This document shows positions 1-64,000 of a stretch of 64,000 bases of DNA, one piece after another. Origin of the DNA: Glycocaulis sp. (GTDB taxonomy: Bacteria; Pseudomonadota; Alphaproteobacteria; Caulobacterales; Maricaulaceae). The DNA lies in assembly GCA_022565665.1 (NCBI GenBank), contig JAIUMI010000002.1, forward strand, positions 186,001 through 250,000, given 5' to 3'. Each line of letters starts with the position of its first letter. Position 1 is the first letter of the stretch. The position numbers and the translations under genes are program-made. The notes beneath the pieces are model-generated. The model saw nothing but the letters and a program-made list of their open reading frames with translations, searched no databases and was not told the origin of the DNA.

Positions 1-138
1 CACCACTTCGCGCCGGGGCTGGCCGTCAATCGCCGCGATCAGGCCGACGCCGCACGCATCGCGCTCAGACGCCGGATCATAGCTGCCTGCTTCGATCAGG
101 CGCTGGCGGCCTTGCAGGTATTGCGTGATATCGCTCAT
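1..138 (-). CDS. gltB: Glutamate synthase large subunit (N-terminal fragment; continues beyond window start)
   Basis: The first 46 codons of the large GOGAT subunit, which transfers the glutamine amide nitrogen to 2-oxoglutarate with NADPH electrons supplied by GltD. The visible part reads a short propeptide followed by ERDACGVGLIAA at about residues 25-36. In this family the Cys of ACGVG (Cys29 here) becomes the N-terminal nucleophile of the class II glutaminase domain after propeptide removal. The start codon overlaps the gltD stop as ATGA, so gltB is translationally coupled downstream of gltD. The rest of the gene lies outside the window, so its integrity cannot be judged. Confidence 0.9.
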   Translation of the reverse strand, partial: MSDITQYLQGRQRLIEAGSYDPASERDACGVGLIAAIDGQPRREVV

Positions 139-1577
139 TCGGCAGGCTCCAGCTCGGGCGCGTGTTCCGCTGCAATGCGGGCCATGAGATCAGCGTGGAT
201 GACGGCGGCGGCGTCCTGGCCATCCTTTATGGCCCAGACCACCAGGGACGCGCCGCGCACAATGTCGCCGCCCGCATAGACGCCGGGCAGGGAGGTGCGG
301 CAGCGCTCGGTGACGCGCACCGTGCCGCGCGGGGTCAGCACCGGCCCGCCGCCAGCGGTAAGGCTGTCCACATCTTCGGGCTCATAGCCCAGTGCGGCGA
401 TCACAAGATCGGCGGGCATGTCGCTTTCAGACCCGGCTATCGCCATGGGGCGGCGGCGGCCGGAAGCGTCTGCGGTACCCAGCATCATGCGCTGCACGCG
501 CACGCCCCTAACCGTTTGCGCATCGCCCAGCACGGCAACCGGCGCGGAGAGCCATTCAAACACCACGCCTTCCTCTTCGGCATGGGCCACCTCGCGGGCC
601 GAGCCCGGCATGTTGGCCCGGTCACGCCGGTAAAGGCAGGTAACGGCGCTGGCGCCCTGCCGTATGGCGGTGCGCACGCAATCCATCGCAGTATCACCGC
701 CGCCAATGACGATCACGCGCCTGTCTTTCGCATTGAGGCGGCCAGAGGCGAAGCCTTCGGGCGTCTCGTCAAAGCCGCGCCGGTTCGACGCGGTGAGGTA
801 TTCCATGGCCGGAACGAGGCCTGCACTGCCGCCGCCGGGGCAGGTCAGCTGGTGTGCCTTGTAAGTGCCGATGGCGAGGAACACCGCGTCGTGGCGTGCA
901 CGCAGTTCTTCAAGGCTCACATCGCGGCCGAGCTCGGTATTCAGCTTGAAGACCACGCCGCTCTTTTCCAGACGCTCGGTGCGCCGGGTGACGACCGCCT
1001 TGTCCAGCTTGAAGTTCGGAATGCCATAGACCAGCAGCCCGCCCGCCCGGTCGTAGCGGTCATAAATGGTCACCGAATGGCCCTGCTCGCGCAAACGCTC
1101 CGCTGCGGCCAGCCCTGCCGGACCCGCACCCACCACCCCTACCGAGAAGCCGGTATCGCGTTTCGGGCGGATCGGCGTGATCCAGCCCTCTTTCCACGCG
1201 GTCTCGGTGATATGGGTTTCCACCGCGCCAATGGTGACCGCGCCATGGCCGGACTGCTCGATCACGCAGGCGCCTTCGCACAAACGGTCCTGCGGGCAGA
1301 TACGCCCGCAGATTTCCGGCATGGTGGACGTGGCACTGGAACGCTCCCAGGCCTCCTGCATGCGCCCTTCGGCGGCCAGCATCAGCCAGTCAGGGATATC
1401 GTTGTGCAGGGGGCAGCCGGACTGGCAGAAGGGCACACCGCACTGGGAACAGCGCTCGGCCTGATCCGCGCCAGCCTTGGCGCTGAACGGGGCGTAAATC
1501 TCGTCAAAATCCTTGCGGCGCTCCTTGGCAGGGCGCTTGTCAGGATATTGCTGGTCCAGCCCGGTAAAGCGGAGCAT
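135..1577 (-). CDS. gltD: Glutamate synthase [NADPH] small subunit
   Basis: The 480-residue beta subunit of NADPH-GOGAT, which oxidises NADPH and passes electrons through FAD and iron-sulfur clusters to the large subunit for glutamate synthesis in the cytoplasm. Cysteine groups CSQCGVPFCQSGCP (about 42-55) and CGRICPQDRLCEGACV (about 89-104) are the expected [4Fe-4S] ligands. GAGPAGLAAAERL near residue 150 is the FAD-binding Rossmann motif and GGGDTAMDC near residue 295 belongs to the NADPH domain. Length is normal for the family. A GGGGAGA ribosome-binding site precedes the ATG. It is the first gene of a gltD-gltB operon, and its stop overlaps the gltB start by 4 nt. Confidence 0.96.
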   Translation of the reverse strand: MLRFTGLDQQYPDKRPAKERRKDFDEIYAPFSAKAGADQAERCSQCGVPFCQSGCPLHNDIPDWLMLAAEGRMQEAWERSSATSTMPEICGRICPQDRLCEGACVIEQSGHGAVTIGAVETHITETAWKEGWITPIRPKRDTGFSVGVVGAGPAGLAAAERLREQGHSVTIYDRYDRAGGLLVYGIPNFKLDKAVVTRRTERLEKSGVVFKLNTELGRDVSLEELRARHDAVFLAIGTYKAHQLTCPGGGSAGLVPAMEYLTASNRRGFDETPEGFASGRLNAKDRRVIVIGGGDTAMDCVRTAIRQGASAVTCLYRRDRANMPGSAREVAHAEEEGVVFEWLSAPVAVLGDAQTVRGVRVQRMMLGTADASGRRRPMAIAGSESDMPADLVIAALGYEPEDVDSLTAGGGPVLTPRGTVRVTERCRTSLPGVYAGGDIVRGASLVVWAIKDGQDAAAVIHADLMARIAAEHAPELEPAE

Positions 1578-1825
1578 GGCCGTCTCCCCATCTCAGCGGG
1601 CGCGAAGGGCCCCATGCCCGGCGCGCAAAGCCCCGCCGGGCGGAACCCCCCTGCCCCTTGAACTTATGGGGGCCGGGTCTGCCATCCGGACGGGATAGAT
1701 CGTGAAACCGGACATGCGGATTATTCAACCGTCTTTGTCCGGACATCTATTGCATTGCAACATGAAGATGGGCGGCGCGCAAGAGAGAGGCGTTTTCCGG
1801 GCGGCAAGTTTTCTGCACCGCGTGA

Positions 1826-1854
1826 TTGACAATCATTCGCATTTGCGGCTATCT
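1826..1854 (+). promoter_or_regulatory. Candidate bfd promoter overlapped by a Fur-like site
   Basis: TTGACA at 1826-1831 and a -10-like CTATCT at 1849-1854 are separated by 17 bp; GCTATC also resembles the Caulobacter-type -10. The spacer contains AATCATTCGCATTTGC (1831-1846), which looks like a Fur box half-site pair. Iron control of bfd and bfr is common in proteobacteria, so Fur control is a reasonable inference, but the match is by eye. Confidence 0.45.
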
Positions 1855-1869
1855 GCACATGCAAATGCG
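1838..1869. repeat. Perfect 9-bp inverted repeat at the bfd promoter
   Basis: CGCATTTGC (1838-1846) is repeated in inverted form as GCAAATGCG (1861-1869) with a 14-bp spacer. The arms flank the proposed -10 element, a position suited to a repressor operator for an iron- or redox-responsive regulator. There is no T-tract, so it is not a terminator. Confidence 0.5.
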
Positions 1870-1921
1870 TCGCAATTAACGCATCGTGCCCGAAGCCGAT
1901 ACAGGAAGCGCCTGTTTTTCC

Positions 1922-2122
1922 ATGTATGTCTGCATCTGCAATGCGCTGAAATGCTCCCAGTTCCGCGAAGCCGCCGCGAGCGGTGCGCAGGACGTGACGA
2001 GCGCGTTCAAGGCCTGTGGCGCCAAGCCGCGCTGCGGGCGCTGCTTCGAGGACGCGGCCAGCGTGATCGAGCAGGCCATGCCCACGCTCGCCGCTCTGCC
2101 CGCCGCCGTACCGGCCGAATAG
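1922..2122 (+). CDS. bfd: Bacterioferritin-associated ferredoxin
   Basis: A 66-residue [2Fe-2S] protein that docks on bacterioferritin and supplies electrons to release stored iron. The start MYVCICNAL matches the family start, and cysteines fall at positions 4, 6, 38 and 41, the same four ligand positions as E. coli Bfd. One extra Cys lies at 11 and another at 32. An upstream in-frame ATG at 1886 would add 12 residues with no family support, so I chose 1922. It lies 114 bp upstream of bfr on the same strand, and the two are probably regulated together by iron. The tail after residue 50 is Ala/Pro-rich. Confidence 0.9.
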   Translation: MYVCICNALKCSQFREAAASGAQDVTSAFKACGAKPRCGRCFEDAASVIEQAMPTLAALPAAVPAE

Positions 2123-2236
2123 GCTGCAAACGCGTCTTAGAAACAAACGCAATTAAAACAAAGGCTTGGCCTTAAGCGCCGAACACCCTATCTTCGCTGT
2201 CAGCGTGAATCTGCCAGCAAGAAGGAACTGTGCGCG

Positions 2237-2719
2237 ATGAAAGGCGATAGCGGCGTTATCGAACACCTCAACAAGGCGCTCAAACTGGAGCTGACCACGG
2301 TCAACCAGTACTTCCTGCATGCGCGCATGTTCAAGGACTGGGGCTTCAACAAGATCGCCAAGATCGAGTATGAGGAATCCATCGACGAGATGAAGCATGC
2401 CGACATGCTCATCGACCGGATTCTCTTCCTCGAAGGCCTGCCCAATGTGCAGGACTTGGGCAAGGTGATGATCGGCGAGACGCTGAAAGAGTGTCTCGAA
2501 TGCGATCTGAAAGCCGAGCAGAAGGCGCACCCGGTATACAAGGAAGCCATCGCCTATTGCGAGGAAGTACGTGATTACGGCTCGCGCGACCTGCTCGAAG
2601 TGATCCTGAAATCGGAGGAAGAGCATATCGACTTCCTGGAGACCCAGCTGGAGCTCATCGAACGCATTGGCGAGGAGCGCTACATGCAGTCCATGATGGG
2701 CGAGCAGGAAGCAGGGTAG
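2237..2719 (+). CDS. bfr: Bacterioferritin (heme-containing ferritin)
   Basis: A 160-residue ferritin-like subunit of the 24-mer iron-storage shell. It oxidises Fe(II) at a di-iron centre and stores ferric mineral in the cytoplasm. The ferroxidase ligands Glu18, Glu51, His54, Glu94, Glu127 and His130 are all present at the canonical numbers, and Met52 is the heme ligand. It is therefore a heme-binding, catalytically complete Bfr. Length equals that of the typical protein. A purine-rich AAGAAGGAA ribosome-binding site precedes the ATG. It follows bfd and converges with the amidohydrolase gene, with only 4 bp between the two stops. Confidence 0.97.
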   Translation: MKGDSGVIEHLNKALKLELTTVNQYFLHARMFKDWGFNKIAKIEYEESIDEMKHADMLIDRILFLEGLPNVQDLGKVMIGETLKECLECDLKAEQKAHPVYKEAIAYCEEVRDYGSRDLLEVILKSEEEHIDFLETQLELIERIGEERYMQSMMGEQEAG

Positions 2720-2723
2720 GTCT

Positions 2724-4415
2724 CTACTCGCCCCTCCAGACCACTTCTCCGCCGATCACGGTCATCACGGGCCTTGCATGGCGCAGGTCGAGATCCTCTG
2801 CTGCCATCAGATCCATGTCGAAGACAGAGAAGTCGGCGAGCATGCCCGGCTGGATCGTACCCAGCTCCCCCTCGCGGAAGGCGGCCCAGGCCGCATTCGT
2901 GGTGAAGAGCGCGAGCGCTTCATTGCGGCTGAGTGCCTGTTCGAGATGCCAGGTTTCGGGATCGGCAAAGCCATCAAGGTCGCGCCGGACGGTGGCCGCA
3001 TAGAACTCGATGCGCGCTTCCCCGCGCTCCACGGGCGCGTCGGACCCGCCCGCGATCACCGCGCCGCTGTCCGTAATATCCCGCCACGCATAAGCCCCTG
3101 AAAGCCGCTGCAGGCCAAGGCGGGCAGGCGCAAAGTGCAGATCACCAATGGCATGCGAAGGCTGCATGGAGGCGATAAGCCCCAGTTCTGCGATGCGCGG
3201 CAGGTCAGACGGGCTGACAACTTGTGTATGCTCGATGCGCCAGCGGGGCTCCGCAATCGCGCGATCCTCAACCGGCACTCGCGCGTAAGCGGCCTCCACC
3301 CAGTCCAGCACCAGCCGGTTTCCCAGATCGCCAATGGCGTGGATGGCAAGCTGCACCCCGTCACGCAGGGCATCATCCATCATCGCGCCCGCGGCCTCTG
3401 CCTGCATCAGCATCAGGCCGCGGTTCTGCGGATCATCAGCGTAAGGCGCGATCAGCGCAGCGCCGCGCGAGCCGAGCGCGCCATCTGCATAGAGCTTCAC
3501 CGCGCGGGCGGTGACCCGCCCGCTCCCGTGCTGGCGCGGGGCGTTCGCGGCCACATCCGCGTAATCGCCCGGATTGGCCGAGACATGGACGCGCAGCGGT
3601 AAACGGCCTTCCTCTGCCAGGCGCTCCAGGATCGCCACATCGCGGTAGGGCACGCTCATATCGTGCACGCCTGTCCAGCCATAACTCGCCATCACGCGCG
3701 CACCGGCGGCGTAAATCTCCACCCGTTCTGCTTCTGTTGGTTCGCCCAGAAGCGCGCGGAACGGGGCCATGGCCGTGTCGATGATCATGCCGGTCGCCCG
3801 GCCCGCCTCATCGCGCAATATCGCCCCGCCATCGGGGTCAGGCGTGTCATCAGTGACGCCCGCCGCCTCAATCGCGGCTGTATTGGCGACCAGCGCATGA
3901 CCATCGGCGCGGATCAGGATGACAGGGCGGTCAGAGACCACCGCATCGAGATCAGATGCGTTAGGGAAACGCTCTTCGGGCCAGTGCGTCTCGATCCAGC
4001 CGCGCCCGAACACCACGCCTTGCGTGTTGGCCTGCGCATAGGCCGCCACACGCGCCTGCAGGTCCGTGATGGAGGTGGTGGCTTCGAGATTGAGCGTGCG
4101 CTCGCGCTGGCCGATCCCGATGAGGTGGGCATGAGAATCCGTGAAGCCTGGAAACATCGCCGCGCCAGCCAGATCAACCGTCTCGGTAGCGCTGCCGGTA
4201 AACTCTGCCAGCCCTGCCGCATCGCCCGCATAGACGATCCGGCCATCGCGCACGGCTACCGCCTCGACTGTCGTGCCGAGCCCGGTATGGATGGTGCCGC
4301 CGGTGAAGATGCGCTCCGCCGCCTCACTGGCCGCTGCCCCGTTTTCAGACGCGCCGTTACACCCCCCCAGAAGCCATGCCAGAGCGATTGTCATGAGTAT
4401 GGTGGTGCGGATCAT
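2724..4415 (-). CDS. Exported amidohydrolase lipoprotein (amidohydrolase 3 / YtcJ-like)
   Basis: A 563-residue metal-dependent hydrolase of the amidohydrolase 3 family. A lipoprotein signal ending LLGGC places Cys19 as the lipidated residue. The start at 4415 has a strong GGAGGG ribosome-binding site; a longer in-frame reading upstream would hide the signal peptide. The metal-binding motif DSHAHL follows the first beta sandwich strand at about residue 75. Later landmarks are HAIGDLGNR, the EHTQVV block and GGSDAPVE near the C-terminus, all typical of YtcJ-type enzymes. The substrate is unknown; relatives act on cyclic amides or N-substituted compounds. The predicted location is the periplasmic face of a membrane. 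No operon partner: the next gene upstream is divergent. Confidence 0.85.
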   Translation of the reverse strand: MIRTTILMTIALAWLLGGCNGASENGAAASEAAERIFTGGTIHTGLGTTVEAVAVRDGRIVYAGDAAGLAEFTGSATETVDLAGAAMFPGFTDSHAHLIGIGQRERTLNLEATTSITDLQARVAAYAQANTQGVVFGRGWIETHWPEERFPNASDLDAVVSDRPVILIRADGHALVANTAAIEAAGVTDDTPDPDGGAILRDEAGRATGMIIDTAMAPFRALLGEPTEAERVEIYAAGARVMASYGWTGVHDMSVPYRDVAILERLAEEGRLPLRVHVSANPGDYADVAANAPRQHGSGRVTARAVKLYADGALGSRGAALIAPYADDPQNRGLMLMQAEAAGAMMDDALRDGVQLAIHAIGDLGNRLVLDWVEAAYARVPVEDRAIAEPRWRIEHTQVVSPSDLPRIAELGLIASMQPSHAIGDLHFAPARLGLQRLSGAYAWRDITDSGAVIAGGSDAPVERGEARIEFYAATVRRDLDGFADPETWHLEQALSRNEALALFTTNAAWAAFREGELGTIQPGMLADFSVFDMDLMAAEDLDLRHARPVMTVIGGEVVWRGE

Positions 4416-4479
4416 TTCGCCCTCCCGAAGCGTGTCCGGGAGCAAGCTAGGCTGTTTGGCCGTGTGGGGCAAAGCGCAG

Positions 4480-4536
4480 TTGACAACCCATTCCCCCATG
4501 GTTATCGATCTGCATTCATATAGCCAAACGGTTATG
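4480..4536 (+). promoter_or_regulatory. Candidate promoter and self-operator of the ArsR/SRPBCC operon
   Basis: TTGACA (4480-4485) lies 17 bp from TATCGA (4503-4508). Two GGTTAT copies follow: one at the -10 region (4500-4505) and one overlapping the start codon (4530-4535). The second forms an imperfect inverted repeat with ATAGCC (4520-4525). ArsR regulators paired with SRPBCC genes often bind such AACC/GGTT dyads over their own promoter. Read by eye; moderate to low certainty. Confidence 0.4.
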
Positions 4537-4830
4537 GATTTTATGGCCACGACACCCGACCCGCTCTTTCGTTCGCTCGCCGACCCGACGCGGCGGGCGA
4601 TCTTTGAACGCCTGTGCCATGAGGGCGAACTGACTGTCGGCGCGCTGACGCGGCACGCGGGCATCTCCCAGCCCGCCGTGTCGAAGCATTTGCGCGTCCT
4701 TGCCAGCGCCGATCTCGTTTCGGGCCGCGCCCAGGGGCGGGAGGTCTATTACAGCGTCCGCCAGGGTGCACTGGACCCGCTGGCCGATTGGACGGAACAG
4801 ATTGAAGAGGGTTTGGGAGACGCGGCTTGA
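4534..4830 (+). CDS. ArsR-family winged-helix transcriptional regulator
   Basis: A 98-residue winged-helix repressor. PLFRSLADPTRRAIFERL near the N-terminus and the recognition helix ISQPAVSKHLRVL (about 49-61) are hallmarks of the ArsR subgroup that is paired with SRPBCC proteins. It has no metal-binding CxC motif, so it is unlikely to sense arsenic. The ATG at 4534 (reading MDFMATT) could be replaced by the ATG at 4543. The gene is followed by an SRPBCC-domain gene and a small membrane protein in one operon. The effector is unknown. Confidence 0.88.
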   Translation: MDFMATTPDPLFRSLADPTRRAIFERLCHEGELTVGALTRHAGISQPAVSKHLRVLASADLVSGRAQGREVYYSVRQGALDPLADWTEQIEEGLGDAA

Positions 4831-4863
4831 CCGGTTGGAAATGCTTTTGAACAGGATGGATCA

Positions 4864-5292
4864 GTGACACCGCCCGAAACAGAGACCCGCAGCGTCATCG
4901 TGGAACGTAACCTTCCTCATCCGCCAGAAAAGGTCTGGCGGGCGCTGACAACAAACCACCTCATCGCCGAATGGCTGATGGAAACTGATTTTCGTGCCGA
5001 ACCCGGACACCGCTTCGGGTTCACGCAAGACTGGGGCACCATTGAATGCGAAGTTCTTGCCGTCGAACCGCAGCGTTCCCTCGCCTATAGCTGGGGCGGC
5101 CACGAGCTGGAAACCGTTGTGACATGGACCCTGACCCCTGTTCCGGGCGGCACACATCTGCGTATGGAGCAGACCGGCTTCCGCAAGGATCAGGCGCGCA
5201 ATTTCGGAGGCGCCCAAGCCGGGTGGCCCCGCTTCCTGGATACGCTCGAACAGCTTCTCGGTAAATTGAACCAGTCAGGGAGAACCACATGA
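4864..5292 (+). CDS. SRPBCC-domain protein (AHSA1-like)
   Basis: A 142-residue START/Bet v1-like domain with a GTG start. The order VERNLPHPPEKVWRALT, an adjacent ADWLMETDF-like segment and a late WPRFLDTLEQLL helix match the AHSA1/activator-of-Hsp90-like SRPBCC family, which forms a hydrophobic ligand pocket. Such proteins are commonly encoded next to an ArsR regulator, as here, but their ligand and role are mostly unknown. The stop overlaps the next start as ATGA, implying coupled translation with the 70-residue membrane protein. Cytoplasmic, no signal peptide. Confidence 0.85.
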   Translation: MTPPETETRSVIVERNLPHPPEKVWRALTTNHLIAEWLMETDFRAEPGHRFGFTQDWGTIECEVLAVEPQRSLAYSWGGHELETVVTWTLTPVPGGTHLRMEQTGFRKDQARNFGGAQAGWPRFLDTLEQLLGKLNQSGRTT

Positions 5293-5501
5293 CGGTCAGC
5301 CAGTTCATACGCCGCTGCCACCGCTGGGTGGCGGTTGTCTTCACCTTCACCGTGATCGCGAACTTCGCAGCGATGGCGATAGTCGGCGAGCCTCCGACAT
5401 GGATCACCTATTCGCCCTTGCTGCCATTATTTCTATTGCTCGCCAGCGGCATCTATCTGTTTGTCCTGCCTTATGCCGTCCAGCGGCAGCCAGCCGAATA
5501 G
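5289..5501 (+). CDS. Small two-helix membrane protein in the ArsR/SRPBCC operon
   Basis: A 70-residue protein with two hydrophobic segments, at about residues 13-32 and 42-62, joined by a short loop with PPTW. The N-terminus is basic (RRCHRW). I do not recognise a family with certainty. The 4-nt overlap with the SRPBCC gene says it is translated with it. It probably works at the inner membrane with the SRPBCC protein, but no function can be assigned from sequence. A strong terminator follows 40 bp downstream. Confidence 0.75.
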   Translation: MTVSQFIRRCHRWVAVVFTFTVIANFAAMAIVGEPPTWITYSPLLPLFLLLASGIYLFVLPYAVQRQPAE

Positions 5502-5534
5502 GCCTCACGGGGCCCGCACCCATCTGCGCCAGAA

Positions 5535-5574
5535 ACAAAAAACGCCCGCCTGATCAGGCGGGCGTTTAATTTTG
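5535..5574. terminator. Bidirectional rho-independent terminator
   Basis: The palindrome CGCCCGCCTGATCAGGCGGGCG is split as arms at 5543-5564 with A-rich sequence on the left and TTTAATTTT on the right. It can end transcription both of the ArsR/SRPBCC operon (+) and of rpmB (-). Confidence 0.9.
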
Positions 5575-5594
5575 TAGGCATAAAGCGCGCTGGC

Positions 5595-5888
5595 TTAAGC
5601 CGCCGCTTCCTCTTGCGCCTTTTTCAGCTCGCGCTTCACCTTCAGCGCGCCGGAGGAGAGGTTCTCGTCGCGGGCTTTGAGCAGGAACGGGTCGAGACCG
5701 CCGACATGGTCCACGCTGCGCAGGGCCTTGGCGGCAATGCGGAACTTGAAGGCGCGGCCCAGCGTTTCAGACGCCAGTGTCACGTCGATCAGGTTCGGCA
5801 GGAAGCGCCGGCGGGTCTTGTTGTTCGCGTGGGACACATTGTTCCCGGACATCGGACCGGTACCGGTCAGTTCGCAGCGGCGCGCCAT
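5595..5888 (-). CDS. rpmB: 50S ribosomal protein L28
   Basis: A 97-residue large-subunit ribosomal protein. [27 protein letters not shown]... is the alphaproteobacterial L28 start, so I place the ATG at 5888 rather than at an upstream codon. The alphaproteobacterial form is longer than E. coli L28 and ends in a basic, Ala/Lys-rich tail as here. It is a single-gene unit ending at the shared terminator. Confidence 0.97.
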
Positions 5889-6190
5889 GGCTTCCACCCT
5901 TTTGGTAAGTCGCGTTCAAGAATATCGTGCGCGCGGGAGTGCCCTCCAGCGCGGGAGCGCGGGTGTTACCTGACAGGGCGTTGCCCGTCAAGCGGGGCGG
6001 GCGGTTATGGCGGACTTGGGCCGATGGCTGAGCAGCCTGCATTTCCCACAGCCCGCCATAAGTGCTATGGAGCGCGCCGATACGTGCCCTGATGGCACGC
6101 TACGGGGCCGACGCCATGGCCCTTCTTTCACTTTCCGCCGGGGCAAGGCGCTTGCCCCGTGCGCCTGACTTTACCGGACTAGAACCTCTC
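5889..6190. promoter_or_regulatory. Gene-free region between rpmB and the helicase gene
   Basis: About 300 bp lie between the divergent rpmB and helicase starts. A GTG at 6062 is in frame with the helicase and would add 43 residues with no family support, so I treat the stretch as non-coding promoter sequence. No cold-shock-like leader, riboswitch or hairpin stands out by eye. Confidence 0.45.
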
Positions 6191-7999
6191 ATGACATTGC
6201 ATGCTTCCATCGCGCCTGCCCTTGCAAGGGCCCTGGCGAAAAAGGGCTATGAGCAGCTCACCGAAGTGCAGGAGGCCGTGCTCGCCCCTGAAGCCGATGG
6301 CGCGGACCTTCTGGTCTCCGCCCAGACCGGCTCCGGCAAGACGGTCGCCTTCGGCATCGCCATCGCCCCGACCGTGCTCGATGGCGCGGAGACCTTTCCC
6401 CACGCACAATTGCCGCTGGCGCTGGTCGTCGCGCCGACGCGCGAGCTGGCCCTGCAGGTACAGCGCGAATTGATCTGGCTTTATGGCGAGGCGGCGGGCC
6501 GCATCGCGGCCTGTGTCGGTGGCATGGACGCGCGGGCCGAACGCCGCGCGCTGGAGCGCGGCGCGCATATCGTGGTCGGCACGCCCGGCCGCCTGCGCGA
6601 TCATATCGAGCGCGGCGCGCTGGATCTCTCAGAGATTCGCGCCGTGGTGCTGGACGAAGCTGACGAAATGCTCGATTTCGGCTTCCGCGAGGATCTGGAA
6701 TTCATTCTGGATGCCGCGCCCGCCTCGCGCCGCACGCTGCTCTTCTCGGCCACCGTCTCCAAAGCCATCTCCGAGATTGCCCGGCGCTATCAGAAGAACG
6801 CCGTGCGCGTGTCCACCGTGTCAGAGCGCGGCCAGCACGCCGATATCGCCTATCAGGCCCTGCTGGTGGCCCCCAGTGACCGGGAAAACGCCATCATCAA
6901 CACGCTGCGCTTCCATGACGCGGCGCGCGCGCTGGTCTTCTGCGCCACGCGCGAGATGGTGAACCGGCTGACGAGCCGCCTGCGCAATCGCGGCTTCCTG
7001 GTCGTCGCCCTGTCGGGCGAACTGACCCAGAATGAACGCACCCATGCGCTTCAGGCCCTGCGCGATGGCCGGGCGAAGGTGTGCGTGGCCACGGACGTCG
7101 CGGCGCGCGGTATCGACCTGCCGGGCCTTGATCTCGTCATCCATGCCGACCTGCCGACCAATGGCGAAACCCTGCTGCACCGCTCGGGCCGTACGGGCCG
7201 CGCCGGCGCGAAAGGCATCTCCGCCCTGATCGTGCCGATGACCCAGCGCGGACGCGCCATGCGCTTGCTGAAGTTCGCCCGTATCGAGGCCGAATGGACC
7301 GAACCGCCGAGTGCGGATGCGATCCGCGCGAAGGACCACGAACGCCTGATGAGCGATCCGTCTCTGACCGCAGACCATGACGCGGAGCTGATGGAGGGCG
7401 CAAAAGCGCTCCTCGAACGCTTCAGCGCGGAACAGATTGCAGCCGCGTTCCTCGCGGCGAAACAGGCCGTGCTGCCCTCCGCTGAGGAGCTCTTGAGTGC
7501 GCCCGAACCTGCACGCGGCCCGCGTGAGGGCCGTGACCAGCGCGAGCCAAGGCCCGCCCGCGCACCGTTCAGGGGCGGGGTGTGGTTCGAGGTCAATGTC
7601 GGCCACAAGCAGCGCGCCGAGCCGCGCTGGCTGCTGCCGCTGATCTGTCGGCTGGGCCACGTCACCCGCAATGAGGTCGGCGCCATCGAGATCAGCGATG
7701 CGCGCTCGCGCTTCGAGATTGCGGGCGACGCCGCGGAGAAGTTTGCCGAAGCCCTGATCGCCACGCGCGGCACGGAAAAGTCCGTACGCATCGTGCGTGA
7801 GGGCGAGGGTGGAGCAGGCGAGCCTGCCGCCGATGCCCGCCCGCGCAAACCCCGCGAGGATCGCCCCCGTGATGACCGGCCCCGCGAGGAGAAGCCGCGC
7901 CGTGAACGGCCTGCTGGCGCGAAGCGCTGGTCGCCGCACAATGATGAGCCGGCCGATGCCGAACCTGAGCGCAGTGAGGATACCGGCGACCGCACCTAG
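6191..7999 (+). CDS. DEAD-box ATP-dependent RNA helicase with DbpA-like RNA-binding domain, truncated basic tail
   Basis: A 602-residue RNA helicase, probably in ribosome assembly or RNA decay. Motifs in order: Q-motif-like region, AQTGSGKT (Walker A), VLDEADEML (DEAD), LLFSATVS (SAT), VATDVAARGIDLPG and HRSGRTGRAG. A DbpA-type RNA-binding domain starts near FRGGVWFEVNVG (about 455-530). After it comes an Arg/Lys/Asp-rich low-complexity tail. The ATG at 6191 is preferred because family members start about 10 residues before the KKGYEQLTEVQ motif. The frame ends at a TAG (7997-7999), after which the same frame stays open for 51 more codons of the same basic composition. This looks like a premature amber codon in the tail. 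The catalytic domains are intact. Confidence 0.9.
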   Translation: MTLHASIAPALARALAKKGYEQLTEVQEAVLAPEADGADLLVSAQTGSGKTVAFGIAIAPTVLDGAETFPHAQLPLALVVAPTRELALQVQRELIWLYGEAAGRIAACVGGMDARAERRALERGAHIVVGTPGRLRDHIERGALDLSEIRAVVLDEADEMLDFGFREDLEFILDAAPASRRTLLFSATVSKAISEIARRYQKNAVRVSTVSERGQHADIAYQALLVAPSDRENAIINTLRFHDAARALVFCATREMVNRLTSRLRNRGFLVVALSGELTQNERTHALQALRDGRAKVCVATDVAARGIDLPGLDLVIHADLPTNGETLLHRSGRTGRAGAKGISALIVPMTQRGRAMRLLKFARIEAEWTEPPSADAIRAKDHERLMSDPSLTADHDAELMEGAKALLERFSAEQIAAAFLAAKQAVLPSAEELLSAPEPARGPREGRDQREPRPARAPFRGGVWFEVNVGHKQRAEPRWLLPLICRLGHVTRNEVGAIEISDARSRFEIAGDAAEKFAEALIATRGTEKSVRIVREGEGGAGEPAADARPRKPREDRPRDDRPREEKPRRERPAGAKRWSPHNDEPADAEPERSEDTGDRT

Positions 8000-8155
8000 C
8001 GGCGGGACGGCAAGCCGGACCGTAAGCCGATTGACCCGGCCCTGATCAAGCCGCGTGAACGCAAGGGTGGGAAGCCGGGCGGCTTCAAGCCGAAAGGCGC
8101 AGGCAAACCCTCTGGCGGCAAGTTCAAGCCCAGGGGCAAGCCCCGCCGGGATTAG
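8000..8155 (+). pseudogene. Detached 51-codon C-terminal tail of the DEAD-box helicase
   Basis: In the same frame as the helicase, directly after its TAG, 51 sense codons encode a Lys/Arg/Gly/Pro-rich tail (for example RKGGKPGGFKPKG) and end at TAG 8153-8155. That composition is typical of helicase tails and continues the preceding low-complexity region. The distal TAG overlaps the folP stop as TTAG, the same stop-overlap geometry seen at four other convergent pairs in this window. I infer the gene originally ended at 8155. Confidence 0.7.
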
Positions 8156-8958
8156 CTTTCGCCTTGAATGGCGGCCTCTACGGTCAGCGCCTGCACCGTC
8201 TCGCGCACATCATGGACGCGGATCATGCCGGCCCCTGACCGGGCCGCGTGCAGCGCAGCGGCAATCGAACCGCCAAGGCGTTTGTCTGCGGGCGCATCAG
8301 CGTCCAGAGCGGCGATGAAGCGCTTGCGGGACGCCCCGAACAGGATCGGAAAGCCGTGGCCTGCAAGGCGCGGCAAGGACCGCATCAGCGCGAGGTTATG
8401 GTCAACCGTCTTGCCGAACCCGATGCCGGGGTCAAGCCAGATGCGCTCGCGGGCGATACCGGCGGCCATCGCCGCGTCTGCGCGCTGTAGCAGGAAGGCC
8501 TCCACCTCCCCCACCACATCATCGTAAGCGGGGTTTGCCTGCATGGTCTGCGGCCGCCCTTGCATGTGCATCAGGCACACCCTGCACCCCAGCTCTGCCG
8601 CCGCCGCAAGCGCGCCGTCTGCCCGCAGGGCAAACACATCATTCCAGAGACTCGCGCCCGCCCTCATGGCCGCGCGCGCCACGCCCGGCTTCATCGTGTC
8701 GATGGAGAGGGGGATGCCAGTGTCCGCCAGCCCTTCGATCACCGGGATGACGCGCGCCAGCTCGTCCGCCTCGCTGACCGGTTCGGCGCCGGGGCGGGTG
8801 CTTTCCCCGCCAATATCCAGCCAGTCCGCACCGGCCGCGATCAGGGCATGGCCATGGGCGATGGCGCGGGCGGCATCAAGATGCTCTCCGCCATCGGAAA
8901 AGCTGTCCGGCGTGACATTGACAATGCCCATGACGAGCGGGCGGGCGGGCGGGGTCAT
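8152..8958 (-). CDS. folP: Dihydropteroate synthase
   Basis: A 268-residue TIM-barrel enzyme joining 6-hydroxymethyl-dihydropterin pyrophosphate to p-aminobenzoate in folate synthesis; it is the sulfonamide target. MGIVNVTPDSFSDGG near the N-terminus is the pterin/phosphate loop signature, and DIGGESTRPGAE follows at about 46-57. Later blocks WLDPGIGFGKTVDHN and FGASRKRFI complete the family pattern. Length is normal. It is followed on the same strand, upstream in transcription, by the CpcT-like gene with a 9-bp gap, so the two may be co-transcribed. Confidence 0.96.
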   Translation of the reverse strand: MTPPARPLVMGIVNVTPDSFSDGGEHLDAARAIAHGHALIAAGADWLDIGGESTRPGAEPVSEADELARVIPVIEGLADTGIPLSIDTMKPGVARAAMRAGASLWNDVFALRADGALAAAAELGCRVCLMHMQGRPQTMQANPAYDDVVGEVEAFLLQRADAAMAAGIARERIWLDPGIGFGKTVDHNLALMRSLPRLAGHGFPILFGASRKRFIAALDADAPADKRLGGSIAAALHAARSGAGMIRVHDVRETVQALTVEAAIQGES

Positions 8959-8967
8959 GAGAGGGCG

Positions 8968-9663
8968 TCAGTCCTCGTCCGTCAGGCGGCGGAAGGCATA
9001 AGGCTGCGGCGCGCCGGGCACCTGAAACACCACATCGCCATCCATAGTGGTGCCGGATTCCCGGTAGGTGAAGAAGGTGCGGCTGACGCGCACGCTGGCA
9101 TGAATGCGCATCTCGGTCCCCGACTGGGCGGTGATCACGCAGTCCTGACCGGCCACCGAGAAATGGTACGCCCCTCCCGGAGATTGGTGGGCGCGGACCA
9201 GACAGTCATCCGGGTAGCCGACAATATCCTCTTCGGTCAGCGCGGCGAAGGCGCCTTCTTCCTCTGCCCGGCCTGCAAAGGGCTGCGGATCGCGCAAGGT
9301 GAAGAAGTCAAAGCCGGCCAGCGCCCCCTCCTCATCCTGCCGGAAGACCCATAGCCTCTGGCGGCTGATGGGGCCGTCTTCCGCGCCGGAGCGCCATTCC
9401 AGATAGATCACATGCTCGCCAAGTTCCGGCACCTCCACGCGTGTATGCGTGGCGTATTGCAGGTCCAGCCAGTCATACGGATTGCCAGCCGCCGGTTCGC
9501 GCCGCCAGTCCTCCGGAGCGTTTTCATACTGATCCGCATTTGAAAAGCGGCCCGTCAGCAGGGCAACGGGGTCGTCCGGCACGAACTGCCCCGCTTCAGC
9601 CTCCGGTTCGGAAGCGATATCCGGCTCACCGAGGGCAAGGCCGATGACAAGTAGCGCGATCAT
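8968..9663 (-). CDS. CpcT/CpeT-family exported protein (chromophore-lyase-like)
   Basis: A 231-residue protein with a short hydrophobic leader (MIALLVIGLALG) followed by an acidic linker. The body begins LLTGRFSNADQY, which matches the opening of the CpcT/CpeT domain, and continues with a YLEW...RQRLWVFR strand pair, an acidic loop ending PDDC, and a late FTYRESGTTMDG segment. In cyanobacteria this fold attaches bilins to phycobiliproteins. Heterotrophic proteobacteria also carry members whose function is unknown; there is no phycobiliprotein here. I chose the ATG at 9663 because it gives a signal-like leader. It lies upstream of folP and is divergent from a GntR regulator. Confidence 0.6.
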   Translation of the reverse strand: MIALLVIGLALGEPDIASEPEAEAGQFVPDDPVALLTGRFSNADQYENAPEDWRREPAAGNPYDWLDLQYATHTRVEVPELGEHVIYLEWRSGAEDGPISRQRLWVFRQDEEGALAGFDFFTLRDPQPFAGRAEEEGAFAALTEEDIVGYPDDCLVRAHQSPGGAYHFSVAGQDCVITAQSGTEMRIHASVRVSRTFFTYRESGTTMDGDVVFQVPGAPQPYAFRRLTDED

Positions 9664-9824
9664 GGCAGGTCTCCAGCTTGACCGGGCCATTCCAACCCGC
9701 CCCGGCACCCCTTGCAAGAGCCCGGCATGGCGCGCTCGGCGGATTTGTCCTGACAAATCCTGACGGATTCGCGCAAGGGTGTGCTAAGAGCGGGTAGCAT
9801 TAAAGCGCCTGCAGGAGACACTGT

Positions 9825-10583
9825 TTGACGCATCCAGATCACGAAAAGGGCGAGGACAGCGCCGCGCCGCGCTATATCTGGCTCGCCGAAACGCTGAAAA
9901 AACGCATCGCCGCCAATGATCCGCCTGTTGGTCAGCTTCTGCCGACCGAACATGCGCTGTGCGAGACCTATGATGTCTCCCGGCACACGGTGCGCGAGGC
10001 GCTGCGCCTTCTCGCCGAGGCCGGGCTGATCGTCCGCCGCAGGGGGGCGGGCACGCTCGTCATTTCTACCGAAAGCAAGGCGGCCTTCTCCCAGCGCCTC
10101 GGCAATGTGGATGATCTGATGCAGTACGCGCGCGATGCGCGCCTGACGCCGGAGCGCACCGCCATGGTAGCGCTGGAATCCACCATGGCCCGTTCTCTCG
10201 GCGTGGCGCCGGGCGGGGAATACATGAAGGTATCGGGCGTGCGCGGCGTGCCCGGCCAGCCCCCCATCGCCGTCACCGACATCTATATCCGCGCCGATCT
10301 CGCCCCGCCGGTGGAGAAGATCGTGGAGATGAACGGGCTGATCATTGAATGGATCGCCACCACGCGCGGCATCGCCACCGCAAGGGTGGACCAGTCCATT
10401 CTGGCCGGCGCCATGACTGAACGGGAGGCGGAAGCGCTTGGCTGCGAGCCGGGCGCCTCGGCCCTGCGCACACGCCGGCGCTATTATGATCAGGGCGGGC
10501 GGGTGATCGCACTGTCCGACAGTGTCCATCCCGGTGACCGCTTCGTCTATGAGATGACGCTGCTGCGTGAAGCGGAATTCTAG
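9825..10583 (+). CDS. GntR-family regulator with UTRA effector domain (HutC subfamily)
   Basis: A 252-residue regulator. The N-terminal winged helix runs from about 10 to 78, with LLPTEHALCETYDVSRHTVREALRLL as the DNA-binding core. A UTRA domain of the chorismate-lyase fold follows from about 95 to 240, ending RRYYDQGGRVIALSDSVHPGDRF. The start is a TTG at 9825 with a GGAG ribosome-binding site 8 nt upstream. UTRA domains bind small sugars, amino acids or phosphonates; the ligand cannot be told. It faces the CpcT/folP pair divergently and its stop overlaps the dapF stop (CTAG). No obvious catabolic target adjoins it. Confidence 0.88.
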   Translation: MTHPDHEKGEDSAAPRYIWLAETLKKRIAANDPPVGQLLPTEHALCETYDVSRHTVREALRLLAEAGLIVRRRGAGTLVISTESKAAFSQRLGNVDDLMQYARDARLTPERTAMVALESTMARSLGVAPGGEYMKVSGVRGVPGQPPIAVTDIYIRADLAPPVEKIVEMNGLIIEWIATTRGIATARVDQSILAGAMTEREAEALGCEPGASALRTRRRYYDQGGRVIALSDSVHPGDRFVYEMTLLREAEF

Positions 10584-11404
10584 AGGAATGTCTCAAGGCT
10601 GATCGCGCCTTCGTTTTCCACCGGGCCGCTCAAGTGAACGTGACCGTCCGCGTCCCAGCGCACCGGCAGATGCCCGCCATCGGCGATGATGGTGGCCGCG
10701 CGCCCTGTCAGAGCACGCCGTGATGCGGCGACCAGCGCGGCACACGCCCCCGTCCCGCAGGCGAGCGTCAGCCCCGCCCCGCGCTCCCATACCTTGAGAC
10801 GGATCGTCTCCCGGTCAAGCACTTGCGCGAACCCGGCATTCACCCGTTCGGGGAAGAGCGGGTCGTGCTCGATTCTTGGCCCGATCTCGCGGATCGGCAG
10901 AGCCTCCACATCGTCCACGAAGAAGACCGCATGGGGATTGCCCATGGAGACCGCGCCCGGCCCGTCCAGCCGGCCACCGCCGGGCAGGTCGATACCGAAA
11001 TCCAGCCGCACCGTATCCATGGCGCGCGCCAGCGGTATCTGGTGCCATTCCAGCCGGGCAGGCCCCAGATCCACCTCCGCAGAACCATCGGCCAGCGTGC
11101 GCGCGGCCAGCATCCCGCCTGCAGAGGCGAAGGTCAGGCCCGACCCGCCTTCCGCCTCGAACAGCAGGGCCGCGGCCGCGCGCGTGCCATTGCCGCACGC
11201 GCCGACCTCGCCGCCATCGGCATTCCACACCCGCAACAGCGCATCCGCCGCATCATGGCGCTCAAGCCCGATCAGCTGATCGAAGGGGTGCGCGGCATGC
11301 AGGCCCTTCAGCGCCGCTTCTGACAGGCGCAAGGGTGTGTCCGCATCGCGGGCATCAATGACGATAAAGGCGTTTCCCGCCCCGTTCATTCGCCAGGCTT
11401 TCAT
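10580..11404 (-). CDS. dapF: Diaminopimelate epimerase
   Basis: A 274-residue PLP-independent racemase that converts LL- to meso-diaminopimelate for lysine and peptidoglycan. The two catalytic cysteines lie in ACGNGTRAAAALL and ACGTGACAAL, in the two pseudo-symmetric domains. MKAWRMNGAGNAFIVID is the family N-terminus, fixing the start at 11404. Length is normal. It stands alone on the minus strand and converges with the GntR gene, sharing a CTAG. Confidence 0.96.
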   Translation of the reverse strand: MKAWRMNGAGNAFIVIDARDADTPLRLSEAALKGLHAAHPFDQLIGLERHDAADALLRVWNADGGEVGACGNGTRAAAALLFEAEGGSGLTFASAGGMLAARTLADGSAEVDLGPARLEWHQIPLARAMDTVRLDFGIDLPGGGRLDGPGAVSMGNPHAVFFVDDVEALPIREIGPRIEHDPLFPERVNAGFAQVLDRETIRLKVWERGAGLTLACGTGACAALVAASRRALTGRAATIIADGGHLPVRWDADGHVHLSGPVENEGAISLETFL

Positions 11405-11538
11405 ACGCTTTGCGATAGACCGGCGTGGGCCGGGCGGCAAGGGGATCAACCTTTCCGCTTTGTAATGTCGGGCGCTTTGACGATATCTGCATTGCCGGGT
11501 TGAATGCCGCCCCATATTTCGCTGAGGGGACAATTTCC

Positions 11539-13758
11539 TTGGGTCATTCCCGACTGACCATTTCCTGCGCCATCGCAGCCGTTAGCCTAGCTGCGTGTGA
11601 TGGCGCGCCTGCCGGAGAGGCTGATATCATGCTGACTGCCGCCCATGCGGGCGAACCACGCGCGGTAAGTGACGAGGCGCGCGCCCTCAATGCCGCGATC
11701 CAGGCCGAAGAAGAGCGTCTTCTGTGGACCGAAGAGGTGGAAGGCGACGAAGCGCTGGCTTTCGCCACGGCGCAGAATGAGCGTTCACTGGCGCGCCTGC
11801 AGGCCGATCCGCGCTATCAGCAACTTTTCGACAGCGCGCTTGAGATCCTCGAGAGCGATGCCCGCATCCCCTATGTCGGCGTGCGCGGCGGCGAGCTGTG
11901 GAATTTCTGGCGTGACGCCAATAACAGGCACGGTCTTTGGCGCCGCACGACGCTGGACAGCTATATGAGCGATGCCACCGAGTGGGACATTGTTCTGGAC
12001 GTTGACGCGCTTGCCGCGGCCGAAGGCAAGAACTGGGTCTGGCAGGGCTCCAACTGCCTTTCGCCGGAATACCGGCATTGCATGATCACTCTGTCTGATG
12101 GCGGCTCGGATGCCGCCCATATCCGTGAATGGGACATGCAAACCCGTTCCTTCGTGGAAGACGGGTTCGTGATCCCCGAGACCAAGGGCACGGCGAGCTG
12201 GATCGACGAGAACACGCTGCTCATCGCCACCGCGCTCGACCCCGAAGAGGTGACGACCTCGGGCTATCCTTTCGTGGTGAAGCGCTGGACGCGCGGCACA
12301 CCGATCGAGACGGCTGAGACCGTGTTCTCCGGCGCGGCGGGCGATGTGGGCGTATGGCCCTCGCGCTTCCAGCAGGCCGACGGCACATTCTACCTTCTCG
12401 CCACACAGGCCGAGACCTTCTTTGAGAGCGTGTACTGGCTGCTGCCGGACAATGCGCAGGGCGAACCCATCGCCCTGCCTTTGCCGCGCAAGGTGAGCCC
12501 GCGGGCGCTCTTTGGCGACCAGCTAGTCTTCTCCATCGAGGAAGACTGGACGCCAGAAGGCAGCGCCACGACCTATCCCCAGGGCGCAGTGCTGTCGCTC
12601 TCCATGTCGGAGCTTGCGGCGACCGGTGAGCTGCCCGCGATCGAGACAGTGTTCGTGCCAAACGAGCGCCAGTCGGTCGGCGGCACGGGCGCGACGGCCA
12701 ATCACCTCTTCATGGTGATCAATGACAACGTGGTCGGCAGCCTCTGGGCCTTCACCCGCGAAGGGGGCAGCTGGCAGCGCCGCCAGATCGAGACTCCGGT
12801 CAACACCTCGATCTCGATCGTCACCGCCGATGACCAGTCCGACCTCGCTTTTGTCACCGCGCAGGGCTATCTGACGCCCGATACGCTCTATGCGGTCAGC
12901 GAGGATGCCACGGAGCTGACGCCTGCGCGCAGCCTGCCGGACTGGTTTGATACCACGGGCCTTGCCGTTGAGCAGCGCGAGGCGGTGAGCCGCGACGGCA
13001 CGCGCGTGCCCTATTTCGTGGTGCATAACCCGTCTGCCACCATCTCCGGCCCGCAGCCCACCCTGCTCTATGCCTATGGCGGTTTCCAGGTAAGCCTGAA
13101 CCCGTCCTATTCAGGCACGATGGGCCGGCTCTGGCTGGAAAATGGCGGGGTGTATGTGCTCGCCAATATCCGCGGCGGCGGCGAGTTCGGCCCGGCCTGG
13201 CACCAGGCAGGTCTCACCGTGAACCGCCAGCGCATCTTTGATGATCTGATCGCGGTTTCCGAGGCGCTGGTGGAGGACGGCATCACCACTCCGGCCCAGC
13301 TGGGCGTGATGGGCGGGTCCAATGGCGGTCTTCTGACCGGTGTCATGTACACCCAGCGGCCGGACCTCTTCGGCGCGGTGATCAGCCAAGTGCCGCTGCT
13401 GGACATGATGCGCTTCCACACCATGCTGGCAGGCGCCAGCTGGCAGGCCGAATACGGGTTCCCGGACGAAAATCCGGAGGAGCGGGCCTTCCTGCGCTCC
13501 ATCTCCCCGCTGCATAATGTGGACGCGGATACGCACTATCCCCCGCTCTTCCTTCTGACCTCGACGAAGGACGACCGGGTGCATCCCGCCCATGCCCGCA
13601 AGATGGCCTATCTGACCGATCAGCTCGGGCTCGACATGCTCTATTACGAGAACATGGCCGGCGGTCACTCGGCGGCAGCGAACCTGCGCGAGACCGCCAA
13701 CCGCCTCGCGCTGGAATATACCTTCCTGATGCAGACGCTGATGGATGGGAACGAGTAG
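11539..13758 (+). CDS. Prolyl oligopeptidase-family (S9A) serine peptidase lipoprotein
   Basis: A 739-residue enzyme with a seven-bladed propeller (about 100-450) and a C-terminal alpha/beta hydrolase domain. The catalytic Ser lies in GGSNGG, the Asp in STKDDRVHP and the His in MAGGHSAAAN. The sequence resembles exported S9A peptidases of marine proteobacteria. I propose the TTG at 11539 as start: GAGGGGA precedes it by 8 nt and the resulting leader ends SLAAC, a lipobox with Cys20. A longer GTG/ATG reading upstream would bury that leader. It probably degrades proline-containing peptides in the periplasm. A strong terminator follows. Confidence 0.92.
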   Translation: MGHSRLTISCAIAAVSLAACDGAPAGEADIMLTAAHAGEPRAVSDEARALNAAIQAEEERLLWTEEVEGDEALAFATAQNERSLARLQADPRYQQLFDSALEILESDARIPYVGVRGGELWNFWRDANNRHGLWRRTTLDSYMSDATEWDIVLDVDALAAAEGKNWVWQGSNCLSPEYRHCMITLSDGGSDAAHIREWDMQTRSFVEDGFVIPETKGTASWIDENTLLIATALDPEEVTTSGYPFVVKRWTRGTPIETAETVFSGAAGDVGVWPSRFQQADGTFYLLATQAETFFESVYWLLPDNAQGEPIALPLPRKVSPRALFGDQLVFSIEEDWTPEGSATTYPQGAVLSLSMSELAATGELPAIETVFVPNERQSVGGTGATANHLFMVINDNVVGSLWAFTREGGSWQRRQIETPVNTSISIVTADDQSDLAFVTAQGYLTPDTLYAVSEDATELTPARSLPDWFDTTGLAVEQREAVSRDGTRVPYFVVHNPSATISGPQPTLLYAYGGFQVSLNPSYSGTMGRLWLENGGVYVLANIRGGGEFGPAWHQAGLTVNRQRIFDDLIAVSEALVEDGITTPAQLGVMGGSNGGLLTGVMYTQRPDLFGAVISQVPLLDMMRFHTMLAGASWQAEYGFPDENPEERAFLRSISPLHNVDADTHYPPLFLLTSTKDDRVHPAHARKMAYLTDQLGLDMLYYENMAGGHSAAANLRETANRLALEYTFLMQTLMDGNE

Positions 13759-13789
13759 GCCGACTAAAGCCTGACACCTGAAATGAAAG

Positions 13790-13820
13790 GCCCCGCCGGA
13801 GCGATCCGGCGGGGCTTTTT
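13790..13820 (+). terminator. Rho-independent terminator after the S9 peptidase
   Basis: GCCCCGCCGGA (13790-13800), a GCGA loop, and TCCGGCGGGGC (13805-13815) form an 11-bp stem followed by TTTTT. Confidence 0.92.
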
Positions 13821-13844
13821 GCTGGCCTGGCAACAGGTCAGGGA

Positions 13845-14186
13845 TTATCCCAACGCCTTTTCCAGTTTCGCGATCAGGTCAGGGAACGCGTTTCTGGCGG
13901 CATCGGTGAGGAAGGCGATATCAACCCTGTCATAGGCATGGGCAAGACGGGTGCGCAGGCCTATGGCCTTCTTCCACGGGATGTCAGGATAGTCCGCCAC
14001 TATACCCGGCTCGCTCTCGATAGCCGCCCGAAGGGCTTCGCCGACAATCTCGCAGGCGCGTTCAAGGGCTCGACGGGCGACAGGGTCGCTCTCAATCGCA
14101 TCAGCGCCCCGCCCGGTGACGAGTTCGTGCGCAAACCGGGCTTCTGCCAACGCATCTGACAGACGCTTGCGAATCTGCACCCTCAC
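13845..14186 (-). CDS. hepT: HepT-like HEPN RNase toxin
   Basis: A 113-residue HEPN-domain protein of the HepT (DUF86) family. ERACEIVGEAL and PDIPWKKAIGLRTRLAHAYD are the characteristic helices. The RNase motif R-x4-H-x-Y is Arg78, His83, Tyr85. In characterised HepT, the Tyr of this motif is AMPylated by MntA, which silences the RNase. The gene starts with ATG overlapping the mntA stop (ATGA), so antitoxin is translated first. The toxin would act on cellular RNA, tRNA in the studied case. The motif is complete, so I expect a functional toxin. Confidence 0.85.
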   Translation of the reverse strand: MRVQIRKRLSDALAEARFAHELVTGRGADAIESDPVARRALERACEIVGEALRAAIESEPGIVADYPDIPWKKAIGLRTRLAHAYDRVDIAFLTDAARNAFPDLIAKLEKALG

Positions 14187-14500
14187 AACACGATCCTCAC
14201 GCCTGTTGCCCTCACCTCGCTGGCAAGCTCCGGCGAGAGGGAGCGGGCGTGGATCACGTCCACATCGCGCAGGAAGATGTCCTCCAGACGCTCGGCGACC
14301 GCTATCAGGGCATCATAGCCAAAGCTGTCTCCTGCCGTCTCGATGACCACGTCCACATCGCTCGCTTGGTGTGCCTTGCCGCTGGCTATCGAGCCGAAGA
14401 GGGTGATCGCCGTTACGCCAAGCGCGCGAAAACCGTCCCGCTCCGCGATGAGGCGGGCGCGGGCGTCGTCCAGCGTGGGTATGGCGAGTGCCGTATCCAT
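14183..14500 (-). CDS. mntA: MntA-like minimal nucleotidyltransferase antitoxin
   Basis: A 105-residue nucleotidyltransferase of the minimal NTase family. ITLFGSIASGKAHQASDVDVVIE carries the GS motif (residues 36-37) and the DVD metal-binding pair (48-50); Asp81 in RDVDVIH is a likely third acidic residue. By analogy with the studied MntA-HepT pair it AMPylates HepT. The ATG at 14500 gives a normal family length; longer readings have no similarity. The pair sits between the S9 gene and mmsA with no mobile element in sight. Confidence 0.85.
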   Translation of the reverse strand: MDTALAIPTLDDARARLIAERDGFRALGVTAITLFGSIASGKAHQASDVDVVIETAGDSFGYDALIAVAERLEDIFLRDVDVIHARSLSPELASEVRATGVRIVL

Positions 14501-14534
14501 GCATAAACAATAGCACGGTTCTGCCGCCGTCACC

Positions 14535-16043
14535 CTACCCCATGGTGGGGATGATGAAGGACTGGTCGGAGATTTCGCCGGACGGCCAGCGCTGGGTGAC
14601 CGTCTTGATCTTGGTGAAGAAGCGCACCCCTTCCATGCCGTGCTGGTTGGAATCGCCAAACGCCGAGCGCTTCCAGCCACCAAAGGTGTGGTAGGCGACC
14701 GGCACGGGGATCGGCACATTGATACCAACCATGCCGACATTCACCTTCGCGGCGAACTCGCGCGCGGCGAGGCCATTGCGGGTGAAGATGGCAACGCCAT
14801 TGCCATACTGGTGGGCGCTGGGCAGGCGGGCGGCCTCTTCGAGGTCCTTTGCCCGCACGATCTGCAGGACCGGGCCGAAGATCTCTTCCTGGTAGGAGCG
14901 CATGTCCGCGCGTACCCGGTCAAAGAGCGAGGGGCCGACAAAGAAGCCCTTCTCATGGCCCTGCAGCTCGAAGCCGCGTCCGTCGATGAGAAGCTCTGCG
15001 CCCTCTTTCACGCCCATCTCGATATAGCTCTCGATGCGCGCCTTGTGGGCGGCGGTGACTACGGGGCCATAAATAGCATCCGGGTCCAGGGAATGACCGG
15101 GTTTGAGCTTTTCAATCTCGGGGATCAGCGCCTCGATCAGCTTGTTGGCGGTGTCCTCTCCTACGGGGACAGCCACAGGCAGCGCCATGCAGCGCTCGCC
15201 CGCAGACCCGAAGGCGGAACCGACCAGATCCTTCACTACCTGATCCATGTCGGCATCGGGCATTACAATGCCGTGGTTCTTCGCGCCGCCCATGGCCTGT
15301 ACGCGCTTGCCGTTCTCCGCACCCTTCACATAAACGTACTGGGCGATGTCGGAGGAACCGACAAAGCTGACGGCCTTGACGTCCGGGTGTTCCAGAATCG
15401 CGTCCACGACCTCCTTGTCGCCATGGACGACGTTCAGCACGCCATCGGGCAAGCCCGCCTCACGCATCAGCTCGGCAAGGCGCACCGGCACGGACGGATC
15501 GCGCTCTGAAGGCTTCAGAATGAAGGCATTGCCGCAGGCAATGGCCACGCCGAACATCCACATCGGGATCATGGCCGGGAAATTGAACGGTGTAATGCCC
15601 GCCACCACACCCAGCGGCTGGCGCATGGAATAGACATCGATGCCGGGGCCAGCCCCTTCGGTGTATTCGCCCTTCATCAGGTGGGGCACACCGCAAGCAA
15701 ACTCGACCACTTCCAGCCCGCGCTGGATATCGCCCTTGGCGTCGGCAACCACCTTGCCGTGCTCGGAGGCCAGCATGCGGGCGAGCTCCTCCATATTCTC
15801 TTCGACCAGCGCCTTGAAGCGGAACATGACCCGGGCGCGGCGCTGCGGATTGGTCGCGGCCCAGTCGATCTGTGCGTCCCGTGCGATCTCGACGGCGGCG
15901 GCCAGCTCGGCCTTGGTGGCCAGCGGCACGCGCGCCTGCACCTCGCCGGCGCTTGGATCAAACACATCGCCAAAGCGGTCAGAGGCGCCCGCTTCGTGCT
16001 TGCCCTTGATGAAGTGCGGGATGGTGCGGATATCGGCGCTCAT
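14535..16043 (-). CDS. mmsA: Methylmalonate-semialdehyde dehydrogenase (CoA-acylating)
   Basis: A 502-residue aldehyde dehydrogenase of the MmsA type, converting methylmalonate semialdehyde (valine and thymine catabolism) or malonate semialdehyde to propionyl- or acetyl-CoA. ITPFNFPAMIPMWMF, ILKPSERDPSVPVRL and the catalytic segment GSAGERCMALPV are diagnostic for this CoA-dependent subgroup. No Glu general base is expected at the classical ALDH position. Length is normal. It stands alone here; other valine-degradation genes are not in the window. Confidence 0.95.
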   Translation of the reverse strand: MSADIRTIPHFIKGKHEAGASDRFGDVFDPSAGEVQARVPLATKAELAAAVEIARDAQIDWAATNPQRRARVMFRFKALVEENMEELARMLASEHGKVVADAKGDIQRGLEVVEFACGVPHLMKGEYTEGAGPGIDVYSMRQPLGVVAGITPFNFPAMIPMWMFGVAIACGNAFILKPSERDPSVPVRLAELMREAGLPDGVLNVVHGDKEVVDAILEHPDVKAVSFVGSSDIAQYVYVKGAENGKRVQAMGGAKNHGIVMPDADMDQVVKDLVGSAFGSAGERCMALPVAVPVGEDTANKLIEALIPEIEKLKPGHSLDPDAIYGPVVTAAHKARIESYIEMGVKEGAELLIDGRGFELQGHEKGFFVGPSLFDRVRADMRSYQEEIFGPVLQIVRAKDLEEAARLPSAHQYGNGVAIFTRNGLAAREFAAKVNVGMVGINVPIPVPVAYHTFGGWKRSAFGDSNQHGMEGVRFFTKIKTVTQRWPSGEISDQSFIIPTMG

Positions 16044-16135
16044 CGAACTGTCCTCCTATCGGCAGGCATGGAATTGCCCGTCCGTTTCTCGTTGCGATGC
16101 GGATTAGCCGCTGACGGGCGACTTGTCGATACAGC

Positions 16136-16501
16136 CTAGCGCGTGCGGCGCAGGCGGATGGGTGTGCCGGAGGCGTCCCGCCCGGTCCATTCGCCGTGCG
16201 GGTTCTGGCGCGCGGCCAGCACCGGTTCGCCAGCGGAATCCACGAGGATGAGACGCGGCTCCTCCTCTTCCTCGAACTGCCAGAACATGGCGTCGGCAAA
16301 GGCCTGCTCGCAGCCCGGTGACACGGCAGCGAGCCCCGCCGCGCCCGCCAGCGACATCATCGCGCCCTGCGGCCTGCGGGCAGGCTCCATCAGCATGACG
16401 ACGCACATCTCGCCGGTTTCGGTCTCTGCGGTGTAATTGCCCGCAATGGCCGCGCCGGACGGAGTCTGGGCGGCAATCAGAAGGGCAGCAAGAAGCGTCA
16501 T
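16136..16501 (-). CDS. Small exported protein, probable AprI/Inh-type protease inhibitor
   Basis: A 121-residue protein with a short signal peptide (MTLLAALLIAAQTPSGA). The mature part has two Cys (EMCVVML and SPGCEQAF) spaced as in the disulfide of the Inh family, a single-Trp strand AMFWQF, then LILVDSAGEPVLAARQ, as in the small beta-barrel metalloprotease inhibitors of the AprI/Inh and Omp19 type. Similarity is partial, so it might be only a fold relative. The predicted location is periplasmic. It lies between mmsA and arsH as a single gene. Confidence 0.55.
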   Translation of the reverse strand: MTLLAALLIAAQTPSGAAIAGNYTAETETGEMCVVMLMEPARRPQGAMMSLAGAAGLAAVSPGCEQAFADAMFWQFEEEEEPRLILVDSAGEPVLAARQNPHGEWTGRDASGTPIRLRRTR

Positions 16502-16576
16502 GGTGTCGGTTCCGGTCGCGGCTCAGGGCTGAGCCTAGCCGATCAGGCAAGCCACGTCGCCCGTCCCCCGCATGAT

Positions 16577-17296
16577 TCACATGGCGCGCTGACCGACCCG
16601 TTTCGCCACGTCTGCGGCGCTTTCCTTGCGTTCGCTATACCGGTCCACGAGGTAATCGGCGCAATCACGGGTCAAGAGGGTGAACTTCACCAGCTCCTCC
16701 ATCACATCAACGATCCGGTCATAGAGGGAAGAGGGCTTCATCCGGTCATGTTCGTCAAACTCCAGCCAGGCCTTGGGCACCGAGGACTGGTTGGGGATGG
16801 TGATGAGGCGCATCCAGCGGCCCAGCACGCGCAGCTGGTTGACCGTGTTGAAGCTTTGTGATCCGCCCGACACCTGCATCACGGCCAGCGTCTTGCCTTG
16901 TGTGGGGCGCACACCGCCAAGCGATAGCGGTATCCAGTCGATCTGGGCCTTCATGATGCCCGTCATCGCGCCATGACGTTCGGGCGAGCACCAGACCATG
17001 CCTTCCGACCACATGACCAGATCGCGTAGCTCGGCGACCTTGGGGTGACTGACATCAGCGTCATCCGGCAATGGCAGGCCGGACGGGTTGTAGATACGCG
17101 TTTCCGCCCCCAGCCGTTCCAGAATGCGTGCGGCCTCCTGCGTTGCCATGCGGCTGAAGGAGCGGTCACGTACCGACCCATAAAGCAGCAGGATACGCGG
17201 CCTGTGCGTGGCGCGCGCCGCAGGAAAGAGCTGCTCCGGCTCCACATCGCGGTAGCACTCCTCGTCCAGATGAGGCGTGGAACTATCATGGCTCAT
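16577..17296 (-). CDS. arsH: Arsenical resistance protein ArsH (NADPH-dependent flavoprotein)
   Basis: A 239-residue flavodoxin-like FMN reductase found in ars operons, which oxidises trivalent organoarsenicals and can lower oxidative stress. [26 protein letters not shown] (about 34-59) is the FMN-phosphate loop of ArsH, and [23 protein letters not shown] is the other family signature. It is the last gene of arsC-acr3-arsH on the minus strand, 5 bp after acr3. Cytoplasmic. Length is typical. Confidence 0.95.
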
Positions 17297-17301
17297 CAGG
17301 G

Positions 17302-18363
17302 TTACTCCGCAGGGAATTTCGCGCGTGTCCGGTTCGCGAGCGCGACCAGCGAGAGCATGACCGGGACCTCCACCAGCACGCCCACAACCGTTGCCAGCGC
17401 TGCGCCGGAATTGAGCCCGAACAGGCCGATGGCGACGGCTACCGCCAGCTCGAAGAAGTTCGAGGTGCCGATCAGGGCGCAGGGCGCGGCCACGTTATGT
17501 GGCACTTTCCACATCCACGCCGCGCCATAGGCCAGCGCGAAGATGGCGTAGGACTGGATGATGATGGGCACGGCGATCATCGCGATCACCAGTGGCTGGG
17601 CGAGTATGGTTCCGCCCTGAAAACCGAATAGCAGCACCACGGTGGCTATAAGGGCAGAGATGGAAACCGGCTTTATCCGGGCATTGAACCCGTCGAGCCG
17701 TGCCATACCGCCAGAGCGGATCAGCCAGCGGCGCACGGCGATACCAGCGGCCAGCGGGATGACCACATAGAGCACCACGGAGAGAACCAGCGTCTCCCAC
17801 GGCACCGAAATGGAAGTGACGCCCAGTAGCAGCGCCACGATGGGCGCGAAAGCAACGACCATGATCGCATCGTTCACCGAGACCTGAACGAGGGTGTAGG
17901 CGGGATCACCCTTTGTCAGCTGCGACCAGACGAACACCATCGCGGTGCACGGCGCAGCGCCGAGAATGATGAGGCCCGCAATATACTGCTCGGCATTTTC
18001 CGGCTCGATGAAGCGGGCAAACACGCCCTCGAAGAACACCACCGCCAGTAGGGCCATGGTGAAGGGCTTGATGAGCCAGTTCACAACGAGCGTGATGATG
18101 AGGCCCTTGGGGCGCTCCCCGATGCGCGCGAGCGAGGCGAAATCCACATTCACCATCATCGGGAAGACCATCGCCCAGATGAGGATGGCCACCGCGAGAT
18201 TGACCGAGGCATATTCCAGCCCCGCCAGAAAGCCGAACACGCCGGGCAGGAGTGTGCCAAGGGCGATTCCGGCAATAATCGCAAGGCCGACCCAGACAGA
18301 GAGCCATTTCTCAAACGGTCCGATACCGGCGGGTGCAGCGTCTTCGGGTGCTGTCATCGACAC
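17302..18363 (-). CDS. acr3: Arsenite efflux transporter, ACR3 family
   Basis: A 353-residue inner-membrane arsenite antiporter with ten predicted helices. The essential Cys lies in [25 protein letters not shown], the ACR3 signature in helix 4, and the second conserved block [23 protein letters not shown] is near helix 9. It pumps out As(III) made by ArsC. It is 5 bp from arsC (upstream) and 5 bp from arsH (downstream), one operon. Often labelled arsB by annotation pipelines although the family differs from true ArsB. Confidence 0.95.
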
Positions 18364-18368
18364 ATCTT

Positions 18369-18872
18369 TCAGGGCTGAAAATCAGGCAGCGCCGCGCCTT
18401 CATGGGCGGCCTTCAGGACGGCTTTGAGCGCGGCGGGGTCTGTCAGATCCGCCTCTGCCGCGATCACCGCCTCGATGCGCGCTTTGAGGACCTGATAGGT
18501 CTGCTCGAACGCCTCCCGGCAGGCAGAGTCCGGCGTCACATAGGCGGGGTCGGGCAGGCCCCAATGCACCTGTACCGGCGCGCCGGGCCAGATGGGGCAG
18601 GCTTCGCTGGCCGCAGAATCGCACACGGTGATGACGCCGTGGATTTCAGGGGCATCGCCGCGCGCAAACACATCCCAGCTTTTTGAGCTGAGGCCCTCAA
18701 TGGAATGACCGTGGCTGCGAAGCGTTTCCAGCGCAACCGGGTGCGGCTCACCCTTCGGCTTTGACCCGGCGGATATGGCGGTGATCCGGCCTCCGCCCAG
18801 CGCATTGAACAGGGCCTCGCCGATTATGGAGCGGGCCGAATTGCCGGTGCAAAGGACGAGAATGCGGATCAT
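18369..18872 (-). CDS. arsC: Arsenate reductase, low-molecular-weight phosphatase type
   Basis: A 167-residue arsenate reductase of the LMW-PTPase family that reduces As(V) to As(III). The P-loop CTGNSARS begins with nucleophile Cys8. Two more Cys at 84 and 92 ([15 protein letters not shown]) match the redox relay of thioredoxin-coupled enzymes. An alternative ATG at 18917 lies inside the ars operator, so I take 18872. First gene of the minus-strand operon, divergent from arsR. Confidence 0.93.
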
Positions 18873-18915
18873 GGCGCGCGCTCCAGCGGGTTGTTGCGGC
18901 CTCTTTAGCCTTGAC

Positions 18916-18943
18916 ATTTCAATAATTCAAGAAGTATTGAAAT
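18916..18943. promoter_or_regulatory. ArsR operator between arsC and arsR
   Basis: ATTTCAATA (18916-18924) and TATTGAAAT (18935-18943) are perfect 9-bp inverted arms. The 10-bp centre also contains a TTC..GAA dyad, so the 28-bp site is palindromic except for two pairs. Its left edge carries TTGACA (18911-18916). The position, 4 bp before the arsR ATG and 43 bp before arsC, means one bound ArsR can repress both directions. Confidence 0.85.
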
Positions 18944-18946
18944 GAA

Positions 18947-19312
18947 ATGTCATATCGCACCGAACTGGCCGAACCACAGGCCTGCGCCCAGCTGGGCGCC
19001 CTCGCCCACGAGACGCGGCTGAAAATCTTCCGCGCGCTGGTCTCTGCCGGGCCTGTCGGCCTGCCTGCGGGCACGCTGGCAGAGAGGGTGGATGTCAGCC
19101 CCAGCAATCTGTCCGCCCACCTCGCCGTGCTGACGGGCGCGGGGCTGGCGCAGGTCAGGAAGGCCGGGCGTCAGCGCATCTATGCAGCCGATCTGGTGGC
19201 GACCGCAGAGCTGGTGAGCTTTCTGGTGGCTGATTGCTGCGGGGGTGACCCGGAGCTCTGCCGCGATGTCACCGCAAAGATTGCCGTGTCGGCCATGAAA
19301 GCTTGCAACTGA
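18947..19312 (+). CDS. arsR: Arsenic-responsive repressor ArsR (Acidithiobacillus-like type)
   Basis: A 121-residue winged-helix repressor. The DNA-binding helix is in DVSPSNLSAHLAVL (about 49-62). The metal site is in the C-terminal part as VADCCGGDPELC, with Cys97, Cys98 and Cys105, resembling the C-terminal trithiolate of the A. ferrooxidans ArsR and not the CxCxxC of the E. coli protein. It should release the 28-bp palindrome upstream when As(III) binds. The acyltransferase gene follows 25 bp later and may be read through. Confidence 0.93.
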   Translation: MSYRTELAEPQACAQLGALAHETRLKIFRALVSAGPVGLPAGTLAERVDVSPSNLSAHLAVLTGAGLAQVRKAGRQRIYAADLVATAELVSFLVADCCGGDPELCRDVTAKIAVSAMKACN

Positions 19313-19337
19313 CGCCATTGCGTCTGAACTAGAGGGC

Positions 19338-20207
19338 ATGAATGATGCCCCGCCAGCCAGTAGCGCAACTGATCTGGACGCTCTGCTGCCGCCCCGCACG
19401 CTGGTCGACCAGCTGATCGAGGAGCGTGCGCCGCGCCTGCGCCGCCATCCTTGGCTCTGGAATATAGTGCGGCCCACCGCAGGCGCGCTGATGGGCTATC
19501 GCGAAGCCGTAGCCATGGTGGAGACCGTACGGCCCATGGGCGGGCGGGAGGCCTTTGACTGGGCCACTGACTATCTGGGCCTCACTGTGAACACGCACGG
19601 GCTGGAGGCCGTCCCCGAGACCGGCCCTGTGGTGATTATCGGCAATCATCCCGGCGGGATCGCGGACGGCATCGCCTTGTGGCAGGTGATCCGGGAGAAG
19701 CGCCCTGATCTGCGTTTCATGGCCAACCGCGATGCGCTGCGGGTCTGCCCCGGCCTTGCAGACATGCTGATCCCGGTGGAGTGGCGCAAAGGCGCGCGCA
19801 GCCGGGCCGGTGCCCGTGAGACTCTGCGCGGGGCGATGGAAACGCTCAATCATGGCGGCTGTCTTGCAATCTTTCCGGCCGGGCGCATGGCGCGCTGGCG
19901 CTGGAAAAGCTGGGGGCTGGTGGAAGAGCCCTGGTCGCCCACCGCCATCTCGCTCGCGCGCCGCTTCAACGCGCCCGTAGTGACGCTCGGCGTGCGCCAG
20001 TCCATGCCGCTCGCCTTTTATGCGCTTGACCAGATCCATGAAGAGCTGCGCGACATCACCGTGTTTCACGGGCTTCTGGCGCAGCGCCGCCAGACCTACC
20101 GCCTGCGTTTTGCCCCGCCGGTGCTTGCCCGCGACCTGCCCGGCAGCGAGGCCGACGCCAGCGCCGCCATCCTTGCGGCCGCCGAGCGCCTCGCCTGGGG
20201 GCGCTAA
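19338..20207 (+). CDS. PlsC-like lysophospholipid acyltransferase
   Basis: A 289-residue acyltransferase. The catalytic motif is a variant, [12 protein letters not shown] (about 95-106), in which the usual NHxxxxD His and Asp are spaced correctly. [10 protein letters not shown] and [11 protein letters not shown] are the further substrate-binding blocks. No clear transmembrane helix is seen, so it is probably a peripheral inner-membrane protein. It may acylate lysophospholipid or an ornithine-lipid precursor; the substrate is not known. Its stop overlaps the sdhB stop (CTAA), and it sits close behind arsR without a functional link that I can see. Confidence 0.8.
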
Positions 20208-20983
20208 CTCTGCCGTTCGACCAGCAATTCCTTGATATGGCCGATGGCTTTGGCCGGGTTCAGGCCCTTCGGGCACACATTCGTGCAGTTCATGATCGTG
20301 TGGCAGCGATAGAGCTTGAACGGGTCTTCCAGATCATCAAGGCGCTCGCCGGTGGCCTCATCGCGGCTGTCGGCGATCCAGCGATAGGCCTGGAGCAGGG
20401 CGGCGGGGCCGAGATACTTGTCTGAATTCCACCAGTAGGAGGGGCAGGCGGTCGAGCATGAGGCGCAAAGAATGCACTCGTAGAGCCCGTCCAGCTTCTC
20501 GCGATCCTCGATCGACTGGCGCCATTCGCCCTGCGGTGTGGGGGTGACGGTCTGCAGATAGGGTTTGATGCTGGTCAGCTGGGCATAGAAATTCGTCAGA
20601 TCCGGAACGAGATCCTTGATCACAGGCTGGTGCGGCAGCGGCGAGATGGTGACGCTGCCCTTGTAGTCCTCGATGGCGGCGGTGCACGCGATGGTGTTGC
20701 GCCCGCCAATATTCATCGAGCAGGAGCCGCAAATCCCCTCGCGGCAGGAACGGCGGAAGGCCAGCGTGCTGTCGATCTCGTTCTTGATGAAGAAGAGCGC
20801 GTCGAGCACCATCGGCCCGCACTGGTCCATGTCCACCTCATAGGTGTCCCAGCGCGGGTTCTGGCCCATATCGGGATCATAGCGGTAGACCTTGAAGGTG
20901 CGGGTGTTGGTCGCTCCTTGCGGCTTCGGCCAGGCCTTGCCTTTTTTGACTTGCGAGTTTTTCGGCAGCGTCAGCTGGACCAT
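20204..20983 (-). CDS. sdhB: Succinate dehydrogenase iron-sulfur subunit
   Basis: A 259-residue SdhB carrying the [2Fe-2S], [4Fe-4S] and [3Fe-4S] centres that pass electrons from FAD to ubiquinone. The ligands are in [15 protein letters not shown] plus a later Cys (N-terminal ferredoxin domain), [16 protein letters not shown] and [17 protein letters not shown]. It is the last gene of sdhCDAB and is 27 bp after sdhA. Membrane-attached through SdhC/D. Confidence 0.97.
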
Positions 20984-21010
20984 GAGCTTTATGTCCCGTT
21001 TGCGAGCGGT

Positions 21011-22801
21011 CTAGTAGACCCGAGCCTTGGGCTCGATATAGGCGATGTCGTTGGAGAGTGTGTATTCGTGCACCGGACGGTCGCCAAGCGTGACCTTGCC
21101 GGTCCTTTCCTCATACCAGGCAAGCGTGTGCTTCATCCATTTCTTGTCGTCGCGCTCGGGGAAGTCCTCGCGCGCATGGGCGCCGCGGCTCTCCGTGCGT
21201 GCCGCCGCCGAGTTCACGGTGACGGCGGCCTGCGCGATGAGATTGTCGAACTCCAGCGCTTCGACAAGGTCCGTATTCCAGATCATGGAGCGGTCCTGAA
21301 TCGCGATATCGCCAGAGCCGGAGATCACCTTGGCGATACGCTCCACGCCCTCGTCCAGCACGTCCTGCGTGCGGAACACGGCGCAGTTTTCCTGCATGGC
21401 ACGCTGCATGTCGAGGCGCAGCCTGGCGGTCGGCGTGCCACCACTTGCATTGCGGAAGCGGTCAAAGCGGGCCAGCGTCGCCTCGCCCGCATCTTTCGGC
21501 AGTTCGGCCTGATTGGCACCACTCTGAGTGGTTTCCGCGCAGCGCAGACCCGCCGCACGGCCAAATACGACGAGATCGATCAGCGAGTTGGAGCCCAGAC
21601 GGTTGGCGCCATGGACCGACACACACGCCGCTTCGCCGACGGCCATCAGGCCGGGCACGACATGGTCAGGATCGCCGCCGACTTTGGTCAGCACTTCGCC
21701 GTGATAATTGGTCGGGATGCCGCCCATATTATAGTGGACGGTCGGCAGGACCGGGATCGGCTCGCGTGTCACATCCACGCCGGCAAAGATTTTTGCGCTT
21801 TCCGAAATGCCGGGCAGGCGCTCATGCAGCACTTTGGGATCAAGGTGATCAAGGTGCAGGAAGATATGGTCCTTGTTCGGGCCCACGCCGCGCCCTTCAC
21901 GGATCTCGATCGTCATGGAGCGTGAGACGACATCGCGGCTGGCAAGGTCCTTCGCGGACGGCGCATAGCGCTCCATGAAGCGTTCGCCTTCGGAATTGGT
22001 GAGATACCCGCCCTCGCCGCGCGCGCCTTCGGTGATGAGGCAGCCTGCGCCATAGATGCCGGTCGGGTGGAACTGGACGAACTCCATGTCCTGCAGCGGC
22101 AGGCCAGCCCGCAGGACCATGGCATTGCCGTCGCCGGTGCAGGTGTGGGCGCTGGTGGCAGAGAAGTAAGCGCGGCCATAGCCGCCGGTCGCCAGAATGG
22201 TTTTCTGCGCGCGGAAGCGGTGCAGCGTACCGTCATCGAGCTTCCAGGCGGTGACGCCCCGGCACACGCCCTCATCATCCATGATGAGGTCGAGCGCGAA
22301 ATACTCGATGAAGAACTCGGTCGAATGGCGAAGCGACTGGCCGTAGAGCGTGTGCAGGATGGCATGGCCGGTACGGTCAGCCGCCGCGCAGGTGCGCTGG
22401 ACGGGGCCTTCGCCATAATTGCGGGTCATGCCGCCAAAGGCGCGCTGATAGATCTTGCCCTCTTCAGTGCGCGAGAAGGGCACGCCCCAGTGCTCCAGCT
22501 CGTACACGGCGGCGGGCGCCTCGCGGCAGAGATATTCAATCGCGTCCTGATCGCCCAGCCAGTCCGACCCTTTGACGGTGTCGTACATGTGCCAGCGCCA
22601 GTCATCCTCGCCCATATTGCCAAGGCTGGCCGAGATGCCGCCCTGCGCTGCAACCGTGTGGGAGCGCGTGGGGAACACCTTGGAGATGCACGCGGTTTTC
22701 AGGCCCGCCTGCGCCGCGCCCAGCGCGGCACGCAGGCCGGAGCCGCCCGCACCCACCACGACAACATCAAACGTATGGTCGATCCACTTGTAGTCAGACA
22801 T
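21011..22801 (-). CDS. sdhA: Succinate dehydrogenase flavoprotein subunit
   Basis: A 596-residue flavoprotein that oxidises succinate to fumarate. [20 protein letters not shown] near residue 15 is the FAD-binding motif, and [10 protein letters not shown] holds the His that covalently bears [24 protein letters not shown] and [18 protein letters not shown] complete the signature. The ATG at 22801 matches the family start; upstream reading would run into sdhD. The gap to sdhD is 13 bp. Confidence 0.97.
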
Positions 22802-22814
22802 CAGCGTCGAACTC

Positions 22815-23192
22815 CTAGCGCGCGAGCGCGAGTACGGAATAGAGAACAGCGATCCACAAGCCCGCCGCCACGAAGGTGTTGAGGACCAACAAGGCCGCAC
22901 GGGTGCCGGCCTTCGAAATGTAGTCCTCAATCACGGTCTGGAGACCGAGGCGCATGTGATAAAGCGCCGCAGTCATGGCCAGAAGCGTGAGGATCGCGCC
23001 AAAGGGCGAGCCGATCCATGCGGTGGCCGCCTCATAGCCCGCGCCCGTGTTCTTCGCGAGCTCCACCAAGAAGAGCGGCATGAGCACGACCAGCGCGAGC
23101 GCGCTGACACGCTGGGCGATGAAATGGCCGGTACCGGACTTGGCTGAGCCGAGCCCGCGAACGCGGGCGAGAGGCGTGCGGAAATCGCTCAT
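22815..23192 (-). CDS. sdhD: Succinate dehydrogenase membrane anchor subunit
   Basis: A 125-residue anchor protein with three predicted helices (about 30-48, 60-80, 95-118). The opening [27 protein letters not shown] is the alphaproteobacterial SdhD pattern and [14 protein letters not shown] in helix 2 contains the conserved His-Met/Arg region for heme b and quinone. The start overlaps the sdhC stop as TAATG. The gene is inner-membrane with SdhC. Confidence 0.94.
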
Positions 23193-23587
23193 TAGACCAG
23201 CCCTCCCACGATCCAGATAGCCGCGGTGATGATCACCGCGCCGCCAATGATGAGGATGGAGCGCAGGTTGGAGCCCTTGGCGTCCAGCCCCAGCCCGACA
23301 TCCCAGGCCAGATGCCTGAGCCCGTTCAGCAGATGATAGACGACGGAGAAGGTGAAACCGATGAGAGCAAGCGTGATGAGGATGCCAAACGGCCCCGCTT
23401 TTACGCCTTCCCACATGCCATAGGCCTCGGGGCCGGAGGCGAGCAGGACCAGCCAGACAGACACGAGCACCGCGCCGATATAGTTCGCGACGCCCGTTGC
23501 CCGGTGGAGGATGGAGGAGGCCATGGTGGGGTGCCAGCGCCAGACCTGAACGTGTGGCGAGAGGGGCCGGGATGAGTTGGGTGCCAT
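23192..23587 (-). CDS. sdhC: Succinate dehydrogenase cytochrome b556 subunit
   Basis: A 131-residue protein with three helices that binds heme b and ubiquinone with SdhD. RPLSPHVQVWRWHPTMASSILHRATG gives the SdhC signature, and FSVVYHLLNGLRHLAWD contains the heme ligand His84. First gene of sdhCDAB. The 270 bp upstream, shared with the divergent SDR gene, must contain the operon promoter, but I see no clear sigma70-type boxes by eye. Confidence 0.95.
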   Translation of the reverse strand: MAPNSSRPLSPHVQVWRWHPTMASSILHRATGVANYIGAVLVSVWLVLLASGPEAYGMWEGVKAGPFGILITLALIGFTFSVVYHLLNGLRHLAWDVGLGLDAKGSNLRSILIIGGAVIITAAIWIVGGLV

Positions 23588-23857
23588 GGCGACAGATCCG
23601 CCTTGTTTGAAAGAAGAGGGTATAAGACCAGTCCGGCCGAGAAGGGCGGTGCTTTGCTTGCCGATGTCTTAACCGGCCTGAAACAGCCGCCATTGGCATC
23701 AGGCCCGCCCCTTTGGCCCTTGCGGCGAGACAATAATCCTCAAGCGTTCAAGGTCAATGTGAGGGGGCTGCTTGTCCCATGATATCTGGCAGCGCCTGCA
23801 TTGACCGTTCCGCGCCCGCTTGCCACCGTGCGGGTGGAAAAGGCGGGAGGGCGGTTC

Positions 23858-24739
23858 ATGCAGGATCTTGTACGCAGCGCGGTGGTGACCGGCACGTCCA
23901 CCGGCATTGGCCGGGCATGCGTAGAGAAATTCGTCGCCGAGGGCTGGCAGGTATTTGCTGGCATACGCAAAGCCGAGGATGGCGAACGCCTGAAAGCCGA
24001 GATCGGCGAGGCGGTCATCCCGCTCATCTTCGATGTCACCGACGGCGAAGCGGTGGCCAAAGCGGGCGAATATGTGCGCGAGGCGCTGATGGGCTCCACC
24101 CTCGGCGCGCTGATCAATAATGCCGGTATCGCCGTTGCAGGCCCGCTGCTTCATCTGCCCGTCGAGGAGATGGAAAAGCAGATGGATGTGAACGTCACCG
24201 GCCAGCTGCGCGCGGTGCAGGCCTTTGCGCCGCTTCTGGGCGCTGACCGGAGCCTGTCCGGCGCGCCGGGGCGGATCGTGAATATCTCGTCCGTGGCAGG
24301 CTTCAGCGCCAATCCGCTGCTTACCCCCTATTCCTGCTCGAAATTCGCGATGGAGGCGTTCACGCAGGGCCTGCGGCGTGAACTGATGATGTATGGCATT
24401 GATGTCGTCGCCATCAATCCCGGCCCCATCGCCACGCCGATCTGGGACAAGGCCGAGGCGATGGATGCCGAGCAATATGCCCATACCGACTATATCGGCG
24501 CGATCAGGCGTATCCTGAGCTACATGCTGGAGCGCGGCCGCAATGGCTTGCCTGCCTCAAGGGTCGCCGACGCGGTCTGGACCGCGATCACCGCCAAACG
24601 GCCAAAGCTCAACACCGTCATCACGCCTGAACCCTTCACCCAGTTTCTGCTGGGCGCTCTGCCCGGCCGCATGTCTGACCGCCTGATCACCAGGCGCCTC
24701 GGCCTGACGCCTGAAGCGCTCGCCAAAACCGCCAAATGA
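23858..24739 (+). CDS. Short-chain dehydrogenase/reductase
   Basis: A 293-residue NAD(P)-dependent SDR. TGTSTGIG (about 11-18) is the cofactor glycine motif, INNAG is the structural motif and YSCSK contains the catalytic Tyr and Lys. The catalytic Ser lies in NISSVAG. The start at 23858 has a GGGAGG site. The family resembles SDRs acting on lipid or steroid-like alcohols, but the substrate cannot be predicted. It is 12 bp upstream of the DUF885 gene and probably co-transcribed. Confidence 0.9.
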   Translation: MQDLVRSAVVTGTSTGIGRACVEKFVAEGWQVFAGIRKAEDGERLKAEIGEAVIPLIFDVTDGEAVAKAGEYVREALMGSTLGALINNAGIAVAGPLLHLPVEEMEKQMDVNVTGQLRAVQAFAPLLGADRSLSGAPGRIVNISSVAGFSANPLLTPYSCSKFAMEAFTQGLRRELMMYGIDVVAINPGPIATPIWDKAEAMDAEQYAHTDYIGAIRRILSYMLERGRNGLPASRVADAVWTAITAKRPKLNTVITPEPFTQFLLGALPGRMSDRLITRRLGLTPEALAKTAK

Positions 24740-24751
24740 GGAGATTACCCC

Positions 24752-26500
24752 ATGCGCCAGCTCGCTGCCGGTATCGCCGCGACCTTGTTGCTGACCGCCA
24801 GCGCGTTGGCGGACGATAACAGCGCCTTTGCCACGCTTGTCGCCGATTACGAGGCCTGGCATGCCGAGCGCAATCTCTCCGCCCGCGCCCGTGACGGCGA
24901 TCTGGAAGCCGCCCGGCTCTGGCGCGATGTGTCACCGGAAGGCGTGGCTCAGTATGACGAGGACATGGCCCGCTTTTACGCGCGGCTGCAGACGATCAGC
25001 CTAGACGGGCTGGACCAGACCGAGCGGGCCTCGTTCGCGGTGCTGGAATATCTCCTGCGCAGCGCCGTCGAGTTGCCGCGCGCGCAATCCATGCTGATGC
25101 CCTTCCTCAACGATTCCGGTTTCCACACCGAGGCCGAATATGCCGCCATGGGCGTGCGGGTGCGCAATGCGGCGGAAGCCGAAGCCTGGATCGACCGGCT
25201 GTCGGCCCTGCCGGACTGGCTCGATACGCATATTGGCTGGATGGAGCGTGCGATTGAAGAGGGCTGGACCCAGCCGCGCATCATCGTCCCCGGTGTGATC
25301 AGCCAGATCGACGCCCAGATCAAGGAGAACCCGGAAGAATCCACCTTCTTCATGCCGCTGGCGAACCTTCCTTCCAGCCTTTCAGCCGACGAACGCGAAG
25401 GCCTGCAGGCACGCGGGCGCGCGGCCATTCTCGAAGAGGTCAATCCCGCGCTGGAACGTCTGAAGAACTGGTTTGAAACGGTCTATCTGCCCGCCGCGCG
25501 AGAGAGTACCGGCATTTCCGAGGTGCCGGGCGGGCGGGCCTACTACCGGGCTCTGGTGCGCCATCACACCACGCTGGACGTGACACCGGAGGAAATCCAC
25601 CAGACCGGTCTTGCCGAAGTGGCCCGCGTGCGCGCCGAAATGGATGAGGTGATCGCACGCACCGGGTTTGAGGGCAGTTTTGCCGAGTTCACGCATTACC
25701 TGCGCACCGATCCGCGCTTTTATGCGCAGAGCGAGATGGAGCTGATGATGCGCGCCTCCTATCTCGCCAAGCTCGCCGATGATGCGATGCCGGCCCTGTT
25801 CAATCACCTGCCGCGCCTGCCTTATGGCGTACGGCCCGTGCCCGCGGCGCTCGCCCCCACCTACACCACGGGGCGCTACTGGGCGGGTGATGCGGCTTCG
25901 GGCCGGGCGGGCGCCTATCTGGTCAATACCTATGCGCTCGACCAGCGCCCGCTCTACGAGCTGCCCGCGCTCACCCTGCACGAAGCGGTGCCTGGCCATC
26001 ACCACCAGATCGCCATTGCGCAGGAGCTCGAAGACCTGCCCGATTTCCGCCGCCAGACCTATATCACCGCCTTTGGCGAGGGCTGGGGTCTTTATTCGGA
26101 GTTTCTCGGCCTCGATATGGGCTTTTATGAAGACCCGTATGAGGATTTCGGGCGGCTCTCCTACGAGATGTGGCGCGCCTGCCGCCTCGTGGTGGATACC
26201 GGCATCCATTATTTCGGCTGGACACGCGAGGAGGCCGAGGCCTGCTTCCTTGAGAACTCGGCCCTCTCCCCGCTGAACATCACCAATGAGGTGCTGCGCT
26301 ATATCTCATGGCCGGGACAGGCGCTCGCCTACAAGACCGGCGAGATCATGCTGCGTCGGCTGCGCCGCGAAGGCGAGGAACGCCTGGGCGAAAACTTCGA
26401 TCTGGCTGATTTTCACGACACGATACTCGAAGAAGGCGCCCTGCCGCTCTCCTATCTGGAAGAGAAGCTGGAAGCCTGGATCGCAGAGCGGGAGGGGTAA
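24752..26500 (+). CDS. DUF885 family exported metallopeptidase-like protein
   Basis: A 582-residue protein with a clear signal peptide (MRQLAAGIAATLLLTASALA). The motif HEAVPGHHHQI is the family form of the HExxH zinc site, followed by FGEGWGLYSEFLG, a downstream Glu-containing helix, as in thermolysin-like gluzincins. The DUF885 family is related to M32-like peptidases and is common in marine proteobacteria. It should act on peptides in the periplasm. GAGGAG precedes the ATG. Length is normal. Confidence 0.88.
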   Translation: MRQLAAGIAATLLLTASALADDNSAFATLVADYEAWHAERNLSARARDGDLEAARLWRDVSPEGVAQYDEDMARFYARLQTISLDGLDQTERASFAVLEYLLRSAVELPRAQSMLMPFLNDSGFHTEAEYAAMGVRVRNAAEAEAWIDRLSALPDWLDTHIGWMERAIEEGWTQPRIIVPGVISQIDAQIKENPEESTFFMPLANLPSSLSADEREGLQARGRAAILEEVNPALERLKNWFETVYLPAARESTGISEVPGGRAYYRALVRHHTTLDVTPEEIHQTGLAEVARVRAEMDEVIARTGFEGSFAEFTHYLRTDPRFYAQSEMELMMRASYLAKLADDAMPALFNHLPRLPYGVRPVPAALAPTYTTGRYWAGDAASGRAGAYLVNTYALDQRPLYELPALTLHEAVPGHHHQIAIAQELEDLPDFRRQTYITAFGEGWGLYSEFLGLDMGFYEDPYEDFGRLSYEMWRACRLVVDTGIHYFGWTREEAEACFLENSALSPLNITNEVLRYISWPGQALAYKTGEIMLRRLRREGEERLGENFDLADFHDTILEEGALPLSYLEEKLEAWIAEREG

Positions 26501-26583
26501 TAAGCTCTACCGGCTGTCATGGCCCGGTTTATCCGGGCTCCCCATACCTAAGAGGCTACATTTCGGGCCGCGAAGCGGCCCGC

Positions 26584-26603
26584 AAGGGCGACCGCCCGCC
26601 CGC
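26584..26603. repeat. Intergenic repeat B, copy 1
   Basis: The sequence AAGGGCGACCGCCCGCCCGC occurs here and again at 31080-31099 (and the three preceding bases also match). It lies in the gap between the DUF885 gene and aconitase. No coding function. Confidence 0.7.
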
Positions 26604-26650
26604 GACTTTTCGCGGAACATCGCAACGCGGATGCATTGCGGACCTCAAGA

Positions 26651-26690
26651 GGCATGGGTCCCCCGGACCGCTTCGCGGCCGGAGGATGAC
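26651..26690 (-). repeat. Intergenic repeat A, copy 1
   Basis: A 40-bp element (GGCATGGGTCCCCCGGACCG... to ...GGAGGATGAC) whose reverse complement matches 30937-30976 at 39 of 40 positions. It contains a GGACCGCTTCGCGGCC palindrome, so its RNA could fold. A second gene-free palindrome GCCCGGTTTATCCGGGC lies at about 26522-26538. This is a REP-like dispersed element. Confidence 0.75.
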
Positions 26691-26711
26691 GCCCGTGATC
26701 CTCCAACAAAG

Positions 26712-26741
26712 AAAACCCCGGACGTTGCCGTCCGGGGTTTT
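26712..26741. terminator. Bidirectional terminator between the DUF885 gene and acnA
   Basis: CCCCGGACG (26716-26724), TTGC loop, CGTCCGGGG (26729-26737) with AAAA before and TTTT after. It serves acnA (-) and the peptidase gene (+). A nearly identical stem ends pnp at 53744-53780. Confidence 0.92.
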
Positions 26742-26766
26742 GCATTTCTAAAGGGATAAACCCGCC

Positions 26767-29445
26767 TTAGGCCGCAGCGCGCTGGCGCAGCACGTAGTGC
26801 AGGATCCCGCCATTGCGGAAGTAATCGAGCTCATTCTCGGTATCGATGGCGGCGCGCAGAGTCACCGTCTTCACCGAGCCGTCCGCCTTTGTGATGGTCG
26901 CCTTGACATCGCCGCGCGGGGTGATGGAGGAGACGCCTTCCAGCGTCACGGTCTCATCGCCTTTCAGACCCAGCGACTCCCAGCTCTCACCATCCTTGAA
27001 GACCAGCGGCAGAACGCCCATCCCGATCAGGTTGGAGCGGTGGATACGCTCGAAGCTCTCGGTGATGACCGCCTTCACGCCCAGCAGGCGCGTGCCCTTG
27101 GCCGCCCAGTCACGCGAGGAGCCCGTGCCGTATTCCTTGCCGCCGAAGACGACCAGCGGGCGGCCCTCTTCCATGTATTTCATGGCGGCGTCATAGATCG
27201 GCATCTGTTCGCCTGACGGGTGATGGACCGTCACCCCGCCCTCAACGCCCGGCACCATCTGGTTCTTGATGCGGATATTGGCGAACGTGCCGCGCATCAT
27301 CACATCGTGATGGCCCCGGCGCGCGCCATAAGAGTTGAAGTCCAGCGGCTCGACGCCATTGGTCTGCAGCCATTGCCCGGCGGGGCTTGCCGCCTTGATG
27401 GAGCCGGCCGGCGAGATGTGGTCGGTGGTGATGCTATCGCCAAACAGGCCCAGAATACGCGCGCCCTTCACATCACCGGGCGCGGTCACGTCGGTGGACA
27501 TGCCCTCAAAGAAGGGCGGGTTGGCGACATAGGTGGAGTCCGGCCAATCGTAAGTGAGGCCCGCACCGGCCTCGATTTTCTGCCAGTAGGTATCGCCCTT
27601 GAAGACGTCGGCATATCGGCTGGCAAACATCTCCGGCGTCACGGCCGAGCGGACCACTTCGGCGATCTCTGCCGAAGTCGGCCAGATGTCTTTCAGATAA
27701 ACCGGCTCATTGGCGTCATCATAGCCGATCGGGTCTTCGGTGAGGTTGATATTCATCGTGCCGGCGAGCGCATAGGCGACGACCAGAGGCGGGCTCGCCA
27801 GATAGTTGGCGCGCACGTCCGGATTGACCCGGCCTTCGAAATTGCGGTTACCCGACAGGACAGAGCAGGCCACCAGGTCGCCGGTCGAGATCGCCTTGGA
27901 GATCTTCTCGGGCAGCGGGCCGGAATTGCCGATACAGGTCGTGCAGCCATAGCCGACAAGGTTGAAGCCCAGCGCGTCAAGATCGTCCTGCAGACCGGCG
28001 CGCAACAGATAGTCGGTGACGACTTGGCTGCCGGGAGCCAGTGAAGTCTTCACCCAGGGCTGCACCTTGAGGCCACGCTTGACGGCATTGCGGGCCAGAA
28101 GCCCCGCACCCAGCATGACAGACGGGTTGGAGGTATTGGTGCACGAGGTGATCGCCGCGATCACGACACTGCCATGGCCGACCGAGTATTCTTCACCCTC
28201 GACGCGCACCTGACGGGCACCGTCTTCCAGTTTCTTGAACTCGGAATCGAGCACCTTGGCGAATTCGTCAGCCGCATCGGCGAGCGCGACGCGATCCTGC
28301 GGACGCTTCGGTCCGGCCAGAGACGGTTCAACCGAGGCCAGATCAAGGTGCAGCGTATCGGTATAGACAGGATCGTCCTTGCGCTCGGGGCGGAACATGC
28401 CCTGCGCCTTGGAGTACTGCTCCACCAGCTTCACGCGCGCGGCGTCGCGGCCGGTGGAGGCAAGGTAGGCGAGCGTTTCGTTGTCTACGGGGAAGAAGCC
28501 GCAGGTCGCGCCGTATTCCGGGGCCATATTGGCGATAGTGGCCGCGTCTTCCAGTGACAGGCTATCAAGGCCCGCACCATAGAATTCCACGAACTTGCCG
28601 CCCACGCCCTTCTTGCGCAGCATCTGCACTACGGTGAGCACGAGGTCTGTCGCCGTCGCGCCCTCGGGCAGCTTGCCGGTCAATTTGAAGCCGATCACTT
28701 CCGGGATCAGCATGGAGACAGGCTGGCCGAGCATGGCCGCTTCAGCCTCGATGCCGCCCACGCCCCAGCCGAGCACCGCAAGACCGTTGATCATGGTGGT
28801 GTGGCTGTCGGTGCCGACCAGCGTGTCGGGGAAAGCGTAGGTGACGCCGTCCTCATCCTTCGTCCAGACGGTCTGGGCGAGGTATTCAAGGTTCACTTGG
28901 TGGCAGATGCCCGTGCCCGGCGGGACGACGCGGAAATTGTCAAACGCGCTCGCGCCCCATTTGAGGAACTTGTAGCGCTCGCCATTGCGCTCGTATTCGC
29001 GCTCCACATTGCGCTGGAAGCTGTCAGCGCCACCGAAATAGTCCACCATCACCGAGTGGTCGATCACCAGATCAACCGGCACCAGCGGGTTGACGCTTTT
29101 CGGGTCACCGCCCAGCGCCTTCGTGGCGTCGCGCATGGCGGCCAGGTCCACCACCGCCGGCACGCCGGTGAAATCCTGCATCAGCACGCGCGCCGGGCGG
29201 TACTGGATCTCGTGGTCAGACTTGCCGGTCTTCACCCATGCGGCCACCGCCTCGATATCGGCCCTGGTGACGGTGCGCCCGTCTTCAAAGCGTAGCAAGT
29301 TTTCCAGAAGGACTTTGAGCGTATAGGGCAGCTTCGACACGCCGGAGAGGCCGTTTTTCTCGGCCTCTTTCAGATCGAAATAGACGTAAGTCTTGCCATC
29401 AACGCTCATCTCGCGGCGGCATTTGAAGCTGTCCAGGGAAGCCAT
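26767..29445 (-). CDS. acnA: Aconitate hydratase A
   Basis: An 892-residue TCA-cycle enzyme interconverting citrate and isocitrate through a [4Fe-4S] cluster. The cluster ligands are in [11 protein letters not shown] and [12 protein letters not shown], and the swivel-domain signature is [11 protein letters not shown]. The ATG at 29445 (MASLDSFKC) has AAGGA 9 nt upstream; an ATG at 29460 would be the only alternative. Length is normal for AcnA. Single gene, with a terminator downstream and the divergent ccm cluster upstream. Confidence 0.97.
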
Positions 29446-29661
29446 GCTTGCATCCTTCATCAAGGGGCCGGGCCTGCCTTGAGCCTCCGGCGAAGAGGGA
29501 AGCCGGGAGGGCGGGGCAGGTGGAAGTGTGACGGGGCGGGCCAGTGGCGCTACCGGACACTGCAAATCCCGCCTTCGGCGGGCCTTTTAGCCCTGTCACG
29601 CGCGCGCCGCAATGCCACGCCCCCATTCCGTACACGCGGCTTTCACGCTAGGGCTTTTGCG

Positions 29662-30261
29662 ATGAGCATGCCTGCCGCCCTCCAAGTCAGCAATCTTGCC
29701 CTCTCGCGCGGCGGGCGGACCCTGCTGCGCGGGCTGTCGATTATGCTTGAAGCCGGCGAGGCGCTGGTGCTGACCGGGCCGAATGGCACCGGAAAAACCA
29801 CGCTATTGCGCGCCATTGCGGGCCTTGTCCGGCCTGATGAGGGGGACATCATCGCTCCGCCTCTGGCTTATCTGGGTCACGGCGAGGCGCTCAAACCCTC
29901 AGAGACCGTGATCGACGCTATCAGCTTTGCTGCGCGCCTGCACGGCCATGTCTGGGGAGACGGCAAGGGCGATGTGCGTATGGATGCGCTGAACGCCATG
30001 GGGCTGTCAAAGCGCGTCCTGCACACTTGCGGCCAGCTATCGGCCGGGCAGAAGCGCCGCCTCGCGATCGCGCGCCTGACCCTGCAGGAAGAGGCGCGCC
30101 TTTGGCTGATGGATGAGCCTGCTGCGCCGCTGGACGCTGCTGGCCGCGCCCTGCTCGCTGATCTGGTGGCGGATTTCCGCAAAGGCGGCGGCATGGTGAT
30201 CGCGGCAACGCATACCGGTCTTGGCTGGACGGATGCGCAGGCGCTGGAGCTGCGCCCATGA
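29662..30261 (+). CDS. ccmA: Heme exporter ATP-binding protein
   Basis: A 199-residue ABC ATPase that drives release of heme from CcmC/CcmE in cytochrome c maturation. Walker A is GPNGTGKTT, the signature is LSAGQKRRLAIARL and Walker B is RLWLMDEP. The start MSMPAALQVSNL at 29662 is chosen because an earlier reading lacks family similarity. Stop overlaps the ccmB start as ATGA. First gene of ccmAB...CDG. Confidence 0.95.
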   Translation: MSMPAALQVSNLALSRGGRTLLRGLSIMLEAGEALVLTGPNGTGKTTLLRAIAGLVRPDEGDIIAPPLAYLGHGEALKPSETVIDAISFAARLHGHVWGDGKGDVRMDALNAMGLSKRVLHTCGQLSAGQKRRLAIARLTLQEEARLWLMDEPAAPLDAAGRALLADLVADFRKGGGMVIAATHTGLGWTDAQALELRP

Positions 30262-30926
30262 AGGCGCTCCGGGCGGTGTTCGTGCGCGAATGGAGGCTTG
30301 CCAGCGCGGGCGGAGGCGGACCGGCCGGTCCTGCCGCCTTCATGCTGGCCGCATTGGCACTGGTGCCGCTGGCAATTGGCCCTGACCCGGATATCTTGCG
30401 CGCCGCCGCGCCCGGCGTCATCGCCTTTGCCGCGCTGCTGGCGAGCCTTCAGGGCGCAGAGCGTATGTTCGGCGATGATCTTTCCGACGGCACGCTGGAG
30501 CTCTATGCCCTCTCTCCGGTCTCCCTGACCGCCCTCTCCGCCATCAAGGCAGCGGCCTATGTCAGCGCCGTGCTCTGGCCCGCGCCGGTGATCGGGTTTG
30601 TCGCCGCCATGGCCTATGGCATGGACGGGCCGTCCGCCGGAGCGCTCAGTCTCGGCCTCGTCCTCGCCCTTCCCGGCCTAGCGCTGGTTTCCGGCTTTGC
30701 AGGGGCGCTGGCGGCAGGGGTGAAGCGGGCAGGCCTGCTCATCGCGCTCATCGCCGCGCCGCTGCAGGTGCCGCTTCTCGTGTTCGTGGCAGGAGTCGGA
30801 CGTGCCGCGCTGGAAGGCACAGGCCTCGCAGGCGCGAACCTGATGCTGGCGGGGGCCTTTTCGCTCGCCGCCCTCGCGCTCGCCCCGTTCGGCATGGCGG
30901 CGGCGCTGAAAGGGCGGCTGGAATAA
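30258..30926 (+). CDS. ccmB: Heme exporter permease CcmB
   Basis: A 222-residue inner-membrane protein with six hydrophobic segments, the permease half of the CcmAB transporter. The start FVREWRLASAGGG is the family N-terminus. LEGAERMFGDDLSDGTLELYALSPVS-like sequence (here LQGAERMFGDDLSDG) is the CcmB signature. A 296-bp gap with repeats separates it from ccmC, unusual for this operon. Confidence 0.94.
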   Translation: MKALRAVFVREWRLASAGGGGPAGPAAFMLAALALVPLAIGPDPDILRAAAPGVIAFAALLASLQGAERMFGDDLSDGTLELYALSPVSLTALSAIKAAAYVSAVLWPAPVIGFVAAMAYGMDGPSAGALSLGLVLALPGLALVSGFAGALAAGVKRAGLLIALIAAPLQVPLLVFVAGVGRAALEGTGLAGANLMLAGAFSLAALALAPFGMAAALKGRLE

Positions 30927-30936
30927 CGCATCACAT

Positions 30937-30976
30937 GTCATCCTCCGGCCGCGTAGCGGTCCGGGGGACCCATGCC
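30937..30976 (+). repeat. Intergenic repeat A, copy 2
   Basis: Matches the reverse complement of 26651-26690 at 39 of 40 bases; the one difference is a GCGTAGCGG / GCGAAGCGG change in the loop of the internal palindrome. Confidence 0.75.
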
Positions 30977-31079
30977 TGAGAGGTTTGAGCAAGCGGGCTC
31001 TTTGCAGGCATGGGTCACCCGCATGAAGCGGGTGATGACAATTCAATCGTTCTGCGCTCATCCCGGCGTGCAGCGCCGC

Positions 31080-31099
31080 AAGGGCGACCGCCCGCCCGC
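31080..31099. repeat. Intergenic repeat B, copy 2
   Basis: Identical to 26584-26603, in the same orientation. Both A and B therefore occur together at two gaps 4.3 kb apart. Confidence 0.7.
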
Positions 31100-31222
31100 A
31101 GCGATAGCGAGCCTGCGAGCGGCAAGCGAGGACCGGCCCCACGGATGTGGGGACGGACAAAAGAAACGGTGCGGCGCTGCGCCCGCTTGCGGATGATCGA
31201 TCCTCAGACTAGGTGAACCCCC

Positions 31223-31954
31223 ATGTGGAGCGCCTTTGCCAATCCTGAGCGTTTTGAGCGTCTGGCCGCGCGGCTGGTGCCGTGGTTCGGCTGGGGCGCG
31301 GTGATCCTGTTTGCCATTGGCCTGCCCTGGGCGCTGATCATTTCACCCCCGGACTATCAGCAGGGTGACACGGTGCGCATCATGTATGTGCACGTGCCAT
31401 CGGCCTGGCTCTCCATGGCCGCTTATGCGGGGCTGGGCGGGGCAAGCTTTGTCTACTTCATCTGGCGGCACAATGTCGCGGATCTGGCCGCGCAAGCGCT
31501 CGCGCCCATCGGGGCCGTATTTGCCTTCCTGACGCTTGCCACCGGATCGCTCTGGGGCCGGCCCATGTGGGGGACGTGGTGGGAATGGGATGCGCGCCTG
31601 ACCTCCATGCTGGTCCTGTTCCTTCTCTATCTCGGATACATGGCGCTCAGAGCCGCCATCGAGGATGAACGCCTGGCCGCACGGGCTGGCGCGATCCTCG
31701 CCATGGCGGGCCTCATCAATCTGCCGATCATCAAATTCTCCGTGGACTGGTGGAATACGCTGCATCAGCCTGCGAGCGTCATCCGCCTTGATGGCCCGAC
31801 CATTCATGCCAGCCAGCTCTGGCCGCTTCTGGTGATGGCGCTGGCCTTCACCGCGCTGATGACCGCGCTCGTCTTCATGAATGTGCGCAATATGAGCCTT
31901 GCAAGACGTGCCGAGGCCCGCGCCCGGCGCAAGATTGAAGGGGGAGAGGGCTGA
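31223..31954 (+). CDS. ccmC: Heme exporter protein CcmC
   Basis: A 243-residue six-helix inner-membrane protein of the heme handling family. WGxWWEWDxRLT is present as WGTWWEWDARLT (about 112-123), the tryptophan-rich heme-binding motif, and His residues flank it (HVPSAW and HQPASV). It hands heme to CcmE. The TGA overlaps the ccmD ATG by 1 nt. A GGTGAACCCCC segment precedes the start. Confidence 0.96.
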   Translation: MWSAFANPERFERLAARLVPWFGWGAVILFAIGLPWALIISPPDYQQGDTVRIMYVHVPSAWLSMAAYAGLGGASFVYFIWRHNVADLAAQALAPIGAVFAFLTLATGSLWGRPMWGTWWEWDARLTSMLVLFLLYLGYMALRAAIEDERLAARAGAILAMAGLINLPIIKFSVDWWNTLHQPASVIRLDGPTIHASQLWPLLVMALAFTALMTALVFMNVRNMSLARRAEARARRKIEGGEG

Positions 31955-32109
31955 TGGCCGAATTTCTCTCCATGGGCGGCTATGCGGTGTTTGTCTGGGG
32001 CAGTTATGGCCTCACGCTTGGCGGCGTCGCGCTGATCGTGTGGCTGGCCGCACGCCAGCGGGCAAAAGCCAAAGCCTGGCAGGCCATGACAGGCGAGGAC
32101 CAGCCATGA
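31954..32109 (+). CDS. ccmD: Heme exporter protein CcmD
   Basis: A 51-residue single-pass membrane protein that starts one base before the ccmC stop ends and overlaps the ccmG start as ATGA. It has MAEFLSMGGYAVFVWGSYG, then a hydrophobic helix (LTLGGVALIVWLAA) and a basic tail (RQRAKAKAW), the standard CcmD plan. CcmD holds CcmABC together and helps release holo-CcmE. Too short for default gene-finding cut-offs. Confidence 0.9.
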   Translation: MAEFLSMGGYAVFVWGSYGLTLGGVALIVWLAARQRAKAKAWQAMTGEDQP

Positions 32110-32657
32110 ATCGTATCGTGCTCTGGGCGCCACTGGCCTCAATCGCCGTATTGCTGGCGGTATTCGCGATTGCGCTTCTGGCCCGGCCCGAAGGCACGCC
32201 CGGCGATCCGATGACGGGCCGGGAAGTGCCGCCCATGGCGCTGCAACCTGTCAGCCCGGACTTCGTGTTCTTCGATCCGGGGACGATTGAAGGCCCTTAC
32301 GTGCTGAATATCTGGGCGAGCTGGTGCGCGCCCTGCCGGATCGAGCATCCGTTACTGACCGAGCTGTCGCAGAGCGGTATTCCGATACACGGCATCACCT
32401 ATGCCGACCGGCCGGAAAACAGCCGCGCCTTCCTGCAGCAGCTCGGCAATCCCTTCACCTCGCTCGCCAGCGATCCTGACCGGCGGGCCTCGCTTGATCT
32501 GGGTGTCACCGGCGCGCCGGAAACCTTCGTGGTGGATGGTAATGGCGTGATCCGCGCGCGCTGGCGCGGGGCAATCACCGAGACGATCTGGGAGCGGCAC
32601 ATGGCCCCGGCCTGGCGGGCCGCCAGCCGGGAATGGGACGAGCGGGCGGGGAGCTGA
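32106..32657 (+). CDS. ccmG: Thiol:disulfide interchange protein CcmG (DsbE)
   Basis: A 183-residue membrane-tethered thioredoxin that keeps apocytochrome c cysteines reduced. An N-terminal helix (about 5-26) anchors it; the active site WCAPC is at 73-77. The GVTGAPETFVVDGNG segment carries the cis-Pro loop, as in CcmG. Starts in the ccmD stop. The cytochrome ligase genes ccmF, H and I and ccmE are not in this window. Confidence 0.95.
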   Translation: MNRIVLWAPLASIAVLLAVFAIALLARPEGTPGDPMTGREVPPMALQPVSPDFVFFDPGTIEGPYVLNIWASWCAPCRIEHPLLTELSQSGIPIHGITYADRPENSRAFLQQLGNPFTSLASDPDRRASLDLGVTGAPETFVVDGNGVIRARWRGAITETIWERHMAPAWRAASREWDERAGS

Positions 32658-32673
32658 AGCACGGTCCGGCCAG

Positions 32674-33186
32674 CTACTTCTTCTTTTTCTTCTTCTTTTT
32701 CTTGTCCTTGCCGTCCTTCTTGGACTTCTTGGCCTTCGGATCGGCCTCCGGGTCGAGCGCCCGGGAAATGCGCATCAGCGCCTCGACGAAATTGGCCCGC
32801 TTGTTCTTCGGCAGAGCCGACAGGATGGCTTCATCGGCCGCTGCAGCGCCCGCAATCGCGGTAGCGTAGAGCGCCCGGCCCTCATCGGTCAGCTTGACGG
32901 CATTGGCCCGGGCATCACCGGGCGCGCGTTCGCGTGCAACGAGCCCTTTCGTGGCCATGCGGCTGACCAGCTCTGCAAGGGTGGACCGGTCGATTCCGGT
33001 GCGCTGGACAAGAGCGGTCTGGGTCTGTCCGTCTTCCTCGCTCAGCGCGCTAAGGAGCGCAAACTGGCGCTGGGTGATCTCCACCCCGCCTGTCGCGGTC
33101 GAGAACTGCTCGGACGCAAACTGCTGCGCACGGTGAAGGAGCTGGCCGGGCGAGGCGGCGAGGTCGAAAGACTTGCTTTCAGCCAT
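32674..33186 (-). CDS. MarR-family regulator with poly-lysine C-terminus
   Basis: A 170-residue MarR-type winged-helix protein. TQRQFALLSALSEEDGQTQTALVQRTGIDRSTLAELVSRM spans the recognition helix (about 38-78), and RERAPGDARANAVKLTDEG is the wing. The last ~20 residues are almost all Lys with a few Asp, Ser and Gly. This tail is not part of the MarR fold and may bind nucleic acid or be simple drift of a trinucleotide repeat (TTC/TTT on the plus strand). Target unknown; it faces the Nudix gene divergently, which may be regulated by it. Confidence 0.87.
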   Translation of the reverse strand: MAESKSFDLAASPGQLLHRAQQFASEQFSTATGGVEITQRQFALLSALSEEDGQTQTALVQRTGIDRSTLAELVSRMATKGLVARERAPGDARANAVKLTDEGRALYATAIAGAAAADEAILSALPKNKRANFVEALMRISRALDPEADPKAKKSKKDGKDKKKKKKKKK

Positions 33187-33307
33187 AACTTTCCCTTCAT
33201 CCGATGACTGACCTTTCTTTAACCTACACCCGAAATGTATCGGTTCAATGTCAGAACCTTCCCGATACGGATTGTGGTATTATGGCCGCGTTTCCCAGGA
33301 GATGGTG

Positions 33308-33847
33308 ATGCCCCCAGCCAAGCCCGACTTCCACGCCGCGATCCCCGAAGGCGATAACCGGGAACGGCGCATCTGCTCCACATGCGGATTCATCGACTAT
33401 GTGAACCCGAAAATCGTGGCAGGCGCGGTCGTCACCGATTGGGAGGGGCGGGTGCTGATGTGCCGGCGCGCGATAGAGCCGCGCTCCGGATTCTGGACGC
33501 TGCCCGCCGGCTTCATGGAACAGGGCGAAAGCGTGGAAGAGGCCGCCGTGCGCGAAGCCTGGGAGGAGGCCCGCGCGCGCATCGAGATCACCGATATTCT
33601 CGGCGTTTATTCCGTGCCCCGGATTTCACAGGTGCAGATCTTCTTCCGCGCAAGGCTGATGGAGCCCGCCATCAGTGCGGGTCCGGAGAGCCTGGAAGTC
33701 GGATTCTTCGCGCTGGATGCGGTGCCGGAAGACGAACTGGCCTTCCCGTCGGTACGCTGGGCGCTGGATGATCATATGGCCCGGCTGGGCCAGCAGCGCC
33801 CCGCCGCGGCTCTGCGCACCCAAACGAAAACCATCACGCCTTACTGA
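33308..33847 (+). CDS. Nudix hydrolase with N-terminal zinc-ribbon-like motif
   Basis: A 179-residue Nudix hydrolase. The Nudix box GFMEQGESVEEAAVREAWEEA (68-88) fits the consensus, with Ala in place of the terminal Gly. The N-terminus has CSTCGFIDYVNPK, as in enzymes that act on NADH or ADP-sugars. I chose the ATG at 33308, with AGGAG 6 nt upstream; longer readings start before the ribosome-binding site. Substrate unknown. Cytoplasmic. Two bases separate its stop from that of the serine hydrolase. Confidence 0.9.
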   Translation: MPPAKPDFHAAIPEGDNRERRICSTCGFIDYVNPKIVAGAVVTDWEGRVLMCRRAIEPRSGFWTLPAGFMEQGESVEEAAVREAWEEARARIEITDILGVYSVPRISQVQIFFRARLMEPAISAGPESLEVGFFALDAVPEDELAFPSVRWALDDHMARLGQQRPAAALRTQTKTITPY

Positions 33848-33849
33848 GC

Positions 33850-34983
33850 TTAGAGTCCCTCATAGGCCGCATTGATCAGGCGTACGGCGCGTTCGTCACC
33901 CACCAGCACGTCCATCTGCCGGTTCATGACATAGGCGCCGGACAGGCCTGTCACCGGGTCTGCAAAGGCGCATGAGCCGCCAAAGCCGTAATGGCCGACC
34001 GCGCTCGGTTCCGGCCCGAACCAGCCGCTATCACGGTTCACATTCACGCCCGCGCCAAAGGCGATGTCGAAGGGCAGGACCCGATCCTCGCCTTCCACCC
34101 GTATCGCCATTGCCTCTTTCACGACCGCTTCGCTGATCAGGCGCTCCCCGCGCAAGAGCCCGCCCGTGGCGAAGACGCTCATCAGCTCAGCAAGACCACG
34201 CGCCGTGGCGTGGGCGTTGGCGGCGGGAAACTCGGCCGTGCGCCATTCGGCTGGGCCTCTGCGCCCGGGCGAGGACCAGGGTTTGAGGAAGGCGGCTTCC
34301 TTCTCGGCGTTGATCTTGCCCAGATGCGGGGCGCGCGGCGGCAATACATGCTCGCCCGCCCGGCCATGCTCGGCCTCGGGAAGGCCGATCCAGACATCAA
34401 TGCCGCGCGGTCCGGCGATAATGTCTTTCAGGAGCTGACCCACGGTGCGCCCTTGCGGTTCGGCGCGGCGGACCGCGCCATCCGCCAGAAAGCCGAACGT
34501 TATCGGGTGATAGCCGGAGCCCTCACCCAGAGGCCACATGGGCGCCATGGCGGCAAGACGCGCCTCGATGAGATCGCGGTCAAACCAGTCACCCGGCTCC
34601 ATCTGGTCTGTGATGCCCGGCAGGCCCGCCTGATGGGAAAGGGCCTCGGCGAATGTGACCCCCGCCTTGCCTGCCGCGCCAAATTCCGGCCAGAGCGAGG
34701 CGAGCGGCGTGTCGTAGGACAGCCAGCCCTGATCGACGGCATAGGCGGTCACCAGCGCCGTGATCGCCTTGCCGGTGGAGAAGACCGGGATCAGCGTATC
34801 GGCCTGCCAGTCGCGCTCGCGCTTGCGGTCGGCATGGCCAGCATAAATGTCGATCAGCTTTTCGCCGTGCCGGTAGAGCGCGAAGGCCGCACCGATCTCG
34901 TTGCCGCCTGCGAAATTGGCCTCAAACGCGTCTGCAACCGCGTCAAAGCCGGGGGCAATGGTGCCTTGGATGTCTATGGTCAT
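33850..34983 (-). CDS. Beta-lactamase-fold serine hydrolase
   Basis: A 377-residue class C beta-lactamase/esterase VIII-type enzyme. SxxK is FSTGK (Ser69, Lys72). The domain otherwise follows the EstB-like carboxylesterase pattern, with AYAVDQGWLSYDTPLASLWPEFG and a late GHYGFGGS in which HxG replaces the KTG triad. There is no signal peptide, so it is probably a cytoplasmic esterase. Third gene of a likely operon with the upstream lipoprotein and pdxY. Confidence 0.88.
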   Translation of the reverse strand: MTIDIQGTIAPGFDAVADAFEANFAGGNEIGAAFALYRHGEKLIDIYAGHADRKRERDWQADTLIPVFSTGKAITALVTAYAVDQGWLSYDTPLASLWPEFGAAGKAGVTFAEALSHQAGLPGITDQMEPGDWFDRDLIEARLAAMAPMWPLGEGSGYHPITFGFLADGAVRRAEPQGRTVGQLLKDIIAGPRGIDVWIGLPEAEHGRAGEHVLPPRAPHLGKINAEKEAAFLKPWSSPGRRGPAEWRTAEFPAANAHATARGLAELMSVFATGGLLRGERLISEAVVKEAMAIRVEGEDRVLPFDIAFGAGVNVNRDSGWFGPEPSAVGHYGFGGSCAFADPVTGLSGAYVMNRQMDVLVGDERAVRLINAAYEGL

Positions 34984-34994
34984 GGAAACTGGCC

Positions 34995-35816
34995 CTAGCC
35001 CGCTGCCTTCGTCTGATCAAGTGCCTCCATGATCAGATCCTCCGCTCCTGCGGCGAGTGTGCGGCGGATCACGCGGTCGCAGACCTGCGCCAGATGCCCG
35101 GCCATCGGCTCGAACCCCATGCCGCCAAGCCGGGCTGTTAGGGCTTCGGCGGCGAGAAGGTCGCCCGTGCCGTGCGGCACGCCCTCAAGCCTGTCCACCT
35201 CGCTGGTGACCACCGCGTTGCCATCCACTGCGACCACAGCCAGACGCCCCGGCCCGGCGGGCACCGAAGTGGCGATGACCGGCTTGTTCAGGGTGCGGGC
35301 CGCAACCGCCGCCTCATCCGGGCGGGCAGCAGACCGGCCCGCCAGAAAGGCCAGCTCGAACGCATTGGGTGTGAGACAGTCCGCCAGCGGCACCAGACGA
35401 AGTTTGAGCGCCTGCGCGGTATCCGGGTGGATATAAAGCCCGTGCGCACTGCCATCGGGCACACCATCCCCGCAGATCGGATCAACCAGTACGAAGATGC
35501 CGGGCGCGCGCTCGCGCCCGCCTTCAATGAAACGCGCGGCCGCCTCCACCTGTGCGGGAGAGGCGAAATAGCCGGTCAGTATGGCGGTACAGGCGTCTAT
35601 ACTGCCGGAGCGGAGCAGTCCGTCGAGCGCACTCTGGAACACATCATCACTTACCGCCCCGCCACCGGGCGCGCCGAGTCCCGGATGGCGGCCGAACACT
35701 ACCGTGGGCACATGGGCAGGGGTGAAGCCTGCCCGCGAGAGCACATGCGCACTCACCCCGCCGCCGACCCGGCTGCCGGCGACCAGCGAGCTGAGAACAA
35801 TGATGGTCTTGTCCAT
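34995..35816 (-). CDS. pdxY: Pyridoxal kinase
   Basis: A 273-residue ribokinase-fold kinase that phosphorylates pyridoxal for PLP salvage. The start MDKTIIVLSSLVAGSRVGG has the PdxY-type opening; LTPNAFELAFLAG carries the ATP-site block and PHGTGDLLAA the GTGD anion hole with catalytic Asp. The gap to the upstream lipoprotein is 8 bp. PdxK rather than PdxY is possible. Confidence 0.88.
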   Translation of the reverse strand: MDKTIIVLSSLVAGSRVGGGVSAHVLSRAGFTPAHVPTVVFGRHPGLGAPGGGAVSDDVFQSALDGLLRSGSIDACTAILTGYFASPAQVEAAARFIEGGRERAPGIFVLVDPICGDGVPDGSAHGLYIHPDTAQALKLRLVPLADCLTPNAFELAFLAGRSAARPDEAAVAARTLNKPVIATSVPAGPGRLAVVAVDGNAVVTSEVDRLEGVPHGTGDLLAAEALTARLGGMGFEPMAGHLAQVCDRVIRRTLAAGAEDLIMEALDQTKAAG

Positions 35817-35824
35817 TGCGACGG

Positions 35825-37330
35825 TCAGTTCGCCCGTTCCACACGGACCGAGAGGCCCAGCCGGTCAATATCGAAATCCCCCGACGGGCTGGTCAGCGTG
35901 TTCATCGGAACCGGCGCAGGCGGATCGAGGGTGAGCACCAGACTGCCCCCGTCACGGACAAACTCCGATAGGGGCATGGCGATGGCGTTCAGGAAGCTGC
36001 GTGGCACTTCGCGCGGAGCGGCTGACAGGCCCAGCGTGACAAGGGCGGAGGCCTGCAGCCGCGCCTGAGCCGGGTTCATCCCCAGCATGGCACCATAGGC
36101 GGTGAAGCTGCGTTCCAGCAGGGACTGGTCCTCCAGCCGCATTTCGAAACTGTGCAGCAGCAGGTGGCGGTCAAGCCCTTCCATCACGGCATCGCCGGTC
36201 TTGCCGGCGGCCTGTGCGGCCGCTACCGCCTCGCCATAGGCGGCGACACCGGAAATCTCCTGCCGGAAATCCAGCGTCAGCCCGTCACGCCAGATGAAGC
36301 GGTTGGTGTTCTGGGTACGGGCAGTATCGCTTGCCGGATCATAGATCGAGTCGGATTCCAGGCTGAGCACCACGTCCTCATAGCCGAGAAAGGCCAGCGC
36401 ACCCTCGATCTGGGCCCCGGCATCGCTATTGCGCTGAGCGGACAGGGTAAGCTCGGGCATGTGGATGCGGGTGCGGGTGCCCTCGCGCACATCGCTGACA
36501 TCGACCCGGAAGGTTTCCATCGCGAAGGCAAGTCCGCTGGCCGTGCCCGCCAGCCCGTCAAGCCGCAGGGCGCGGTAAAAGTCCGCCGGGTTGGCCGATA
36601 CGGCAAGATTGAGCGGATTGGCCGCCTCGCCCGCCACAAGGGCAGCGATGAAGCGCGCGCCTGCGCCATCAATACGGGCCTGTTCGATCGCCAGTTCCAG
36701 CGGTTCATCCCCATGGGACTCCATCCGTAGCCCCTCGATACGCGCGCTTTCCAGCCCGTCGGCATCCAGCTGTTCCAGAATGATGGCCCCGGCCTGCATG
36801 ACCCCGTCGAACTCGCCGCCCGACAGGGAGAACCCCGTCAGGGAGAGTTCGCGGAAGCTATAGGCGTCCAGATTGCCTGCCAGATCGGGCAGCGCAGCCT
36901 CCTCAACGGTGAAAGACGCCGCCACGGAGCGGGACAGTTCCGGCCCCGGCCGGTCGATCACCAGGCGTTCAAAACGCGCCTCAGCCCCGTCTTCGCTAGG
37001 CAGGGTGCCGTTCTCCAGCACCAGCCTGTCAAACCGGACGATCCCGTCCTCAAGGCGCGGGGCAGCAATTTCCATCGCGTCTGCGGTGATGACCAGCTCA
37101 CCGGCCTCATCCAGCACAAGCGAGAAACCGGTGAAGCGGTAGATACCCCCGGAGAAGCTGCGTTCCTCCCAGCTGGCCCGGCCCGGCTCCTCAAGGCCTA
37201 GCAGAGCCGCGCCTTCAGCCGCCTCGTCGGCGGTGACGCGCGTGGGCTGGGGCGCATCGGTCCGCTCTCCGCATGCGGCCAGCAACAGCGCGGCAAGGGC
37301 GCACAGCACACTCGTGCGAACAAACAGCAT
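35825..37330 (-). CDS. Hypothetical lipoprotein (501 aa)
   Basis: A 501-residue protein whose leader ends LLLAAC (Cys20 lipidated). The mature protein is beta-rich, acidic, with repeated strand patterns such as FDRLVLENGTL, FERLVIDRPG and FRELSLTGFSL in the first half that look like a stacked-strand repeat, and an alpha-helical region with LLLHSFEMRLEDQSLLERSF in the second half. I do not recognise a family and do not assign a function. It sits in an operon with pdxY and a serine hydrolase, and 84 bp after the penicillin-binding protein. Likely an envelope component. Confidence 0.85.
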   Translation of the reverse strand: MLFVRTSVLCALAALLLAACGERTDAPQPTRVTADEAAEGAALLGLEEPGRASWEERSFSGGIYRFTGFSLVLDEAGELVITADAMEIAAPRLEDGIVRFDRLVLENGTLPSEDGAEARFERLVIDRPGPELSRSVAASFTVEEAALPDLAGNLDAYSFRELSLTGFSLSGGEFDGVMQAGAIILEQLDADGLESARIEGLRMESHGDEPLELAIEQARIDGAGARFIAALVAGEAANPLNLAVSANPADFYRALRLDGLAGTASGLAFAMETFRVDVSDVREGTRTRIHMPELTLSAQRNSDAGAQIEGALAFLGYEDVVLSLESDSIYDPASDTARTQNTNRFIWRDGLTLDFRQEISGVAAYGEAVAAAQAAGKTGDAVMEGLDRHLLLHSFEMRLEDQSLLERSFTAYGAMLGMNPAQARLQASALVTLGLSAAPREVPRSFLNAIAMPLSEFVRDGGSLVLTLDPPAPVPMNTLTSPSGDFDIDRLGLSVRVERAN

Positions 37331-37414
37331 GGACAGCTCTCTCCGTGAAATCTTGCAGCCTTGCTGCAACCCTAGCCGCTCGCCCGTTGAGGGGCGAGTC
37401 CCGCAACGCCGCGA

Positions 37415-39433
37415 TCAGTCGCCCGACTGCCCCGGCAGGCGCGCCAGAAGCCCCGCAATCGGGTCATCCCCCGCTGCCGGCTCGTCCGTTGCAGCCTCGT
37501 CCGGCGTGCCGGCCACTTCTGAAGGCGGCGGGGCAAACAGGGTCTCATCTTCCAGCGCCGCGAGCAGGCCGGCCAGCCGGTCAGGATCCGGCGCGGGCGG
37601 TGTAGCGGCATCACCCGGCGGGGCAATCACCGGCGCAGCAGCAATGAAGCTGGAGAAGATGCGGGCAGGGCCTGTACCGCCAGAGCCCGCCTCGGTCGGC
37701 CGGTTATCATCATTGCCGGTCCACACCACGGCCGTCAGGCCATCCGTCCAACCGGCAAACCAGGCATCGCGGAAGCTGTTGGTGGTGCCGGTCTTGCCGC
37801 GCACCTCCCGGCCGGGCACGGCGGCCGCCCGGCCCGTGCCATAGCGCACCGTGGCGGCGAATATCTGGTCCATCTCGGCAACAACACGCGCGGCCAGAAC
37901 AACCGGGCCCTGCGTCTCCTCATACTGCCAGACCAGCTCGCCCGATGGTGTTTCCAGCCGGGTCACAGCATGGGCCTGCACGCTGCGCCCCCCGTTCATG
38001 AACGGCACATAGGCGCGGGCAAGTTCCAGAGGTGTCACCTCATAGGCGCCCAGCGTCAGCGCATAGGTGTTTTCCATCGGGCTTTCCACGCCGAGGCGGC
38101 GCGCCGTGCGCATCACATAGGCCCGCCCCGTGGCCTCTGCGAGCTGGACCGCGATGGAGTTGGAGGAGCGGGCAAAGGCGCGCTCCAGCGTCATCTCGCC
38201 CTCATACCGGTTTTCCCAGTTGGCGGGAGACCAGTTCCCGTAGCTGACCGGCTGATCGGTCATCATATCGGCGGGCGACCAGCCGGCCTCGAAGGCAGAG
38301 GCATAGACAAAGGGCTTGAAAGCAGAACCCGGCTGGCGGCGGGCCTGCGTGGTGCGGTTGAAGGGCGAGCGCGTGTAGTCGGTCCCGCCCGCCATGGCCG
38401 CGATCCCGCCCTGCCCGTCCAGCGCCACGACCGCGCCATTGCCCGCACCGCGCGCGATATCAGGATCTGCAAGCCCGCTGGCAAGGGCCCGTTCCGCCGC
38501 GCGCTGCACCTCCACATCCAGCGTGGTGCGCACTACCAGATCGCCTTGATAGTCCGGCGCGTAACGGGCCAGAATGGCGCGCACCTCGGTGGAGGCGTGA
38601 TCGGCAAACCAGCCCGCGCCGGGGCTGGACGAACCGCGCGACACCCGGATTGGAGCGGAGGCGGCGGCATGGCGTTCGGCCTCCGTGATGCGTCCGGTGG
38701 CCAGCATCAGGTCCAGCACGACGGTGGCCCGCACGGCGGCACGCGTCGTGTCATTGGCCGGAGAATAGCGCGAGGGGGCTTTCAGAAGGCCCGCCAGCAG
38801 GGCGGCCTCGCCGATATCAAGCTCATGCACGCCCTTGCCGAAATAGCGCCGCGAGGCGTTCTCCGCCCCCCACGCACCTGCGCCGAAATAGACGCGGTTG
38901 AGATAGAGGGCGAGGATCTCGTCCTTGGAAAAGCGCGCTTCCAGCCAGAAGGCGAGCATCATTTCCTGCGCCTTGCGGCGCATCGTCCGGTCTGGCGTGA
39001 GGAACAGATTCTTGGCCAGCTGCTGGGTGATGGTGGAACCGCCCTGCACCACCCGGCCTGCGCGCAGATTGGCCAGCGCCGCGCGCGTGGTGCCGATCAG
39101 ATCGATCCCGAAATGGCTGTAGAAGCGGCGGTCTTCCACCGCCAGCACGGCATCTGTCAGCGCCTCGGGCAGGCTGTCTGCCGTGATCACCGCACCTGCC
39201 GTGCCGCCCCTGCGGGCGATGACCCGGCCCTCACGGTCGAGAAAGGTCATCGAGCCACTGGCCGGGGCCATGACGAGGGTGGAGGTGTCGGGCAGGTCGC
39301 GCGCCAGATGGATCAGCACTGCGCCTGCCGCGAGCGCGGCCAGCACGCACAGACCCGCCGCCAGCCGCACCAGGCGGGGCCAGAGGGCGCGTTTGCGCGG
39401 CGCGCGGCCGACAGGGATGCGAATGGAGCTCAT
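37415..39433 (-). CDS. Bifunctional penicillin-binding protein (transglycosylase/transpeptidase)
   Basis: A 672-residue class A PBP for peptidoglycan polymerisation and cross-linking. An N-terminal membrane helix (about 18-40) is followed by the glycosyltransferase 51 domain with EDRRFYSHFGID and GGSTITQQLAKNLFL, then the transpeptidase domain with SAFK (nucleophile Ser), SSN and KTGTTNSFRDAWFAG. The tail after about 610 is Pro/Ala/Asp-rich. The ATG at 39433 is preferred over a longer reading because it precedes the cytoplasmic basic segment of 15-20 residues. Confidence 0.94.
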   Translation of the reverse strand: MSSIRIPVGRAPRKRALWPRLVRLAAGLCVLAALAAGAVLIHLARDLPDTSTLVMAPASGSMTFLDREGRVIARRGGTAGAVITADSLPEALTDAVLAVEDRRFYSHFGIDLIGTTRAALANLRAGRVVQGGSTITQQLAKNLFLTPDRTMRRKAQEMMLAFWLEARFSKDEILALYLNRVYFGAGAWGAENASRRYFGKGVHELDIGEAALLAGLLKAPSRYSPANDTTRAAVRATVVLDLMLATGRITEAERHAAASAPIRVSRGSSSPGAGWFADHASTEVRAILARYAPDYQGDLVVRTTLDVEVQRAAERALASGLADPDIARGAGNGAVVALDGQGGIAAMAGGTDYTRSPFNRTTQARRQPGSAFKPFVYASAFEAGWSPADMMTDQPVSYGNWSPANWENRYEGEMTLERAFARSSNSIAVQLAEATGRAYVMRTARRLGVESPMENTYALTLGAYEVTPLELARAYVPFMNGGRSVQAHAVTRLETPSGELVWQYEETQGPVVLAARVVAEMDQIFAATVRYGTGRAAAVPGREVRGKTGTTNSFRDAWFAGWTDGLTAVVWTGNDDNRPTEAGSGGTGPARIFSSFIAAAPVIAPPGDAATPPAPDPDRLAGLLAALEDETLFAPPPSEVAGTPDEAATDEPAAGDDPIAGLLARLPGQSGD

Positions 39434-39585
39434 GGGCGCGATTGATCCGGGGTCAGTACCAGTGCGCGAGCTAACCGGGTTAGCGTTAAGGCCGCGTGAA
39501 CCCTGCATGCTGGCGCCGCAGGTAATCGGGCCTTGCCAGTGGGCGGCGTGGCGGTGATCATGGGGAAAGCCAGAAGGAGCCCGGC

Positions 39586-39795
39586 ATGTCCCATCGATCA
39601 CGCGCACCGCGCATTGCCACGACTCTTCTGGCCGGTCTTGCGGTCAACGTGCTTGCGGCCTGTGCCAATATTCCCGATGGCGAAACCGTCTGCCCGGAGC
39701 GCGGGCAGGGTTCGGGCAGCTGGCCCTATTGCGCCCCGTCCGATCCCGGCGGCATGCGGGATGACCGGATAAACCCGGCTGGCGGGCGCAACTGA
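39586..39795 (+). CDS. Small lipoprotein (69 aa)
   Basis: A 69-residue protein with a basic N-terminus and a lipobox LAAC (Cys26), then a short hydrophilic tail with two more Cys (ETVCPERG and WPYCAPSD). AGAAGGAG lies 8 nt before the ATG. Function unknown; the two Cys could form a disulfide in the periplasm. No partner gene is clear. Confidence 0.75.
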   Translation: MSHRSRAPRIATTLLAGLAVNVLAACANIPDGETVCPERGQGSGSWPYCAPSDPGGMRDDRINPAGGRN

Positions 39796-39835
39796 TACGC
39801 AAGGCCGCCCGCACTTTTGCTGAAGGCGTCTGGCC

Positions 39836-40072
39836 ATGGCGGCTCTTCCTCCCGAACTACAGGTATTTGCAATCGCGCTGGCGGCCAGCCTGATCATTGG
39901 CCTGCCGGTGCGCATCGTTGGCTGGCGCGCCAGCGTCATTGCGGCGCGCGGTGTCTGGAGGCTGACCCGGCGCTACCGCATCTGGATCATGCTGATCGCG
40001 CTCATCGGTGTTCTGGCGGGCGCGTGGAGCTTTGACAGCGTACGCAGCCTGGTCTTCGGCTGGTTCGGCTAA
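39836..40072 (+). CDS. Small two-helix membrane protein (78 aa)
   Basis: A 78-residue protein with a first hydrophobic segment (about 10-30) and a second (about 49-70), separated by an Arg-rich loop (RASVIAARGVWRLTRRYR). No family recognised. It lies 40 bp after the small lipoprotein and 88 bp before the GDPD gene. Probably an inner-membrane protein of unknown role. Confidence 0.65.
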   Translation: MAALPPELQVFAIALAASLIIGLPVRIVGWRASVIAARGVWRLTRRYRIWIMLIALIGVLAGAWSFDSVRSLVFGWFG

Positions 40073-40160
40073 GGCCTGCATCGCCGTCATTGAATTGTCA
40101 CTGCCATGGCCGGACAAGGCGCGCTAACGTCCGGGCAATACAGCCATATCGGGGGTCATC

Positions 40161-41192
40161 ATGCCGTTTCTGCGCACCAGCCTTGCCGCCTTCGCCGCTC
40201 TCGCCCTGGCCGGTTGCAGCCCGGCCTCCGAGCCGGAAGCGCCGGAAACACAGCCCGAAGCGGCCACCCCCTTTCCGACCCTGACCGGTGAGCTGCCGGC
40301 CATCGTCGCCCACCGGGGCGCGAGCGGGTATCTGCCTGAACACACCGAAGCGGCCTTCCAGCTGGCCTTCGACCAGGGCGCGGACATTCTTGAACCCGAT
40401 CTGATGGTCTCGCGCGATGGTGTGCTGATCGTGCGCCACGACCCCTATCTCTCCACCAGTTCTGATGTCGCAGACCGGCCCGAATTTGCCGACCGCCGCC
40501 GCGAACTCATGGGCCGTGAGGACTGGTGGGTGATCGATTTCACCGCCGGGGAGCTGCAATCGCTCAATGCGCGGCAGGTCTTCGAGGACCGCCCGCAGGA
40601 ATATAATGACCAGTTCCCGATTATGACCTTCGGTGATTTTCTGGACATGGTCGACGCGATGCAGGCACGCTGCAATTGCGACATCCCGGTCGAACCGGAA
40701 ATCAAGCTGCCGGCAGAACATGCGGCCATGGGGCTTGATCCTCTGCCCATCCTGATCGCGGAGCTGGAGGCGCGCGGCCTCAATACCGAAGACTCGCTGG
40801 TTATCATCCAGTCATTCGATGCACCCTTCCTGGAGCGTCTGCGCCCGCTCACCCCGCTGCCTCTGGCCATGCTGCACTATGGTGATGCGCCGGGCGGGGA
40901 CATGAACGGCTATTCGCTGGAACAGGTAGCGGAATTTGCCGATGCCATTGGCCCATATAAGGGCCTGCTGCTCAATCCTGACGGCTCCAGCACCGGCTAT
41001 GTGGAGCGGGCCCACGCGCTGGGCCTTGTCGTTCATGCCTGGACCCACCGCGATGACCGGCCTTCAGTAATTGAAGGCGGAACCAGCGATGACGAGCTGC
41101 GCGCCCTGTTCGCGCTGGGCGTCGATGGGGTGTTCACCGATTTTCCCGATACGGCGGTGCGCATCCGCGACGACATGCTGCGCGGGGAATAG
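40161..41192 (+). CDS. Glycerophosphodiester phosphodiesterase lipoprotein
   Basis: A 343-residue GDPD, hydrolysing glycerophosphodiesters to alcohol and glycerol-3-phosphate. The leader ends ALAGC (Cys19). HRGASGYLPEHT is the catalytic GDPD motif with two His, followed by ILEPDLMVSRDGVLIVRHDP for metal binding, and VHAWTHRDD and VDGVFTDFPD near the C-terminus. Predicted periplasmic, membrane-anchored. It may work with the neighbouring oxidoreductase only by position. Confidence 0.93.
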   Translation: MPFLRTSLAAFAALALAGCSPASEPEAPETQPEAATPFPTLTGELPAIVAHRGASGYLPEHTEAAFQLAFDQGADILEPDLMVSRDGVLIVRHDPYLSTSSDVADRPEFADRRRELMGREDWWVIDFTAGELQSLNARQVFEDRPQEYNDQFPIMTFGDFLDMVDAMQARCNCDIPVEPEIKLPAEHAAMGLDPLPILIAELEARGLNTEDSLVIIQSFDAPFLERLRPLTPLPLAMLHYGDAPGGDMNGYSLEQVAEFADAIGPYKGLLLNPDGSSTGYVERAHALGLVVHAWTHRDDRPSVIEGGTSDDELRALFALGVDGVFTDFPDTAVRIRDDMLRGE

Positions 41193-41252
41193 ATTTTTCA
41201 CGCCTGTGCGGGCAGGCTTCCTGCCGGATAACCGGCAGGGAACGCAAAACGC

Positions 41253-42392
41253 ATGGATCGCCGCTCGGCACTGAAACTGATCGCGGGCGCGGGGCTGGGC
41301 ATGGGCGCCGCCCCGCTTGTCTCCGCGCGCACGCCTTCGCTCGATCAACCACCAAACTTCGTACCTGCCGACATCTCGCCCCGGCGCATTATCCGTCAGG
41401 TGGTGGGCCTGCGCCCGTTCCGCGAGCAAGGTTATGTGGTGCGCGCCGAGCGCTTTGACCGGCGCAAGACGCTCGTTCACCATTACGGTCATGGCGGAGC
41501 GGGCGTGACCATGAGCTGGGGCACCGCCGTTGAGGCTGAGCGCGCACTTCTGGCCGCCACCAATGAACGCTCTGTCGCCGTGCTGGGCTGCGGCGTGATC
41601 GGGCTGACCACCGCCCTGCTTCTGCGCCGCCGGGGCATGGACGTGACCATCTATGCCGACGCGCTGCCGCCACACACCACGTCCAATATCGCAGGCGCGG
41701 TGTGGGGGCCGTCCAGCCTCTATCGCCGCCACGCGGTGGACGAGGCGTTTGTGGAGCGCTTCGTGACGGCGGCGCGCGTCAGCCAGCGCGCCTTCCAGCA
41801 CTATGCCAACGATCCGCGCTACGGGGTGTACTGGCTGCGCCAGTATGATTTTTCCTTGCGCACGCCAGAAGGCGAGCGCACCCCATCTGTCCTGGATGAT
41901 CTCTATCCCGGCCTCATCCGCCATACCGATCCTGACCGCTGGTTCGGCTATCCCAGCGTGGTTGAAAACCATGTACTGATGATCGATCCGGATATTTATC
42001 TGCGTGCCCTGATGGGCGATTTCGAGAATGCGGGCGGGCGCATCGTGACGGCCCGGTTCGAGGATGCGCGCGACATATCGCGGCTCTCCGAACGCGTGAT
42101 TGTCAACTGCACCGGGCTCGGGGCACGTGAACTCTTCGGCGATGATGAGCTGCGGCCCATGGCAGGCCAGCTGACCATGCTCCTGCCCCAGCCGGAGCTC
42201 GATTACGCCTATTCAGCCTTTGAGGGCGGGATACTCTACATGTTCCCGCGCAAGGGCTCTGTGGTGCTCGGCGGTACGACCGATCTGGATGTGGCCGATA
42301 CTGTGCCGTCAGCGGAAGAAACCGCCCGCCAGCTGGAAGGCCATGCCCGGATTGCGCGGCGGCTTGCGGGGCTGGAGCGGGTAGGGGGTTAG
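41253..42392 (+). CDS. Tat-exported D-amino-acid-oxidase-like FAD enzyme with permuted domain order
   Basis: A 379-residue FAD-dependent oxidoreductase with a twin-arginine-like leader ([18 protein letters not shown]). Canonical DAO has the GxGxxG dinucleotide fold first and the catalytic GFRPxR and HNYGHGGxG segment at its C-terminus. Here VGLRPFR (51-57, catalytic Arg54 by alignment) and HHYGHGGAG (76-84) come first, and [17 protein letters not shown] (110-126) and [12 protein letters not shown] follow. The protein ends [18 protein letters not shown], exactly the point where canonical DAO continues into RTGFRP. This is a circular-permutation arrangement. Likely substrate: D-amino acids, in the periplasm. 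Stops overlap with purA as TTAG. Confidence 0.85.
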
Positions 42393-43681
42393 GGCGCTTT
42401 GAATGGATCCTGCATCAGGATCACGTCCTCGCGTTCCGGGCTGGTGGAGACCATGGCCACGGGCGTTTCGATCAGCTCCTCGATCCGGCGCACATACTTG
42501 ACCGCCTCGGCCGGCAGATCGGCCCAGGAGCGCGCGCCTTTCGTGGAGCCGCTCCACCCTTCCATCTCTTCATATACGGGCTTCACGCGCGCCTGTTCGG
42601 CCGTGGAGGCGGGCAGACGGTCAATGACTTTCCCGTCCAGCTCGTAGGCGACGCAGACTTTCAGCGTTTCAAAGCCGTCCAGCACATCAAGCTTGGTCAG
42701 GACGATGCCATTGAGCCCGTTGATCTTGGCCGACTGGCGCACCAGCACGGCATCGAACCAGCCGCAGCGGCGCTGACGGGCGGTGACGGTGCCGAACTCG
42801 TGGCCCTTCTCCCCGATCAGGCGCCCGGTCTCGTCGGTCAGCTCGGTCGGGAACGGGCCTTCGCCGACGCGCGTGGTGTAGGCCTTCACAATGCCAAGCA
42901 CATAGCCCGTCTTGCCAGGGCCGACACCCGTACCGGCAGCGGCCTGACCTGCCACCGTGTTGGAGCTGGTGACGAAGGGATAGGTGCCATGATCGACATC
43001 GAGGAAGGCACCCTGCGCGCCTTCGAACAGCACTTTCTGGCCATCGGCGATCGCCTCGTCCAGCAGACGCCAGACCGGCGCGGCATAGGGCAGGATTTTC
43101 GGCGCGATCTCCAGAAGCGAAGCCACCAGCTCGTCCGCGGAATATTCCGCCTCGCCATAGCCCCGGCGCAGCGCGTTATGGTGATGGAGCAGGTCGGCAA
43201 TGCGCGCGCGCAGGCCCTTTTCGTCGGCCAGATCAATGACGCGCACTGCCCGGCGGCCCACCTTGTCCTCATAGGCAGGTCCGATACCGCGGCGCGTGGT
43301 GCCGATCTTCATGCCGTCATCGCGATTCTCGCGGAAGCCATCAAGGTCGCGGTGGACAGGCAGGATGAGGGCGGCGGTCTCGGCGATCTTGACCAGGCCG
43401 GGCGTGACCGCCACGCCTTGCGCACGGACCTTCTCCACCTCGGCGAGGAAGGCCCAGGGGTCGATCACCACACCGTTGCCAAGAAGCGAGAGCTTTCCGC
43501 GCACCACGCCGGACGGCATGAGCGAGAGCTTGTAGGTGATCCCATCGACAACGAGCGTGTGGCCGGCATTGTGACCGCCCTGGAAGCGTGCCACCACATC
43601 TGCCCTGAGGGACAGCCAGTCCACGATCTTGCCCTTGCCCTCGTCACCCCACTGGGCGCCGACGACGACTACATTGGCCAT
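42389..43681 (-). CDS. purA: Adenylosuccinate synthetase
   Basis: A 430-residue GTP-dependent enzyme forming adenylosuccinate from IMP and aspartate in AMP synthesis. [20 protein letters not shown] near the N-terminus contains the GDEGKGK P-loop with catalytic Asp, and [10 protein letters not shown] carries the catalytic His. Later [14 protein letters not shown]-like sequence (here [14 protein letters not shown]) and [13 protein letters not shown] are diagnostic. The ATG at 43681 is the family start. Single gene. Confidence 0.97.
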
Positions 43682-43805
43682 GAGAGTAGCTCCGCTGGAT
43701 TTGCGGAATGATGGCTTAAACGCCCCTTGGCACCGGGGCAAGCCTGCTTGGCCGCTGGCCCTGAATCAGGTTTGCCTCTTACCCGTGACAGACATGGAGA
43801 AAGAT

Positions 43806-44381
43806 ATGAAATTCCGTATCCGGACTATTGTCCCGGCAATCGCAGGCAGCGTGCTGATGGCGTCAGGGGCCAGCGCGCAGTGCGATACCAGCCAGCTGGA
43901 AGAGCTCGCTTTCGTCAATGGCAGCTGGAACGCCTATGCATGGGACGGCAGCTTTGCCGGTCAGCGCTATTTCGTGCTGGACGCGGATGGCTGCGGCGCG
44001 GTGGAACTAGCGGTTGAGGACGAGATGTTCAGCCCGCACCGCAATCTCGGCCTTAACAGCCAGGAAGGTCTGTGGATCGAGCGCGGCATCATGGATGGTG
44101 CCAGCGTGGAGATGTCCGGCCCGCTCGGCGCGGACGGTGTGCTGGCCATGGAGGGCCTGCTGACCGAAACGGATGGACGCGAGATGCCGGTGCGGGCCAG
44201 CTGGGCGGCGCGCGATGACGGCACGATGATCCACAAGCAGGAAATCCGTTATGACAGCGACCGGACGTGGAGCATTTTGCGGGCCTATACCTATGTCCGG
44301 CCCGGGAACGACCCCAACGGAGCCGAACCCGGCATGAACGCCATGGGGCCGGAGCTGGGCGAGGACGCGTTCGGGGACTAG
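43806..44381 (+). CDS. Exported protein of unknown function (191 aa)
   Basis: A 191-residue protein with a signal peptide (MKFRIRTIVPAIAGSVLMASGASA) and a mature chain that begins QCDTSQLEELAFVNGSWNAYAW, rich in Trp/Tyr/beta strands, as in DUF1579 or lipocalin-like proteins, though I cannot assign it firmly. GGAG lies 6 nt before the ATG at 43806. The second half has SWAARDDGTMIHKQEIRYDSDRTW, a pattern reminiscent of lipocalin strands. It converges with the PagL-like gene, sharing a CTAG. Confidence 0.7.
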   Translation: MKFRIRTIVPAIAGSVLMASGASAQCDTSQLEELAFVNGSWNAYAWDGSFAGQRYFVLDADGCGAVELAVEDEMFSPHRNLGLNSQEGLWIERGIMDGASVEMSGPLGADGVLAMEGLLTETDGREMPVRASWAARDDGTMIHKQEIRYDSDRTWSILRAYTYVRPGNDPNGAEPGMNAMGPELGEDAFGD

Positions 44382-44938
44382 CGCCCGAAGCGCCAGGAGA
44401 TGCGCGCGCCGATCTCGTCGAGGCCCTGATTGCGGCCCTGTCCGAGTATCTGGCCGTTGGAGAAGTGCTCGTAATACACTCCCACGGCGAGATGGCGCGT
44501 CACGGCATAATCCAGCCCGATCTGGGTGTGGAACAGATAGCGTGAACCCAGGAGCGCGCGCGTCTCAGCCAGCCGGATGCGCACCGGATCGTCGGGCGGC
44601 AGGTCGGAGATATCCAGCGCGCCATCGTGATAGGCGATGCCAAGGCCCAGATCGAGCGACCAGTTCTCGGTGAAATTGCCCGTCCATAACAGGCCGGCCG
44701 CACCCAGATTGGTCAGCCCGTCGGAATTGAACGAACCATAGAGATAAGGGCGCGGTGAAAAGGCGAAGGAGAGCAGGTCCGGGCTGTCAAGGACGATCTG
44801 CCCGGTAATCTGGACGCCCGTCTCGGTATTGTTGTGCAGGTCATGACCCGCCACGCCGAGCCGCAGCTCGCTGATCTGGGCGTGAGCCGGACCAGCCATC
44901 AGCAAAAGGCCCGTACAGGCAAGAAAAGCAGCGCGCAT
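44378..44938 (-). CDS. PagL-like lipid A 3-O-deacylase (acyloxyacyl hydrolase)
   Basis: A 186-residue outer-membrane beta-barrel with a signal peptide ending GPAHA. The catalytic region YYEHFSNGQILGQGRNQG near the C-terminus contains the PagL-type His and Ser in an H-x-S-N pattern and a nearby acidic pair (LDEIG). The protein ends in ISWRF, an aromatic C-terminal strand typical of barrels. The family trims an acyl chain from lipid A. The acidic residue is a little further from the His than in Pseudomonas PagL, so the exact activity is not certain. Confidence 0.75.
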   Translation of the reverse strand: MRAAFLACTGLLLMAGPAHAQISELRLGVAGHDLHNNTETGVQITGQIVLDSPDLLSFAFSPRPYLYGSFNSDGLTNLGAAGLLWTGNFTENWSLDLGLGIAYHDGALDISDLPPDDPVRIRLAETRALLGSRYLFHTQIGLDYAVTRHLAVGVYYEHFSNGQILGQGRNQGLDEIGARISWRFGR

Positions 44939-45243
44939 GGATAATCCCCCAAGGACAAGCTGCGCGCACCTTATGGCGTAACGCGGATCAGGAAAAGCGG
45001 GAGATGCGGGGACGGTGTGGGACCCGCCGCGGAGCCGCGCTGGCGCTCCATCGCCCCCCTCAGTGCGATTTATGTGCCGCGCTGGGACATCCGGGCGGAT
45101 CCCGGCCCACACCCCGCAAGAATGATGCTGGCAGAGCGTGTGCCGCCGGGTGGTCAGGGCCCGGCTCCTACCTGGTTAGGGGCAAAGCGTGGCGGTACGG
45201 GTTCACGAATGGGGCAATTGCGCGGCGCGGCAGAAAGCCGGGC
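44939..45243. other. Gene-free region between the PagL-like and DUF3299 genes
   Basis: About 305 bp without a supported gene. Only short out-of-frame readings occur, none with a recognisable motif. It is GC-rich with no clear hairpin-plus-T-run or riboswitch. It holds the promoter of the PagL-like gene in its left part, but I cannot place boxes. Confidence 0.4.
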
Positions 45244-45771
45244 TCAGGGCCGGTAGGGCGTGATGGAGTCAAGCTCGAGCGTATAGGCCACAGCCGCAAG
45301 ATCGGTGTCCTGACGCTGGATGCGCATGACGCCCTCAGCAAAGACCGGGTCCCACAGGCCTGCCACCTCTATCGGTTCGGAGGTTTCCACATAGACCAGC
45401 TGGTTGGGCGGGGGCGGCGGCACGTGAATGCATGCACCCACATAGGGCACCAGCAGGAAGCGGCTGACCCGCCCACCGGAGAAGAAATCAAAGGGCAGGA
45501 TATAGCCGCCAAGGCGCACGCGCTCGCCATCGAGCTCCTCGACCACGGCAAAGCTCATGATCTGGGGAAACTGCTCGGTGCCGAAATGATCAAACCCCAT
45601 CTCGACAGCCTGCATCTGCTGCAGGCGGGCAAGCCTTTGTGCCTCGCCTTCGGGCAGGAGATCAGCCCAGGTCAGCGAGCGCGCATCACCAGCGTTTCCG
45701 GCCGAAGCGGGCGGAGCTGCCAGCGCGATGGCCAGCACCAGACAGGGCAGAAGGGCGCGCAACAGGGTCAT
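45244..45771 (-). CDS. DUF3299 exported protein of the zinc locus
   Basis: A 175-residue protein with a signal peptide (MTLLRALLPCLVLAIALAAPPASA). The block GGYILPFDFFSGG...FLLVPYVGACIHVPPPPPNQLVYV is the DUF3299 signature, with one conserved Cys followed by His (ACIHVPPPP). Members are often encoded beside zinc-responsive transport genes, as here. Mechanism unknown; the Cys-His could bind metal or heme. A Zur-like palindrome lies 50 bp upstream, so it probably has its own zinc-responsive promoter. ATG at 45771 chosen to give the leader. Confidence 0.88.
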   Translation of the reverse strand: MTLLRALLPCLVLAIALAAPPASAGNAGDARSLTWADLLPEGEAQRLARLQQMQAVEMGFDHFGTEQFPQIMSFAVVEELDGERVRLGGYILPFDFFSGGRVSRFLLVPYVGACIHVPPPPPNQLVYVETSEPIEVAGLWDPVFAEGVMRIQRQDTDLAAVAYTLELDSITPYRP

Positions 45772-45820
45772 GCGCGCAAATGTGTGGTGCAGGACCTGCC
45801 GGAGCAAGTCCCGCTAACAC

Positions 45821-45833
45821 GTTATAGTATAAC
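45821..45833. promoter_or_regulatory. Zur-like palindrome upstream of the DUF3299 gene
   Basis: GTTATAGTATAAC, a perfect 6-1-6 inverted repeat (45821-45826 and 45828-45833). This resembles the AT-rich GTTATnnnATAAC-type Zur boxes of alphaproteobacteria and lies at -50 from the ATG. Confidence 0.65.
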
Positions 45834-45840
45834 ACCAATC

Positions 45841-46581
45841 CTAGCGGATGGAGAGCCGCGAGGCAGACGGCGTTAGCGTTCCCGAGGCCGCACGCGTACC
45901 GTCGAAGAACTGCACATTGACCCGCTCAAGACGCTCAAATGCCTCGAACAGGGCAGCAGTGTCGATGGCGGTCAGGCGCGCCGGGCTGGCGCAGGTGAAG
46001 CCCCAGGTCACAAACCCGTCCGAATAACGCCCGCCATGGCTATGGCCGTGATCGTGAGAGTGCCCGTGGCTGTGCCCATGATCATGGTCATGATCATCGT
46101 GCCCGTGATGGTGATCATCACCGGCGCCGTGATGATAATCCTCATGCTCGTGATCATCGCCGTGATGGTGATGATCATCGTCATGGGCGTGACCGTGGTC
46201 GTGATCATGGGGATGATTGTCACCATGCGCACCGTGCTCATCATCTGCGGCAGGCGCATCGGCCAGCGGGAAGCCTTCCAGCTCCACGCTGTCAAACACG
46301 CATCCCGCTTCCGAATTGAAGGCCGGCCAGGCCCCGTCACGCAGGGCATTCTTGGCCGCCCTGACCAGCGCCGCTTCGGCCTCGTTGCGCGGTGCGCGCT
46401 CGAACCCGGCCAGATTGTAGAGCGGGCTCTCCAGCTCGGCGAGCAGCGTGCCATCAGAATCGAGCGCGATGGCCAGCTCGGCAAGGCCGTGCACATGGGC
46501 GCCAGCCTGGCGCGGCTCGTCAGCCAGCGCAGCCGGTGCGGCAGAGGCCATGAGAAGGGCGGCGATGCAAGAGCGTTTCAT
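45841..46581 (-). CDS. Histidine-rich DUF2796 protein (ZrgA-like zinc-uptake component)
   Basis: A 246-residue periplasmic protein with a signal peptide ending PAALA. HVHGLAELAIALDSDGTLLAELESPLYNLAGFE is the DUF2796 signature. Between about 113 and 186 lies a His/Asp/Gly run with dozens of histidines that could bind many zinc ions. DUF2796 members such as Vibrio ZrgA belong to zinc-regulated uptake loci. It follows the ZIP gene by 41 bp and precedes the DUF3299 gene. The His-rich region is encoded by a degenerate trinucleotide-rich DNA stretch (about 46030-46250). Confidence 0.9.
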   Translation of the reverse strand: MKRSCIAALLMASAAPAALADEPRQAGAHVHGLAELAIALDSDGTLLAELESPLYNLAGFERAPRNEAEAALVRAAKNALRDGAWPAFNSEAGCVFDSVELEGFPLADAPAADDEHGAHGDNHPHDHDHGHAHDDDHHHHGDDHEHEDYHHGAGDDHHHGHDDHDHDHGHSHGHSHDHGHSHGGRYSDGFVTWGFTCASPARLTAIDTAALFEAFERLERVNVQFFDGTRAASGTLTPSASRLSIR

Positions 46582-46622
46582 GACGTATCTCCCTTATCTG
46601 AAAAAGGCGCGGGCGACAGTGC

Positions 46623-47477
46623 TCAGTCCGCGCCCTGACGGTTCGATGATGGCCCGCCGACAGGGCCGAAATGCGGCGAGAGCCACGCCAGCTCTTCAGA
46701 GCCGTGATGATCGTGCTCGTGATCATGATGGTGGTGGTGATGACTATGATGATCATGCCCGGCTTTGTGCGCGGCTGTCAGGCCGGTTGCCGCTACAATC
46801 CCCAGCGCCACCATGGGCGCCGCACGGCGCAGACCGCCGGAGCGGGCATGGCTGAACAGATGCGCCGCCGAGACGTGGATCATGACGCCGGCCGCCAGCC
46901 CCAGAAGCGCAGCCACCAGGGCGGGCGAGAGCGCACCGGCAAAGGGCGCTGTACCGGCGGCGAACAGGAGAGTGGAAAGCCCGGCAGCGATCAACGACCA
47001 GAGCATGGCGCGCCCGTCAGACAGGCCCGCACGCTGCAGCAGGATGAAGCACACGGCAGCGTCTGCTGGCTTGTGCAGCAGCAGCCCTGCCCCGGCGGCC
47101 AGGCCACTGAAGGAGTCCGAGGCAAACGCGATGGTATAGGTCAGCCCGTCCAGCCCGGCGTGGATGGCGATGGCGAACACCGGCGCCATGGCTGCGGCCC
47201 TGTCGGCGTCTCCGGCAAACCGGCGCACGGCGCGGTGCAGGACGAAGCCGAGGCCGAGACCCCCGGCGACCATCCACAGCGCGATCTGTGAGCCTTCCAT
47301 CGCTTCGGGAATGAGGTGGAGCACTGCAATCGTCAGCAGGAGGCCGGCTGCGAACGCCGCCATGAGCGGGGAATGCGCGCGCGTGAACCCAGCGGCAAAG
47401 CGCAGGCCGAGCAGCGTCGCCATCACCACGCCGGTGGCGAGCAGGGCAAACACGAGGGTGAGCAGTGCGGGGCTCAA
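46623..47477 (-). CDS. ZIP-family metal transporter
   Basis: A 284-residue inner-membrane transporter with about eight hydrophobic segments. Conserved ZIP features: HLIPEAMEG (helix 2), IHAGLDGLTY and LLHKPADAAVCFI (helices 4 and 5, with His, Asp and a HKxxD that replaces the usual HKxPE), and a His/Asp-rich loop near the C-terminus (about 240-262) for metal capture. It should take up Zn(II). First gene of the zinc locus; a second Zur-like site lies 32 bp upstream. Confidence 0.88.
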   Translation of the reverse strand: MSPALLTLVFALLATGVVMATLLGLRFAAGFTRAHSPLMAAFAAGLLLTIAVLHLIPEAMEGSQIALWMVAGGLGLGFVLHRAVRRFAGDADRAAAMAPVFAIAIHAGLDGLTYTIAFASDSFSGLAAGAGLLLHKPADAAVCFILLQRAGLSDGRAMLWSLIAAGLSTLLFAAGTAPFAGALSPALVAALLGLAAGVMIHVSAAHLFSHARSGGLRRAAPMVALGIVAATGLTAAHKAGHDHHSHHHHHHDHEHDHHGSEELAWLSPHFGPVGGPSSNRQGAD

Positions 47478-47508
47478 GAAGGCTCCAAACCGGCCGCGAG
47501 GCCGCAGC

Positions 47509-47521
47509 GTTATTTTGTAAC
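47509..47521. promoter_or_regulatory. Zur-like palindrome upstream of the ZIP gene
   Basis: GTTATTTTGTAAC has GTTA/TAAC arms (4-5-4) matching the outer bases of the site at 45821-45833. It lies 32 bp before the ZIP start. Confidence 0.5.
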
Positions 47522-47603
47522 AAGGTCTGGATTTAGCGGTTCAGCCTCGCCATGGCAAGGCGGGAAGCAGAAAACCGGCGGAGGCCGCCAGTGCGAGGCG
47601 CGT

Positions 47604-49385
47604 CTACTCAGCCGCCATCGCCATTTGCTGCCCGGCGCGGATGAGGCGACCGGGACGGGCGTCCGTCACCATATCATCGCGCACCACCACCTCGCCGGAA
47701 ACGATAGTGGCGCGATAGCCGGTCGCGCCCTGTAACAGACGCTGACCGCCCGCAGGCAGGTCGGCGACCATGTGCGGGGCTTCGAGTTTGAGATTATCGA
47801 GATCAATCACATTGAGATCGGCTTTCAGGCTCGGCCTGATCCGGCCCCGGTCGGTGAGGCCGAGAAAGTCCGCGATATCGCTGGTGAGCATCTGCACGGC
47901 GCGGGGAAGGGCAATGCGCTCGCCACGGGTGCGTTCCTGCGTCCAGTATTTCAGAAGATAGCTGGGGAAGCTCGCATCGCAGACCGTGCCGACATGCGCG
48001 CCGCCATCGGAAAGCCCTATCAGGGCCTGCGGGTGGCGCATCATGGTCAGCACATTCTCATAGCTCATCTCGGTGTAGTTATAGATCGGCAGATAGATGA
48101 GCTCGTGGCCATCGCGGGCGATGACGATGTCGTACAGCTCCTCCCACACCGATACGCCGCGCGCACGGGCCTTTGCCGCGATGGATTGCTCGCCGGACTG
48201 CTCGTAATCGGGATCGTCGCTCAGCATGAAAAGCTTCTCGGCGACGAACTCCATCGCTTCGAGCATCACATCGGCTATAGGCGGCACCGAGGAACCCTCC
48301 ACCGCCACCTTGTCCGGCTTTTCAGAGAGCATCTGCGCTTTGACGGACAGGTCCTTCATCCGCGCAACGCGCTCCGCCAGCGGCAGATGCGCGATGGCCT
48401 TGTAGGCGGGATGACCCATGAATGGGTGGAAGGTGCATTGCAGGCCCAGAAACACGCCGATCGCGCGCGGGGCAACCTGAACGCGCATGTCGAACCCTTG
48501 GGCATTGAGGTTCTCGACGCCCTTGAGGATGTCGCGCCACTGATTGGGGGCAAGATCACGCTGCATGAGGGAGATGGAGGCCGGGCGTCCGCCGCCGGCC
48601 TTCACATATTTCTCCACCACCTCCCATTCCTTCGGGAAAGCCTCTTCGGAGCGCTGAAGGTCAAAATCGGAGACCGCCTGCAGCACGCCATGGGTGAGGC
48701 CGTGGAACGCTTCGGCAATGCCGGTCAACTCCTTGGCGGTGGCTTCGGAAGCCGGCGTCCACTCGCCATCTGCCGTGCGGTGGAGATCAGACCGGCCGGT
48801 GGAGAAGCCGATGGCGCCAGCCTCCAGCGCCTCGCGCACCAGACGGCGCATTTTCGCAATGTCCTCGTCGGAGGCCTGGGCATCAAAGCTCGCGCGCTCA
48901 TCCATCACATAGACGCGCAAAGGGTCATGCGTGATCATCGCGGCGACATCGAGGGTGCGCGGCATGGCTTCCAGCGCATCGAGATAGTCCGGGAAGCTCT
49001 CCCAGTTCCATTTCAGGCCCTCATGCAGGGCGGTGCCGGGAATATCCTCCACTCCCTCCATCAGGCGCACCAGCCGGTCATGATCGTTCCTGCGCACAGG
49101 CGCGAAACCTACCCCGCAATTGCCGAGAATGGCGGTGGTGACGCCATGGCAGATGGACGGCTCCATGCGGTCATCCCAGGTGGCCTGCCCGTCATAATGG
49201 GTGTGGATGTCGATAAAGCCGGGGGTGACGATGCAGCCTGCCGCGTCAATCACGTCTTTCGCATCGCCGAGATCTGTGCCCACCGCGCTGATACGGCCAC
49301 CATCAATGGCAATATCGGCCCGGACCGGCTCAGCTCCAGAGCCGTCGTATACAAGCCCGTTCACGATTTTCAGCTGATGGGTCAT
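47604..49385 (-). CDS. N-acyl-D-amino-acid deacylase / D-aminoacylase
   Basis: A 593-residue amidohydrolase. [22 protein letters not shown] and [41 protein letters not shown] show the D-aminoacylase pattern, with HTH metal ligands and a Cys metal bridge (GNCG). DLHRTADGE and the [17 protein letters not shown] block follow. It frees D-amino acids from N-acyl-D-amino acids, consistent with the DAO-like enzyme elsewhere in the window. The ATG at 49385 overlaps an old stop TGA (49382-49384) belonging to a degenerate copy of the SBF transporter tail, so the gene was once translated behind that transporter. Confidence 0.93.
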
Positions 49386-49453
49386 GGAGTTCCTCCGGCC
49401 AGTCTCTTGTCTCGCCAATGGTCGTTCAGGCGGAAGGCGCTGGCAAGGGTCAG
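49382..49453 (-). pseudogene. Leftover 3' tail of the SBF transporter gene, coupled to the deacylase start
   Basis: Reading the minus strand from 49453, the frame gives LTLASAFRLNDHW then [10 protein letters not shown] and a TGA that overlaps the deacylase ATG as ATGA. The first 13 residues are the same as in the SBF transporter C-terminus encoded at 50895-50934 (40 nt, one mismatch). I read this as the original end of the transporter gene, stranded when the peptidase gene entered. Confidence 0.8.
49414..49453. repeat. Direct repeat flanking the inserted peptidase gene, left copy
   Basis: A 40-nt sequence (GCCAATGGTCGTTCAGGCGG... to ...GCAAGGGTCAG) that recurs at 50895-50934 in the same orientation, 39/40 identical. 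The two copies bound a ~1.44-kb segment that carries the HExxH peptidase gene. Confidence 0.9.
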
Positions 49454-49479
49454 ACGAATTTCCCGCACCGCTTGGCTGG

Positions 49480-50811
49480 TCAATCGGGCTGTGGAGCAGG
49501 GACGAGGACAGTTTCCCCCCGCCGGGTTCCGGCCTCGAAATGCCAGCCCTCTTCAAGAGCCAGTGTCCAGCCCGGCCCCTCTACGGTGGAGCTGGCTTCA
49601 AGCGTGTCAGGGGCTGCAACCCGGGCCATCGTACGGTCCGCTGGCGCCAGTGCCGCTCCGTCATGCAGGGTAAGCCGGCCCCAGGGACCCATGAGGATGG
49701 CTCCCGGATACACCGTTCCGTGTTCACCTAGCGACAAAACCGTGTTGGGATTGAACAGCAACAGGCGCTCAGGGAGATTCAGGATAAGCACACTTCCTTC
49801 CACGAGCGCCTCACGATAACGCTCCCGCTGGGCCGCAAGGTGTTCTGCCCGTTCCTGCTCCTCGTCCTGCACCGCGTCCAGCCCATACAGACGCGCGCGG
49901 TCAAGAACGGCAGGCCGAGAGACTTCCGCAGGCGCGGACAGAGCCGTGAAGAGTAATTGCCCCAGATCAATGGCTGCAGGGTCCAGATCGTCACGCCAGC
50001 CAGGCTGATACCGGTCCAGCAGGAGGCCGAGAGCCGGTCCTGTGCCATAGCCGAGTGAACGGACATAGGTGGGGCGCTGCTCGAACCGTCTGATCAGGTT
50101 GGCTGCGCGTCCTTCCCCCTCGCCGGTGGCGTCCATGGCGAACCGGACGCCGGTATACTCGGCTAGACCTTCATGGGCTTCGAGCTGCCGCTCGACTTCC
50201 ACCGCTTCGGGATAGAGGCTGTGGCGCATGGCGCGGAACGCCAAAGCGTCCAGTGCCGCAGCGCGCGCATCATCTTCCGCCGCGTCCAGGGCCTGCGCGT
50301 ACGCCCTGAGTTCCATACGAAGCCAGATGCGGCCATCCATCTCATCAAGATGGGCTGCCATCGGATCGGCCACGGTATGGCCGAGTTCAGGCTGTATGCG
50401 GTGAAAGGACTCGTGGGCCAGCAACTGCAACCGGTCGAACCGGTCGCCCCTGAGCGGCAGCATGACCATCGCCCATTGCTGGCCTTCCCAGGCAAGGGCG
50501 GTGTTCGCCACCGGCATGTTGTCGGGCCATTGGCCCAGATACACGCCATTATCGCCTTCAAACAGGCCATTCGCGTCAGGCTGGTTGGTCACGGCATCAC
50601 GGGTGGCGGGGTTCACCAGGATAACCGGACCGCACAAGGCTGCAGGCCAAAGCTCCTCCACGTGCTGGCATGCGGTTTCCAGCTCCGCCAGCGCCTCGGC
50701 GGGGCCTGCGGTGTCCTGCGCGAGGAGAGGCGATGCCAGCGCACTTGTCAGGGTGGCGCTGACCAGTGAGACGACACATGGAAGCGCGCCGATTTTCAGC
50801 TGGAAGGTCAT
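49480..50811 (-). CDS. Exported HExxH metallopeptidase-like protein
   Basis: A 443-residue protein with a signal peptide (to about residue 31, ending SPLLAQ). LAHESFHRIQPELG holds HExxH at 133-137, and EAHEGLAEYTG (about 211-221) supplies a plausible third, Glu zinc ligand, as in gluzincins. The middle is alpha-helical (MELRAYAQAL). The C-terminal ~80 residues form a beta-rich domain (LSLGEHGTVYPGA, GWHFEAGTRRGETVLV). I know no named family for it. It sits between the deacylase and transporter genes, flanked by the 40-bp repeat, which points to later insertion. ATG 50811 follows GAGGAGAAGAG. Confidence 0.78.
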   Translation of the reverse strand: MTFQLKIGALPCVVSLVSATLTSALASPLLAQDTAGPAEALAELETACQHVEELWPAALCGPVILVNPATRDAVTNQPDANGLFEGDNGVYLGQWPDNMPVANTALAWEGQQWAMVMLPLRGDRFDRLQLLAHESFHRIQPELGHTVADPMAAHLDEMDGRIWLRMELRAYAQALDAAEDDARAAALDALAFRAMRHSLYPEAVEVERQLEAHEGLAEYTGVRFAMDATGEGEGRAANLIRRFEQRPTYVRSLGYGTGPALGLLLDRYQPGWRDDLDPAAIDLGQLLFTALSAPAEVSRPAVLDRARLYGLDAVQDEEQERAEHLAAQRERYREALVEGSVLILNLPERLLLFNPNTVLSLGEHGTVYPGAILMGPWGRLTLHDGAALAPADRTMARVAAPDTLEASSTVEGPGWTLALEEGWHFEAGTRRGETVLVPAPQPD

Positions 50812-50853
50812 CACTCTTCTCCTCGCTTTGGCCCTCAACCTGCCGGGCGCTTT

Positions 50854-51804
50854 TCATATGCCTCCTGAGGCAGGCCTGATCGTCTTTTTCTTCTGCCAAT
50901 GGTCGTTCAGGCGAAAGGCGCTGGCAAGGGTCAGCCCGGTCAGCAAATGCCACACGCCCCATAGCGCAATGATGGCCGCTGCTCCGCCCAGCCCGCCGAG
51001 CGCGCCCAGCAGGATGACAAGGCCGAGCCCGGCATTCTGGATACCGATCTCGATCGTCATGGCCCGCCGCCCGCGCGCATCGAAACGCAACAGCCAGCCC
51101 ATCGCATAACCCAGCGCCAGTGCCATCGCATTATGCAGGATCACCATCGGCATGACAGTGAGCGCGCCCAGGGCCAGAATATCGGCATTGCCTGCCAGGC
51201 TGGAGACGATGATCAGCACCAGCAGTGCCATGGCGAGCCACGACATGGGCCTGCGCAGGCGGCGCGCAAACTCCTGCCGGAAATGCGCAATCGCCATGCC
51301 GGCTGCCAGCGGCACGGCAAGGATGATCGTGGTCTGCACGATGAAGGGCAGCGCATCGACCTCAAGCGTGTCCAGAAGCGCGTCCGTGGGCGCGTAGAGC
51401 CCGCTCCAGAACAGGATGGAGACAGGTGTCGCCAGAGCCGCCAGAAGCGAGGAGGTGGCGGTCAGCGAGACAGAGAGCGCGGTATCGCCGCGCGCCATAT
51501 GGGTGAATAAGTTGGACATCGACCCACCGGGGCAGCACGCCACCACAATCATCCCCAACGCGATGGAGGGCGGTGGATTGACCACCATCACCAGAAGAAG
51601 CGTCGCCAGCGGGAGCACGAGTATCTGCGTCGCCGCCGCGCCGAGAAACTGCCAGGGCCGGTTTTTCAGCGCGATGAAATCGGCCACGCGCAAGGACAGC
51701 GCCACCGAGTACATGATCAGCGCCATGATCACCGGCAGCACGCTCTGAAAGCCGGGGCCCAGGCTGATACGCACACCGTCAAGGCTTGCCGGATCGGTCA
51801 TCAT
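50854..51804 (-). CDS. SBF/bile-acid:sodium symporter-family transporter
   Basis: A 316-residue inner-membrane protein with about nine hydrophobic segments. CCPGGSMSNLFTHMARGD is the SBF-family motif and GIQNAGLGLVILLG the second conserved block. The family moves organic anions with sodium. The gene ends LTLASAFRLNDHW then QKKKTIRPASGGI, and the last 13 residues differ from those in the duplicated relic upstream of the deacylase. The C-terminus therefore looks rewritten at the insertion junction. TTG at 51834 is a possible earlier start; ATG at 51804 is preferred. Confidence 0.9.
   Translation of the reverse strand: MMTDPASLDGVRISLGPGFQSVLPVIMALIMYSVALSLRVADFIALKNRPWQFLGAAATQILVLPLATLLLVMVVNPPPSIALGMIVVACCPGGSMSNLFTHMARGDTALSVSLTATSSLLAALATPVSILFWSGLYAPTDALLDTLEVDALPFIVQTTIILAVPLAAGMAIAHFRQEFARRLRRPMSWLAMALLVLIIVSSLAGNADILALGALTVMPMVILHNAMALALGYAMGWLLRFDARGRRAMTIEIGIQNAGLGLVILLGALGGLGGAAAIIALWGVWHLLTGLTLASAFRLNDHWQKKKTIRPASGGI
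50895..50934. repeat. Direct repeat flanking the inserted peptidase gene, right copy
   Basis: Same 40 nt as 49414-49453 with a single change, inside the 3' coding end of the SBF transporter. Confidence 0.9.
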
Positions 51805-51948
51805 GTCTCGCTGGAAAGAGAAGAGAAGGGACAAGGAGAGCTTGGCGGAGAAACGGCGCCAATGTCGAGGGCGGTGCTCAAGCCTTCCCCATCGGGACCT
51901 GAAAGGGCATGTTAGGGGAAACAGCTAAACCCTTGGGAGGGCGTTATA

Positions 51949-53724
51949 ATGTTACGTTTTGTCACCCTGGCCGCGACAGCCGCATTGCTGGCGGCCTGCG
52001 CCGAGCAGGCGGTCGAAGAGGAGGCGTTCGAGACCTCCGGCATGAATGGCGGAGCCGACGAAGCCGCCGGCATGATCGATGAAGCCAGTGAAGACACCGC
52101 AGAGCCGGAATTCGTCGAGGAGGAAAGCGACTGGCCGCCTGTGGGCGATACCAGTCCGGAGATTACCGAAGAGGACCTCCATTTCCGCATCCGTGTGCTG
52201 GCCGATGACCGGTTCGAGGGCCGTGCGCCCGGCACCGAGAGCGGCGAACGCTCCGCACAGTGGATTGCCGATGAGCTGGCCCGTGTGGGCGTGCAGCCCG
52301 GCGGGGTGGACGGCACCTGGTATCAGCCCGTGCCATTGATCGAGGCCATTCTCGATGAAGAGACCTCCAGCCTCGACATCAGTATCAATGGCGAACCGAT
52401 GGGCCTGATGATGGGCCGCGACACGGTGTACTGGACAGAAAATCCCGAAGAGCGCGTCGCCATTTCCGACACCGATCTGGTCTTTGTCGGCTATGGCGTG
52501 GTCGCGCCGGAATATGGCTGGAACGATTATGAGGGGATCGACGTCACCGGCAAGACGGTGGTGATCCTCGTCAATGATCCGGGCTATGCCCACCCTGATG
52601 CCGGCCGCTTCAATGGCGAAGCCATGACCTATTATGGCCGCTGGACCTACAAGTTCGAGGAAGCTGGCCGTCAGGGCGCTGCGGGTGCCATCATCGTCCA
52701 CCAGACCGAACCGGCAAGCTATGGCTGGGACGTGGTGGCGTCTTCATGGCGCGGCCCGCAATTCACGCTCGACATGCCGCCCTCTGATCTGGTGCCCGTT
52801 CAGGGCTGGGTGCAGCTGGACGTGGCACGCCGCCTGTTTGAAGCCACGGGTCATGATTTCGATGCGCTGGCTGAAGCCGCGGCCCTGCCGGGCTTTGAGC
52901 CGGTGGCGCTCGAAGGCGCGCAGATGAGCGCGGAGCTGCACACCGCGCTCGACCGGCTGACCTCCAACAATGTGATCGGGCTGATCGAAGGCTCCGAAGC
53001 GCCGGATGAATACGTGCTGCTGATGGCGCACTGGGACCATCTGGGCGTGCGGCTGAACTTCGCCGCCGACAATGACATCTATAACGGGGCGGTGGACAAC
53101 GCGACCGGGACAGCCGCCATCATGGAGATGGGCGAGGCCTTTGCTCTGGGTGAGCAGCCGCGCCGCTCGGTGCTGGTCGTGGCCGTGACGGCAGAGGAGC
53201 AGGGCCTGCTGGGCTCGGCCTGGTTTGCCGCCAACCCGACCGTGCCCTTAAGCTCGATTGTCGGCGGTCTCAACATCGATGCCGAACTGCCCGTGGGCCG
53301 CACCGAGGACGTGGTCGTGGTCGGCTATGGCGCATCCGAGCTGGAAGACATTCTGCGCGAGGAGGCCGCTGCCCAGGACCGCTATCTCACCCCTGACCCG
53401 AACCCTGAGGCCGGGTATTTCTACCGCTCCGACCATGTGAGCCTGGCCCGCGTCGGCGTGCCGATGATCTATGCCGGTGGCGGCTCGGTGCACCGCGAAT
53501 ATGGGCGCGAATATGTCGAGCGCGCGGCGCTGGCCTACCGGGTGAACCGCTATCACCAGCCGGCTGACGAATATAACCCCGACTGGGATCTCTCCGGCAT
53601 GGAGGAAGATATCCGCCTGCTCTATGCCGTCGCCCGGCGCCTGGCTGACAGCGATGAATGGCCGAACTGGTATGAAGGCAATGAGTTCCGCGGCCTTCGT
53701 GACGCGATGATGGCGGGCCGCTAG
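51949..53724 (+). CDS. M28-family aminopeptidase lipoprotein
   Basis: A 591-residue zinc aminopeptidase. The leader ends LLAAC (Cys17). An acidic linker follows, then a protease-associated insert domain (about 130-330) and the M28 catalytic core with LMAHWDHLG, DNATGTAAIMEMGEAF and VTAEEQGLLGS providing zinc ligands and the general-base Glu, then SDHVSLARVGVPMIYAGGG. It should release N-terminal residues from peptides in the periplasm. GGAGGG precedes the ATG. Terminated at the shared stem before pnp. Confidence 0.95.
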   Translation: MLRFVTLAATAALLAACAEQAVEEEAFETSGMNGGADEAAGMIDEASEDTAEPEFVEEESDWPPVGDTSPEITEEDLHFRIRVLADDRFEGRAPGTESGERSAQWIADELARVGVQPGGVDGTWYQPVPLIEAILDEETSSLDISINGEPMGLMMGRDTVYWTENPEERVAISDTDLVFVGYGVVAPEYGWNDYEGIDVTGKTVVILVNDPGYAHPDAGRFNGEAMTYYGRWTYKFEEAGRQGAAGAIIVHQTEPASYGWDVVASSWRGPQFTLDMPPSDLVPVQGWVQLDVARRLFEATGHDFDALAEAAALPGFEPVALEGAQMSAELHTALDRLTSNNVIGLIEGSEAPDEYVLLMAHWDHLGVRLNFAADNDIYNGAVDNATGTAAIMEMGEAFALGEQPRRSVLVVAVTAEEQGLLGSAWFAANPTVPLSSIVGGLNIDAELPVGRTEDVVVVGYGASELEDILREEAAAQDRYLTPDPNPEAGYFYRSDHVSLARVGVPMIYAGGGSVHREYGREYVERAALAYRVNRYHQPADEYNPDWDLSGMEEDIRLLYAVARRLADSDEWPNWYEGNEFRGLRDAMMAGR

Positions 53725-53743
53725 GCCTGCTCTCACCGGCCAC

Positions 53744-53780
53744 AAAAAACCCCGGACGGTGACGTCCGGGGTTCTTCTTT
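53744..53780. terminator. Bidirectional terminator between the M28 gene and pnp
   Basis: CCCCGGACG (53750-53758), GTGA loop, CGTCCGGGG (53763-53771), with A6 on the left and TTCTTCTTTT on the right. Arms are identical to the terminator at 26712-26741. Confidence 0.92.
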
Positions 53781-53799
53781 TCAAGCTTGAGAGAGACGC

Positions 53800-55926
53800 T
53801 TAGGCCGCGTCATCCCCGGCGATTTCCTCGCCGCTATCCTGGTTCACGACTTTCATGGAAAGTTTCACCTTCCCGCGATCGTCAAAGCCCATCAGCTTCA
53901 CCCATACGAGGTCGCCTTCCTTGACGACATCGTTGGGGTGATTGACGCGCTCGGCTTTGAGCTGCGAGACGTGCACAAGGCCGTCACGCGCACCGAAGAA
54001 GTTCACGAAGGCGCCAAAATCCATGACCTTGACCACCTTGCCCTGATAGATTGCGCCCTGTTCGGGCTCGGCCGTCAGGGAGTGGATCCAGTCGCGCGCC
54101 GCCTTGATCGAGGACGCGTCGGCCGAGGCGATCTTGATCGTGCCATCGTCTTCGACATTCACCTTGGCGCCGGTCTTCTCCACGATCTCGCGGATCACCT
54201 TGCCGCCCGTGCCGATGACGTCCCGGATCTTGTCGACCGGGATCTTCATCTGCTCGATGCGCGGCGCGGTTTCGGCGAGCTCGGTGCGGGCACCAGTGAG
54301 CGCCTTGTTCATCTCCTCGAGAATGTAAGCGCGCCCGGCATGAGCCTGATTGAGCGCGGTTTCCATGATCTCGCGGGTGATGCCGGCGATCTTGATATCC
54401 ATCTGCAGCGAGGTGACGCCCTTTTCGGTGCCGGCCACCTTGAAGTCCATGTCACCCAGATGGTCCTCGTCACCGAGGATATCCGACAGTACGGCCACGC
54501 CTTCAGGATCCTTGATCAGGCCCATGGCAATACCCGAAACCGGGCGCGCGATCGGCACACCGGCATCCATCAGCGCCAGCGAGGCGCCGCACACGGTCGC
54601 CATGGAGGACGAACCGTTGGACTCGGTGATCTCCGATACCAGACGGATGGTGTAGGGGAATTCCTCTGCGCTCGGCAGAACCGCGCGCATGGCCCGCCAG
54701 GCCAGCTTGCCGTGACCGATTTCGCGGCGGCCCGGAGCCAGACGGAAGGAGGTCTCGCCGACCGAATAGGGCGGGAAGTTGTAGTGGAGCATGAAGCGCT
54801 CCTTATACGTCCCGGTCAGGTCGTCGATCATCTGCTCGTCTTCACCGGTGCCGAGCGTGGCGACCACGAGGGCCTGCGTCTCGCCGCGGGTGAAGAGGGC
54901 CGAACCGTGCGTGCGCGGCAATATGCCCGCTTCGGACACGATGGCGCGCACATCATCCAGCTTGCGGCCGTCAATGCGCTTGCCGGTCTTGATGATGCCG
55001 CCGCGCACGACAGACGCTTCCACGTCTTTGAGCACGCCCTTTAGCACCACCGGGTCCGCACCGTCAGGATTGGCTTCCGAGACGGCGAGTTCAGCAATGG
55101 CCTTTTCCTTGGCCGCGCCAACTGCCGCATAGCGCTCCGTCTTGTCCTTGATGGTGTAGGCCTTGGCAATGTCCTTGCCGACCAGCTTCTGGACCTTGGC
55201 TTCCAGCGCGGAATGGTCTTCCGGCACGAAGTCCCACGGCTCTTTCGCCGCTTTTTCGGCCAGACGGATGATCATGTCGAGCACGGGCTGGAACGCCTCG
55301 TGACCAGCCACAACCGCGCCGAGCATGATTTCTTCGGTCAGTTCCCTGGCTTCGGATTCCACCATCATCACCGCATCGGAGGTGCCGGCGACAACGAGAT
55401 CAAGCTCGGAGTCTTCCATCTCCACGACGGTCGGGTTGATGATGTACTCGCCGTCCTTGTAGCCCACGCGCGCAGCGCCGATCGGGCCAAGGAAGGGCAG
55501 GCCGGAAATGACCAGAGCGGCAGACGCGCCGACCATGGCAACGATATCGGGATCGTTTTCCATGTCGTGCGACAGCACGGTCAGCATGACCTGGGTGTCG
55601 TTTTTGAAGCCCTTGGGGAAGAGCGGGCGGATCGGCCGGTCGATCAGGCGCGAGGTCAGCGTCTCTTTCTCGGTCGGACGGCCTTCGCGCTTGAAGAAGC
55701 CACCGGGGATTTTCCCGGCTGCGAAGTATTTTTCCTGATAGTTCACGGTCAGCGGGAAGAAATCGATGCCTTCCTTGACCTGTTTCATCGCCACGGCGGT
55801 CGCGAGCACTGTCGTGTCGCCGTAAGTGACGAGGACGGCCCCGTCTGCCTGGCGGGCCATGCGGCCGGTTTCAATGGTGAGCTGGCGTCCAGCCCATTCG
55901 ATCGTCTCTTTGTGGATATTGAACAT
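53800..55926 (-). CDS. pnp: Polyribonucleotide nucleotidyltransferase (PNPase)
   Basis: A 708-residue phosphorolytic 3'-5' exoribonuclease, trimer, part of RNA decay. Two RNase PH domains (about 10-220 and 310-530), a linker helical domain, then KH ([28 protein letters not shown] loop) and S1 ([22 protein letters not shown]). Length is normal. It is the last gene of the nus/rbfA/truB/rpsO region, separated from rpsO by a stem-loop. Confidence 0.98.
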
Positions 55927-55976
55927 GTTCTCTCGTACGTACGGACAGGGCCATGACCATCACGGCCCATAGGAAA

Positions 55977-56004
55977 ACGCCGGTCACCTGATGGCGACCG
56001 GCGT
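55977..56004 (-). terminator. Stem-loop between rpsO and pnp
   Basis: ACGCCGGTC and GACCGGCGT form a perfect 9-bp stem with a 10-nt loop; on the minus strand it is followed by TTTTCC. This may act as a terminator/attenuator or an RNase III-type processing hairpin, as is usual between rpsO and pnp. Confidence 0.7.
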
Positions 56005-56018
56005 GAAGGGTACAAAGC

Positions 56019-56288
56019 CTAGCGGCGCAGGCCGAGCTTTGCGATGAGGACCCGGTAACGCGGTTCGTCAATCCGGGCCAGATAGTCAAGAAGGCGGCGG
56101 CGCTGGGAGACGAGCTTGAGCAGGCCCCGGCGCGAATGATTGTCCTTCTTGTGGGTCTTGAAATGCTCGGTGAGGTTGGCGATGCGCTCGGAGAGCACGG
56201 CCACCTGGACCTCCGGCGAACCGGTGTCGTTGGCCTCACGGGCATATTCCTTGATGAGCGCAGCCTTGCGCTCGGCAGTGATAGACAT
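56019..56288 (-). CDS. rpsO: 30S ribosomal protein S15
   Basis: An 89-residue small-subunit protein that binds 16S r[39 protein letters not shown] is the S15 start and [25 protein letters not shown] is the rRNA-contact block. ATG at 56288 is the family start. It sits between truB and pnp, the conserved order. Confidence 0.98.
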
Positions 56289-56410
56289 GGATGTCATCTC
56301 CACGGTGCCGGTAAGAGCCGGCCTTGCCAGGGCACCGTCCAGCAAGGTCGGCAGTCAATGCGCGGTGCTTATGACCGCAAAGTGCGCCAATAGCAAGGCA
56401 GAGCGTGCGA

Positions 56411-57364
56411 TCAGGCGCTCACGAAGACGCGCCAGGGCGAGAGCTTGCCCGCCTGCAGATCGCCAATGGCCACCGGTTCCTCGCCATCCAGCGCCAGCAC
56501 CGAGCGCGAGCAGTCCCGGTCCCCGATCCAGCGCTCCTGACGCAAGGCCCGCAAGGCATCGGCCCGGCGCGGCGGCACGACAATAGCCCGGCCCTGCCGC
56601 AAGTATGCCGCCTGATCGGGCGTCACATCGAGAACCGGCAGATCGCTGGCCGCGGCGTGAAGCGGGCGCAGGGCCTCGCCCTGACGGCCCTCTTCCTTCA
56701 AGGCGTCGAGGTCTGCCAGGGTGATCGCATCTTCGATCGCAAACGGACCGACCCCGATCCGGCGCAGGGCCGCGACATGACCCTCAGCGCCCAGCCGGGC
56801 GGCCAGGTCGCGTGCCAGTGAGCGCACATAGGTGCCCTTGCCGCACACCATTTCCAGCACGCTCAGATCGGCTGACGGGGTGGATACGAGCGTAAGTGCA
56901 TCAATGCGCACCTTGCGCGCTTCAAGCTCCACGGTCTCGCCCGCGCGAGCCAGATCATAGGCGCGCTCGCCATCAATACGGATCGCGGAGAAGACGGGCG
57001 GCACCTGCTCCACATCGCCGACGAAGGCGGGCAAAGCGGCCTCGATATCGGAAGGTGAAGGACGCACATCGCTGGTGGCGGTCTCTTCGCCTTCCGCGTC
57101 CAGCGTATCGGTGGAGATGCCCCAGCGAATGGTGAAGCGATAGGTCTTGGTACCGTCCTGCGCAAACGGCACGGTCTTGGTGGCTTCACCCAGCGCAATC
57201 GGCAACAAGCCCGTGGCCAGCGGATCGAGCGTGCCGGCATGACCGGCTTTTCGCGCATTGAAGATGCGCCGCACCGCAGAGACCGCCTGCGTGGACGTCA
57301 TCTCGGCCGGCTTGTCGAGCAGGACCCAGCCATCGACCGGATCACCCTTTTTCCTGCGTGCCAT
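56411..57364 (-). CDS. truB: tRNA pseudouridine(55) synthase
   Basis: A 317-residue enzyme that makes pseudouridine 55 in the T-loop of tRNAs. [23 protein letters not shown] contains the catalytic Asp in [23 protein letters not shown] and [12 protein letters not shown] are the further conserved blocks. It has a 6-bp gap to rbfA. Alphaproteobacterial length. Confidence 0.97.
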
Positions 57365-57370
57365 TTCCGC

Positions 57371-57739
57371 TCAGTCCAGATCGCGTTTCACGTGCGGGCG
57401 GGACAGCACCTCATCGACATGGGCGGCCTCGTCGAACCGGTCATCGGCCTCAAAGCGCAGCTTCGGGGTGAAGCGCAGATCGATCCGCCGGGCAAGCTCG
57501 CGCTGGAGATAGCCCGCCGCATGATCGAGCGCCTTGGCGAGTTTCGCCCGGTCGGCCTGGCCCATCGCGGCGACAAAGACGGTCGCATGGCGCAGATCCG
57601 GGCTCATGCGCGCCTCGGTCACGGTGATGGGCACGCCCGCCATCGCCGGATCATGGATCGCGCCTTCGGCAATGATATCGGCCAGCGCGCGCCGGACGAG
57701 TTCTCCGGCACGCAACTGACGCTGGGACTGAACCTTCAT
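57371..57739 (-). CDS. rbfA: Ribosome-binding factor A
   Basis: A 122-residue KH-like protein for 30S maturation. QRQLRAGELVRRALADIIAEG and ITVTEARMSPDLRHATVFV are conserved; PKLRFEADDRFDEAAHVDEVL ends the core. ATG at 57739 is used because the TTG two codons upstream has no better ribosome-binding site. The gene is followed by truB 6 bp later. Confidence 0.96.
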   Translation of the reverse strand: MKVQSQRQLRAGELVRRALADIIAEGAIHDPAMAGVPITVTEARMSPDLRHATVFVAAMGQADRAKLAKALDHAAGYLQRELARRIDLRFTPKLRFEADDRFDEAAHVDEVLSRPHVKRDLD

Positions 57740-57841
57740 GGGCAACTACCTCGTTTCCGTGCAGGACGGGCCGGGATTGAACCGGGACGCCCGTGGAAAG
57801 GGGGCGGGTGATACGCGCAGAAGCGCGCGCTGGCAAGCCGC

Positions 57842-58303
57842 TCAACCGCGCACCACCATGATGGCACCGGCGACCAGCAAGGCAACACCGGCCAGACGCA
57901 CCAGATTGGCCGGGCGCACATCAAGGCCCAGAAGACCGAAATGGTCCATGGCCAGCGCCGCGATCAGCTGGGCGGCGATCAGCACTGAGAAGAAGGCACC
58001 CACACCGATCTTCGGTGTTGCCCAGGCGGCTGTCGTCACGAACAGCGCGCCGAGCGCCCCGCCTGCGATCCACAGATGGGGCGGAACGGCGGCGAGGGTC
58101 TCGCGGCCCGGAAGGCCGTTCCTCAGAGCCAGCACGCTCACCACGCTCAGCATGATCAGTGCCCCGGCGCCGAAATTCACCAGCGCCGCGCGGAAGGGCG
58201 ATTGCAGCAGCGCTGCAAGCTGGGCGTTGAAGGCGGGCTGCGTTGCCACCGCCGCACCAGCAATGACGGCCATGAGAATCGGGAAGGCAATGGCGGCGTT
58301 CAT
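57842..58303 (-). CDS. DMT/YdcZ-family membrane protein
   Basis: A 153-residue protein with four to five hydrophobic helices, of the DUF606/YdcZ type (half-size DMT-like). FPILMAVIAGAAVATQPAFNAQLAALLQSPFRAALVNFGAG and TPKIGVGAFFSVLIAAQLIAALAMDHFG are typical. The ATG at 58303 has AAGGA 7 nt upstream, better than the ATG at 58330. Substrate unknown; it interrupts the usual infB-rbfA adjacency. Confidence 0.85.
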   Translation of the reverse strand: MNAAIAFPILMAVIAGAAVATQPAFNAQLAALLQSPFRAALVNFGAGALIMLSVVSVLALRNGLPGRETLAAVPPHLWIAGGALGALFVTTAAWATPKIGVGAFFSVLIAAQLIAALAMDHFGLLGLDVRPANLVRLAGVALLVAGAIMVVRG

Positions 58304-58394
58304 GCGGTTTCCTTGCAATTTGCCAGTCATGCTTCAACCCTGCCGGGCGGGCCGGCGTTCCATGACCCTTTGCGCCCTCCGGCCGCAAGCGAAA

Positions 58395-58420
58395 GACCCC
58401 GGCCGTTGCCGGCCGGGGTC
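58395..58420 (-). terminator. Terminator after infB
   Basis: GACCCCGGCCG (58395-58405), TTGC loop, CGGCCGGGGTC (58410-58420): an 11-bp stem, followed on the minus strand by TTTCGC. It separates infB from the YdcZ gene and rbfA. Confidence 0.8.
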
Positions 58421-58448
58421 TGTTGGTCTGCACTCAGACTGTTGCCCG

Positions 58449-61016
58449 TCAGAGCTTGCGCTCGATCTCCTCAACGGTGAAGCACTCGATCAGGTCGCCC
58501 TTCTGCAGGTCATGATAGCCGACAAAGCCCATGCCGCATTCGGTACCGGCGCGCACCTCATTGACCTCGTCCTTGAAGCGCTTGAGCGTGGAGAGCTCGC
58601 CTTCATGGATGACGGTATCGTTGCGCAAGAGGCGCACACCGCAACCGCGGCGCACCACGCCCTCGGTCACGCGGCAACCGGCCACCTTGCCCAGCTTGGT
58701 GATGTTGAAGACTTCGAGGATCTCCGCATAGCCGATGAAGGTTTCGCGTTTCTCCGGCGCCAGAAGGCCTTCCAGCGTCTTCTTCACGTCATCGATCACG
58801 TCATAGATGATCGAGTAGTACCGGATCTCGACCTTTTCGGCCTCGGCAAGGTCGCGCGCCTGCTTGTTGGCACGGACATTGAAGGCGAAGATCGGCGCGC
58901 CGGAGGCTTTGGCCAGCTGCACATCAGCTTCGGACACACCGCCCGGTGCAGAGTGGATAACGCGGGCGCGCACTTCCTCATTGCCCGCCTTTTCCAGCGC
59001 CATGGTCAGCGCCTCCGCAGAGCCCTGAACATCGGCCTTGATGAGGATGGGCAGCTCCTGCACCTCGCTCTGCTGCAGGCGGGCCATCATCTGTTCCAGC
59101 GAAGTGCCGCCACCACCCGTTCCGGCGCTCTTGTTGCGGCGCTGACGCACGCGGTAGTCGACGATCTCGCGGGCGCGGGCCTCGCTCTCGACAACAGAGA
59201 ACGCTTCGCCGGGTTCCGGCGCACCATCCAGGCCGAGAATCTCGGCAGGCAGAGACGGGCCGGCCTCGCTCATCTGCTGGCCGCGCTCATTGGTCAGGGC
59301 GCGTACCTTGCCCCACTGCGCGCCGGCTACAACGATATCGCTGCGCTTCAGCGTGCCGCGCTTGACCAGAACGGTGGCGACCGGGCCGCGGCCCTTGTCG
59401 CCCTGGCTTTCAATGACAATGCCTTCAGCGGAGCGGTCCGGATTGGCTTTCAGCTCCAGCATTTCCGCCTGAAGGCTGATCGCCTCGGTCAGCTCTTCCA
59501 GACCCGTGCGCTGCTTGGCAGAGACCGGAACGGCCTGCACGTCACCGCCCATGGATTCCACCACGATCTCGTGCTGGAGCAGGTTGTTTAGCACCTTGTC
59601 CGGCGTGGCATCCGGCTTGTCGATCTTGTTGATCGCCACGATGATCGGCACACCGGCCGCCTTGGCGTGATTGATCGCTTCGACCGTCTGCGGCATTACG
59701 CCGTCATCGGCGGCCACAACGAGAATGACGATATCGGTCGCCTGCGCGCCGCGGGCCCGCATGGCCGAGAAGGCCGCGTGGCCGGGCGTGTCGAGGAAGG
59801 TGATCTTGTCACCGCTCTTGAGCTGCACCTGATAGGCACCGATATGCTGGGTGATGCCACCGGCCTCACCGCCCGCCACGTCGGTTGACCGCAGCGCATC
59901 GAGCAGCGAGGTCTTGCCGTGATCGACATGGCCCATGACCGTGACGACCGGCGGGCGCGGCTTCTTGGTGTCTTCGGGATCATCAGCGGAGATGAAGCCC
60001 TCTTCCACGTCGGAGTCGGCAACCCGCCTCACCCGGTGGCCGAACTCTTCCACGATCAACTCGGCATCATCGGCATCAAGGAAGTCGACGGCGCGGACCA
60101 TCTGGCCCTGCTTCATCAGGAATTTCACCACATCGGCGGCGCGCTCGGCCATGCGGTTGGCGAGCTCCTGCACCGTGATGCTTTCAGGGACGACGACCTC
60201 ACGCGAGACCTTTTCACGGTCGCTGCCGCCTTGCGTGCGGCGCTGCTTCTCACGCTCACGCGCACGGCGCATCGAGGCGAGCGAGCGCTGGCGGTCCTCA
60301 TCATCCTCGACCAGGTTCTGAATGGTCAGACGGCCCTTGTGCCGGCGTTCACCGGCATCCTTGGAACGCGCCGGCGCAGCCTTGGCCGCAGGGGCAAGCT
60401 TCTTCTTGCCGCGTCCGTCATCCTCGTCGCCATCAGGTGCGCCCTTGGCGCGCGCATCCTTTTCAGGCGCGGCCTTGCGCTGCGGCTTGGCGGTATCGGG
60501 ATCGGCCGGCACGGGAATGGCGGCCGGATCGATGACAGGCGTTTCCTCGACCGTACGGGCCTTGCGCTCCACGGCGGCCTTGCGGGCCTCCTCCTCGCGC
60601 TTGCGCTGTTCTTCGAGTGCCTTGCGGTCTTCCTCGGCCTTGCGGGCAAGCTCTTCCTCTTCCGCCTTGCGCTTGGCATCGCGTTCAGCGGCTTCGGCGC
60701 GCGCGCGGGCAATCGCGCGCTGGCGCTTGATCAGCTCTTCTTCCGACAGGCCCAGCTGCTTGGCCTTGGCGGCAAGGGCGGCACGGGCCTTGTCAGCATC
60801 GCTGACAGGCTTGCCGGACGGGCTGGCCGCCGGGGCTGCGCCCGCTGCCGGGGCACCGGGAGTGCCCGGCGCCACGCGCTTGCGCTTTTTCTCCACCACG
60901 ACAGCCTTGGAGCGACCGCGCGGGAAGTTCTGCTTCACCGTGCCGGCGCCAGCCGTACGGCTGCCGAGTGTGAGGGGCTTGCGGCCCGAAGGATTGCGTT
61001 CGTCAGCGTCGCTCAT
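58449..61016 (-). CDS. infB: Translation initiation factor IF-2
   Basis: An 855-residue GTPase that positions initiator tRNA. The N-terminal part (to about 330) is a charged, Ala/Lys/Glu-rich linker with a helix bundle. The G domain is [29 protein letters not shown] and NKIDKPDA; the C-terminal domains follow. Length is normal for alphaproteobacteria. It follows the ylxR-like gene with a 153-bp gap. Confidence 0.98.
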
Positions 61017-61169
61017 AAACGTCTTTCATCGCGGCCTGTCGTCAAAGGCATTCTTGCCGGAGTGCGCCGCCACACCCTGACTGCCCTGTCCATCACCGGC
61101 TCCGGCGAAAGGCCCGCTAAACTAGCGGCCTTGCCTGCCGTTTCAACTCCCCTGGTGCCCTCGCGCGCA

Positions 61170-61814
61170 TCAGCCGCGCCCGGCACCGCTATCCCTGTCT
61201 TCGCCCGCGGGCAGAAAACCCGCCAGCTTGCCGGCCAGCACCGTGATCCGGCGCGCTTCCGGCCCCTCAGCCAGCACCAGATGCACCACGCCTGACCGTC
61301 CCAGTGCCGCGCCCAGCGTTTCCGCGTCGAAGGCCTCCAGAACCGGAAGCCCCGGGGCGGCGTTGAAGGCCAGCGCGTCTACCTTGCGCCGGCCGTCGCT
61401 TGCCCCGTCACTGGCCTCGATGCGCCAGGCCGGTCTGGCTGCCTGTGCCAGCCCCTGCCTTGCCGCATCATAGCCTATCGCGAGCCGTCCCGCGCGCCTT
61501 GCGAGCCCCAGCGTCTGCAAAATCGCTTCACGCAGCTGACGCTCGAACATGCCGGCAAGGTCTTCCGGCACCTCCACCGGGCCTTCAAACGCCCGGAAAA
61601 AAGCCTTCTTGCGCACCGCCAGCTCCACCGCCTCGCGGCTGGCGCTGACCCAGGCACCGCGTCCGGGCAGCCTTGCGGCCAGATCCGGCACGATCACCCG
61701 GTCCGGGCTCAGCGCGACCCGCAAAAGCTGGTCTTCATGGGCGGTTTCACCCGTCACCACGCAGCGCCGTTCCCTTGGCGTCTTCATGCGGCTGGCCCTG
61801 GCGCCCCGGCTCAC
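61170..61814 (-). CDS. YlxR/DUF448 RNA-binding protein fused to an L7Ae-like domain
   Basis: A 214-residue cytoplasmic protein. The first ~90 residues are the YlxR (DUF448) fold: ERRCVVTGETAHEDQLLRVAL and LPGRGAWVSASREAVELAVRK. From about 95 to 195 lies an L7Ae/YlxQ-like domain (ILQTLGLARRAGRLAIGYDAA ... VVHLVLAEGPEARRI). The GTG start overlaps the nusA TGA as GTGA; ATG at 61787 is an alternative. YlxR homologues modulate RNase P and rRNA-linked transcription. The fusion is normal for alphaproteobacteria. Confidence 0.9.
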   Translation of the reverse strand: MSRGARASRMKTPRERRCVVTGETAHEDQLLRVALSPDRVIVPDLAARLPGRGAWVSASREAVELAVRKKAFFRAFEGPVEVPEDLAGMFERQLREAILQTLGLARRAGRLAIGYDAARQGLAQAARPAWRIEASDGASDGRRKVDALAFNAAPGLPVLEAFDAETLGAALGRSGVVHLVLAEGPEARRITVLAGKLAGFLPAGEDRDSGAGRG

Positions 61815-63565
61815 TTGTCCTCGTCTTCCTCCCCGCCGGCCGTCTCGTCACCACCGGCATTGATCAGCGTTTCGAGATCGACGCCCAGACGCTCGGCCTC
61901 GGCTTCCAGAGCGGCCAGATCGAACTCGCCGGCTTCCGCCTCAAGCTCTTCCTCGCTCATCTCTTCCACCGGCGCAGCTTCCTCGGCAGGCGCTTCCTCA
62001 ACCGGAAGGTCGTCCTCGGAAATCCAGCCTGCGGCCACCCGGGCGCGCATGATCATGCGTTCGGCATCCGCCGCATCGACATCAAAGCCGTCAAGAATGC
62101 CCGGCTCCCGTACGCGCTCGCCATCACGGGTCTCGTACCAGCCGCGCAGATCGTCCGGCGTCATGCCGGCCAGATCGTCGACCGTGAACACCTCGTGCTC
62201 GCCGAACTTGACCGCCATGGGCAGGGTTACACCGGCAATTTCCAGAACAGCGTCCTCGACGCCCAGCTCCTTGCGGCGGGCATCCTGCTCGGCGGCCTGA
62301 CGCTCGAGGAACTCCTTGGCGCGGGTCTGGATCTCTTCGGCTGTCGCATCATCAAAGCCTTCGATGATGGCAATCTCGTCCAGCTCGACAAAGGCAAGGT
62401 CTTCCACATCGGTGAAGCCTTCGGTCGCCAGCAGCTGGGCAATGACCTCGTCCACATCAAGGGCTTCCATGAAGAGGGCGGTACGCTCGGTGAACTCTTT
62501 CTGGCGGCGCTCGCTCTCTTCAACCTCGGTCAGGATGTCGATCGACCAGCCAGTAAGCTGGCTGGCAAGGCGCACATTCTGGCCGCGCCGGCCAATGGCC
62601 AGCGAGAGCTGGTCATCGGGCACAACCACCTCGATGCGCTGGTTCTCCTCATCCAGCACGACCTTGGCGACCTCGGCCGGCTGCAGCGCATTGACGATGA
62701 AGGTCGCGGGGTCCGGATTCCACGGAATGATGTCGATCTTCTCGCCGGCAAGCTCGTTCACCACGGCCTGCACGCGGCTGCCGCGCATACCCACGCAGGC
62801 GCCGACCGGGTCGATCGAGTTGTCATTGGAGATGACGGCGATCTTGGCCCGGCTGCCCGGATCCCGCGCCACGCGCGGGATCTCGATAATGCCTTCATAG
62901 ACTTCCGGCACTTCCTGCGCGAACAGGGCGGCCATGAAATCGGGGTGCGCGCGCGACAGGAAGATCTGCGGCCCGCGCACCTCGGTGCGGACATCATAGA
63001 TATAGGCGCGCACGCGGTCATTGGGCTGGAGAGCTTCGCGCGGAATGGAATCGTTGCGGCGGATAATGCCTTCGGCCTTGCCCAGATCAATGATGGCATT
63101 GCCGTACTCGACGCGCTTGACCACGCCATTGACGATCTCGCCGATGCGGTCCTTGTACTCTTCGTACTGACGCTCACGCTCGGCCTCGCGTACTTTCTGC
63201 GTGATCACCTGCTTGGCGGTCTGGGACGCGACCCGGCCGAACTCGATGGGCGGAAGCTCTTCCTCGAACACCGTGCCGATCTCGGCAGCCGGGTCGATCG
63301 TCTTCGCCTCATCCAGCGTGATCTGCTGGGAGTCGTTTTCCACCTCTTCCACCACCGTGGTGTGGCGCGTCAGGCGCATCTCGCCGGTCTTGGGGTGGAT
63401 GGAGCAGCGAATATCCAGCTCGCTGCCATAGCGCGAGCGGGCCGCTTTCTGGATCGCTTCCTCGATAGCGGCGAGCACGAGCGGCTCATCAATCATCTTC
63501 TCCTGCGCAACTGCGCGGGCAATCTGCAGAAGTTCCAGCCTGTTGGCGCTGACCCCGATGGCCAT
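61811..63565 (-). CDS. nusA: Transcription termination/antitermination factor NusA
   Basis: A 584-residue RNA polymerase-associated factor. Order: N-terminal RNAP-binding domain, S1 (about 145-205), two KH domains ([25 protein letters not shown] is the KH1 core), then Helix-hairpin and acidic C-terminal repeats ([21 protein letters not shown]). The tail is very acidic (Glu/Asp). Length is normal. It overlaps the next gene by 4 nt and follows rimP by 35 bp. Confidence 0.98.
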
Positions 63566-63600
63566 GAGCGTAAATCCTGTTGTCTGTTGGTCTTGAAAAC

Positions 63601-64000
63601 TTAAGGGTTGGTCTTGTCGGTCGTGTCAGTCTCGTCTGCCGTGTCCGCGCCTTCGGTCCAGACCGGGGCTTCTCCGCCGCGCCCTTTCAGGGACTCGGTG
63701 ATCAGCGCATCGGTCAGGATCAGCCGCGCTTCGGCTATCCATTCAAACGGCAGAAGGGCGGTTTCTTCCTCGCCCTCAAGATCGATAAGCACGTTTTCGC
63801 CTTCGATGCCGGCCAGAATGCCGCGGAAACGCTTGCGTCCCTCGACGAGGCGGTCCAGCTCGATCTTGGCTTCAAAGCCTTCCCAGCGCGCGAAATGCGC
63901 CAGCGCGGTCAGCGGCCGGTCAATACCGGGCGAGGACACCTCAAGCGTATACTCGCCGGAAATGGGATCAGCCGCTTCAAACACTTCAGACAGGGCGCGC
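63601..64000 (-). CDS. rimP: Ribosome maturation factor RimP (3' part; start beyond window)
   Basis: The C-terminal ~133 codons of RimP, needed for 30S assembly. SEVFEAADPISGEYTLEVSSPGIDRPLT (the conserved EVSSPGIDRPL) is at the start of the visible part, which is reading in from outside. The last ~25 residues are Thr/Asp-rich. The N-terminus is cut by the window end. Confidence 0.93.
   Translation of the reverse strand, partial: RALSEVFEAADPISGEYTLEVSSPGIDRPLTALAHFARWEGFEAKIELDRLVEGRKRFRGILAGIEGENVLIDLEGEEETALLPFEWIAEARLILTDALITESLKGRGGEAPVWTEGADTADETDTTDKTNP

Follow-up and report, generated by a model that had tools for sequence, protein, structure and literature searches.

A gene of Glycocaulis sp. 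raises the question of whether an enzyme of the D-amino-acid oxidase (DAO) family can occur in nature with its segments in swapped order, and, if so, what that order is for. The gene lies in the window, the whole 64,000-nucleotide stretch of DNA that was analysed, and encodes a protein of 379 amino acids in which motifs that close the canonical DAO chain stand before the dinucleotide-binding motif that opens it. From the sequence it had been predicted that the C-terminal catalytic segment of DAO was moved to the N-terminus, next to a Tat-like leader, and that this move may permit export. The open reading frame and the positions of its three motifs were re-read from the sequence and proved correct (Table 1). 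Long antisense open frames overlie the gene (41064-41972 and 41389-41673, both on the minus strand), as expected for high-GC DNA.

Table 1. Features of the permuted gene and its upstream neighbour, in window coordinates
Feature	Position	Strand	Basis
Glycerophosphodiester phosphodiesterase-like (GDPD) gene (PF03009), 60 bases upstream of the permuted gene	40161..41192	+	Open reading frame and family match
Probable circularly permuted DAO-family flavoprotein, 379 aa	41253..42392	+	Open reading frame, PF01266, swapped PDB alignments
Twin-arginine leader, residues 1-26	41253..41330	+	Sequence, leader test, TatC in the genome; cleavage site putative
Transposed piece, residues 44-101, counterpart of the C-terminal end in canonical DAO/D-aspartate oxidase (47-99 = 6rkf 280-334)	41382..41555	+	PDB alignments, rotation
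VGLRPFR, residues 51-57	41403..41423	+	PDB alignment, family comparison
HHYGHGGAG, residues 76-84, equivalent to the DAO signature HNYGHGG	41478..41504	+	PDB alignment, family comparison
Junction of ancestral C- and N-termini, residues ~100-106	41550..41570	+	Alignment ends, rotation optimum 100-104, motif spacing
Core, residues 105-372: Rossmann FAD-binding half and substrate domain	41565..42368	+	Pfam, PDB alignments
GxGxxG (GCGVIG), residues 112-117	41586..41603	+	Sequence, family comparison
Tyr329, aligned with Tyr228 of pig/human DAO	42237..42239	+	PDB alignment, family comparison

Segment order in the window protein

The protein matched the Pfam family PF01266 (DAO) with 111 bits against a cut-off of 27.9 (1.1e-31), and the match was split in two stretches. 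The features by which D-amino-acid and D-aspartate oxidases are recognized, namely PF01266, GxGxxG, Arg54, Tyr329 and HHYGHGG (residues 76-82), were all present, but the canonical order of segments, with the FAD motif first and GFRP/HNYGHGG last, was swapped. Arg54 aligns with the residue that we take to be the substrate-carboxylate arginine (R283 in human DAO), and the partner of Tyr329 in the pig and human enzymes is presumably the active-site tyrosine.

The best match in the PDB was the D-aspartate oxidase 6rkf, which phmmer aligned with the window protein in two stretches of swapped order. Residues 105-358 matched chain positions 12-261 with an i-Evalue of 2.7e-17, and residues 47-99 matched positions 280-334 with 5e-08; a family profile of 15 rows improved the two values to 1.2e-30 and 2.8e-11. 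As a sequence match, this swapped pair is far beyond chance. The alignments printed for the profile gave the same picture for 6rkf and 7ct4, and two stretches were found in 16 of the 17 DAO and D-aspartate oxidase chains tabulated from the search of this profile against the PDB.

Rotation of the sequence restored a single match. When the chain was made to start at residue 104, with residues 40-103 placed last, phmmer aligned positions 4-335 with positions 14-333 of 6rkf in one stretch. Residues 40-379 were then rotated in steps of 4 residues and scored against a hidden Markov model of 13 relatives of canonical order. The best single-domain score, 220.0 bits, was obtained at start 104 (219.7 at 100 and 218.5 at 108), compared with 157.2 bits for the best domain, and 211.9 over two domains, in the native order. 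With its optimum at start 104, the scan places the break between the segments at the ends of the canonical chain. In tblastn searches of plasmid sequences, 56 of 63 records were covered to at least 80% in one place by the rotated query and 4 of 63 by the native one; the native, permuted order was found in six plasmid records, five in one piece and a frameshifted Mesorhizobium copy in two.

These alignments and rotations, together with conservation over many genomes, bear out the view that the C-terminal segment was transposed and not lost. The accompanying claim, that the protein ends exactly where canonical DAO continues into RTGFRP, holds to within about 5-20 residues and is not exact: the core aligns up to positions 261-266 of 6rkf, where the piece starts from 280, and up to 250 of pig DAO, where the piece starts from 271. 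At the sequence level, the segment that closes the canonical chain opens the mature protein, and the new termini fall within the stretch that leads into the canonical RTGFRP strand. Since the permuted chain runs through the same elements in rotated order, it is predicted to fold as an ordinary DAO. The permutation would also make sequence neighbours of GxGxxG and YGHGG, both of which contact FAD in the canonical enzyme. We consider it quite probable that this member of the D-amino-acid oxidase/D-aspartate oxidase family is a natural circular permutant, with a DAO fold, Tat export and periplasmic oxidation as its predicted properties.

Recurrence of the permuted order

Whether the arrangement is peculiar to one assembly was decided by its occurrence elsewhere. 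Among 61 close genomes the permuted order was found in 19, comprising the window's own genome, all 5 congeners, 3 of 31 others of the family and 10 of 24 others of the order, so its distribution outside the genus is patchy. In wider draws, which overlap and were searched with a profile built from permuted sequences, so that the counts are not unbiased frequencies, 16 of 385 genomes of the class matched at 1e-20 (15 permuted and one, L046, canonical), 20 of 398 genomes of the phylum matched (all 20 permuted, one of them outside the class), and among 229 genomes around this out-of-class holder 2 matched, namely the holder itself and the canonical L099. The rotated query recovered the same 20 of the 398 genomes and no canonical relative at 1e-8, with at most 5 first-look candidates scored per genome. 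In the window's own genome the rotated protein matched only the gene under study at 1e-8, and no second relative was found.

Named holders include Oceanicaulis sp. HLUCCA04 (MAG) and Glycocaulis albus at 87% identity, and the plasmid collection added Mesorhizobium, Rhizobium, Bradyrhizobium, Niveispirillum, Kozakia and the actinomycete Nonomuraea. A scan of genome contigs with the single protein gave two close relatives among 19 pattern matches, and a scan of viral contigs gave three among 56. Some copies have peculiarities of their own. In L059, the out-of-class copy of the phylum draw, an in-frame stop occurs shortly before the piece. The copy on a plasmid of Mesorhizobium onobrychidis OM4 (L112:3989-5052) is annotated as two overlapping FAD oxidoreductase genes. 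The possibility that piece and core have here become separate genes by a natural split was considered and rejected, since the break falls within GxGxxG, for which a frameshift is the simpler account. Among the other hits, L030 resembles by eye an MnmC-type protein.

Any rearranged gene must first be suspected of being an artefact of assembly, or of having arisen by chance when two DAO fragments fused in a single strain, and a misassembled fusion of this kind had been named in advance as the finding that would overturn the original prediction. We found nothing in its support and give it practically no probability. The search for homologues with both motifs in this order, which had been proposed as a check, returned many of them (19 of the 61 close genomes, 15 of the 16 class matches, 20 of the 20 phylum matches, every congener and the named records), and these independent occurrences rule an artefact out. 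In addition, dN/dS against the five congeners was 0.04-0.19 in the piece and 0.09-0.36 in the core, values far below 1 that indicate purifying selection on both. Therefore, the permuted form represents an established family of proteins rather than a sequencing error.

Junction of the old termini and origin

The comparison of permuted and canonical members was based on 47 and 13 sequences, respectively. These sets leave out L009 and L010 (whose identity values equal those of L015 and L014), the repeat loci L031, L032 and L047-L052, L064 (the same protein as L063), L067 (equal to L040), the frameshifted L112 and a Nostoc fragment, L111. The distance from YGHG to GxGxxG in the permuted sequences was 33 residues in 32 of them, 34 in 7, 37 in 6, and 32 and 39 in one each; the window protein has 34. 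The summed lengths of C-tail and N-lead in the canonical sequences, with the N-lead counted from the last Met before the motif, which is possibly not the true start, were 30-36 in 6 of 13 (L046, L100, L101, L103, L107 and L109) and 59-65 in 4 of 13, and no Met was found in 3 of 13. The similarity of the two lengths argues that the ancestral ends were joined nearly directly, an argument carried by six canonical sequences, because four have longer ends and three no readable start. At the sequence level, the old C-terminus runs into the old N-terminus across a few residues, almost without a linker.

A main tree was built from 41 permuted sequences in rotated form and the 13 canonical ones, omitting six near-copies (L013, L014, L023, L025, L035 and L038). 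One branch parted the permuted from the canonical sequences (support 98/94; 97% of 200 bootstrap trees). Some rows, L045, L099 and L105 among them, have long branches or odd composition. A core-only tree, made without the junction and the piece and omitting these three long-branch rows as well as the six near-copies, likewise had one branch that parted 40 permuted from 11 canonical sequences, with an SH-aLRT value of 100. These results are consistent with one origin of the permutation. Since the root of the tree was not fixed, the direction from canonical to permuted is assumed from the wider DAO superfamily, which is the basis for taking the canonical order as ancestral.

The permuted side comprised the clade of the window protein, a clade of L044, L054, L057, L058 and L062, a rhizobial/Nonomuraea clade, a large clade that lacks the active-site tyrosine (clade B) and the long branch of L045, a very diverged permuted member (1321 on, minus strand). 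The Nonomuraea sequence L065 is nested in the rhizobial clade, and a leaderless permuted gene with a thiamine-diphosphate enzyme behind it is common to Nonomuraea and rhizobia (L065, L066, L068 and L112). From sequence, this sharing looks like horizontal transfer.

The likely route to the permuted gene would be tandem duplication of a canonical gene, fusion of the copies and loss of the outer halves. No duplicated intermediate was seen among the 47 permuted and 13 canonical sequences, each of which has one YGHG-type motif per open reading frame. With about 55 residues, the piece does not suffice for a separate tree, and the trees above are of the whole chain and of the core, which leaves room for an origin of the piece and the core in two different DAO-like genes joined by domain recombination. 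However, no remnant of a canonical C-terminus follows the core, all 47 permuted frames contain a single YGHG, and in the rotation tests the piece completes the core to a single DAO domain. We regard such a recombination as very unlikely, and the same architecture would result from it. The descent of both parts from one permuted gene is the reading adopted below. The conserved permuted architecture is firm at the sequence level.

Leader and export

The Tat-like leader in the original prediction, a stretch of 25 residues, does have twin-arginine form, and the window protein combines the twin-arginine motif and a hydrophobic stretch with a TatC gene in the genome. No lipobox was found in its leader or in those of the five congeners. 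A twin-arginine leader was detected in 38 of the 47 permuted sequences, 25 with a lipobox and 13, the window protein among them, without. The leader test was negative in the other nine. By eye, L039 is cut at a contig end, L059 has its in-frame stop upstream of the piece, L045 appears Sec-like, and L026, L061, L063, L065, L066 and L068 have no leader in the open frame. The same test gave no twin-arginine leader in any of the 13 canonical relatives.

Permutation and export are thus usually found together but are separable, as the six leaderless members show. The frequency of the leader on the permuted side, with a lipobox in most cases, and its absence from the canonical relatives are what would be expected if the permutation had been selected because it permits Tat export, as was first proposed. 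We nevertheless regard this explanation as unlikely. Six permuted members are leaderless and one is Sec-like, and the Tat system carries folded cofactor proteins, those with FAD included, whatever their domain order. The association of leader and permutation is, moreover, beyond a statistical test because it has one apparent origin. Export as the cause is not supported, since these members keep the permuted order in the absence of a Tat leader; a link to export at the origin of the permutation is possible, and the leader is not needed for the upkeep of the order. In the mechanism that we favour, the holoenzyme would fold with its FAD in the cytoplasm, and Tat would then export it as a soluble protein in the case of the window gene and as a Tat lipoprotein in many relatives.

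Catalytic residues and gene neighbourhoods

All 47 permuted sequences have Arg54, YGHGG and the three glycines of GxGxxG. Tyr329 is kept in 28 of the 47 and absent from 19, namely the 17 clade B members included in the tree and two near-copies omitted from it. Clade B (L027-L029, L033-L043, L053, L055, L056, L059 and L113), which stands on a long stem branch of 1.13, has lost the tyrosine with Arg54 and YGHGG retained, and its substrate possibly differs from that of the Tyr-bearing members. Since 19 of 47 lack this active-site residue, the family may not share one reaction. With its whole set of residues, the window protein is best guessed to carry out oxidation of the D-amino-acid type, and its likely role is to oxidize D-amino acids or similar substrates after export. 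In the periplasm, D-amino acids or similar 2-amino acids would be converted to 2-keto acids, and the electrons would pass to oxygen or, in some hosts, perhaps to cytochrome c; the permuted enzyme may be either an oxidase or a dehydrogenase.

Gene neighbourhoods were compared in 41 regions with a crude gene calling, which picked antisense frames in some regions and missed the permuted gene in L116, L135, L138 and L139; L067 and L146 represent one locus. No cluster of neighbouring genes, leaving aside the permuted gene, was shared by more than 4 of the 41 regions, and with neighbourhoods so different the gene context gives no clear substrate. Nothing in the neighbours of the window gene, a purA-like gene and the GDPD gene, suggests D-amino acids. 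Of 12 other loci searched, three (L009, L010 and L114) have a GDPD homologue in the corresponding position. In Kozakia baliensis (L113:272-8975) a cytochrome c gene directly follows the permuted gene, and genes of the S9 peptidase and beta-lactamase families precede it; a TonB-dependent receptor is encoded nearby. An S9 peptidase gene follows the L128 copy. In L144 the permuted gene has a D-2-hydroxyacid dehydrogenase gene downstream, encoded on the opposite strand, and homologues of this dehydrogenase occur at other places in the L130 and L147 regions. The thiamine-diphosphate enzyme encoded after the Nonomuraea, Bradyrhizobium, Rhizobium and Mesorhizobium copies could take up the 2-keto acid product.

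The diversity of these contexts and the loss of the tyrosine throughout clade B might also suit a structural or sensor homologue that has no amino-acid oxidase activity. This is rather improbable for the window protein, which has Arg54, Tyr329, YGHGG and GxGxxG in a chain under purifying selection. Returning to an enzyme, we offer a combined reading only tentatively, as less likely than not. A single ancient permutation may have founded a family of exported, often membrane-anchored D-amino-acid oxidases or dehydrogenases, which would act on periplasmic D-amino acids from peptides or the cell wall, deliver electrons in some hosts to cytochrome c instead of oxygen, and include a large Tyr-less branch with a new substrate. 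The contiguous FAD-binding part of the chain may ease insertion of the cofactor before Tat export.

Comparison with known systems

No description of a permuted DAO was found among the titles and abstract openings covered by a search of the open-access literature. The annotated plasmid copies are named plain FAD-dependent oxidoreductases, and under that name a branch of possible D-amino-acid enzymes can readily escape notice. Glycine oxidase ThiO (TIGR02352) belongs to the same DAO superfamily as the window protein, which scored 50.1 bits against its model, far under the cut-off of 250.8 bits, and identification as ThiO was rejected.

The closest known enzymes are the D-aspartate and D-amino-acid oxidases of PF01266 (6rkf, 7ct4, 2du8 and 1dao), with which the window protein shares GxGxxG, GLRPFR with the substrate arginine, HNYGHGG, a tyrosine before FP/IP and, after rotation, a match over the whole domain. 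It differs from them in its permuted segment order and its twin-arginine leader. None of the 17 DAO and D-aspartate oxidase chains found in the PDB has the permuted order, and in them the core matches the N-terminal side of the chain. DAO-like plasmid genes of canonical order from Streptomyces, Tsukamurella, Mycobacterium, Nocardia, Halostagnicola, Vibrio and Burkholderia are 27-34% identical over the rotated sequence among the matches listed; they have GxGxxG first and YGHGG last, and the canonical members tested had no twin-arginine leader, as described above.

DAO has long served as a model flavoenzyme and as a tool in biotechnology, and engineered circular permutants of flavoenzymes exist, for example of Old Yellow Enzyme. 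Those proteins are likewise circularly permuted flavin enzymes, but they are laboratory constructs of another fold, whereas the probable DAO permutant is natural and conserved. A natural, widespread permutant of DAO would allow a test, without any engineering, of which termini the fold accepts and of how segment order affects FAD insertion, and its family would offer an exported version of the enzyme.
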